DNA of 32,663 bases from a virus, in the IMG/VR virus record IMGVR_UViG_3300033553_000164, positions 1 to 32,663 of that record; one strand, written 5' to 3'. Below the pieces are notes generated by a model. It was not told the origin of the DNA and searched no databases. It worked only from the letters and a program-made list of their open reading frames with translations. The position numbers and the translations under genes were made by a program. Of the stretch, positions 1 to 32,663 are shown in pieces. Each line of letters opens with the position of its first letter. Position 1 is the first letter of the stretch.

Positions 1-141
1 CGGTCATCCACAACGACTTTTCATCATCCCAGTTTTCAGGGGTTCCCGTTGCGCCGTTATCGTAGGGGATATAAGCCGCTGGCAATCCTGCGCCGGTCGT
101 TAGCAATTCATCAAGCACATCAACCACGTTCACAGTTTCCC
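1..141. repeat. Left copy of 141-bp exact terminal repeat (circular assembly overlap)
   Basis: The first 141 bases are identical to the last 141 (32523-32663). Both copies lie inside one continuous reading frame of the tail-hub gene, and joining them restores that gene. An odd length of 141 fits the k-mer overlap left by a short-read assembler on a circular contig. A true terminal repeat of the virion DNA is possible but less likely because the repeat falls in the middle of a tail gene. Confidence 0.95.
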
Positions 142-991
142 ACGTAGCGCAAATCTGTACCGCGTCACCTGCTTTATGCTCTTTTGCCTCTGTTCCCCAT
201 TGCGGCCGTGCTGTGAATGTTAGAACATCACCCGCGCGCGTGAATTTAATCGCTTCTTTCCCGATTGATACTGTACCAGTGGCTGGGTATTCGCTACCTA
301 TACCAAGGGGTAACAGTGTTGCACTGGTTGCACCGATAGCAATATCAGCAGACAATTCACCATTCGACTTAGCAGGGTATTGAGATTTGGACTCGTAAGT
401 CCGGATTAATATATCTTTAAATGTGATATTAACCGAGCCATTAACCGGGCCTGAAATATCGGTTATGTCATATTCGTAAACATTGAAATCACCGAATGAA
501 AAAGGCTCGTCAATGTAGCCGTGATAAACCTTTAGCGTCCGGCCTTCATAGTAGGGGTTTCGCGCTAACCACTTACCCCAAAATGTTCCAGTCGTCTCAG
601 CGTCATAGGTACGTTCTGCAAAATACGGGTCTATGCCTCGATCATGGTGCGGAAAATCACCCAGTTTCACGCTGCCAACACTTCGAACACCCAGCCCCTT
701 ACCGGCGGTCACTGATGTAGGCGCAATTTTTACCTTGCCCTCAAGAACGGGGAACATCACCTCACCAACTGGCAAGTTTGAGCGCGGAGTGCAGAATTTA
801 ACCTCTACCGTTGTTTTAGTATAGTTCGCTGTGTCATTGCAAGTAGCTCGCGTGTTGTAGCACTTAGCGTCGCCTGTCTCCGTGGCTGTACAGGGTGCCG
901 TTCCTGCAACTAATGAGCACTTATCGACTACCAGCCCCACGATTGTCATCGGGTCTCTACCAAGCGTAGATTTTAGCGTATCGTAACTCAC
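1..991 (-). CDS. Tail hub / tail tip protein, N-terminal part (gene crosses the circle join)
   Basis: This is the 5' part of a 591-residue protein that starts with GTG at 991 and continues through the join to the stop at 31738. The GTG overlaps the TGA of the upstream gene (GTGA), a coupling seen all along this operon. Residues about 25-70 hold a cysteine cluster (CSLVAGTAPC, KCYNTRATC, then FC) that recurs in tail-tip proteins of many siphoviruses, followed by a region with PYYEGRTLKVYHGYIDEP near residue 160. It sits right after the tape measure and distal tail genes, the place of the baseplate hub that closes the tail tube. The role is inferred from this position and motif. Confidence is high that the two parts are one gene, moderate for the exact role. 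Confidence 0.8.
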   Translation of the reverse strand, partial: MSYDTLKSTLGRDPMTIVGLVVDKCSLVAGTAPCTATETGDAKCYNTRATCNDTANYTKTTVEVKFCTPRSNLPVGEVMFPVLEGKVKIAPTSVTAGKGLGVRSVGSVKLGDFPHHDRGIDPYFAERTYDAETTGTFWGKWLARNPYYEGRTLKVYHGYIDEPFSFGDFNVYEYDITDISGPVNGSVNITFKDILIRTYESKSQYPAKSNGELSADIAIGATSATLLPLGIGSEYPATGTVSIGKEAIKFTRAGDVLTFTARPQWGTEAKEHKAGDAVQICATWETVNVVDVLDELLTTGAGLPAAYIPYDNGATGTPENWDDEKSLWMT

Positions 992-1743
992 TTGCCGTTA
1001 ACCTTAATATTAAAAGTCATGTAAACAGGGGTTTTGTATCGCGGCATTTGTATCTTGCCATCAGTCCAACAGAAAACAGTATCATCGCTAAACCCTTCAT
1101 CAACCGATAAAAAGAAAAACGGCTTTTTAATCACGTGAGAATACAGCCCGGGCCAGTTAGCAAGAATCCATGCAGGCGTCACAGCTTCTTGCGTAATCGT
1201 AAATTCTTTCCCTTCACGCTTCACTGAGCGCCCGATAAATTGCCCCGTCTCCGATATGTTGCCACTCACATCATCCATGTTTGCAATTGAAGTCGGAGTG
1301 AATCCTACAGGCATTCCGTTAGGAAGCTCTAAAACCTGTCCTATGCTTAACTGGCCGATAACTGAGGCCAGCGTTGTCGATGACATTAAGAACCCCAAAT
1401 ACCTAGCTGTGCGAGCTGTTACAACCCTCCCATAAGGATTTCCGTCTGTTGGCGCGTAAATGGTATCAAAATCATTAATGTCCGCCGCGAAGTTATCGCT
1501 TGAATACTGCGCTCTGATAGTTCCATTATTATCATGTAAATCATGCCCTGCTATAGCCCAGTAATTCGCAGATACAGGCGCACCCATATCAACAGTGAGC
1601 CGAACCGTACCGGCTGCGCCCGCCTTCCACCCGTCTGAAAGAATCCAGTCATAAGCGTTTTCTTTCTCAAAGCCAGCGACCTCAGATGTAACTGTCACGG
1701 TACCGGCTTCTAAGTGATTTTGATGGCCTATATAATAAGTCAT
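988..1743 (-). CDS. Putative distal tail (Dit-like) protein
   Basis: A 251-residue protein between the tape measure and the tail hub, the usual slot of the distal tail protein that connects tube and tip. It is soluble, rich in beta-type sequence, with no membrane segment or signal peptide. The start at 1743 shares a base with the tape-measure stop (TAATG), and its TGA overlaps the GTG of the hub gene, so the three are translationally coupled. I do not recognise a family from sequence alone. The call rests on gene order. Confidence 0.6.
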   Translation of the reverse strand: MTYYIGHQNHLEAGTVTVTSEVAGFEKENAYDWILSDGWKAGAAGTVRLTVDMGAPVSANYWAIAGHDLHDNNGTIRAQYSSDNFAADINDFDTIYAPTDGNPYGRVVTARTARYLGFLMSSTTLASVIGQLSIGQVLELPNGMPVGFTPTSIANMDDVSGNISETGQFIGRSVKREGKEFTITQEAVTPAWILANWPGLYSHVIKKPFFFLSVDEGFSDDTVFCWTDGKIQMPRYKTPVYMTFNIKVNGK

Positions 1744-4046
1744 TAACTAAGCACCAGATTCGTTGTGCCGCCCATGTCTTTTATGGTTTCGGCTAGATTT
1801 GCAGCAAATTTACGCATACCGTCTGAGTTAGGGCCATCACCTTCAACCGTTACGCGCAATTCACGAACAGGCTGTGCTAATGGCTGCTCGGATGCGTTTG
1901 GAACCGCTGTGGTGCCAGGAGGCAGGCCGGATGCAACCGGGGCGCTCGGTGAAGTCGAGCCGCCGCTGATGCTTGGCGCAGATCCGCCGCCGCCGAATGA
2001 TGAATTTTTAATCGCGCTGATTTGTGCTGCGCCTTGAGCCGCCATTAAGCCGGCAGGAATTAAGCCCCACGGATAGCCGCCGCCATTGTCAAAGGATTTC
2101 ATCACCGCTGATGGAAGCGTCACGATAGCGTTAGCCAGTGCAAAAGCTTTCTGCAATGCGAAGCCCGCTTTACTTTGTTTCGCTGCATTCGCCAGCATTA
2201 ATGCGCCGTTTTTCAATGCGCCTTGAGCGTCTGCGTCCCGGATGCTTTGACCGAATTTAAAGCCAGCCTCTAACGAACCCGCCTGCATGTCATAAAGGCG
2301 GGTGTAGTAATCATTCTCAGCCTGTAGCTTTTGCTCTCTAAAGGCATTATCCCTGTCAGCTTCCGCGCCCATCCATTCAATTTCTCGATCCCATTCTGCT
2401 TCGCGTTTTTCCTCAGCTATCAGCGCATCTTCTTCGGCCTGAAACGCTTTTTCCTCTAAAAGTAATGCGCGAGCTTCGTCTGATGCTGCCGCTTTTGCCG
2501 CTGCTGCCATTTTCTCTGCGTCACTTTCGCCGGTTGCTGCAGTAGCACCAGATTCTAATTCCGCTTTTAACATCGATGCGATTATCGACTCGTGTATAGC
2601 AAGAGACGCCGCCAGCTCTTCTTTTAGCTTTTTTTGTTTTTCGGCAAAAGTTTCAGTATTACCGGCGGCAACTTTAATGCCCTCCGCGTATTCAAGAACA
2701 GATTGAGAAAAGCCGCCCATGCCGGGTATATAGTCAAGCCCGTTGCCGACACTTTCGAGGAATCCGGCAAACTTTTTAGACATGTATGCGATTGATGTAT
2801 CCCAGGCACTCCCTATACCCACCATTATTAGCTCGACAGCGTATTTAAGCTGGTAATATGCGCGAATAGTGCCATCAACAAAGGCAAGGCCAGCAAGTCG
2901 AGCGGTCTGGAAGTTATCGCGTAGCCAAGTACCTATTTCCCAGCCAACGAACAAGGCGAAAAGAGAACCAACGGCAATTTTCAAAAGACCTACTGCGCCT
3001 GTTGCCGCCGTTGCCGCTAATGTCGTTCCAAATAAAGGAGTGGTCAACGCTGCTTTTATTCCGCCCGAAGCAATAAGCATGTTAAACATGGAGACTTGAA
3101 GATTTAACATGGTAAAGGCTGTTCCGACGGCGCTTATAATCATTGGCAGGATATAAATCGCACTACCCACGCCGACTATCTTAGCCAGTGTTAAAAACCC
3201 GTCACCGACCGCATATATAGCCTGCTTGTTATCAATCAAATACTCGAGAGTGTCGCCAAGCATAGATTTAAACTTCGTGAATACAGGAAGCAACCCTTCG
3301 CCGATGGCGGCCATTAAATCCTCAAGCCGTGCGGTGGCTTTTTTCGATTGATTCGCATAACTACCCATGGTGCGGATCTGGTCGCCCTGCGCCGCCTCGG
3401 AATCTCGCATCATCAGTGTTAATGCGGCCTGCGCTTTTGCGTTCGCGTCTATGTCACCCTTGCCGCTGTACATTCCCAGGTTAAAAGCCTCTTGTTTGAC
3501 TCTGGCCTCGTTCAGAATAACGCCAAACTTTTTCATGCTTTGGAATTCGCCAGTCAGCGCGCTCTGAATATTGGTCATCACGTCAGCAGTTGGCATATCA
3601 TTGAACGAGCCTAAATCGGCGGCAAGTTTCACCACTGCATCCGACATATTGATAGCTTTATCCGATGCTATACCCATGGGTACCAAAAGGTCTTGGGTCC
3701 CGGATAGGAACTGCTTGGCTTCCCGTGTTGACATGGCGTAACCATCAACCAAAGCCCGGGTCATTGCCTCGGCTTCTCGCCTTTGGCCAGCGAAAACAAC
3801 GTTAAATTTACCTGTCGCCTCTTCTAATGCGCTCGCGCTTTTAACCGCCTCCCTGAATGTAAGCGCCAACGCTGCGGCACCCGCTGCCAAAAAAGCCACG
3901 CCCATCAATTTTACGGAATTACTTAGCTTGTCGGTTGCTGTTTGTGTTTTTCTGCCCTGCTTATCGAACTTGTCGAGGTCACTGGTGCCTTTGCGCACTC
4001 CACGGCTATCGACTTCAATAGTTAGGCTTGCAACATCAGTCGGCAT
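1743..4046 (-). CDS. Tail tape measure protein
   Basis: A 767-residue protein that sets tail length and is extruded during DNA entry. It has the usual build: N-terminal region with a hydrophobic helix about residues 46-65, a helical region with MSTREAKQFLSGTQDLL and TGEFQSMKKFGV (typical of this family), hydrophobic stretches around residues 270-400, an Ala/Glu-rich coiled coil about 500-620, and a Gly/Ser/Pro-rich end. It follows the frameshifted chaperone pair, as in lambda-like tails. With about 0.15 nm of tail per residue the tail would be roughly 115 nm, which is an estimate. Start is coupled to the chaperone stop (TAATG). Confidence 0.92.
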   Translation of the reverse strand: MPTDVASLTIEVDSRGVRKGTSDLDKFDKQGRKTQTATDKLSNSVKLMGVAFLAAGAAALALTFREAVKSASALEEATGKFNVVFAGQRREAEAMTRALVDGYAMSTREAKQFLSGTQDLLVPMGIASDKAINMSDAVVKLAADLGSFNDMPTADVMTNIQSALTGEFQSMKKFGVILNEARVKQEAFNLGMYSGKGDIDANAKAQAALTLMMRDSEAAQGDQIRTMGSYANQSKKATARLEDLMAAIGEGLLPVFTKFKSMLGDTLEYLIDNKQAIYAVGDGFLTLAKIVGVGSAIYILPMIISAVGTAFTMLNLQVSMFNMLIASGGIKAALTTPLFGTTLAATAATGAVGLLKIAVGSLFALFVGWEIGTWLRDNFQTARLAGLAFVDGTIRAYYQLKYAVELIMVGIGSAWDTSIAYMSKKFAGFLESVGNGLDYIPGMGGFSQSVLEYAEGIKVAAGNTETFAEKQKKLKEELAASLAIHESIIASMLKAELESGATAATGESDAEKMAAAAKAAASDEARALLLEEKAFQAEEDALIAEEKREAEWDREIEWMGAEADRDNAFREQKLQAENDYYTRLYDMQAGSLEAGFKFGQSIRDADAQGALKNGALMLANAAKQSKAGFALQKAFALANAIVTLPSAVMKSFDNGGGYPWGLIPAGLMAAQGAAQISAIKNSSFGGGGSAPSISGGSTSPSAPVASGLPPGTTAVPNASEQPLAQPVRELRVTVEGDGPNSDGMRKFAANLAETIKDMGGTTNLVLS

Positions 4047-4881
4047 TATTTATTCCCTCGGAGCATTGTGAATAGTGATTTCATTTTTTCAGCGACTTCA
4101 TCGCGCGCGGGTAGACTTTCGATATGCGGAGCAGGGCAAGCAGAATCAGAAGCATGGTAATACTGTGACACGTAAGCCCCCGACAAACTGCGAAGCCCTA
4201 AAGCCTCGCCTGCTGTCAAGATTGTACCTGTCATATTCGACCACGCCTGCATTCTTTCCCATCCTATTAAGGTTAGATTCCCGCCGTTCAATTCTGCTTC
4301 GCCTATCTCTGACAAATAATTTATCAGGTAATCAAGCTCGCCTTTGTCTGGCAGTTGAAACTCAGGCTCATCGTCCGATATTTCTGAGATTCTGATTATC
4401 TGCTCGCGCCTAGATTTTCCCCTCTGGCCTTTAGCATCAACAATCGGAGAGGCTAACCACGCCAACTGCCTGATGTATAACTCAGCCTGTTCTAAGCACT
4501 CGTAAAAAAATTGGCACGATCACCGATGAAAGCGTCAACCTGTTCACGAATCCAAACATGCTTGAGATATAACTCTTTGGCCGCTTCTTTCGAGAAATCA
4601 ATCTCTTCGCTGCCTTCCATGATGCCAACCCATCCCAAAGTACAGGCGGCCAACAAATCACACGCTTCATCGTCACTCACTGAGAAGTCAGCCTTCTTGC
4701 CTTTGGCCATTTTAGCGATACGCTTCGCCTGTATTTCTTTGCTCTTTTTACGATGAATTGAAGAGTCAGTACCGGCTAACGTGATTATAATGTCCGTAGC
4801 GTCACCCGTTATAGGATGCTCAAGCTCAAGGTCAGCACCGGCGTCAGCGGATTTGGTTAAATCAATTGTATTTAAATCCAT
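4046..4881 (-). CDS. Tail assembly chaperone, long form made by -1 frameshift (gpGT-like)
   Basis: The reading frame at 4046-4502 has no good start of its own (only a TTG at 4465) and continues smoothly from the 0-frame chaperone if ribosomes slip back one base on a run of seven T at 4510-4504. The 0-frame reads Asn-Phe-Phe-Thr-Ser-Ala-stop; after the slip it reads Asn-Phe-Phe-Tyr-Glu-Cys-Leu. The fusion is 278 residues (126 from the first frame, 152 from the second). Lambda G/GT and many siphovirus chaperone pairs are made this way just upstream of the tape measure gene, where they hold the tape measure protein during tail assembly. Frame arithmetic, heptamer and position all agree. Confidence 0.85.
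4492..4881 (-). CDS. Tail assembly chaperone, short form (gpG-like)
   Basis: A 129-residue soluble, acidic protein starting MDLNTIDLTK, with a basic stretch KKSKEIQAKRIAKMAKGKK in the middle. It ends nine bases after the slippery T7 run, so most ribosomes should make this short form and a fraction the long form. It lies between the tail tube and tape measure genes, the standard place for gpG-like chaperones. The start is ATG at 4881, three bases after the tail tube stop. Confidence 0.82.
   Translation of the reverse strand: MDLNTIDLTKSADAGADLELEHPITGDATDIIITLAGTDSSIHRKKSKEIQAKRIAKMAKGKKADFSVSDDEACDLLAACTLGWVGIMEGSEEIDFSKEAAKELYLKHVWIREQVDAFIGDRANFFTSA
4504..4510 (-). promoter_or_regulatory. 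Slippery heptamer T TTT TTT for -1 frameshifting
   Basis: Seven consecutive T on the minus strand, phased as T TTT TTT relative to the 0-frame codons AAT TTT TTT ACG, which is the X XXY YYZ form. The 0-frame stop (TAG at 4494-4492) lies three codons downstream and the -1 frame stays open to 4046. Confidence 0.85.
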
Positions 4882-4883
4882 GA

Positions 4884-5336
4884 TTAAGACTCGAACAATG
4901 ATTCAGGATCGATCGCAATGTCAACAACAGTCGTGCTTATCGCACCCGATGCCACGCCGCCTAAACCGGCCTTCATAACCTTGCCGGTAAGGTTAACGAT
5001 GTCACCTGATGGGAGGACTAATTCAAATGCAACGCTTGCAGATGATGCTAGCGCGGTTTGTAGTGCTGCCTGGCCTGTGTTGGTTGTTACTTTACCCAGA
5101 GTCATAGACACATTACTAATATCAAAAGTATCTTTTAATTTCTGTTTGTAGGCGCGACTAAGGGATTGATGCTCAACCCCTGCAAATGCTTTTGCAATCT
5201 CACCAATATCTATCACTTCGCCGACATCAATAAACGTCAACGCGGTATAGCCAGTAATGGCTTGAGCGTCAAAAGTAGTCGGCAAGGTAGCCGAAATCCC
5301 CATGGTGGTGCCGGTGTTTACTGTTACATCAGTCAT
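4884..5336 (-). CDS. Major tail tube protein
   Basis: A 150-residue protein, the expected size for a siphovirus tube subunit, ending in a Gly/Ala-rich segment GVASGAISTTVVDIAI. It sits between the tail terminator and the chaperone genes, where the tube gene is normally found. A clear paralogue lies at 30444-30893. The sequence begins MTDVTVNTGTTMGIS; the paralogue starts almost the same. Likely the most abundant tail protein. SD-like GAGGATATAGAAC precedes the ATG. Confidence 0.85.
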   Translation of the reverse strand: MTDVTVNTGTTMGISATLPTTFDAQAITGYTALTFIDVGEVIDIGEIAKAFAGVEHQSLSRAYKQKLKDTFDISNVSMTLGKVTTNTGQAALQTALASSASVAFELVLPSGDIVNLTGKVMKAGLGGVASGAISTTVVDIAIDPESLFES

Positions 5337-5353
5337 GTTCTATATCCTCTTTG

Positions 5354-5749
5354 TTAAATCGAAGCCCAGTAACTGAGCGTTATAATTAATTCGTACCAGT
5401 TATTATTCTGGATGCCTTCTTTGCGTGATGCCTTCATTATCGTTACATCTTGCGTGCCGTAGGTAATCCGTCTACCCAGTGGAAAATACGCCAGCATGGT
5501 ATCTGCCATTGTTTTCGCCGTTACCGCGCCGGTGCCGGATGGGTATCTCAAGTAAATCCTAAATATACCGTCAGTCTCGTTGCTGTTGTTTAACGTCAGC
5601 TTCGATACATCGTTAGGTATCATCTTGATTTCAGCGTATGCTGTTCCCTGCGCTGGCGTGTAGTCCATGTTTTCATGTGCAATCGGTAAGCCAAAAGCCC
5701 CGGCGATAAATTCAGAAGTAAACGCCTGGTCTATTTTGTTATAAGCCAC
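5354..5749 (-). CDS. Tail terminator protein (DUF4128-like)
   Basis: A 131-residue protein with IDQAFTSEFIAGAFGLPIAHENMDYTP near the N-terminus and a C-terminal GIQNNNWYELIITLSYW, resembling the DUF4128 group that caps the tail tube on the head side. It lies between the tail-completion and tail-tube genes as in other siphoviruses. The start overlaps the previous gene by 11 bases. Confidence 0.7.
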   Translation of the reverse strand: MAYNKIDQAFTSEFIAGAFGLPIAHENMDYTPAQGTAYAEIKMIPNDVSKLTLNNSNETDGIFRIYLRYPSGTGAVTAKTMADTMLAYFPLGRRITYGTQDVTIMKASRKEGIQNNNWYELIITLSYWASI

Positions 5750-6101
5750 GAATCACGTCCTTAATATTGCGCTGAATTCGTGCAAATGCCGCATCTACTG
5801 TTCCGTCCACGTTGTCCCAGTGGCGGGCATAAGGCAGATTGTTTGTCATGTAGTCGACACCATCAGGCGTAACGTTTGAGACTGCCTCGGATATTGCAGC
5901 GGATCCGCTTTCGTTATCATCCCGCTCAATAACTGAGGTAACAGGTGAACCTGTGGAAGTTTGCCAATTGCCCTTTAACCGGCCTGTTTCAAAACGGGTA
6001 TTCTGGATAATGTCACTAAATAACGCCAACTTGATTCCGCGTGAAGCATCATTCAGGCTTTCGCCGGTCTTTTTAGCAAATTCTGAAATGCTTAATTTCA
6101 T
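5739..6101 (-). CDS. Tail completion / head-tail joining protein (HK97 gp10-like)
   Basis: I place the start at the ATG at 6101 because it overlaps the TGA of the upstream gene (ATGA); an in-frame start 24 codons earlier would overlap that gene by 76 bases. The 120-residue product has FAKKTGESLNDASRGIKLALFSDI, then FETGRLKGNWQTS and a YARHWD segment near the end, all typical of the gp10-like tail-completion family. Position between connector and tail terminator supports this. Confidence 0.7.
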   Translation of the reverse strand: MKLSISEFAKKTGESLNDASRGIKLALFSDIIQNTRFETGRLKGNWQTSTGSPVTSVIERDDNESGSAAISEAVSNVTPDGVDYMTNNLPYARHWDNVDGTVDAAFARIQRNIKDVIRGL

Positions 6102-6451
6102 CGCCGGACCTGAATCCGATACACTAAGGGCGTACCGGCTGGGTTGCTTGCCGAAACGCTGATAGGCGTCCATAAAATGCCGCCTATGCTGATGGTGTCG
6201 GTCAACTCAGGCTTAATCGTGTCATCAATCACTAATTCTCGATCAGTTGCCAGAATGCGGGTACCATCAATCAAGTTAGACTTGTATTCTTTCAGCACAC
6301 CCTGGGGCAGATATGCGACCGATGAGCCAGCAGTGACCGCGCCTGTCACAGGGTCAATGCTTCCGCCGGCTGTGCGCGTGATGGTTATCACCTGACCATA
6401 CTTGGTGAGCAGGTCTTTAGCCGTTGTTGCAAGGCCGCTATAAAATGTCAC
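6098..6451 (-). CDS. Head-tail joining (head closure) protein
   Basis: A 117-residue beta-rich protein with ITITRTAGGSIDPVTGAV near residue 22 and TISIGGILWTPISVSA near the end, a pattern seen in small head-closure proteins (SPP1 gp16-like). It is coupled to both neighbours by 4-base overlaps. The family call is from pattern and gene order only. Confidence 0.62.
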   Translation of the reverse strand: MTFYSGLATTAKDLLTKYGQVITITRTAGGSIDPVTGAVTAGSSVAYLPQGVLKEYKSNLIDGTRILATDRELVIDDTIKPELTDTISIGGILWTPISVSASNPAGTPLVYRIQVRR

Positions 6452-6951
6452 GCGCGTACAGCCACAAGATTAATTCCAGCCGTTCTATTCAATAACGAAT
6501 TGAGCAATGCCATGGCCCGACTCGAGCGTGATAATTTCACAGCGTTATCGTTGCCAAAGTATTCCACCTCCACAGCGCCGTCGATTTTCTCTTTCTTCGT
6601 GACTTTTTCAGGCTGGGGGTTATACAAATCAACGCCGGCATTTATATCTAAAGCTAACGCCATTTGTGCAAGGATAACCTGGCGGGGGATTTCGCTGTTT
6701 GTCCAGTACCAGCCCTCAAGATAAACATTATCGCGGGGGAACGCTAACGACTGGTCCCGGGTCGATCTATCGCCTTTCAAATTACCCTCGAAGCTCTCGA
6801 TAAATAGCGCTGCATCGATTAATTGAACGTCAGCCGCAACCCTATAAGGAATAGTAATGCCTAACGCTAAAGCGTACGCAATGTAATTAGCACGGGTAGA
6901 ATAGCTGTTCGAATTAGCTACGCCCGTACCATTTTCGATGATCAGCGCCAT
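6448..6951 (-). CDS. Head-tail connector / adaptor protein (DnaT-like family name in databases)
   Basis: A 167-residue protein starting MALIIENGTGVANSNSYST. Proteins with this opening are common just after coat genes and are often labelled putative DnaT-like ssDNA-binding proteins, although their place in the gene order argues for a head-tail adaptor (SPP1 gp15-like). The mid region FPRDNVYLEGWYWTNSEIPRQVILAQMALAL fits that group. Downstream overlap of four bases with the head-closure gene. Confidence 0.65.
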   Translation of the reverse strand: MALIIENGTGVANSNSYSTRANYIAYALALGITIPYRVAADVQLIDAALFIESFEGNLKGDRSTRDQSLAFPRDNVYLEGWYWTNSEIPRQVILAQMALALDINAGVDLYNPQPEKVTKKEKIDGAVEVEYFGNDNAVKLSRSSRAMALLNSLLNRTAGINLVAVRA

Positions 6952-6954
6952 CGG

Positions 6955-7095
6955 TTACGCCTTTTTATCCTTAGACTTAACGGCAGGCGCTTTCGCTTTG
7001 TGTAACTTATGATCTTTCTCGTTAAAGTCAGATTTATTGATTATAACGGGGCCGTTTTCTGTATCGATAGTTACTGTTTCGCATGTGTCAGACAT
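6955..7095 (-). CDS. Small acidic-to-basic head-module protein, function unknown
   Basis: A 46-residue protein starting MSDTCETVTIDTENG and ending in a lysine-rich tail. A strong SD (AGAGGA) precedes the ATG at 7095. It lies between the coat and connector genes. Small lysine-tailed proteins are common in this spot, but I do not know a function. Confidence 0.6.
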   Translation of the reverse strand: MSDTCETVTIDTENGPVIINKSDFNEKDHKLHKAKAPAVKSKDKKA

Positions 7096-7161
7096 TTTCT
7101 TTATCCTCTGTTGTTAATACCATTAAGATTGCCCCCTCAACGAAGGGGCAATAGTAAGGTA

Positions 7162-8325
7162 CTAGCCAAGCAATAAACCAGTATGTGCCGGTTTAATGTT
7201 CTTGAATCCCCATGCCAGAGCGATTTCATAACGCACTTTGCGATAACCTTTGTACATTGAAATCTCAAAGGTAAGGCCGGAACGTGGGTCGGTAACGATC
7301 TGAACATCAGTCGCTAAATCACCTTCAACAGGACGAGCAGGCGGACGAGCTACTAAGATAAGAGCTGAACGGTTGAACGCCATGTTACGGGCTGCAACGG
7401 CAACACCAGAAACAGCCGTGGTACCAGCTAGGGCTGTGCGTAAACCAGGTTCAGCGATAACCACATTACCAGCACCGGCGGCAGCAATAGCCGCTGAAGC
7501 CGCCAAGACGTACTTATTGGTATCGCCAGCAAAAGTGATAATGTCACCAGCTACACCACTCACACTAGCACCGGCAGCCGTTGTCAGATTGATAGTAGTC
7601 TGTCCGATAGCCTCAAGTGCGGTAACAGTTACTGCGCCGGTAATGACGTTAGTACCAGTTGTTGCAATCTGCGCAGATTGACGCAAGTCCATACCAGCGA
7701 GAGGCAATAAAATACCCTGGCGCTGGATTGAATCGGTACCAGCAATATTAGCGGATGCCTGTTTACCCATCATAGTAGCACCGGCTGTGGTATTCATCAC
7801 AAGATGATTGTCAAACTCAGGCGCGCCATTATCAAGCAAGATTTTCTTCACGAAGGTCGCGTCTGTGAAATCACCAGAAGCCGCAAACGGAGTTGTACCG
7901 GCTGTACCAAAAGCGCGGGAGAAAGTTGATTGCAGACCTGCTAAGTCCGTTTCAACATCATTCACCAAGCGGCGAATACGCTGCGCAATCTTCTGAGCTT
8001 TAACGCTCATGTAACCTGGGCCAGTATTTAAGCCTAGCTCTGCTTCACCGTTAAAGCCGAATTCATACGCTTTAGATTTAGTGATTTGGATGATAGTTGA
8101 GCCAGATACTTCGCCGGTAGGGTCAGGAACAACCATTGCAGGAGTGATATTTACACCAGCGCCTGCGTCAGGTTCAATATCTACGACGATATTTTGGTTT
8201 ATTGTTGCACCGGAAGTACCAGTGTTCATTGTTACCGCTGGAATCATGCCGGTTAATTCACGCGATACAACATCAAGCGCTTCATAAACGTCAGGTAGCA
8301 ACGCGGTGATAGTGTTCTCTGCCAT
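7162..8325 (-). CDS. Major capsid protein, P22 coat (gene 5)-like
   Basis: A 387-residue protein with the layout of the P22 coat family: N-terminal helix (EALDVVSRELTGMIPAV), a segment YEFGFNGEAELGLNTG, then a beta-rich Ala/Thr/Gly insertion about residues 225-305 that matches the place of the extra domain of P22 coat, and the C-terminal RNMAFNRSALILVARPPARP and DPRSGLTFEISMYKGYRK. It follows a scaffold gene, as expected for this fold. Two RNA hairpins upstream may control it. Confidence 0.88.
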   Translation of the reverse strand: MAENTITALLPDVYEALDVVSRELTGMIPAVTMNTGTSGATINQNIVVDIEPDAGAGVNITPAMVVPDPTGEVSGSTIIQITKSKAYEFGFNGEAELGLNTGPGYMSVKAQKIAQRIRRLVNDVETDLAGLQSTFSRAFGTAGTTPFAASGDFTDATFVKKILLDNGAPEFDNHLVMNTTAGATMMGKQASANIAGTDSIQRQGILLPLAGMDLRQSAQIATTGTNVITGAVTVTALEAIGQTTINLTTAAGASVSGVAGDIITFAGDTNKYVLAASAAIAAAGAGNVVIAEPGLRTALAGTTAVSGVAVAARNMAFNRSALILVARPPARPVEGDLATDVQIVTDPRSGLTFEISMYKGYRKVRYEIALAWGFKNIKPAHTGLLLG

Positions 8326-8333
8326 TGTGTAAT

Positions 8334-8357
8334 GCCTCTAATTTATTGTTGAGAGGC
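8334..8357 (-). promoter_or_regulatory. Hairpin that hides the capsid gene ribosome binding site
   Basis: On the minus strand GCCTCT and AGAGGC form a perfect 6-bp stem around a 12-base loop. The 3' arm contains the SD AGAGG, which lies eight bases before the coat ATG at 8325. The pairing would sequester the SD, and readthrough or ribosome binding would have to open it. This is seen directly; its effect is inferred. Confidence 0.5.
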
Positions 8358-8365
8358 AAAAACGA

Positions 8366-8415
8366 CAAAAGCCGCGCCTCGAAATTATTTATATTATCGA
8401 AGGCACGGCCTTTTT
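8366..8415 (-). terminator. Terminator-like hairpin between scaffold and capsid genes
   Basis: The arms at 8371-8382 and 8397-8409 pair as GCCG-C-GCC-TCGA with TCGA-A-GGC-A-CGGC, an imperfect stem of about 11 bp. On the minus strand it is followed by TTTTGTCGTTTTT, and on the plus strand by CTTTTTGTT, so it could act in either direction. For leftward transcripts it would reduce or process message between scaffold and coat. Confidence 0.6.
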
Positions 8416-8479
8416 GTTATGTCTAGCAATCCACAGAACTACTATATGTCATAGATGGTAGTTTATCTCATATTAGTTG

Positions 8480-9241
8480 TCAATCAATTAGTTTCCCGCC
8501 CTTTTTAATATGTTCCATCTGAGCACCTGGCGATAATGCATTGAACGCCTGACGGTTAATAGTTGCGCCGCCGCCTTCTTTTCCGTTATTGACCGCACCA
8601 CCACCGCTGGCATGGCTACCAATCAGTAAAGGCGCGAACGCTTTGTTATTCTCAAACTCTTTTCTCAGGTCATCAATCGACAGCGCGGAAGGCTTACCGT
8701 CTGCGTCCAGCACACGTAGAACAGGTTTGCCCTCATGGATTTCAGTTGTTAACCGGCTTTTAATATGAGGTAGCATCGCATCTGCGCTTCCAGGTATAGA
8801 CATTTCAGCCGCAAGTTTCAACGCCTGCGCTCCGGCGGTCATATCGCTAACCATTTTTTCATAGCCGGTCAATTGGCCTGTCAATTCAGCTTCACGCGCG
8901 GTCAATTTGTCCTGCCAGCTTTTTTCCAATGCTTCAACATCGCCGGATTTCTTAGCCGCTTCTTCTGCTGCGGTACGGGCCAGTTTTTCTTTTTCTTTTA
9001 GGTGCTTTTCAGATTCTTGATGCTTGATTTTGTAACGGTCGAGTTCAGCCTTCATATCTTCAAAGGCTTTCGGGTCGATCGCTGGTGTTTCATTCTCTTT
9101 TGCCGCCGCCGCTGCCGCCGCTGCCGTTTCTTCTGCCGTAGCCTCAGCACCTACGCCCCGATGCAGGGATGGGTTCTGCTTCCAGTAATCAAGCCATTTT
9201 GAACTGTAGTGGTCGGTCGGTTTGTTGATTAGTTTTTGCAA
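8480..9241 (-). CDS. Capsid scaffolding protein
   Basis: A 253-residue protein that is low in aromatic residues and has an Ala/Glu-rich coiled coil about residues 35-125. The end (INRQAFNALSPGAQMEHIKKGG) is the conserved tail of scaffold proteins of P22-like-coat siphoviruses. It lies directly before the coat gene. The start appears to be TTG at 9241, with SD GAGG eight bases upstream and no nearby ATG in frame. It should assemble the procapsid and then leave. Confidence 0.82.
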   Translation of the reverse strand: MQKLINKPTDHYSSKWLDYWKQNPSLHRGVGAEATAEETAAAAAAAAKENETPAIDPKAFEDMKAELDRYKIKHQESEKHLKEKEKLARTAAEEAAKKSGDVEALEKSWQDKLTAREAELTGQLTGYEKMVSDMTAGAQALKLAAEMSIPGSADAMLPHIKSRLTTEIHEGKPVLRVLDADGKPSALSIDDLRKEFENNKAFAPLLIGSHASGGGAVNNGKEGGGATINRQAFNALSPGAQMEHIKKGGKLID

Positions 9242-9252
9242 TTGGTAATCCT

Positions 9253-11349
9253 CTATTTAGGTTCGGGTATATTAGCACGAGAAAAAGCTACAGGCTCGAT
9301 TTCGCGCATTTCTGCAAGTGTAATAGGTTTGAAGTTTCGACCGAGCTGAAGCTCCGCGAAACGTTCTGCTGAAATACCACCGTTTCTCAGTAATTTCCCG
9401 CGAGTAGGTCCCACGATAGAATTCTGTACGGAGGCCGGCTGATTTTTAAGCCAGCTATAATATGTTGTCTTAGCCGATACGGATTCTATCTTACCGCGCT
9501 TGAGCTCGCCATCTTCTAATGTTGGTGGTCTGGCTCGCTGCTGTGCGCCTTTTGATAGTTTGTCGTAAGGTGCGCGCAATATAGGAACTGTTGTAGATCG
9601 ACAGTTATGAACGACAAAGCCATCAGCTAAATACGTTTCATCATCTTTAACAGCAAGATTATATACGTATCCACTGTAATTATGTGCTACACTCTCAGTG
9701 CATGTAGACGCTAACCAAGAGGAATCATTATGGACTTCACCACACTTAACGGCCTTATTATCAATGAACACTACGGACTTGGGAAAAGTCTTAGGCGCAT
9801 CGAAAGGGAGAACGGTCTCAGCAATGACACACTTAGAAAAGGATGTATTCGACATGGAATAACTACTAAGCGTAGAAACCAGTCTATTATTGATAATATG
9901 AAGTTTTGCGATATTCCGTCTGGTGAGTCCCATTGGAGTAAAATACGACCAGACGCTCACGCTAGATGCTGCGCTGAATCTTCCAAAAGAATGAAGGTTT
10001 CTAACCCATCGTTTGATAGGGATACTGTTATTAAAACGAGAGATTCTCTCGCTATAACATTTGCCAAAAACCCTACTGAACACGAAGCTCTTTTTGCATC
10101 TATTCTTGATAATATCGGCGCAGACTACGAAATGCACAAAAGGATTCTTACTTACAACCCCGACTTTATCATGGGAAACACAACTATTGAGATGGATGGC
10201 CGAGGTCATGCCGGCCGCGCCGCTAAAGATGCCATAAGAGACCAGCTCATCTGTGACGCTGGTTTCAATGTTGTGAGAATTAATCAGGACTCTTTGTGGG
10301 ACAAGCGAAGATTCCCTGATACTATCAAGCCCATCAAGTTGCTCAATGTCATAAAACAGTACGTCCCCGCTCTCGACATTTCCAGCCTCGACCCATCCTT
10401 TGTCTCTGGTAAGTACAGGGTGCTCGTTCGTGAGGCTAACACTGGCGCCGAAATTATCTTTTAGCGTCAAAGCTTTCCCGTTGTGCTCTCTGGCCATGAC
10501 TATGTAAACTTGCTTATATCTTCCGGTATGCGTTTTTACATAGTCGCCAACTTTTACGCGCTCAATTTCTATTTGTCCGCGCCTTGTTTCGATCATTGTA
10601 CCAGGTAGACACGCATTGGGATGTGCGGGAGGACGCGGCCCCTCGTTAACGGGGAACGGGTCACTAGATGAAAGGCTGCGGCAAATCGGTGAAGTGTTAC
10701 CGTCAAGGATTGACACCCATTTAACCTTCTCTATCAAATCAGAGTTCGCCGCATAAGTGGCTTCTCTTGCCTGATTAGCCGTATGCTGCAAAGCGGTTCT
10801 TGCAATCATTTCAGCACTTCTGGCGCTAACATCAACAGCCGCCCGCATGTTCCTGATTACTTCGGTGGTGGTTTGGCCTTGCGCCGCACCTATCCTGAGA
10901 ACGTTTGAAACCTGAGTAGCTTCTTTTTTAGTCCAGTCCTTGATATACGCATCCAGCAATTTACCGCCGTCAGCGCCCTTGATTCCTAAAGGGGTGGACA
11001 TTACCGCCGTAGATAGCTGTGTCGCACTGGGTATCGTGTAATTGAAATCAGCAACCACGTTTTGAAGGCTGCGAACCTCGAAGCCGGCCTCGTATTCTGA
11101 AAGCTCTTTAATCTGACTGAGTAGCACCTTCTCATAATCCTGCATGGGCGCTAACAATAGCTTATTGATGGTCTGTAACTGCTTTTCTAGCCGATTGCGT
11201 GACCAGTCCGTGATTAGTTCACCGCCTAATTGTGAACCAATAACTTTTTTCATTTCCAGCAGGAACGGTTCGAATTCCTTAACGTACCCGCTTTTTAACC
11301 TTTCAAGGTGAGCAGTATGGCGCGCGGACTGGTCTTGTAGTTGGGCCAT
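9253..11349 (-). CDS. MuF-like minor head protein interrupted by an intein
   Basis: A 698-residue precursor. The N-extein (residues 1-246) is helical with the MuF-type segment MIARTALQHTANQAREATYAAN and then WVSILDGNTSPICRSLSS and RPPAHPN; the C-extein starts CRSTTVPILRAP at residue 583. Together they form the PPxHPNCRST motif of Mu gpF-like head morphogenesis proteins. The 336-residue insert between N and C is an intein. Removal leaves a head protein of about 362 residues, normal for the family. It lies between portal and scaffold genes, as expected; MuF proteins sit inside the head near the portal. The start ATG at 11349 is coupled to the upstream stop. A separate endonuclease gene lies antisense inside the intein part. 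Confidence 0.92.
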   Translation of the reverse strand: MAQLQDQSARHTAHLERLKSGYVKEFEPFLLEMKKVIGSQLGGELITDWSRNRLEKQLQTINKLLLAPMQDYEKVLLSQIKELSEYEAGFEVRSLQNVVADFNYTIPSATQLSTAVMSTPLGIKGADGGKLLDAYIKDWTKKEATQVSNVLRIGAAQGQTTTEVIRNMRAAVDVSARSAEMIARTALQHTANQAREATYAANSDLIEKVKWVSILDGNTSPICRSLSSSDPFPVNEGPRPPAHPNACLPGTMIETRRGQIEIERVKVGDYVKTHTGRYKQVYIVMAREHNGKALTLKDNFGASVSLTNEHPVLTRDKGWVEAGNVESGDVLFYDIEQLDGLDSIRESSLVPQRVLINSHNIETSVTDELVSYGIFSGAAGMTSAIHLNSCVSHDKVGVVSKNPFVHFVVCADIIKNRCKKSFVFSRVFGKCYSERISRFNNSIPIKRWVRNLHSFGRFSAASSVSVWSYFTPMGLTRRNIAKLHIINNRLVSTLSSYSMSNTSFSKCVIAETVLPFDAPKTFPKSVVFIDNKAVKCGEVHNDSSWLASTCTESVAHNYSGYVYNLAVKDDETYLADGFVVHNCRSTTVPILRAPYDKLSKGAQQRARPPTLEDGELKRGKIESVSAKTTYYSWLKNQPASVQNSIVGPTRGKLLRNGGISAERFAELQLGRNFKPITLAEMREIEPVAFSRANIPEPK
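9685..9722 (+). promoter_or_regulatory. Extended -10 and Shine-Dalgarno for the nested endonuclease
   Basis: TGCTACACT at 9685-9693 looks like an extended -10 (TGnTATAAT with two mismatches); no good -35 is seen. AAGAGG at 9717-9722 is a strong SD seven bases before the ATG at 9730. Both lie within the coding sequence of the intein on the other strand. The SD is clear, the promoter is tentative. Confidence 0.5.
9730..10464 (+). CDS. Vsr/DUF559-like homing endonuclease nested antisense in the intein
   Basis: A 244-residue protein. Residues about 8-46 form a helix-turn-helix-like DNA-binding part (SLRRIERENGLSNDTLRKGC). Residues 114-185 carry a nuclease core of the PD-(D/E)xK type as in Vsr, DUF559 and the EDxHD (I-Bth0305I) group: NPTEHEALF (114-122), YNPDF with D145, IEMDGRGH with E154, D156, H160, then RDQLICDAGFNVVRI. 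The likely role is to cut intein-free MuF genes and so spread the intein. It is the only gene on the plus strand in the late region and lies wholly inside the intein with codon boundaries in register. It has 17 Leu and 17 Ser codons and no TTA, CTA or TCA. Its C-terminal residues 227-234 are complementary to intein block B. A strong SD supports the start. Confidence 0.9.
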   Translation: MDFTTLNGLIINEHYGLGKSLRRIERENGLSNDTLRKGCIRHGITTKRRNQSIIDNMKFCDIPSGESHWSKIRPDAHARCCAESSKRMKVSNPSFDRDTVIKTRDSLAITFAKNPTEHEALFASILDNIGADYEMHKRILTYNPDFIMGNTTIEMDGRGHAGRAAKDAIRDQLICDAGFNVVRINQDSLWDKRRFPDTIKPIKLLNVIKQYVPALDISSLDPSFVSGKYRVLVREANTGAEIIF

Positions 11350-11552
11350 TAATTAATCAACCTTAACTTGGACGACTCACACAGTTTAAAAATATCCTCC
11401 GGATTAGCGAAAACAGTAAATGTTATACTTTTACCTGATTCTGCTTCGTATAATATCTCTTTAGTTTCAAACGCTTCCTTTTCATCTTGAAGCCAAGATT
11501 TTTCTTGCACAGGCATCGCGGTTACACCATTAAATAACAATACTTTTCCCAT
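11349..11552 (-). CDS. Small head-module protein, function unknown
   Basis: A 67-residue protein starting MGKVLLFNGVTAMPV, with AGGGGA upstream of the ATG. It is soluble, with no motif I recognise. It lies between a small membrane protein and the MuF gene; its stop overlaps the MuF start (TAATG). Confidence 0.6.
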   Translation of the reverse strand: MGKVLLFNGVTAMPVQEKSWLQDEKEAFETKEILYEAESGKSITFTVFANPEDIFKLCESSKLRLIN

Positions 11553-11563
11553 GATATTCCCCT

Positions 11564-11737
11564 TTATTTATTTAACTTAAATACCACTAGCGAACCGATA
11601 ACTATACCCATCAACGCAAACCCCATCCCAGATAACTGCTGCAAAACAGGCGATAATTCGCTTAGGTCACAGATATAAATCATAGCAAATGAAAATACTG
11701 CTGCGATTATAATCGGTAAAAATACATTCTTAAACAT
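11564..11737 (-). CDS. Small membrane protein with two hydrophobic helices
   Basis: A 57-residue protein starting MFKNVFLPIIIAAVFSFAM, with a first hydrophobic span about residues 4-22 and a second about 38-53 (FALMGIVIGSLVVF). SD AAAGGGG precedes the ATG. The size and two spans resemble small holin-like or superinfection proteins, but it is far from the lysis genes and I assign no function. Confidence 0.6.
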   Translation of the reverse strand: MFKNVFLPIIIAAVFSFAMIYICDLSELSPVLQQLSGMGFALMGIVIGSLVVFKLNK

Positions 11738-11788
11738 GGTAATCCCCTTTGTTATTGGTCATATATTATAGCCTATAAGCACCTTAAA

Positions 11789-13159
11789 TTATGGTGTTAA
11801 TTCATCGGCCATTTCTTCCAGACTCTTCTCAGCGTCAAAAAATCCACGCGACTGCATGTATTCCACGTATTGGCCAATCGGAACTGAACCCTGAATAAAC
11901 CCAGTCATAATTGCCTGTAATTCTTGGGGTGAGGTTTCAGGACGTACGAAGTCAGTAGATAATTCAACCAATGCCGCCTCACTCGTACCCATGAAACGAC
12001 CGGCAGATGCTAAAGCGGCACTGTACGCCTCTGACACGTTCATAGCAATCATGCTGAGTGGCGAATGCCTTGCCTGTATGTCGCCTGCGGCCTCGGTTGC
12101 TGTTTTAACCGAACCGTTAGGCTGGATAAGCAACGCACCGAGCGCAACCATTAGCTCTACCTTGTCCATCATGGCTACGCGTGAAAGGGGGTCAATATTC
12201 GGCGACGCAAATCCGAACTGACCGCCATCTTCTAGCGTTATTGGGTTCCGACTGCCAACATAAATATTGTTCTCTTTCATGTAATCAAGTCTTGCCTGAC
12301 TAACGCCACTCATCCACGATTGAGGTTGTCCAGCGAAGAAAACCGAGTCCTCCCAGTCTGCTGAGTTTAGAAAGTGCGCAAAGTTAATATCCGTTAACGC
12401 CTGAGCCGGTGGTGAGTCTACATTGTGATCGTTGTTTTCTGAACCGATGAAATGAAACTGTATCGTATCGAATGTTTTGCCGGCGGAATCTTTAGGCACG
12501 TATGATTCGTGAACTTCCCACTCCTTTTTAGCGTTCTTGCGCCATAACCGCTCCGAATAAACATCGTTATCCAAATATAGCTCGCGTATCTGGTCAATTG
12601 ATTCAGTGGTATAGCCATCATCTTTCACATCATCGACAGACTCCTGAATAACAACCAGAGACAACACTATCTGCGCGCCCCGTTGCTTGGTTCGCCAGTT
12701 GATAATCGATTGAGGCTCGATACGGCTGATTGCGGCCACAGCTGTGAGGTTTTGTATATCGGCTCGACTAGCAGGCGCATCACGTTTAGGAAACGAAGGG
12801 TATAAGCCCGCACGGCCAAAGCGAGTGACATCATCGGATGATGCTTTCATTTGCTGATAGAGAGATATTCCAGCACCATCGATATTAGTCATCATGTATT
12901 CAAGCTGGATCTGTAATTCAATACTTGGGGCCTTGCTGAACATTAGACCGAGTAAGCCGGTGATGGTCTGTCTGGTTACCGCATAGAATACAGCCCTTTC
13001 CTTATACGCCTGATTGCGCTCAGCGTTTCCTACGCTTTTATCGCTCGGGTTCAGGGTAGGAATGTATGACTTGAGGTTTTTTAACCGGGTGCAATCGTCA
13101 ATACGTTTCCATATCGGCTGATGCTCTACGTAATCGGGGTGTTTGAAATCTATTGGCAT
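11789..13159 (-). CDS. Portal protein (DUF4055 type)
   Basis: A 456-residue protein. The N-terminal part YKERAVFYAVTRQTITGLLG followed by FSKAPSIE and DGAGISLYQQMK, then FGRAGLYPSFP, matches the DUF4055 family of portals found between terminase and MuF genes. It makes the 12-fold ring at the packaging vertex. The C-terminal part has the usual helical TEAAGDIQARHSPLSMIAMN. SD AGGAT precedes the ATG. It is not clearly truncated. Confidence 0.85.
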   Translation of the reverse strand: MPIDFKHPDYVEHQPIWKRIDDCTRLKNLKSYIPTLNPSDKSVGNAERNQAYKERAVFYAVTRQTITGLLGLMFSKAPSIELQIQLEYMMTNIDGAGISLYQQMKASSDDVTRFGRAGLYPSFPKRDAPASRADIQNLTAVAAISRIEPQSIINWRTKQRGAQIVLSLVVIQESVDDVKDDGYTTESIDQIRELYLDNDVYSERLWRKNAKKEWEVHESYVPKDSAGKTFDTIQFHFIGSENNDHNVDSPPAQALTDINFAHFLNSADWEDSVFFAGQPQSWMSGVSQARLDYMKENNIYVGSRNPITLEDGGQFGFASPNIDPLSRVAMMDKVELMVALGALLIQPNGSVKTATEAAGDIQARHSPLSMIAMNVSEAYSAALASAGRFMGTSEAALVELSTDFVRPETSPQELQAIMTGFIQGSVPIGQYVEYMQSRGFFDAEKSLEEMADELTP

Positions 13160-13171
13160 AGTTTTATCCTA

Positions 13172-13381
13172 TTATTTAGCTAATCTTTTTACAAATAATC
13201 TAGCTTCATTGGCAACGCTAATCCCAGCAAAACCATAAAGCAACCTAATCCAATCAGACCCAAGATGGAGATTATCAGCCATTGCGACAACGATAAGAAA
13301 TATACAAGAGAATATAATAACGCTTAATATTTCAGCTATCAGGAGTTCAAAAAAACGATCTACTTTCTGAAAATTTATCAT
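13172..13381 (-). CDS. Small membrane protein between terminase and portal
   Basis: A 69-residue protein with one long hydrophobic span about residues 12-34 (LLIAEILSVIIFSCIFLIVVAMA) and a weaker second one about 46-58. The ATG shares a base with the terminase stop (TAATG). I do not recognise a family. It could be a holin-type or exclusion protein; that is a guess. Confidence 0.55.
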   Translation of the reverse strand: MINFQKVDRFFELLIAEILSVIIFSCIFLIVVAMADNLHLGSDWIRLLYGFAGISVANEARLFVKRLAK

Positions 13382-14709
13382 TATCTCACTCCCGCAAACC
13401 CTAATGTACCAATTGCTGGCTTATTAATTGACCACTCGTATTCTACACAATAACCGATAGCCGTGGTGATGTGTTGATATTTAGAACCGCTTTTTGAAGA
13501 CTGGTCCTCCTGAAAACTTGAGCCTTTCTTTAATTGTACAATCGAAAGCCCTTTATGGCTATATGGAGCCTTTGCAGGATTAACGAATAACGATACATCA
13601 CCCGATGCTGTCTTAATCTTTGCCCTTACCGCGTTCTGCCTGTCTTTTATAGCAGGGTGTGAACTCTTGATTCTACGCTCTGAGCGCCAACCGTGAGCCT
13701 TTAGCACTTCTTCAATCTCGATATAATCAGAAATATGACCATGTTTCTCACCGTTCCGCCCCGATGGGTCGCCGTATAGCAGGACGTGCTTGTTCTTATG
13801 GTCTTTATATCTCTCCACGAACTCCTGAGCCGATTGTGTTGAATTAGCAGACTCAAGAACTATTTCGTCCATCAAGTATAGCGCCTCTTTATCCCTGACG
13901 CCAATAGATGAAGATAGTGGGGTGAAGTTCTGGTCATGCATCCATAAAAGCTGTTCATGTGGCTGGATTTCTCTATCCGTGTAATTATCCTTTGAATAGT
14001 CCTCGTATATTCGGCCTGTAGCTGTCTCGAAGCTTGCATTAAATTCTTGATTATATTGCTTGGTAGAAAGTACCTTTTTAGCCTCTGCTGCCATTTCAGG
14101 GAATACTTCTGCAGTCGTCCAGTGGTAGACCTCGAACTGGTCATTACCCTCGGACTCTTCGCACAGGTCATAATAATGATTTAGACCATCTGGCACACCA
14201 AGCAACCATGACCACGCCCGATAATCAGGATTACGCGGGTCCACAGTATTCAATGCAGGATAGATATTGTACTGCCAAGCATCTGCTTTAATATCAGCGA
14301 ATTCATCAATGCCGCCACCTGACCACGGCACACCCTCGAAGCGTTCAGGCTTATCCAATCCAATAAGGTGAATCTCTGAACCGTTCGGCATGTAGATAAT
14401 GAGATCGCTTTCCGATGGCCGGCGCTGATGGGTCGCTGATAATGATAAGTCTTTCAGGTCTTTCCAAAATATCTTCTTGACCTGCGCATGAGTCGGGGCC
14501 GCTGCATAATACAGGCCGGCATAACTCATGGCGTACTTAACAAGGAATCGTTTGAAGCGTTCGGTCTTTCCCGATCTGCGCCCGCTCGGAACTAAAGGGA
14601 ATCTAACACCATTAGGAACAGCCGCGACCAGTGACAGTTGCATTGCGTGATCAATTAGTGGATACCAACGCTCTAGCTGCCTATCGAGAGGGATATTACC
14701 TGTTTTCAA
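13381..14709 (-). CDS. terL: Terminase large subunit
   Basis: A 442-residue packaging motor. Walker A is GRRSGKT (residues 43-49), Walker B with catalytic Glu is GGGIDEFADI (D135, E136), and the nuclease domain shows WMHDQNF (D259) and LLYGDPSGR (D314), then the SERRIKSSHPAIKDRQNAVR segment. The length is typical. The start at 14709 overlaps the small-subunit stop by four bases (ATGA). It cuts and pumps DNA into the head through the portal encoded downstream. Confidence 0.93.
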   Translation of the reverse strand: MKTGNIPLDRQLERWYPLIDHAMQLSLVAAVPNGVRFPLVPSGRRSGKTERFKRFLVKYAMSYAGLYYAAAPTHAQVKKIFWKDLKDLSLSATHQRRPSESDLIIYMPNGSEIHLIGLDKPERFEGVPWSGGGIDEFADIKADAWQYNIYPALNTVDPRNPDYRAWSWLLGVPDGLNHYYDLCEESEGNDQFEVYHWTTAEVFPEMAAEAKKVLSTKQYNQEFNASFETATGRIYEDYSKDNYTDREIQPHEQLLWMHDQNFTPLSSSIGVRDKEALYLMDEIVLESANSTQSAQEFVERYKDHKNKHVLLYGDPSGRNGEKHGHISDYIEIEEVLKAHGWRSERRIKSSHPAIKDRQNAVRAKIKTASGDVSLFVNPAKAPYSHKGLSIVQLKKGSSFQEDQSSKSGSKYQHITTAIGYCVEYEWSINKPAIGTLGFAGVR

Positions 14710-15137
14710 CTTGGTAGCTTATCGATTAACTTTGATAGGATTGCTGACATATCGCCTGTGTCTTGATTTGGTTCAATGTTTCGCTTCCAGTTATCAGGGT
14801 CTCTATTAGTCAGCCAAAATATGCATGATGTTGCATCAGGAGGATAATGCTTTGTAGATTTAACTATCAAAGGCTCCCCGTTATTATTAAATATCTTATC
14901 TTCTGGGTGACTATATCCAATCGATCTTTTATACAGAGATTGTTTAACCGCGTTATCAGCATCAGCCTTTCCGGTCTTTATGGACGCAAGAAACTCGGGG
15001 TGTTTCTCTTTCCATGTGTTAATCGTTGTTACAGTTACACCAAAAAAAGAAGCTAAATCTTTATCAATAGCCCCTAACTTTGTAAGGTGTATAGATTGAG
15101 AAGCATACTCTTTTTTATATGATGAAGGTCTTGCCAT
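14706..15137 (-). CDS. terS: Terminase small subunit
   Basis: A 143-residue protein with an N-terminal helix-turn-helix (residues about 20-50: GAIDKDLASFFGVTVTTINTWK) followed by DADNAVKQSLYKRSIGY and CIFWLTNRDPDNWK, both very common in small terminases. It recognises the packaging start and feeds the large subunit, which overlaps it downstream. Confidence 0.9.
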   Translation of the reverse strand: MARPSSYKKEYASQSIHLTKLGAIDKDLASFFGVTVTTINTWKEKHPEFLASIKTGKADADNAVKQSLYKRSIGYSHPEDKIFNNNGEPLIVKSTKHYPPDATSCIFWLTNRDPDNWKRNIEPNQDTGDMSAILSKLIDKLPS

Positions 15138-15140
15138 GTG

Positions 15141-15320
15141 TTAATGCTTTGTAACGCTCATGTATAAGGTCTCGGGGTCAATTGCCTGTGATTGCATATG
15201 ATTGACTGTTTCTTGATGCAGGTCAACTTCTGGGAATTCTTCATTGATCTGCTTACCTAGTTTGCTTGCTGCAATTACGAGGCTGTGGAATTCCTTTATC
15301 AGTTTAGTTGATTTAGACAT
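15141..15320 (-). CDS. Small protein before the terminase, function unknown
   Basis: A 59-residue protein starting MSKSTKLIKEFHSL. The ATG shares one base with the upstream stop (TAATG) and the stop lies three bases before terS, so it belongs to the packaging operon. No motif recognised. Confidence 0.6.
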   Translation of the reverse strand: MSKSTKLIKEFHSLVIAASKLGKQINEEFPEVDLHQETVNHMQSQAIDPETLYMSVTKH

Positions 15321-15484
15321 TAAGAATACTGGCTCACCACATCATCAAGCCGTTTGATTCTTTCGGCTAACGCCTCTTTTACATGCGGGGCTATTGTTAC
15401 ATCCATACTCATTCCGCGCATAAAATTTGCAACGCTCTCTATTTCATCGACTAATTCATCACGCATAAGCTCTATATCTGACAT
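15320..15484 (-). CDS. Small acidic protein, function unknown
   Basis: A 54-residue protein starting MSDIELMRDELVDEIESV, with a short helix-forming sequence. I chose the ATG at 15484 because AAGAGG lies seven bases upstream; a longer frame reaches 15556 but with no SD. It is coupled to the next gene. Confidence 0.6.
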   Translation of the reverse strand: MSDIELMRDELVDEIESVANFMRGMSMDVTIAPHVKEALAERIKRLDDVVSQYS

Positions 15485-15556
15485 CATATAACCTCTTAAA
15501 TTCTCAACCGCTGACTTGGACGGGGCGGACTCCGATTTAATACCGCCGGAAACCAA

Positions 15557-15718
15557 ACGGATCTGATGCCAAGCTCATCATTAAATTAAATACTGACGAG
15601 CTACGCCAGCAACCTGCGGACAGGATTTAAAGCCAGATGTGCAATAGACTAGTATTCCGCTGTAAACGGTTTGCACATTGCTGGAACCTAGATAGCGCCA
15701 CGGGGGTATTAGGGTGCA
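15557..15718. other. Structured non-coding stretch downstream of the HNH gene
   Basis: No convincing gene is present; the only minus-strand frame after the HNH stop is 30 codons long and overlaps it by one base. The stretch holds a perfect 8-bp inverted repeat (ATGTGCAA and TTGCACAT) enclosing a smaller CCG/CGG hairpin, flanked by CCAG/CTGG, and next to it CCTG-TCCG-CAGG, a small hairpin with a UCCG loop in the minus-strand RNA. It may be part of a structured RNA, an intron-like element brought with the HNH gene, or a packaging site. Confidence 0.4.
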
Positions 15719-16288
15719 TCACAGCGGCCTATCTGAGCCATGATTTTCGTGGTATCCATATTTGATATTGGCTAACGCTCTAGCTTTTGCCGCGTCTTCT
15801 ATATGCAAATAAGATCCTATTTGAAGCTGTCTCCCATCTACACGGATGAATGCGACCCACCTATTTTCCTTTTTTACCCACATAACACCAGTATATCCCG
15901 ATGTGTTATTTGATGCTAATCTTATGTTTCTCATATTTTCAAACTTAGTAACAGACCGCAAATTTTCTATTTTATTATTTAATCCATTGCCATCAATGTG
16001 ATCTATATGATATTTAGGAAATTCTCCATAAAATATAGCCCACATTATTCTATGGGTTTGGTGCATTTTTCCCTTTAACTTTAATCTGTTATATCTCTTG
16101 CCGCACCTAAGTGTTTTTTCAGAACCAGCCAATCTATTATCATAATTAGCATTAAAAATATTCATCCCTGCTAGATTTTTAAAATGGCTTAATGGTCTTT
16201 TTTTCCACCTCAATATTCCAGTTATTGGGTTATATGAAAAACAATCTTTTAAATAATCTATCGTTAATGTAGACTCTGCACCAGTCAT
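15719..16288 (-). CDS. HNH-AP2 homing endonuclease, free-standing
   Basis: A 189-residue protein. The N-terminal part LKDCFSYNPITGILRWKKRP is typical of phage HNH enzymes; the HNH core is YHIDHIDGNGLNNKIENLRSV (H94, H97, D99, N101, N109); the end from residue 131 is an AP2-type DNA-binding domain (GVMWVKKENRWVAFIRVDG). It is likely a selfish homing enzyme inserted between early and packaging genes. SD GAGG is ten bases before the ATG. HNH proteins next to terminases sometimes serve in packaging, but the AP2 domain argues for a homing type. Confidence 0.88.
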   Translation of the reverse strand: MTGAESTLTIDYLKDCFSYNPITGILRWKKRPLSHFKNLAGMNIFNANYDNRLAGSEKTLRCGKRYNRLKLKGKMHQTHRIMWAIFYGEFPKYHIDHIDGNGLNNKIENLRSVTKFENMRNIRLASNNTSGYTGVMWVKKENRWVAFIRVDGRQLQIGSYLHIEDAAKARALANIKYGYHENHGSDRPL

Positions 16289-16315
16289 TAGCTTGTTACC
16301 TCAAGTTGCTGATAG

Positions 16316-16393
16316 AAACCAGACAATGCTTGTACATTAGTCTGGTTTTGTTGTTTTAACGCGCTCTAAATGATTAATTGCGTTAGAGTTCGC
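16316..16393. other. Two stem-loops upstream of the HNH gene
   Basis: AAACCAGAC (16316-16324) and GTCTGGTTT (16340-16348) pair perfectly over 9 bp, with AATG/CATT extending the stem inward past one bulged base. A second stem pairs GCG-CTCTAA (16361-16369) with TTAGAG-TT-CGC (16383-16393). The first has a T-rich tail only on the plus strand. They lie in the leader of the HNH message. Homing endonuclease genes often have such leaders that limit translation; that role here is inferred. Confidence 0.45.
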
Positions 16394-16541
16394 GGGGCTG
16401 TATAAATACACTCTTTCAAGCTGTCGCCGCTTCGACTAGTCGGGTTTTTCATACCATTACGGCATAGATAGAATCACCTCACTTCTCGTTGCAAATTATT
16501 GATTTTGTTAAGAAATAAATAAGTATGCTGTCGATGTGTTT

Positions 16542-16570
16542 ATTGTAAGCTCTATGCGTCATTGGTTCAA
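16542..16570 (-). promoter_or_regulatory. Sigma70-type promoter for the leftward packaging/head operon
   Basis: On the minus strand -35 TTGAAC (16570-16565), 17-base spacer, -10 TACAAT (16547-16542). It lies just after the last early leftward gene and before the HNH and terminase genes. The stretch 16394-16541 between it and the second hairpin holds no gene that I can see. Confidence 0.5.
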
Positions 16571-16577
16571 GTGTTAT

Positions 16578-16793
16578 TTATCTTGGCTCAAGAAATGCCA
16601 TATTCATGTGTCTAGCTTTCCCGTACCCTTTCACCCTGCAAAAATGGTCGTTATGAATTTTCTCAATAACAAGGTTAAACCCGCCAATATCTCCCCGCGT
16701 CTTAACTTTTTGCCCCTCTTTAAAGTTATGGTTATGTCTTGCAAAGCTAGCGCTTGTGAATCCATCACTTAACAAATCATATATTTCACTCAT
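16578..16793 (-). CDS. Small protein of the early leftward operon, function unknown
   Basis: A 71-residue protein starting MSEIYDLLSDGF, with KEGQKVKTRGDIGGFNLVIEKIHNDHFCRV in the middle, resembling small beta-barrel proteins of phage early regions. ATG at 16793 has SD GAGAGGGG; a GTG just before it is also possible. Last gene before the putative late promoter. Confidence 0.6.
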   Translation of the reverse strand: MSEIYDLLSDGFTSASFARHNHNFKEGQKVKTRGDIGGFNLVIEKIHNDHFCRVKGYGKARHMNMAFLEPR

Positions 16794-16829
16794 CACTCAC
16801 CCCTCTCTATCATTGCTTTCATTAAATTA

Positions 16830-16997
16830 CTAACCTCTCTTTTTCGCTTCTTTCAATGCCACCACCGTCCTCATATGCCTGATAACATCGTTTCTATACT
16901 CTTTCGGGACTTCATTTAGCCGTTGTAGCTGTTCGGCTTTATTGACTCCTGCACCTACGTAGGCGTTCCATTGCCCGGGCGTGCCGCGTCTGATCAT
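16830..16997 (-). CDS. Small basic protein, function unknown
   Basis: A 55-residue basic protein starting MIRRGTPGQWNAYVGAG. The ATG overlaps the stop of the upstream gene (ATGA). It has a C-terminal helix rich in Arg and Lys. No family recognised. Confidence 0.6.
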   Translation of the reverse strand: MIRRGTPGQWNAYVGAGVNKAEQLQRLNEVPKEYRNDVIRHMRTVVALKEAKKRG

Positions 16998-17221
16998 TTT
17001 GCATATTCAGCAATTACTTTGCCGTTAGCATCAAAATATTTCATCATCCAGTATGGGTGACAATTCTGACTGTAACTATCGCCATCAAAGGTAATATTTA
17101 GATTAGCGCTTGAATTCGCTCCTGAAATCCTGCCAGCTCTCCCGTTATGAGTATGTAATACACGCATTCCACGTTTAACAAATGGCATCCCGCGACTCTT
17201 TCTAAAATCCCTCATATTCAT
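16994..17221 (-). CDS. Conserved-type phage hypothetical protein
   Basis: A 75-residue protein with FVKRGMRVLHTHNGRAGRISGANSSANLNITFDGD, a small beta-barrel-like pattern often seen in phage ORFs near nin genes, and a C-terminal VIAEYAK. It follows NinG by 13 bases and overlaps the next gene. Function not known. Confidence 0.62.
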   Translation of the reverse strand: MNMRDFRKSRGMPFVKRGMRVLHTHNGRAGRISGANSSANLNITFDGDSYSQNCHPYWMMKYFDANGKVIAEYAK

Positions 17222-17234
17222 AATCTACCCCTGT

Positions 17235-17840
17235 TTAGCACGTTATATGCTTTAATTTGTCTTTAAAATACTTCTTCAATTCTTTCAAATCTTCAATCGT
17301 GTCCTTTTTAGGCTCGTGGTGACTGTTTAACCACTCAAACTGAACTATTCCTATTTTATCAATCAATCGCTCTGTGTACTCCTGCTTTACTGCGCGGTTT
17401 TTCTTTGCGAACTTACCCGAGCCACCATTACACGAACTGCACTGTTTATGAGCATTCAACTCTTCAAATCTCAATTCAGGGAATGCACCTCTGGTCAAAT
17501 AATGACCACAATCCCACCGACTACCTGTTAGCAAATCATTGTTATTCACAAACTTACCACAGCTTATACAGGGCAGGTTTTCGTCTCTCTTTCTTATGTA
17601 TGGATTAAAAGCATTGTCCTGAACGTCTTTAAGCCACTGTGAGCGCGTTTTAATAGATTCCTTAGCCTTTCTATGGTCTGAGCGCTTAATCTTGTCAGTG
17701 GCCTTCTGTTCCCTCGCTGCTTTCTTCGCTTTGTCCTGCTCTACCTTCTCAATAGCACAAGTCGGGCTACAGGTTTTCTGAGTTGTGGTGTATACCCTTG
17801 TAAATGGCTTCTTACATTGCGTGCATATTGGCTGCTTCAT
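17235..17840 (-). CDS. ninG: NinG / Rap recombination protein
   Basis: A 201-residue zinc protein of the lambda NinG (Rap) family, a structure-specific nuclease that helps recombination at D-loops and Holliday junctions. CTQC (6-9) and CSPTC (24-28) form an N-terminal zinc site; later CISCGK, WDCGHYLTRGAFPELRFEE and KQCSSCNGG are family signatures. A Lys/Glu-rich helical stretch joins the two parts. It follows NinB with a 4-base overlap, as in lambdoid phages. Confidence 0.9.
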   Translation of the reverse strand: MKQPICTQCKKPFTRVYTTTQKTCSPTCAIEKVEQDKAKKAAREQKATDKIKRSDHRKAKESIKTRSQWLKDVQDNAFNPYIRKRDENLPCISCGKFVNNNDLLTGSRWDCGHYLTRGAFPELRFEELNAHKQCSSCNGGSGKFAKKNRAVKQEYTERLIDKIGIVQFEWLNSHHEPKKDTIEDLKELKKYFKDKLKHITC

Positions 17841-18292
17841 TTAATAACCATCGCTTCATTACGCATATCATCATCAGTAATTAATGGATAATGGTTTTTA
17901 GCCGCATACTGTTCTATCGCGAGTAGATAATCTTGGAACTGTGACTTGTTAAACAGCCTCGTCACCTCAATAAACGCCATCGCGTCTATTATCTTCTCGT
18001 ACTCAAAAGACGATAGCAGGGAATCATAAAATGAGGTGAATAATCCATCTTTATCATCAGCAAGTAATATCGGGCATCCAAAAGTGTATTTACAATAATT
18101 TCTCTCATATTGCTCGCCGTGGCCTGTTGACTTCCCTAGGAGCCGGTAGTACCTAAAGCTCAATTTATTCTGCGCCACACTTCTATCTGGCTTATAGGGT
18201 TCCGCATCTACCTTCCACGGCTGTTTAACCAGGTCTATGGTTAATATTTTAGCTATCACTGTGTTTCTGTCTGTGTTGTTTGTTATTATCAT
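17837..18292 (-). CDS. ninB: NinB-like recombination protein
   Basis: A 151-residue protein with PWKVDAEPYKPDRSVAQNKL, the W-x-n-RSxxQN signature of NinB (Orf), a protein that binds SSB and single-stranded DNA in phage recombination. It lies next to NinG in the same order as in lambda. Slightly diverged, so the family call is probable rather than certain. Confidence 0.75.
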   Translation of the reverse strand: MIITNNTDRNTVIAKILTIDLVKQPWKVDAEPYKPDRSVAQNKLSFRYYRLLGKSTGHGEQYERNYCKYTFGCPILLADDKDGLFTSFYDSLLSSFEYEKIIDAMAFIEVTRLFNKSQFQDYLLAIEQYAAKNHYPLITDDDMRNEAMVIK

Positions 18293-18669
18293 TTTGAATG
18301 CACCCCATGTAATTCAATCAACTTCTGCCCCGCCAGCCACTTCGGCTGCACAACCTCACCCCGCTCTATCTTCGTCAAGCTGTCACCTTTTGCGCCAACT
18401 TCGATAGCTACTTGCCAGAGGTTTTTATAGTCCCGCCTCAGTTCTCGTAGGATTTTCGGCCAGTCTTTTTGCTTGATACTCAATGCATTCCCCCACAATT
18501 TCGCGTTAATTATCTTTCTAGCCGTCTCAATTGGTACGCCCGTTAACTTTGATATTGCGCTTAACGAGTTCTTGCCCTTCGACATTGGCTTAAAATACAC
18601 CCGCTCTTCGTTCCATAGCTCGACAATGCGCTTTCTTGTTTCTCTGCTGTGTTTGATGTGGTTAGGCAT
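18289..18669 (-). CDS. Helix-turn-helix protein, function unknown
   Basis: A 126-residue basic protein with SAISKLTGVPIETARKIINAKLWG, which looks like a helix-turn-helix, and a second such pattern near GAKGDSLTKIERGEV. It may bind DNA in recombination or regulation. It is coupled to its neighbours by short overlaps. No named family recognised. Confidence 0.6.
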   Translation of the reverse strand: MPNHIKHSRETRKRIVELWNEERVYFKPMSKGKNSLSAISKLTGVPIETARKIINAKLWGNALSIKQKDWPKILRELRRDYKNLWQVAIEVGAKGDSLTKIERGEVVQPKWLAGQKLIELHGVHSK

Positions 18670-19163
18670 TATTTAATCAATAAGCCGCGCTTCGACTTGC
18701 CTAAATGACAGCCTTGGACATCATCGCCAGCTTTAAGGGCGGCTAACATTTCTTTCTTCATCGGCTGCTTAACCATTTTAATGTCAATGTAATCCGTGGG
18801 GATTTCTTCCTCGTTATCAACAACAACCATGTCTTTTGCTTTTGACAGAGTGATTGTAAACAACGGGCATGATATTTTATTTATGTCGTTTGCCTCCATG
18901 TTCGAACGTAGGTACTCAACCATACTGTCCTTTTTATTAGTCAGTACCTTTTTACGCGCTGTTAACCGCTTGATCTCAGCATCAACAGATTCAATATTCC
19001 CGTCTAGCGTCCTTGAAACTGATATTAGCGCGACCGCCTTATCGTTAAATTCTCCCTCAATGGCCTCGATGGTATCAGCCACCGACTCCTGCATGTCTTC
19101 AAATTCAGCTAATTTTTCCAATTCTTTTAGCTGACCGGTTAGTTCGTACAATGGCTTACTCAT
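18669..19163 (-). CDS. Gp157-family protein
   Basis: A 164-residue protein with a long coiled coil (residues about 7-95) and a compact end (CPLFTITLSKAKDMVVVDNE, then EIPTDYI and KKEMLAALKAGDDVQGC), which is the build of siphovirus Gp157 proteins. These sit with annealing proteins in recombination modules, and the next gene upstream is a Rad52-like protein with which it overlaps by eight bases. The biochemical role of the family is not well known. Confidence 0.82.
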   Translation of the reverse strand: MSKPLYELTGQLKELEKLAEFEDMQESVADTIEAIEGEFNDKAVALISVSRTLDGNIESVDAEIKRLTARKKVLTNKKDSMVEYLRSNMEANDINKISCPLFTITLSKAKDMVVVDNEEEIPTDYIDIKMVKQPMKKEMLAALKAGDDVQGCHLGKSKRGLLIK

Positions 19164-20049
19164 TAGGCTCTACTCGCTTTTTGTTTTCGTCGTAAATGTC
19201 TTTAAGTTTAATTAACATTTGCTTATCTTCCTGCTTTGTCGCTTTGTTCCATGCCTCGGTAAATACCGCTTTTAGCATCCTGATATTCACAGACTCATTC
19301 ATCAGCTTGATAAGGTTATCAATATCGGCCTTGTAGGTCACTGATGTAATTTCGGCAAGTTTGTATTCCTTAACTAATTTATAGGCCGCTTCGTACCAGT
19401 CCTGTCTTAGCTCTTCCAGCGGAGTGTTGCAGCCCTCACCTTTAAGCGCCGCGATAACCCAGCTATCATCAATGCCGCGTGGCTCGTACAGGTCGCGCAG
19501 ATCGCCCAACTGGTCTGGCGTGATTGTTTTCGCCGCTTCATACTCGCTCAATGGAATAACACCCATTCCGTCCTTGTCATAAAGCGATAGACCAAACTGA
19601 GCGCCAAAGTATCTAAGACAGCGCTTTGTTGCATCCGTTACCGCTTCTTTGCTCGCTAGCTCAATACATGAGCCTTTTCCGTAGGCAGTATCACCAGCAA
19701 CACCGTCTCCGTAGCCTGTGTCCTCTTTCACGGTCACTTCGTCGCCCTGTCTAACCGTTAGCCTTAGACTACACAGGTATGCGATAGAGATCATTGCCTT
19801 TGGCGTGTCGCTGGGGTTGCGCGGGGGCTTGTCGTACTGCGTTCTATCAGCCTCTCTCAGTGTCAAAATTTCAGTGTCCCAGTTACCATAGCCGAATATA
19901 CGATTTGCTTCATTAATCACGTGAAACGATGGCAGATATGACAGCTTTGTATTGCCAGTTCCGTCGCGCTGCTTGACCTTCTCTTTAATTAAAGGTTCGT
20001 CTAGCTTTTCTCTAATATCTTCAAATGATGTTGATGCTTGTTTTTTCAC
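19156..20049 (-). CDS. Rad52/Rad22-like single-strand annealing protein
   Basis: A 297-residue protein. The core (residues about 36-160) has SFHVINEANRIFGYGNWDTE, then CSLRLTVRQGDEVTVKEDTGYG and ASKEAVTDATKRCLRYFGAQFG, a clear match to the Rad52-type annealing fold. It should pair single strands during phage recombination or concatemer formation. It starts with GTG at 20049, overlapping the upstream stop. The C-terminal third is helical and less conserved. Confidence 0.9.
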   Translation of the reverse strand: MKKQASTSFEDIREKLDEPLIKEKVKQRDGTGNTKLSYLPSFHVINEANRIFGYGNWDTEILTLREADRTQYDKPPRNPSDTPKAMISIAYLCSLRLTVRQGDEVTVKEDTGYGDGVAGDTAYGKGSCIELASKEAVTDATKRCLRYFGAQFGLSLYDKDGMGVIPLSEYEAAKTITPDQLGDLRDLYEPRGIDDSWVIAALKGEGCNTPLEELRQDWYEAAYKLVKEYKLAEITSVTYKADIDNLIKLMNESVNIRMLKAVFTEAWNKATKQEDKQMLIKLKDIYDENKKRVEPNE

Positions 20050-20186
20050 AATAAACCCCGTAAATCTAGTAATGTTTTTTTATCAGCAGGCTTTTTCTGT
20101 TCCTGCTCTTTGTTAATCTCTTTCTGCCACTTGGCAAGGTCGCGTTTGATTCGTTCCTGAGCCTCTTTGAACATATCGGAACTCAT
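20046..20186 (-). CDS. Small charged helical protein, function unknown
   Basis: A 46-residue protein starting MSSDMFKEAQERIKRD, highly charged, and ending DLRGLL. It overlaps both neighbours by four bases (ATGA upstream, GTGA to the Rad52-like gene), so it could be a partner of the annealing protein. That link is an inference from position. Confidence 0.6.
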   Translation of the reverse strand: MSSDMFKEAQERIKRDLAKWQKEINKEQEQKKPADKKTLLDLRGLL

Positions 20187-20284
20187 AACGTTGCCCCCCA
20201 GTAAAGTGCTAGTGCAGTTATAACGCCTGCTATCAGCCCTGTTAGTATTTCAGATAGTGCGCTGTGTTCATCTTCGTGCTTCAT
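20183..20284 (-). CDS. Tiny membrane protein
   Basis: A 33-residue protein starting MKHEDEHSALSEIL with one hydrophobic span (LIAGVITALALYWGA). It is bracketed by ATGA overlaps on both sides, which supports real translation. Function unknown. Confidence 0.55.
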   Translation of the reverse strand: MKHEDEHSALSEILTGLIAGVITALALYWGATL

Positions 20285-20502
20285 CGCTTGCCCTCGCTTG
20301 TATATATATGATATTCACCGTTCCAGTAAGCAAATATCGACATCACTAAATAGAATAATATGGAACCCGAGGCTACTGCAATCAGGACGTTACCCGCTGC
20401 ATTAGCATTAACCAAGTCGTATCCATAAACGAACATGAATAAAATAACGAGTGGGCATAAGATAATCTCTAGGCTCATTCTAAATCCTGTTTTCTTATTC
20501 AT
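20281..20502 (-). CDS. Membrane protein with two helices, function unknown
   Basis: A 73-residue protein with hydrophobic spans about residues 9-29 and 34-59 and a charged C-terminal end. It forms a run with the adjacent 33-residue membrane protein. No family recognised. Confidence 0.6.
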   Translation of the reverse strand: MNKKTGFRMSLEIILCPLVILFMFVYGYDLVNANAAGNVLIAVASGSILFYLVMSIFAYWNGEYHIYTSEGKR

Positions 20503-20687
20503 ACCTTCTCTCCCCTTGTTGAAATTCTTTGCACCGCGTCTGCCTGAATATCACACTCAAGGCTGATACCTGCTCGCATTGCCGCTTCAAGCTCAAATTC
20601 CAGTATTTTCATAATAGTGATAGGGCTGGTTTCTTTGAGTATTGCTACCGTTAGTTTCTCTGCTGCTTCTCTTGTGTTGTAGCTCAT
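20499..20687 (-). CDS. Small helical protein, function unknown
   Basis: A 62-residue protein starting MSYNTREAAEKLTVA. I use the ATG at 20687 because GGGAGAA lies upstream and it overlaps the stop of the previous gene (ATGA); an earlier TTG in frame is less likely. No family recognised. Confidence 0.6.
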   Translation of the reverse strand: MSYNTREAAEKLTVAILKETSPITIMKILEFELEAAMRAGISLECDIQADAVQRISTRGEKV

Positions 20688-20968
20688 TCTCTGTTCTCCC
20701 AATCAATTGCCGCCTGTTTATCTGCTAATTCCTCAATGTAACCAACCACCCAGATATGTAACATATCTTTGGTGTACCCTTTGCACTCATATAAGTCGAA
20801 TATAGACTCGCCTATTAACTCTAAATCAACAGGCAACTCTGATGGGTCGTCCAACAACTCAGCGCGTCTATTGTCAATCCAATCCTCCTTTCCGCCATCA
20901 TCGTAAAATGGTGATCGCGGGTCGCTGTCGTATTGATGTATGTCATCTGGGTATCCTGAGCCTTTCAT
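20684..20968 (-). CDS. Acidic protein, function unknown
   Basis: A 94-residue acidic protein starting MKGSGYPDDIHQYDSDPRSPFYDD, a type seen in phage early operons. The ATG at 20968 has SD AGAAGGG; an ATG 14 codons earlier would overlap the previous gene by 41 bases and has no SD. Function unknown. Confidence 0.62.
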   Translation of the reverse strand: MKGSGYPDDIHQYDSDPRSPFYDDGGKEDWIDNRRAELLDDPSELPVDLELIGESIFDLYECKGYTKDMLHIWVVGYIEELADKQAAIDWENRE

Positions 20969-20969
20969 A

Positions 20970-21278
20970 TCATTCACCCTTCTCAGCCTGTCTTTCGGCT
21001 TCTTCTTCAAGTTTGCGCCCGATCAGCTCTAAAACATCGTAGCCGAATTTCATCGCAGCATTATCTCGTTTCATCTGTTCGTAGTAGCCGTGAAAATTGC
21101 TAGTGTAATTGAGGTACTCAAATCTGTGCGATTGGATAACATCGGCGTTGACAGTGATAACCTTTTCCACCGCGTCTGAGTCGTTTTCGAGTTCTGCTAG
21201 TATGCTTTCCTTTAGTGCTACAAACTCAGGCGTGTCGCAGGCCGGATCTGTTTGCGTTGCTGGTATTGTTTTCTGCAT
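20970..21278 (-). CDS. Acidic early protein, function unknown
   Basis: A 102-residue protein starting MQKTIPATQTDPAC, with helical acidic parts and FEYLNYTSNFHGYYEQMKRD in the middle. It is the second gene of the leftward early operon. No family recognised. Confidence 0.6.
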   Translation of the reverse strand: MQKTIPATQTDPACDTPEFVALKESILAELENDSDAVEKVITVNADVIQSHRFEYLNYTSNFHGYYEQMKRDNAAMKFGYDVLELIGRKLEEEAERQAEKGE

Positions 21279-21301
21279 GTTGTTCCCCGTTGTTTGTCTA
21301 T

Positions 21302-21571
21302 TTAGTCGATCTCAGAAATAGCTTTATCCAGCATCATCCGATAGGACTTTGCCTTTGCTTTGTTAAGAAAGGCCGAAGCTCTTTTGATTCCGTACTCGCC
21401 TCTTGTGGAAATAAATACTCTCTTTTCTCCGTCTCGATCAGATATATAAAATGTAACATCAGTTCCCGAGGAGGCTTCGAGCCTGCCAACTTCTGTAATT
21501 GAGCTTCCGGCATTTGCTAAAAAAGGCACTGATAACAGAGCCGCTAGAATTACTGTGTTTTTATTTAACAT
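21302..21571 (-). CDS. Secreted/periplasmic small protein, first gene of leftward operon
   Basis: An 89-residue protein with a clear Sec signal peptide: basic MLNKN, hydrophobic TVILAALLSVPFLA, cleavage expected after ANA (residues 20-22). The mature part (67 residues) has VTFYISDRDGEKRVFIS. It is the first gene of the leftward operon, in the place where a CI repressor would often be. A periplasmic product made early would suit superinfection exclusion, but this is inference. SD AAAGGAT is seen before the ATG. Confidence 0.7.
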   Translation of the reverse strand: MLNKNTVILAALLSVPFLANAGSSITEVGRLEASSGTDVTFYISDRDGEKRVFISTRGEYGIKRASAFLNKAKAKSYRMMLDKAISEID

Positions 21572-21666
21572 GTCACATCCTTTTATTGATTAATTAGTCG
21601 ATGTAAGAAGCTTACTTTAAAAATGACAGCTTGTCTAGTCCTTTCGTGAAATAAATATATTTAGCC

Positions 21667-21689
21667 TTTACTATGGTATATAGAGTAAA
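21667..21689. promoter_or_regulatory. Operator-like dyad between the divergent operons
   Basis: TTTACT and AGTAAA are perfect inverted arms spaced by 11 bases, about 23 bp in all, eight bases upstream of the rightward -35. Such a dyad suits a Cro-like regulator, and a small candidate is encoded just downstream. The remaining DNA from 21572 to 21749 is AT-rich and has no gene. Confidence 0.5.
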
Positions 21690-21696
21690 TGAGTTG

Positions 21697-21725
21697 TTGA
21701 CATTAAGTCCACGAACCTTTAATAT
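21697..21725 (+). promoter_or_regulatory. Strong rightward early promoter
   Basis: -35 TTGACA (21697-21702), 17-base spacer, -10 TAATAT (21720-21725). The match to the sigma70 consensus is near perfect. It should drive the rightward early genes from 21750. Confidence 0.8.
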
Positions 21726-21749
21726 GAATTACACAATAAGAGGCTAGCA

Positions 21750-21959
21750 ATGAGTATATTAAAGCACGAAGAGGTTTTGGAACTATGGCCTTCATATAGA
21801 GCGTTTGCTCTTGATCTAGGTCAAGAATTAGACACTGTTATGAAGTGGAAGTATCGCAAGTCAATACCTGCGCACCACTGGGTAAAGGTAGTTGAGGCAG
21901 CGCAGAAGCGGGACTTGCCGATAACTTTCCAGATTCTAGCTAAAGGCCGTCAGGTATAA
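21750..21959 (+). CDS. Cro-like DNA-binding regulator
   Basis: A 69-residue protein with LDLGQELDTVMKWKYRKSIPAHHWVKVVEAAQKRD, the pattern of small Cro/antirepressor-type helix-turn-helix proteins in which a WKxRxSIP segment follows the recognition helix. It is the first gene after the rightward promoter and next to an operator-like dyad. SD AAGAGG precedes the ATG. It likely represses early promoters. Confidence 0.78.
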   Translation: MSILKHEEVLELWPSYRAFALDLGQELDTVMKWKYRKSIPAHHWVKVVEAAQKRDLPITFQILAKGRQV

Positions 21960-21973
21960 CATAGGGGAATAAG

Positions 21974-22195
21974 ATGGAAGTTACGAGTATTATTTTTAAT
22001 AACATACCACAAGGCTGGATACCGCTGAAAGATGCGGTTAAATTCGTCAATGATAATCTGATGACTAAAACCAAGTTTACACTGGATAACTGGGATTATA
22101 AATATACCAATATCCGAGTGGATATGCGGACGGGGCATGCAACTATACAGGCCGGAAATAAGCGCACACAGGATGATGATAAGGGGAATGAATAA
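21974..22195 (+). CDS. Small early protein, function unknown
   Basis: A 73-residue protein starting MEVTSIIFNNIPQGWIPL, with SD AGGGGAA upstream. Its stop shares a base with the next ATG (TAATG). No family recognised. Confidence 0.6.
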   Translation: MEVTSIIFNNIPQGWIPLKDAVKFVNDNLMTKTKFTLDNWDYKYTNIRVDMRTGHATIQAGNKRTQDDDKGNE

Positions 22196-22368
22196 TGAAT
22201 AAATACAGTGTAACTGTTGAAAACTGGAAAGGTGTTGAGCTTGACCACCGCGTATTCCCAACGAAGCGACAGGCCGTAGATTATATACGCGCCGAGTGGG
22301 AGGGAACGGATGCTATAGCAGAAGTTCGCCCCGTGAATGAAAAACTATCACAACATGAAAACGATTAA
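22195..22368 (+). CDS. Small early protein, function unknown
   Basis: A 57-residue protein starting MNKYSVTVENWKGVELDHRV. The beta-type start followed by FPTKRQAVDYIRAEW suggests a small alpha/beta fold. It is coupled to the previous gene. No family recognised. Confidence 0.6.
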   Translation: MNKYSVTVENWKGVELDHRVFPTKRQAVDYIRAEWEGTDAIAEVRPVNEKLSQHEND

Positions 22369-22774
22369 CCAGGGGATGATGGTGAATAAGTTTTATAGGC
22401 AATATATGCTATTGAGAGACACTTTAGATACTGTCGAGGGTCAGTTAGTAACGTGGGACGTTTGGCGCAATATTTACACATCAAAGCCAATGGTTAGTGG
22501 TTTCGATGATAGCGAAGAGACTTTCGCAAAAGATAGAGTAGAGAATCGAGATGATTGGTTTGAGCCAATTGGTACTCCGGTTCCTTTCTATGACAAGTAT
22601 CCTGATGATATTAACGATCATTTTTATTTCGGAGAGTTAAGGCATAACCAAATGTGTCGTTTTTGCACAGAGGCTCAATCAATTTTAGAATCTGATGAAT
22701 TTAAAGATGAAGTTTCTGGTGTTCTTAAACGTTTGTACGAAAAGAAGCTTGCACAGGATGATGAAATCAAATAG
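22337..22774 (+). CDS. Early protein, function unknown
   Basis: A frame of up to 145 residues. The exact start is uncertain: the ATG at 22337 overlaps the previous gene, and ATGs at 22355, 22376 and 22379 are also possible. The product is acidic, with EGQLVTWDVWRN and FYDKYPDDINDHFYFGE. No family recognised. Confidence 0.55.
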   Translation: MKNYHNMKTINQGMMVNKFYRQYMLLRDTLDTVEGQLVTWDVWRNIYTSKPMVSGFDDSEETFAKDRVENRDDWFEPIGTPVPFYDKYPDDINDHFYFGELRHNQMCRFCTEAQSILESDEFKDEVSGVLKRLYEKKLAQDDEIK

Positions 22775-23099
22775 TATAAATAGAAGAGGCCACCCAGAAG
22801 GGCAGCCTCACATCGGTAGGAATCAGGTTTTAGCGGGCCAGATACCGAATAGAAGTATTATCCATTCTTATCTATTCAGTGTCAACCATAATGAAATCCT
22901 TATACCTATCGCGCTAAATGGCTGCGTTAAGCCTAGCTGCGATTGTTCTATGTGGAAAAATAAACACATAGGGGAGGCAAGAAGCCTCTTCACTCCGATC
23001 GAACCCAACTGGACAGATGAGCCAGCGGTTATAAATGACGTTGATAAACAGCACTTATCGGGCATGGAGCCTAAAAACGGAGTGTTCTTTCGTCTTTAA
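22758..23099 (+). CDS. Early protein with cysteine pair, function unknown
   Basis: About 113 residues from ATG at 22758 (MMKSNSINRRGHPEG), overlapping the end of the previous gene. The frame extends upstream to 22695 but that part lies within the other gene. CVKPSCDCSMWKN could bind a metal. The SD is weak, so start and even expression are less sure. Confidence 0.45.
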   Translation: MMKSNSINRRGHPEGQPHIGRNQVLAGQIPNRSIIHSYLFSVNHNEILIPIALNGCVKPSCDCSMWKNKHIGEARSLFTPIEPNWTDEPAVINDVDKQHLSGMEPKNGVFFRL

Positions 23100-23121
23100 T
23101 TTACTAAAAGAGATTAATCAC

Positions 23122-23466
23122 ATGGTTTATATTTATTTTATAAGAGCTGGCAAGCTGAAAAAAGACCCAATCAAAATAGGTCTTGCAAAAAACATTGAAA
23201 AAAGGCTGGCTGATTTACAGGTAGCTAATCCATATCAATTACAGCTTATTATGGCATTTCCGACAAACAGCAGAAAACACGCTGAAATGGTTGAGAAAAG
23301 ATTGCACCGCTATTTTAAGCATAAGCACATACGTGGCGAATGGTTTTTAGGTGATATAGATATTAACAAGTGTTTAAAAAAGAACCAAAAGATTGAAATT
23401 GATGAGCAGCGTCTAAAATTTAAGATTAGCTTATTAAATCAGCAGTTAAAGGATATGCAGTTATGA
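23122..23466 (+). CDS. T5orf172 / GIY-YIG-like protein
   Basis: A 114-residue protein beginning MVYIYFIRAGKLKKDPIKIG, then NIEKRLADLQVANPYQLQL, EMVEKRLHRYFKHKHIRGEWF. This is the pattern of the T5orf172 (Mug113) domain, a GIY-YIG-like fold. The conserved YIYFI, KIG, RL, LQ and GEWF points are in order. A coiled tail follows. A nuclease role is likely, its target unknown. I use ATG at 23122 (SD AAAGAGA), not a longer in-frame start at 23035 inside the previous gene. Confidence 0.8.
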   Translation: MVYIYFIRAGKLKKDPIKIGLAKNIEKRLADLQVANPYQLQLIMAFPTNSRKHAEMVEKRLHRYFKHKHIRGEWFLGDIDINKCLKKNQKIEIDEQRLKFKISLLNQQLKDMQL

Positions 23467-23750
23467 AAACTAACGTAAGATACACCTCACTAGACGCTTA
23501 CTTTACTTTACGACGAAACGGCGTAGATATTAACCAGAAGGGGATGGTATACGACTGCATTAAGAGTTATGCCGGATTCTATCAGGGAGCTATGACAAGG
23601 AATGAAATAGCCTCAGTATCACGTATCCGCCTTGGTTCGGTATGCGCTAGGGTTAACGAAATGATCGCAGACAGCTGGCTGACAGACGATGAAAAGCGTA
23701 AGTGTAGTGTGACGGGGAAAGAGGACCATGTAGTGAGGGTGGCGCGATGA
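23463..23750 (+). CDS. Winged-helix-like phage protein
   Basis: A 95-residue protein with GAMTRNEIASVSRIRLGSVCARVNEMIADSWLTDD, the layout of a winged helix that is common in early phage genes next to replication functions. Its ATG overlaps the previous TGA. Role in transcription or replication control is possible. Confidence 0.6.
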   Translation: MKTNVRYTSLDAYFTLRRNGVDINQKGMVYDCIKSYAGFYQGAMTRNEIASVSRIRLGSVCARVNEMIADSWLTDDEKRKCSVTGKEDHVVRVAR

Positions 23751-23935
23751 TGAATGGAAAGAAAATAACTTATATTTTTCTTGATCGCGGTGTCGAAGAC
23801 GTTGCACTGATTTCGGAATTAAATGACATAATAAAAACAGCAGGTATGCATGAATTGACGAAATTATTTGCTAAAGAATACCCTACAATACTCAAGCTTA
23901 AACAAGGGTTGCAGGATGAAATGAGTGCTAGATAA
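23747..23935 (+). CDS. Small early protein, function unknown
   Basis: A 62-residue protein starting MMNGKKITYIFLDRGVED, helical at the end. Four-base overlap with the previous gene. No family recognised. Confidence 0.58.
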   Translation: MMNGKKITYIFLDRGVEDVALISELNDIIKTAGMHELTKLFAKEYPTILKLKQGLQDEMSAR

Positions 23936-24104
23936 ATGTCACAAGAAGCGGTTCTTCTCCCAGGAAGGTGCTGAGAAGTGCCGCTTACAGATGATGGCCA
24001 CAGCTAAAAAGCGCCACCAAAAGGGGTTTAAGTTAACAGCAGAGTATAAATGCAGGCAATGTGGGTTCTACCACTTAACGAGTCAAAAACAAAGGGTAAG
24101 ATAA
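23925..24104 (+). CDS. Small zinc-ribbon-like protein
   Basis: A 59-residue basic protein starting with GTG at 23925, overlapping the previous gene. CH near residue 5, C19 and the pair CRQCGFYHLTS near the end form the zinc-ribbon pattern of many small phage proteins. Likely binds nucleic acid; function not known. Confidence 0.65.
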   Translation: MLDKCHKKRFFSQEGAEKCRLQMMATAKKRHQKGFKLTAEYKCRQCGFYHLTSQKQRVR

Positions 24105-24125
24105 GAGGGGGATTATTCTCCCTCT
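24104..24125. terminator. Hairpin at the convergent end of two gene sets
   Basis: AGAGGGGG and CTCCCTCT form an 8-bp stem with one G-T pair around ATTATT. It lies where the rightward zinc-ribbon gene meets the leftward replication genes. There is no T tract on either side, so termination may be weak or need other factors. Confidence 0.4.
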
Positions 24126-24511
24126 AAACCTTCCATTTTCTTCTTCATTTCAAAGTAAGCATCATCCTTAACAATCGGCTTTCTAGCCACTACAGGGCTT
24201 GTCACGCCACTTCCGCTTATCAGTGACCGCAATCTATCAAGATTCCTTTTAGCGTCCTCTCTGGACGTTGCAATGGGCGCTATCTGCACGTATTCCTGAT
24301 GCGCGAGGTTCGTTGCTGGCCTTTTACACGCTTTAGCAAATTGCATGAGGTTCGGCGGGTATTCTCCACGGTAGGTATCAAGTCCACGTTTTATATCGCC
24401 CTGATTGCAATGTTTAAGCTCTTCATACCATTCAGCGTGCGCCATTTTGACTATCTCGTCACTTCCCCACTGGCTTGACCACTGATTGCCATATCTGGCG
24501 TATAGCTTCAT
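24113..24511 (-). CDS. Lambda P-like helicase loader
   Basis: About 132 residues from ATG at 24511 (MKLYARYGNQWSSQWGSDE), eight bases after the O-like stop with AGG upstream; a longer start at 24595 would overlap the O-like gene. The segment QGDIKRGLDTYRGEYPPNLMQFAKACK is the hallmark of lambda P-type proteins that bring the host DnaB helicase to the origin. The pairing with an O-like gene and iterons fits a lambda-type replication module. Confidence 0.78.
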   Translation of the reverse strand: MKLYARYGNQWSSQWGSDEIVKMAHAEWYEELKHCNQGDIKRGLDTYRGEYPPNLMQFAKACKRPATNLAHQEYVQIAPIATSREDAKRNLDRLRSLISGSGVTSPVVARKPIVKDDAYFEMKKKMEGLEGE

Positions 24512-24518
24512 AAATAAC

Positions 24519-25130
24519 CTAACAATCGTTCTCAATGTTACACAGTGATTCAACGAATCGGGTTGATTTGGATTCTGTTCTATTTGATTTGTCATTAGTC
24601 ACCTTGTTTCGTCTAGCCCAATTTCTTGCGGTTGCCTGCCAGTCTTTCATTTTTGATTTTCCAACAAACCAGTTTTTGCTTTGATAAAAATCAATAAATG
24701 TTTCGGCATCAATGTTTAATCGTTTCTCTGAGCAATAATTCATCAACTCTTGTTGAGTTGGTGGTTTAAATCGCTTCTTATCTTTTATAACAGTATCAGT
24801 AACAGTTACATTATCATTAACAGTATCACGTTCGATTTGCTTGGATTTGCTACCATTTGCTACCATTTGCTTCCTTTTGCTTGCGCTTGCTAATCCTCCT
24901 GATGATGCGTTTTTCCGTAGGTTTTCACACTTAATCGCATACTTGTCGACGTCCCTATCTAGTTGATTTCTAATAGGTATAAATGCGAAGTTAATCTCTC
25001 TGCTTAATTCGACAGGCTCACCGTCGACATGGTTTATGATTGATTTGAATAATTGACCGGCTTCTTCATCCGTCATAAGTTCAACGGTAGATAACAGATC
25101 GCGCATTAACAGGAATGATTTTTTAGACAT
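24519..25130 (-). CDS. Replication initiator-like protein (O-like), with origin inside the gene
   Basis: A 203-residue protein. The N-terminal part (SFLLMRDLLSTVELMTDEEAGQLFKSI) matches a group of phage replication proteins found before P-like loaders; the C-terminal part FYQSKNWFVGKSKMKDWQATARNWARR is shared by DnaD/O-type initiators. The middle, encoded by tandem repeats, is basic and low in complexity. In lambda the origin also lies inside the initiator gene. The SD AAGGG directly abuts the ATG at 25130, which is unusual; the ATG eight codons later has no SD. Confidence 0.72.
   Translation of the reverse strand: MSKKSFLLMRDLLSTVELMTDEEAGQLFKSIINHVDGEPVELSREINFAFIPIRNQLDRDVDKYAIKCENLRKNASSGGLASASKRKQMVANGSKSKQIERDTVNDNVTVTDTVIKDKKRFKPPTQQELMNYCSEKRLNIDAETFIDFYQSKNWFVGKSKMKDWQATARNWARRNKVTNDKSNRTESKSTRFVESLCNIENDC
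24789..24891. repeat. Iteron array and AT-rich part: probable replication origin
   Basis: Five tandem 10-bp direct repeats TTTGCTnnnn run from 24836 to 24885 (two identical copies TTTGCTACCA), with a partial sixth copy to 24891. To one side are three spaced AACAGTATCA-like repeats at 24789, 24801 and 24819 in AT-rich DNA. All lie within the coding sequence of the O-like initiator. This is the layout of a lambda-type ori, where initiator-bound iterons sit beside an easily melted region. Confidence 0.7.
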
Positions 25131-25139
25131 CCCTTATAC

Positions 25140-25274
25140 TCAAGTAAGCGAGCGTTTAAGTATCACATTAACCAGACCGATTAATGTTCTATCCTGCTTT
25201 TTAGCCTCCTCAATTAGCTTTTCTTTTACCTTCTTAGGCACTCTTATTGTTAAATATTCGTCTTTTTTATCCAT
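25140..25274 (-). CDS. Ribbon-helix-helix (Arc/CopG-like) regulator
   Basis: A 44-residue protein with the short beta strand YLTIRVPKKVKEKLIEEA followed by KQDRTLIGLVNVILKRSL, the classic ribbon-helix-helix pattern. It is the first gene of the leftward replication unit and probably regulates it by binding inverted repeats upstream (ATTGT/ACAAT near 25295-25308 and TTTCTG/CAGAAA near 25342-25359). Confidence 0.75.
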   Translation of the reverse strand: MDKKDEYLTIRVPKKVKEKLIEEAKKQDRTLIGLVNVILKRSLT

Positions 25275-25306
25275 TATCTTCTCTCTGTTGTTGTATTGTT
25301 CGCACA

Positions 25307-25335
25307 ATTATGGCATAGTTAACACATCGTATCAA
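25307..25335 (-). promoter_or_regulatory. Leftward promoter of the replication unit
   Basis: On the minus strand -35 TTGATA (25335-25330), 17-base spacer, -10 CATAAT (25312-25307). It precedes the ribbon-helix-helix gene by about 33 bases and overlaps an inverted repeat that could be the operator. The gene-free stretch 25275-25412 holds this promoter, the two inverted repeats and the leader of the plus-strand dam gene. Confidence 0.6.
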
Positions 25336-25412
25336 CTTATTTTCTGAAATTACAGAAAGTTATGCAGGGAAAAGATGGGGATATTAACTAAGAAGAGTGA
25401 GGAATTCCAATA

Positions 25413-25892
25413 GTGAAAAACAGGAATTTAAAACATAGCGATAACTGGGAGACTCCGCCAGCCCTTTATAAATCGCTTAATGATGAGTTTTGCTTTGATT
25501 TTGACCCTTGCCCGATAAACGAGGGTGAGATAACGCCTAGTAATGATGGTTTGTTGATTGAGTGGGGCGGTCGTAATTTTATAAATCCACCGTATAGCCA
25601 GAAATTAAAAGAGTCTTTCATAAAAAGAGCTTTTGAGTATGCTGAAAAAGGCAGGTTTTGCGTTATGTTGATACCGGTAAGTACAAGTACGGTTATATTC
25701 CATGATTGCATTAAGCCAAACGCTAAAGAGATCCGGTTCTTGCGTGGCAGAGTTCCGTTTATCGGAGTTAATACAAAAGGCGAATATGTTAACTGGCATT
25801 TAACTAAAAGAGTGCCGCCAGAAGGCGTGGTTCATGTAAAAAATAATGGGATGCACGACAGCATGATAGTGATTTTTGGAGACTCACAATGA
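25413..25892 (+). CDS. dam: Phage Dam-family DNA adenine methyltransferase
   Basis: A 159-residue protein of the short phage Dam family. DNWETPPALYKSLNDEF opens the fold; FDFDPCP (28-34) and NPPY (58-61) are the binding and catalytic motifs for adenine N6-methylation; FCVMLIPVST and RGRVPFIG follow in the usual order. It likely protects phage DNA from host restriction or marks it. The start codon in the sequence is GTG at 25413 with GAGG upstream. Confidence 0.88.
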   Translation: MKNRNLKHSDNWETPPALYKSLNDEFCFDFDPCPINEGEITPSNDGLLIEWGGRNFINPPYSQKLKESFIKRAFEYAEKGRFCVMLIPVSTSTVIFHDCIKPNAKEIRFLRGRVPFIGVNTKGEYVNWHLTKRVPPEGVVHVKNNGMHDSMIVIFGDSQ

Positions 25893-26059
25893 TTAGCTAC
25901 ACAATAGCAAAGAGTGCTGAGACGGTAACAACTGATCTGCTGTTTGAGAGTAAATCAGACTTGCTGAACTGGCACGAAGGGCATCCACCATTAAAGACAT
26001 TCAGGTTTGAGTGGGATGGTAGGGATGTGAAATCAATTAAGAATATTACAGAAGTTTAA
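25889..26059 (+). CDS. Small protein coupled to dam, function unknown
   Basis: A 56-residue protein starting MISYTIAKSAETVTTDLL. Its ATG overlaps the dam stop (ATGA). The pattern resembles other small early proteins here, but no family is recognised. Confidence 0.6.
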   Translation: MISYTIAKSAETVTTDLLFESKSDLLNWHEGHPPLKTFRFEWDGRDVKSIKNITEV

Positions 26060-26078
26060 CTAAAAGAGGATTATTAAG

Positions 26079-26387
26079 ATGAACAAGACAGTATTAGGAG
26101 CAGCGGGAAGTAATGAAGATGAAAAATGCAAAGTGGATATTGATAAAGTAAACAGCTTTTATAACGCTATCAATAACGCTCAAACAGTGAACATTAGGAT
26201 TATGACTTTAATTGACAGAATCCAGAACGGTGAGCGACTTAACGAGCCTTGTGAAACATCCGGTGATATGCAGCCTGAGCCAACAAGAACTTTAGCTGAT
26301 TTACTTGCTAATGGCGGCGAAGAAATTAACTTTAAAACAGAGCAGGCGCATGATTTATTGAGCGAGCTTGACCGTCTGTTATTTTAA
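26079..26387 (+). CDS. Acidic early protein, function unknown
   Basis: A 102-residue acidic protein with two predicted helical ends and a Pro/Glu-rich middle (CETSGDMQPEPTRTLADLL). SD GAGGAT precedes the ATG. It looks like early-region proteins named only by size in other phages. Confidence 0.6.
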   Translation: MNKTVLGAAGSNEDEKCKVDIDKVNSFYNAINNAQTVNIRIMTLIDRIQNGERLNEPCETSGDMQPEPTRTLADLLANGGEEINFKTEQAHDLLSELDRLLF

Positions 26388-26411
26388 TTAATAATGTAGT
26401 GGAGGTTTGAT

Positions 26412-26612
26412 ATGAGTGATAGATGCGAGAATTGCGGAAATGAATCAAATGAATTAAAAAGAGGTTGGACTAATTGCCAGTATTGTTGTGAGTCATGCGA
26501 AAGAAGCCATGTAAGCGCTGTCCACGGGAGCATGCCCGGTGGTGCCTTACCTAGCCATGATTGGGTTCCACATCATATTGGAATTGAAATAAACAGACGA
26601 TGGGAAGGCTAA
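26412..26612 (+). CDS. Cysteine-rich zinc-finger protein
   Basis: A 66-residue protein with C5-x2-C8, then CQYCCESCERSH near residues 23-33 and two more His near the end (PSHDWVPHHIG). This is enough to bind two zinc ions. Function unknown; small zinc proteins of phages often bind host RNA polymerase or nucleases. SD GGAGG precedes the ATG. Confidence 0.65.
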   Translation: MSDRCENCGNESNELKRGWTNCQYCCESCERSHVSAVHGSMPGGALPSHDWVPHHIGIEINRRWEG

Positions 26613-26624
26613 CAGGATTGATAT

Positions 26625-26954
26625 ATGACTGAATACGATAACAACCGGCCTGTAAACCCACGCGGCATTGGCTGCAAGACGTTACCTATAGTGCTTGAAG
26701 GCGTTACTCAACACTTGACGGTAGCTGAATGCTCAAGGCTATCGGGCAAAAGTATCTGTTTGATTAACTCAGCCAATAGACGGAATATAGTTGGCGATTT
26801 AGGGCTTACGCCGAACCAGGTAGCAGGCTTTGAAGATGTTGACTGGAACAAGCTACGAGCGGATAAAAAAGCGCTTACCGAGATCGACGCGGTGGCTAAG
26901 AAGGAAGCTATTAAGAAATTTCACAGCCGGACATTAGTGCCACAGGGGGAGTGA
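26625..26954 (+). CDS. Early protein with helix-turn-helix-like segment, function unknown
   Basis: A 109-residue protein with LTVAECSRLSGKSICLINSANRR, which could be a helix-turn-helix, and a basic helical end. The preceding gene ends 13 bases upstream; the TGA overlaps the next ATG. No family recognised. Confidence 0.58.
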   Translation: MTEYDNNRPVNPRGIGCKTLPIVLEGVTQHLTVAECSRLSGKSICLINSANRRNIVGDLGLTPNQVAGFEDVDWNKLRADKKALTEIDAVAKKEAIKKFHSRTLVPQGE

Positions 26955-27250
26955 TGGATAAATATAAATTTGACCGATACTGCGTGAGGGTTATGGGTTA
27001 CAAGACGGCCTATGCCGAGCCTATAAATAATATACTTAAGGTTTGGACGGGTAGCCATGCGACTACTTACAACCCATACGACGACCTTAATCAGATGGCA
27101 GGGGTAGTTGACGTTCTTTCTTCACAGGTCGAAGTGAGAAACTTACAAGGATTTGCAGAAGAGTTTGCTACAAAGATGATTAATAATGGTATTAAATCTA
27201 CAATGCGCGACTTCATCATCTCAACTGTGCAGGAGAAGGATAATGGATAA
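26954..27250 (+). CDS. Early protein, function unknown
   Basis: A 98-residue protein starting MDKYKFDRYCVRVMGYK; the ATG at 26954 shares a base with the upstream TGA (a GTG one codon earlier is possible). It has an acidic helical end. No family recognised. Confidence 0.58.
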   Translation: MDKYKFDRYCVRVMGYKTAYAEPINNILKVWTGSHATTYNPYDDLNQMAGVVDVLSSQVEVRNLQGFAEEFATKMINNGIKSTMRDFIISTVQEKDNG

Positions 27251-27464
27251 AGAATTAATAGAGCATATCGCTAGAATGAGCCTTGATTATTTAGACAATG
27301 ATAACAGCGCAATAGAGCAGGCGGAACAGATACTTGACCTATGCCAAGCGCATTGCCTAAGGGTAGCTATTGAGGCTGTTGATAGTATAGCGATAACTCC
27401 GACGACTATGAGGTATAAAGAAAACGCTCTAGAATCAATAACTAAAGCACTGGGAGATAAGTAA
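27243..27464 (+). CDS. Small helical protein, function unknown
   Basis: A 73-residue protein starting MDKELIEHIARM. I chose ATG at 27243 because GGAGAAGGA lies just before it; the longer frame from 27186 is buried in the previous gene. No family recognised. Confidence 0.6.
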   Translation: MDKELIEHIARMSLDYLDNDNSAIEQAEQILDLCQAHCLRVAIEAVDSIAITPTTMRYKENALESITKALGDK

Positions 27465-27652
27465 TGGATAATCCAACAGAATCAGGTTATTACTTCCATA
27501 CAAATGGGCACGGAAATGAAGAAATAGTTCATGTTGAATTTAGTATGGGAGGGTTTTGGATTAGAAAAATAAACGCTGATGTAAGCTATCATTTGTCTGA
27601 AGATAAGGGTATTTTTGGTGAGCGCATATTATTACCTAGCGAGGAAGAGTGA
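27464..27652 (+). CDS. Small early protein, function unknown
   Basis: A 62-residue protein starting MDNPTESGYYFHTNGHG with beta-type sequence and aromatic residues. It is coupled to both neighbours by one-base overlaps. The pattern PTESGYY...W resembles small phage proteins of unknown role. Confidence 0.58.
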   Translation: MDNPTESGYYFHTNGHGNEEIVHVEFSMGGFWIRKINADVSYHLSEDKGIFGERILLPSEEE

Positions 27653-27870
27653 TGGATATAATAACGAAAGAAGAGCTATTGAAAGCACACAGAAAGCACC
27701 GCATGGACCAACCAAGCACATTTGTAAGCGCGGCGGTAACACCATCGGATGAAGGTAGCCGGTACAGAGGCAAGAAGTGGACAGAGCAAGAACGGGATAT
27801 ACAGAAAAGGGTTGGGGGTTTTAAAGAGAAATTAACTTACCCAGATGATGAAGGGGATCTTTGGTGGTAA
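27652..27870 (+). CDS. Small basic early protein, function unknown
   Basis: A 72-residue protein starting MDIITKEELLKAHRKHR, charged, with EGDLWW at the end. Coupled to the previous gene (a GTG one codon earlier is also possible). Confidence 0.58.
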   Translation: MDIITKEELLKAHRKHRMDQPSTFVSAAVTPSDEGSRYRGKKWTEQERDIQKRVGGFKEKLTYPDDEGDLWW

Positions 27871-27974
27871 CTAAACTCAAGAACTACAAATTCGACACGT
27901 CAAAATACACAGTTATTAAAACATGTGTCAGACGTGATATAAAAACGGGTAGATTAATCTGTGAGAACTTATGA
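27864..27974 (+). CDS. Tiny basic protein
   Basis: A 36-residue frame from GTG at 27864 (MVTKLKNYKFDTSKYTV), overlapping the previous stop and the next ATG. The chain of overlaps suggests that it is real, but it is short. Confidence 0.45.
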   Translation: MVTKLKNYKFDTSKYTVIKTCVRRDIKTGRLICENL

Positions 27975-28096
27975 AATACATATTTTACATATGGCTAAGA
28001 ATGCTTACACACTGCTATCCGCACGTTTTTTGCGATGACGCAATTGATGCGGCGAAAAGATTTAAAAAGCGACTAAACAGAAGAAAAGGGGGTTAA
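27971..28096 (+). CDS. Tiny protein with hydrophobic N-terminus and basic end
   Basis: A 41-residue frame starting MKYIFYIWLRMLTHCY, with a basic end (AAKRFKKRLNRRK). Its ATG overlaps the previous TGA (ATGA). It could be a membrane-bound peptide. Function unknown. Confidence 0.48.
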   Translation: MKYIFYIWLRMLTHCYPHVFCDDAIDAAKRFKKRLNRRKGG

Positions 28097-28154
28097 GTAT
28101 ATCAGGGCGGATTTAAATAAGAAGAAGACTACACAAATATGCAAAAATTGCACA

Positions 28155-28241
28155 ATGCTCGAAAAGTTGATAACTGAAAAAGCTGATTTAATTTATTTTA
28201 TAACTGCTGAATTGAGAGGCGAACATGACTGTAGCACCTGA
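28155..28241 (+). CDS. Possible tiny protein
   Basis: A 28-residue frame starting MLEKLITEKADLIYFI. The same frame is open upstream and encodes CKNC just before this ATG, so a longer product with an unusual start is possible (AGGGGG lies upstream near 28090). It overlaps the next gene. Low confidence. Confidence 0.3.
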   Translation: MLEKLITEKADLIYFITAELRGEHDCST

Positions 28242-28392
28242 TGAAATAACGGAATCGCAAGAGTGGATTGACCACCTGGTAGGAATATACTCGCCCAACG
28301 CACATGATATTGATGTAGCACTACAGAACATGGGTTTACGAATAATTGAATTAGAAAATGAACTTACAAGATTACTAATAGAGAAAACCTAA
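28225..28392 (+). CDS. Small acidic helical protein, function unknown
   Basis: A 55-residue protein starting MTVAPDEITESQEWIDHL, with a coiled-coil-like end (RIIELENELTRLL). SD GAGAGG lies before the ATG. It is the last clear gene of the rightward set. Confidence 0.6.
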   Translation: MTVAPDEITESQEWIDHLVGIYSPNAHDIDVALQNMGLRIIELENELTRLLIEKT

Positions 28393-28400
28393 CACGTTAA

Positions 28401-28607
28401 TTTGCGCCTTGCGCCCATGTTAAGCCTAGTCATGGTCACGGCTGTATTCAGGGTGGCTTTAAGACTGTAGATGATGAGATTGGCGGTAAATTAGGCTTAC
28501 AGGGTGATATTACAGACTCCTCTATGTATCAGATTTCTTTATCGCATCCTCATGGTGGTAGTAGTAAAGAGACTGGGCTGTCAGTAAGTGGTAGCCTTAA
28601 CTTTTAG
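28401..28607 (+). pseudogene. Open frame without a start; resembles an outer-membrane beta-barrel C-terminus
   Basis: After a stop at 28398, 68 codons are open with no ATG, GTG or TTG in the first 40. The end reads LGLQGDITDSSMYQISLSHPH, then GLSVSGSLNF and stop: alternating residues with a final Phe, like the last strands of an outer-membrane barrel. It may be a relic of a host-derived or lost phage gene. A frameshifted tail of another gene cannot be excluded. The rest of the convergent gap to 28641 shows nothing clear. Confidence 0.4.
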
Positions 28608-28641
28608 TTAATAAGCTATAGCGCGTTGTTTAGGCAGTGCG

Positions 28642-29139
28642 TTATGGCGTGTTTACTGAGTCAATCAGGGCGTTTAATTGGATGGCACAGGCGTTGTATT
28701 TTTCAATGTTGGTGATTGAATAGTTCTCAATTGTCCCCTCTTCTCCAAGAGTAAAGGGTTTATCGGTGCTTTTGAGCAGGGCTTGGCTATTAATGGCCTC
28801 GTTGAACAGCTCGATAACAAGATCATTAGCGCCACTAGAAATATCGCATACCACATTAGACCGTGATGCTTGTATTTTTCTGAGACGCGATTGTATTGTT
28901 GAGAGCTTACTGGTTTCTGATTCCATCGATTTGACATATTTAGCAACCTCGTTCTGATGTTTAGCCTCAAGCTCTGTACGCTCGTTTAAGGCATCTTCTA
29001 GCACTTTGGCTACATGGATATTGTTTTCTGCCAAACATTCATTAGCGCCGCTCTTAGTGCCGATATAATAGCTTCCACCAACCAATATAAGAGAAGCAAC
29101 CAAGACAGAAATAATAATGAGTATTTTACCATTTATCAC
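28642..29139 (-). CDS. Rz: Inner-membrane spanin (Rz-like)
   Basis: A 165-residue protein with an N-terminal membrane anchor (residues about 5-26: KILIIISVLVASLILVGGSY) and then a long periplasmic coiled coil with EDALNERTELEAKHQNEVAKYV. This is the build of i-spanins, which fuse the inner and outer membranes at the last step of lysis. An o-spanin lies inside it in another frame. It overlaps the stop of the holin-like gene by four bases and is the last gene of the leftward lysis set. Confidence 0.85.
   Translation of the reverse strand: MINGKILIIISVLVASLILVGGSYYIGTKSGANECLAENNIHVAKVLEDALNERTELEAKHQNEVAKYVKSMESETSKLSTIQSRLRKIQASRSNVVCDISSGANDLVIELFNEAINSQALLKSTDKPFTLGEEGTIENYSITNIEKYNACAIQLNALIDSVNTP
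28674..28937 (-). CDS. Rz1: Outer-membrane spanin lipoprotein (Rz1-like), nested in Rz
   Basis: The frame lies wholly within the Rz gene in a different register. The signal region MWYAIFLVALMILLSSC ends in a lipobox (LSSC), followed by a short mature part of 44 residues with several prolines, as in Rz1. Two starts are possible: ATG at 28937 with GAGG nine bases upstream, which gives a long basic n-region, or ATG at 28856, which gives a 60-residue product without a clear SD. The lipobox and the nesting leave little doubt about the role. Confidence 0.82.
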   Translation of the reverse strand: MSNRWNQKPVSSQQYNRVSEKYKHHGLMWYAIFLVALMILLSSCSTRPLIAKPCSKAPINPLLLEKRGQLRTIQSPTLKNTTPVPSN

Positions 29140-29366
29140 TTATTATCCTCTTTTGCTATGTCTGTCATTGCTCGATTAGCGGCATAAGCCCCGTAGACTA
29201 AAGCATGAGCAGTGCCTAAGAACGTTAGAACGCCTATTATGACGCTTTCAAGGTTTTCCCTAGCCAATGTACTCCCGAGCAACAAAATCACCGCAGCGAA
29301 CAGCCTAGACCAGTTCAGGATACTATTAGCCAGTATCCATCGGCGCGATCTGAATTTTTCATCCAC
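29136..29366 (-). CDS. Holin-like membrane protein
   Basis: A 76-residue protein with two hydrophobic spans, about residues 12-30 (NSILNWSRLFAAVILLLGS) and 39-61 (IIGVLTFLGTAHALVYGAYAA), charged ends, and a place right before Rz/Rz1. This suits a class II-type holin that opens the inner membrane for the endolysin. It starts with GTG at 29366, sharing a base with the preceding stop (TAGTG). Confidence 0.68.
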   Translation of the reverse strand: MDEKFRSRRWILANSILNWSRLFAAVILLLGSTLARENLESVIIGVLTFLGTAHALVYGAYAANRAMTDIAKEDNK

Positions 29367-29464
29367 TATGCAACCTTAGTCCGCACCGAGTCTTTCTTTT
29401 TCTTCTTCTCTTTCTTCTTTTCTTTTGGTGGAACTTTAGACATTGCTACTTTAGTTTTTGCCAT
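29366..29464 (-). CDS. Tiny lysine-rich protein in the lysis set
   Basis: A 32-residue protein starting MAKTKVAMSKVPPKE, with 14 lysines, most in an unbroken Lys/Glu stretch. SD AAGAGG lies before the ATG and the TAG overlaps the GTG of the holin-like gene, so it is likely translated. It may be a regulator or just a coupling leader for the holin. Confidence 0.5.
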   Translation of the reverse strand: MAKTKVAMSKVPPKEKKKEKKKKKDSVRTKVA

Positions 29465-29852
29465 TGCTTGCCTCTTTTAAGTAATAATTAATATCATTAG
29501 AGTTCTTCGTTATGCGGACTTCAAATGTGTCCTGTTTCTTCTCTACGGAATTAAGTCTGGAAGAGTTCACACTAGCCCCAGTGCTGACGACAGATACCTC
29601 CTTGCGTATACCGATTAATGTATCACCTATCTTCTCCATTCCGTGATTCATATTTATATTAACCTGATCCACAGACGATGCCATTCTTGAGCCAAAATAC
29701 CCACTAAGCCCTACAGTCGTCGTAAAAGACAATACAACCAGCGATTGAGCGATAATATTCCATTTATTTCCTTTTTCTATCCCATTCTCAGCGCGAACAT
29801 CTTGAACTTGGCGAATGTCACTCTCTTTCTCGTAGTCTTGTGGGCTGCTCAT
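29451..29852 (-). CDS. Membrane-anchored coiled-coil protein in the lysis set
   Basis: A 133-residue protein: charged N-terminus, one membrane span about residues 31-52 (WNIIAQSLVVLSFTTTVGLSGYF), then a helical part with repeated polar heptads. It lies between the peptidase and holin-like genes. It may be a second holin, antiholin or a tail-associated membrane protein; sequence alone does not decide. Confidence 0.6.
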   Translation of the reverse strand: MSSPQDYEKESDIRQVQDVRAENGIEKGNKWNIIAQSLVVLSFTTTVGLSGYFGSRMASSVDQVNINMNHGMEKIGDTLIGIRKEVSVVSTGASVNSSRLNSVEKKQDTFEVRITKNSNDINYYLKEASNGKN

Positions 29853-29861
29853 AATTAGTCC

Positions 29862-30302
29862 TTATGGTTTGAAAATAGCAATATGTTCGTTGGGTAGCCT
29901 AGTACCGAATTGCAGGTGCAACCAAGTTTTCGTTATTCTAGCATCTTCCATTCTAACGATATTAGGGTGCATGTGCTGATTTTCCATAATCGAGTCCTGA
30001 ACGGCTATCGGGTCGCGTGTCTTGAACTTTAAGTCACAACAGCGCCAAGCGTAGTGACCTGACAGCGCACTTCCTACAGGGTCGGACATAACCCTAACCC
30101 CTGAGTTTGTGAAGCCGCCTCCCCATTTGTAATCATTTATAATGATTGGCTCATTACTAATGAAATCACTCATAGTCTCTAGCGCTTTCAACATTTCAAG
30201 GGCATAGGTTTCCAGTGCGAACTTGCATGTAGCAAGGCCATAAGTCTCGATTATAGAGGGGTGTAATATTTCCTCAGCACTGAAATGCTTAGTTACTTTC
30301 AT
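29862..30302 (-). CDS. M15-type zinc peptidase, probable endolysin
   Basis: A 146-residue protein with the D-Ala-D-Ala/L-Ala-D-Glu peptidase ligands: SGHYAWRCCDLKF with H83 and D90, and WLHLQFG with H129. The N-terminal helix (HFSAEEILHPSIIE) is common in phage members of this group. It should cut peptide bridges of the cell wall. No signal peptide is seen, so it needs a holin. It sits upstream of the holin-like and spanin genes. A structural tail role is possible but less likely. Confidence 0.78.
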   Translation of the reverse strand: MKVTKHFSAEEILHPSIIETYGLATCKFALETYALEMLKALETMSDFISNEPIIINDYKWGGGFTNSGVRVMSDPVGSALSGHYAWRCCDLKFKTRDPIAVQDSIMENQHMHPNIVRMEDARITKTWLHLQFGTRLPNEHIAIFKP

Positions 30303-30327
30303 GCTGCTCGCCTTAGTTCGAGTGTTT

Positions 30328-30444
30328 TCATTGTCTAGAATCTATCAAAAACTCAAGCCCCATCGCGGTTAATGTCTGCTGTAGATCGAAGCTGTAGAAC
30401 ATTCTGCCACTTAATCCAGAACTAACCAGCAATTCGCCAACCAC
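30328..30444 (-). CDS. Possible small protein between tail paralogue and endolysin
   Basis: A 38-residue frame from GTG at 30444, which shares a base with the stop of the upstream gene (TAGTG). It reads MVGELLVSSGLSGRMFYSF at the start. The SD is weak. The only other content of this 141-base gap is the SD region of the endolysin. Confidence 0.4.
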   Translation of the reverse strand: MVGELLVSSGLSGRMFYSFDLQQTLTAMGLEFLIDSRQ

Positions 30445-30893
30445 TACAGGATCAACTCAACAAAGGCATCAACATTAACCGCGATTTCCACCATCGTTGT
30501 GCTGATAGCTCCTGCTGCAAGGCTGCCCATACCCGCTTTAATAACCAACCCTGTGAAATTAACAACGTCACCAGAGGGAATCGTTATCTTAAATGCAACG
30601 CTAGTCGATGATGATAGAGCCGCTTTTAATGCAGCCTGTCCCGCGTTGCTTGTCACCTTGCCAAGCGTCAACGGGATATTGCCAATATCTTTAGTATCCT
30701 TCAGCTTATTAGGGCTGTCCCTTCCAACTGTTTGATGGGTGAGAAGCGACCACGCGAGCGCTATTTCACCTATATCAACCACTTCGCCTATATCAACAAA
30801 TGTCAGCGCGGCATATCCTATGCTATTAAGCGTAGCGGGTAACGTTGTGGATATTCCGACAGTAGTCCCCGTATTTACTGTTACGCCAGTCAT
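30444..30893 (-). CDS. Second tail-tube-like protein (paralogue)
   Basis: A 149-residue protein that aligns over its full length with the tail tube protein at 4884-5336; more than half of the positions are the same by eye (for example VTVNTGTT at the start, GEV-DIGEIA, TLGKVT-N-GQAAL, PSGD-VN-TG, GAISTT). It lies far from the main tube gene, between receptor-binding and lysis genes. It may be a minor tube subunit, a decoration or tip protein, or a spare copy. Confidence 0.78.
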   Translation of the reverse strand: MTGVTVNTGTTVGISTTLPATLNSIGYAALTFVDIGEVVDIGEIALAWSLLTHQTVGRDSPNKLKDTKDIGNIPLTLGKVTSNAGQAALKAALSSSTSVAFKITIPSGDVVNFTGLVIKAGMGSLAAGAISTTMVEIAVNVDAFVELIL

Positions 30894-30896
30894 ATT

Positions 30897-31079
30897 TTAT
30901 TCGCCTTTATTGTTTTTATGCTTGCTGTATTTTTCGGGCGCTTTCTTTTCGTACAAATCACCGACCTTCGCACCATCGGGAGCATCAAGAAACTGATCTA
31001 TCACATGCGCTGGCATACCGGCGATCTTCTCATCAGCAATTATTTTTATAATCTTGTTGTCTTTGATTTTTGCTTTCAT
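30897..31079 (-). CDS. Small tail-associated protein
   Basis: A 60-residue protein starting MKAKIKDNKIIKII, then MPAHVIDQFLDAPDGAKVGDLYEKK. Small proteins of this pattern often follow tail fibre genes. I chose the ATG at 31079 because GGAG lies six bases upstream; an earlier TTG overlaps that SD. Confidence 0.62.
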   Translation of the reverse strand: MKAKIKDNKIIKIIADEKIAGMPAHVIDQFLDAPDGAKVGDLYEKKAPEKYSKHKNNKGE

Positions 31080-31092
31080 TTTAATCTCCAAA

Positions 31093-31728
31093 TTATCTGC
31101 CGTAAATTTTAAAGCTGCCAGTGAACGGGCCTAAGCCAACAGTGTAAAACCTGAAGCCATCTATAGCGCTAGTGTACAATAGGCTCACGACTTGTGATAG
31201 AATGATTGTGCTGTTAACCCCTTTCAGAAGATAGTCTTTATTGTCAGTAGCTCTGGGTTGATAAATATACATCTCAAAACTTGCATTGCCGCCGGGTGAT
31301 ACGGTAACAGGAGGAGAAAACAAGCCTATCTGATTGCCTACATCAGCGCCGCCGTCTCTGGGTCTCAAGTATAGAGTGGTGCTACTGCCAGCCCTGCTCA
31401 CGTTGTACGCAACAAGCCTGTATTCATCGTAAGTTGATGTCATTGCGCCGTCTATAGTAACCCCCGTACCGCCAGTGGTAGAACCAGAACCTACAAGAAT
31501 CCACGGCTTTATATCTGTTGCAAGCTGCGATGTGGTTACAGTGCTTAATGTAGCTAATGCCCCCTGACTTGTAACAGACCCAGACGAAGTAGCATAAACA
31601 ACATCAGGGGCGGTTGGGTCATTTTGCTGTATAGCGAGAGACATATCCCTCATCCTTATATTAACCGATGAAAGTATCGGTTTTTCTGTGCCTAATTCTT
31701 CATTGGTAGGCGGATTATATACTGTCAT
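31093..31728 (-). CDS. Putative receptor-binding / tail fibre protein
   Basis: A 211-residue protein. The N-terminal part (residues 1-50) is likely a tail-binding part; the C-terminal 130 residues (TIDGAMTSTYDEYRLVAYNVSRAGSSTTLYLRPRDGG, later IDGFRFYTVGLGPFTG) look like a beta-sandwich of the kind that ends small fibres or binds sugars. It comes just after the tail hub, as expected for the host-binding protein. SD AGGAGC is strong. Confidence 0.62.
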   Translation of the reverse strand: MTVYNPPTNEELGTEKPILSSVNIRMRDMSLAIQQNDPTAPDVVYATSSGSVTSQGALATLSTVTTSQLATDIKPWILVGSGSTTGGTGVTIDGAMTSTYDEYRLVAYNVSRAGSSTTLYLRPRDGGADVGNQIGLFSPPVTVSPGGNASFEMYIYQPRATDNKDYLLKGVNSTIILSQVVSLLYTSAIDGFRFYTVGLGPFTGSFKIYGR

Positions 31729-31737
31729 TCTTTGCTC

Positions 31738-32663
31738 CTAAATATATTTATCTGCGGGTGCGCCATCTGAATAATACCCTGTATCGTCTGCATAATAACC
31801 GTAAGCCGCCTTTTGGTCATCGGTAGCCGTGGCATAATCTGGTGGGCCACCATCAGCTACATCAGGCGCATAAAACCCGTAACTGCCAGAAAAAGACGAT
31901 GTAAGCGCGGTCACTTTAACACTGTGCCCCGGGTTATTTTCATCAATTTTAATCACTTGAAACTTTTTAGTCTCGTTGGCACCTGAGAACGATTGAAACT
32001 GATTAGAGTTTAACGCTAACCGTCCGGCAAGTTCAAACTTTGCATCATCTTTTACATCAATCTCAAACTCAACTATCTCTGGCGTATCGGCGAACCGCGC
32101 CAGCAGTCGACCGGCTAACTGTGATGCTTGAGCGAAGTTATTAATCCAGCGAGAAGTGATAACCTTTATCGAGTCTGTTCCGTATAAGTCAACGCTACTA
32201 CGGATTAAATCCGCTGAAATATTGGCCGCTGCGAAGTTATCAAGGTCGTTATTTTCTGAATAATCGACTTTAGAAAACCACACATGAACCTCGCTGACGC
32301 GCTGGCTCGAATCACGTTTAATGCGTATCGAGTCCTTAACAATATTATGATCTTCTGTAAAGGTATTAATCGTTACGCCGGACGGTTCAGGAGAGAGTGA
32401 TTTTATTTTGGCATCTTGAGTCTTAGCATCCCACCAAATATCAAACATGAAATCTTGAGATAGTTCACCGATGATTTTATCAATGCCTTCCGGCTTCATC
32501 AATATCCCAGTGACAGCCGCGCCGGTCATCCACAACGACTTTTCATCATCCCAGTTTTCAGGGGTTCCCGTTGCGCCGTTATCGTAGGGGATATAAGCCG
32601 CTGGCAATCCTGCGCCGGTCGTTAGCAATTCATCAAGCACATCAACCACGTTCACAGTTTCCC
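31738..32663 (-). CDS. Tail hub / tail tip protein, C-terminal part (gene crosses the circle join)
   Basis: This is the rest of the gene that starts at 991. It includes KPEGIDKIIGELSQDFMFDIWWD, then DSSQRVSEVHVWFSKVDYSE, and an end rich in Tyr/Asp/Gly (YGYYADDTGYYSDG). The last 141 bases repeat positions 1-141, so counted once the full protein is 591 residues. A GTG inside the repeat could be mistaken for a start. The Tyr-rich end may touch the receptor-binding protein encoded next. Confidence 0.8.
   Translation of the reverse strand, partial: ETVNVVDVLDELLTTGAGLPAAYIPYDNGATGTPENWDDEKSLWMTGAAVTGILMKPEGIDKIIGELSQDFMFDIWWDAKTQDAKIKSLSPEPSGVTINTFTEDHNIVKDSIRIKRDSSQRVSEVHVWFSKVDYSENNDLDNFAAANISADLIRSSVDLYGTDSIKVITSRWINNFAQASQLAGRLLARFADTPEIVEFEIDVKDDAKFELAGRLALNSNQFQSFSGANETKKFQVIKIDENNPGHSVKVTALTSSFSGSYGFYAPDVADGGPPDYATATDDQKAAYGYYADDTGYYSDGAPADKYI
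32523..32663. repeat. Right copy of the 141-bp exact terminal repeat
   Basis: Identical to positions 1-141. Removing one copy gives a circle of 32,522 bp in which the tail-hub frame is unbroken. Confidence 0.95.

What the first reader, a model, noticed from the sequence alone, without database searches (positions are those of the whole stretch)
9604..10611. Intein whose homing endonuclease is encoded antisense inside it
Seen: the head gene has a continuous 336-residue intein with blocks A, B, F and G, and on the other strand a complete 244-residue Vsr/DUF559-like endonuclease gene (9730-10464) lies entirely within it. Its codons are in register with intein residues 50-294. The middle of the intein (about 90-305) resembles no domain and looks like the translated complement of the nuclease. 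Known: normal inteins carry the nuclease in the same chain; in split-intein 'fractured genes' a nuclease of this family can lie as a free gene between gene halves. Inference: here a free-standing nuclease sits inside an intact intein on the reverse strand, so one DNA segment codes for a splicing-compatible linker and a nuclease at once. I know of no described example.
Basis: partly seen in the sequence, partly recalled or inferred. Interest (0 to 1): 0.96.

Follow-up and report, generated by a model that had tools for sequence, protein, structure and literature searches.

The report
Intein with homing nuclease on its antisense
In this phage, and in about sixty distinct lineages of phage sequences found by searching, one stretch of DNA codes on one strand for the middle of a self-splicing protein insert (an intein) in a virus-head protein and on the other strand for the DNA-cutting enzyme that probably spreads the insert, with both readings visibly kept by evolution.

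Summary
The MuF head gene (9253-11349, -) holds a 336-aa intein (9604-10611). On the + strand inside it, codon on codon, lies a 244-aa HTH plus EDxHD/Vsr-type nuclease (9730-10464), whose closest solved fold among endonucleases is homing endonuclease I-Bth0305I. Searches gave about 60 lineages (<60% identity) with the same layout in MuF inteins, always in the same phase; public records almost never annotate the nuclease. Across 57 lineages the overlap has 0 antisense-phase stops in 15,563 codons; codons outside it have 705 in 25,563. Synonymous codons are locked in both directions: the intein block-B Ile/Val is ATA/GTA in 48/53 (expected 11), giving a nuclease Tyr; nuclease VAVE codons are fixed to spell intein FHGD. 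In most lineages intein block F, read antisense, is the nuclease's Shine-Dalgarno and start codon. In three close relatives the intein frame is broken opposite the nuclease and MuF is split into IntN and IntC genes. Best reading: a mobile intein with a dual-coded antisense homing endonuclease. Splicing, cutting and homing are inferred, not shown. No earlier description was found in the papers held; the key one (Dassa 2009) was not readable.

The parts
9253..11349 (-). MuF-like head morphogenesis gene with intein, 698 aa precursor
   Evidence: Phage_Mu_F E 6e-11, phrog_241 head morphogenesis E 3e-102
10612..11349 (-). N-extein of MuF (residues 1-246, ends ..PPAHPNA)
   Evidence: sequence; the corresponding site is uninterrupted in 323 Guernseyvirinae-type records when Jersey-like flanks are joined
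9604..10611 (-). intein, 336 aa (Cys1 ... His-Asn336, then Cys+1 of the C-extein)
   Evidence: Intein_splicing/Hint matches; HINT fold Z 12.8
9253..9603 (-). C-extein of MuF (CRSTTVPIL..., including stop)
   Evidence: sequence; phrog_14819 match at residues 618-692
10570..10611 (-). intein block A region (CLPGTMIETRRGQI)
   Evidence: sequence; Hint_2 match
10411..10431 (-). intein block B TNEHPVL; the same codons read antisense are nuclease KYRVLVR
   Evidence: T307 invariant and H310 nearly invariant in 53 host proteins; reciprocal codon lock in relatives
9649..9669 (-). intein block F (YVYNLAV); in the larger family B its antisense holds the nuclease SD and start codon, here it does not
9604..9627 (-). 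intein block G (ADGFVVHN)
   Evidence: sequence; N582 nearly invariant, C583 invariant
9730..10464 (+). antisense nuclease gene, 244 aa (HTH + EDxHD/Vsr-type PD-(D/E)xK domain)
   Evidence: DUF559 E 5e-6; profile match to I-Bth0305I E 1e-7; fold Z 8.8
9730..9864 (+). N-terminal helix-turn-helix region of the nuclease (residues 1-45)
   Evidence: model aligns with HTH DNA-binding domains, Z 4-5; HTH_7 in 10 of 18 relatives
10072..10371 (+). catalytic domain of the nuclease (residues 115-214; E119, Y142, D145, E154 invariant)
9719..9723 (+). Shine-Dalgarno-like GAGGA, 6 nt before the nuclease ATG
   Evidence: sequence
9685..9693 (+). weak extended -10-like TGcTACACT upstream of the nuclease
   Evidence: sequence only; no sigma-70 consensus hit on + strand

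Best explanation
It is a mobile intein whose homing endonuclease gene lies antisense inside it, dual-coded. MuF is translated with the intein, whose HINT domain (blocks A/B and F/G) folds together around a roughly 200-residue insert and splices itself out, restoring MuF at the conserved HPN(A)|CR(S/C) motif. From the other strand the same DNA is transcribed and translated into a 244-aa HTH plus EDxHD/Vsr-type nuclease, which in a mixed infection cuts intein-free MuF alleles at or near the insertion site, so that repair copies the intein into them. The phase is the one in which every codon giving a stop on the other strand (TTA, CTA, TCA) has synonyms, so both frames can be kept open without changing either protein's Leu or Ser. 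Shown by computation: the anatomy, homology, phase, conservation of both frames, expression signals in relatives, intein-free alleles. Inferred: splicing, expression of the nuclease, its target, homing.
For: Anatomy and homology. The same layout in about 60 lineages found from the nuclease side and in six further loci found from the intein side, always phase 0; all 53 host proteins tested match a head-protein family, 43 Phage_Mu_F, 44 Intein_splicing. 0 antisense-phase stops in 15,563 overlap codons against 705 in 25,563 outside it; 56-cluster product of probabilities 1e-234, including three fractured loci. Codon-position pattern: e.g. Snoke/STM-ZS differ 60/23/88 at nuclease positions 1/2/3 against 57/37/138 in the extein, and nuclease identity exceeds intein-frame identity in every pair displayed. 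Reciprocal codon locks. In family B, block F antisense = GAGGTTATAAACATG: His CAT 41/44 (expected 18.6), Leu CTC 35/47 (expected 8.6); -10 boxes antisense to block G above synonymous shuffles, Fisher P 2e-11. Intein-free alleles: 323 phage records hold an uninterrupted site, others of the same group carry the intein.
Against: No expression, splicing, cutting or homing data. The window's own lineage lacks the block F SD/ATG signal and any consensus promoter. Homing distribution was not tested with a phylogeny. P-values treat lineages as independent, which related sequences are not. The expected codon use was taken from short loci. In GC-rich lineages the open frames alone are not significant.
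Confidence: 0.87

Rival explanations
1. The + strand frame is a by-product: the intein is the only gene, and codon bias leaves a long antisense frame open by chance.
For: In GC-rich lineages phase-0 antisense frames are often open (log10 P only -0.3 to -1.5).
Against: The frame is homologous to the EDxHD homing endonuclease I-Bth0305I with invariant E/Y/D/E; it is the better conserved frame; AT-rich lineages reach 1e-14; intein block-B Ile is always the rare ATA (32/32, expected 7.4), which only the nuclease Tyr explains.
Confidence: 0.02
2. The nuclease is real but the intein frame is passively open and its middle has no role; only stops are selected against. The intein may no longer splice.
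For: Intein-frame identity is lower than nuclease identity; most of the middle is modelled at low confidence; three close relatives have dropped the middle altogether and are split.
Against: Splicing blocks B, F and G are conserved over 53 hosts and MuF's C-extein stays in frame. In family B nuclease-synonymous sites are locked so that the intein reads FHGD (GTG 46/47, GCC 45/47), so part of the middle is constrained there.
Confidence: 0.3
3. The nuclease does not home the intein but has another job, for example excluding competing phages or acting as a defence nuclease.
For: Related nucleases can act in phage exclusion (general knowledge); a free-standing relative lies beside an intein-free MuF in Acinetobacter phage IME285 (L015).
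Against: Position inside an intein at a conserved site, sporadic presence of the intein, EDxHD homing-endonuclease fold; no PADLOC match. Exclusion and homing are compatible.
Confidence: 0.08

Closest known systems
Canonical mobile inteins with an in-chain homing endonuclease domain (e.g. PI-PfuI, PI-PkoII, TliVMA)
   Same: HINT splicing domain with the nuclease coding segment between the N- and C-terminal splicing blocks; conserved insertion site; sporadic presence
   Different: There the nuclease is a domain of the intein polypeptide; here it is a separate protein from the complementary strand and the in-chain middle is its antisense translation
Fractured genes with split inteins and EDxHD/Vsr-like homing endonucleases (Dassa et al. 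2009, cited through PMC12350094; the paper itself was not held)
   Same: Same nuclease superfamily linked to inteins; relatives L022-L024 have MuF split into IntN and IntC genes
   Different: In the window and about 57 lineages the intein is contiguous and the nuclease lies antisense within it. Whether Dassa et al. describe an antisense nuclease could not be checked
I-Bth0305I (EDxHD homing endonuclease, PDB 3r3p, 'mobile intron protein')
   Same: Closest solved endonuclease by profile and fold
   Different: Annotated as a mobile intron protein; no intein overlap
ShiLan element, out-of-frame HNH nuclease in a phage methylase (Arsenault et al. 2025, PMC11855218)
   Same: In-frame, stop-free insertion in a phage gene that encodes a nuclease in another reading frame
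   Different: Same-strand frame shift, HNH family, and no detectable splicing domain
Antisense homing endonuclease genes in group I introns of nuclear rDNA (PMC9548176)
   Same: Homing endonuclease gene on the strand opposite to the splicing element (title and abstract)
   Different: The intron need not be an open reading frame, so there is no dual protein coding

Membership tests
Intein (HINT protein-splicing element) | HINT-fold splicing domain with blocks A, B, F, G; Cys/Ser at position 1, terminal His-Asn, Cys/Ser/Thr at +1 | tested here: met
   Sequence C...TNEHPVL...YVYNLAV...VVHN|C; Hint_2 above cut-off, Intein_splicing 33.8 bits, slightly below 35.8; fold Z 12.8
Intein (HINT protein-splicing element) | In-frame insertion in a conserved site, with uninterrupted homologues | tested here: met
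   323 records with an uninterrupted site for the Jersey-type relatives; empty allele of the window's own lineage not looked for
Intein (HINT protein-splicing element) | Actual protein splicing | not testable with these tools
   needs expression of the precursor
EDxHD/Vsr-type homing endonuclease | PD-(D/E)xK-like fold of the I-Bth0305I/Vsr type | tested here: met
   3r3p profile E 1.1e-7, Foldseek E 1.2e-3, Z 8.8; Vsr Z 7.1
EDxHD/Vsr-type homing endonuclease | Conserved acidic catalytic residues | tested here: met
   E119, Y142, D145, E154 invariant in 36 sequences; exact correspondence to the published I-Bth0305I catalytic residues not checked
EDxHD/Vsr-type homing endonuclease | Site-specific cutting of the element-free allele | not testable with these tools
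   needs purified enzyme and target DNA
Fractured gene / split intein | Host gene broken into two genes, each carrying one intein half | tested here: not met
   Window MuF is a single 698-aa ORF. Met by relatives L022-L024: 10, 5 and 11 stops between halves
Canonical intein with in-chain homing endonuclease domain | Nuclease domain in the same polypeptide and frame | tested here: not met
   Only Hint/intein matches in the MuF frame; the nuclease is on the other strand
Canonical intein with in-chain homing endonuclease domain | No other nuclease fold hidden in the intein middle | tested here: inconclusive
   Low-confidence model of residues 96-296

The most novel reading that the evidence does not exclude
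Inteins with a dual-coded antisense homing endonuclease are a large, ancient and almost unannotated class in phage MuF genes, in which each strand's conserved motifs are written in the other's synonymous codons and the splicing blocks F and G double as the nuclease's ribosome-binding site, start codon and promoter; and relaxation of this double constraint is a route by which contiguous inteins become split (trans-splicing) inteins, as in L022-L024.
Probability: 0.5. Interest if true: 0.95.

Novelty: new variant of a known kind. Interest (0 to 1): 0.9.

Why it matters
It shows a mobile element that packs its splicing part and its mobility enzyme into the same base pairs, one on each strand, and keeps both for long enough to spread over many phage groups. 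It is a rare case of antisense dual coding with two recognisable protein families, wide sampling and codon-level evidence in both directions. It suggests how split inteins may arise: once the downstream half gains its own start, the intein frame opposite the nuclease is free to decay, which is what three relatives show. It also supplies many unrecorded homing endonucleases and inteins in well-known laboratory-scale phages (Jersey-like and Kagunavirus groups), so the idea is directly testable.

Tried and rejected
Chance antisense frame: rejected by homology, codon locks and stop counts. First viral-contig scan with the single window protein found no relative; plasmids none. Alignment of 13 diverse nucleases was too diverse for a contig scan, so narrower sets were used. 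L106 looked like a broken nuclease but the stop is its normal end; L059 has an indel that breaks both frames and may be an assembly error; both were left out of the counts. Consensus sigma-70 scan and Rfam found nothing on the + strand upstream of the window nuclease or in 8500-12000. Defence-system library: no match. Toxoplasma and Tetrahymena mitoribosome proteins rank near I-Bth0305I in the fold comparison; taken as distant nuclease-fold proteins of no bearing here. Prior description: six searches of the paper library and several papers read gave only the ShiLan element and antisense HEGs in rDNA introns; Dassa 2009 could not be read.

Full report
WHAT IS THERE. The window is a 32,663-base virus record of IMG/VR. 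A MuF-like head morphogenesis gene on the minus strand (9253-11349, 698 aa; Phage_Mu_F E 6e-11, phrog_241 E 3e-102) contains a 336-residue intein at 9604-10611 (MuF residues 247-582). On the plus strand, entirely inside the intein, is a 244-codon ORF (9730-10464) whose codons lie exactly on the codons of intein residues 294 to 50. A GAGGA Shine-Dalgarno-like sequence sits 6 nt before its ATG. The nuclease covers 73% of the intein.

WHAT THE TWO PROTEINS ARE. The intein has Cys1, block B TNEHPVL, block F YVYNLAV and VVHN|C; a predicted model gives a HINT fold (Z 12.8 to the Mtu RecA intein, about 106 residues aligned), while the middle (residues 96-296) is mostly below pLDDT 50. The plus-strand protein matches DUF559; an alignment of 36 relatives finds I-Bth0305I (3r3p, 'mobile intron protein') at E 1.1e-7 and 3hrl at 5e-9. 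Its model (pLDDT 85) has N-terminal helix-turn-helix helices and a PD-(D/E)xK-like domain closest, among endonucleases, to I-Bth0305I (Z 8.8) and Vsr (Z 7.1). E119, Y142, D145 and E154 are invariant.

HOW GENERAL. tblastn with the nuclease found three Vibrio phages with the same layout, the nuclease unannotated. The intein of Escherichia phage Snoke, found through the MuF search, also held an antisense HTH-nuclease frame, which in turn found 107 phage records. Contig scans gave 80 or so further loci. In nearly every one the nuclease lies antisense, in phase 0, inside a long ORF with intein block B and a terminal Asn-Cys, while the other antisense phases are typically open for only tens of codons. 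Clustering gave 56 clusters below 60% identity. A search from the other side, with the Snoke intein protein, brought in six further loci (Gordonia, Mycobacterium, Vibrio and an environmental virus), and all six also carry the antisense nuclease. Of 53 host proteins, all match PHROG 15127 'head protein', 43 match Phage_Mu_F and 44 Intein_splicing. I call the window-type nucleases (window, L001-L003, L022-L024) family A and the rest family B; they are 13-23% identical to each other in the alignment.

BOTH FRAMES ARE KEPT. In phase 0 a stop on one strand corresponds to TTA, CTA or TCA on the other. In 57 lineages the overlap holds 0 such codons in 15,563, while host codons outside the overlap hold 705 in 25,563. 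For the window alone the probability, given its nuclease and codon use, is 1e-6; the most AT-rich lineage reaches 1e-14, GC-rich ones are uninformative. Loci were found by nuclease similarity, not by openness of the intein frame. The three fractured loci below were left out of the 57 but are included, over part of their length, in the product. Pairs of relatives differ less at nuclease codon position 2 than 1 than 3 (Snoke/STM-ZS 60/23/88; extein 57/37/138), and nuclease identity is above intein-frame identity in every pair displayed: the nuclease is the more constrained frame, but its third positions are less free than in a normal gene.

RECIPROCAL CODON LOCKS. At nuclease-conserved positions the synonymous base is fixed where it lies opposite intein motifs. 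The nuclease motif VAVE around the invariant catalytic-region Glu uses GTC, GCC, GTG and GAA (36/37, 45/47, 46/47, 48/54), which read antisense gives the intein FHGD. In the other direction the intein block-B Ile/Val is ATA or GTA in 48 of 53 lineages (expected 10.9; all 32 Ile are ATA, expected 7.4), which gives Tyr in the nuclease's YRV motif; block-B His is CAC in 47/53 (expected 28). The window follows this: Val GTA opposite Tyr229. These P-values (down to 1e-27) ignore relatedness, but the lineages are below 60% identity.

EXPRESSION SIGNALS. In most family B lineages intein block F, (G)HVYNL(E/Q), read antisense is GAGGTTATAAACATG: a Shine-Dalgarno and start codon. The His codon is CAT in 41/44 and CAC (antisense GTG, also a start) in 3; the Leu codon is CTC in 35/47 against 8.6 expected (P 1e-12 and 7e-17). 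A TATAAT often preceded by TG lies antisense to block G (GIITHN) or just inside it; scores exceed synonymous shuffles overall (Fisher P 2e-11, 18 of 52 below 0.05). Family A, including the window, starts about 60 nt further in and lacks these signals; there only the GAGGA and a weak TGcTACACT are seen.

MOBILITY. The joined flanks of a Jersey-type intein find 323 phage records with an uninterrupted site in one gapless piece at 77-93% identity, while dozens of records of the same group carry the intein. This fits homing. I did not build trees, so independent transfer is not shown. In Acinetobacter phage IME285 (L015) a relative of the nuclease is free-standing, tail to tail with an intein-free MuF.

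EXCEPTIONS. L046/L047 has a single stop in the nuclease with the intein frame intact, as expected of a decaying homing endonuclease. L059 has an indel breaking both frames. In L022, L023 and L024, the closest IMG/VR relatives of the window's nuclease, the intein frame has 10, 5 and 11 stops in a gap of 309, 162 and 228 nt opposite the nuclease's N-terminal half; upstream lies MuF-IntN, downstream a separate ORF with a start codon and Shine-Dalgarno-like sequence encoding IntC-MuF. This is the fractured-gene arrangement, and it suggests a route from a dual-coded contiguous intein to a split one.

MECHANISM. Shown: anatomy, homology, phase, conservation, codon locks, intein-free alleles. Inferred: the intein splices, the nuclease is made from an antisense transcript, cuts the intein-free MuF site, and repair copies the element. 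The phase may be fixed because it is the only antisense phase in which stops can always be avoided by synonymous change, or because the arrangement arose once.

NOVELTY. Antisense homing endonuclease genes are known in group I introns of rDNA (PMC9548176), a same-strand out-of-frame nuclease in the ShiLan insertion (PMC11855218), and split inteins with nucleases of this superfamily in fractured genes (Dassa 2009, known here only through citation). I found no description of a contiguous intein whose nuclease is coded on its antisense strand, but the most relevant paper could not be read. I therefore call it a new variant of a known kind, with high interest.

Noticed in passing
L022 3141-5144, L023 3060-5111, L024 2859-4937: MuF is fractured into IntN and IntC genes opposite the antisense nuclease; apparent split inteins.
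   Followed up: partly
L015 413-2127: Acinetobacter phage IME285: a relative of the nuclease is free-standing, tail to tail with an intein-free MuF, close to the usual intein insertion site.
   Followed up: partly
L047 3501-4343 (also L046): Nuclease with one in-frame stop while the intein frame is open over 690 codons; likely decay.
   Followed up: partly
family B inteins, e.g. L004 (Snoke): Conserved FHGD motif in the intein middle, antisense to the nuclease VAVE; its role in the intein is unknown.
   Followed up: partly
L016 1862-3799: In phage fEg-Eco06 the intein sits at a different MuF site (before CRARDG) than in Snoke (HPN|CRST).
   Followed up: no
L067, L068, L075, L081, L085, L087, L095 host ORFs: Very long host ORFs (1000-1775 aa); four of the 53 host proteins have a portal domain, so some are probably portal-MuF fusions with the same kind of intein.
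   Followed up: no
alignment A7: Two host proteins also match an ADP-ribosyltransferase domain (ADPrib_exo_Tox), one a NUDIX and one a 2'-5' RNA ligase domain.
   Followed up: no
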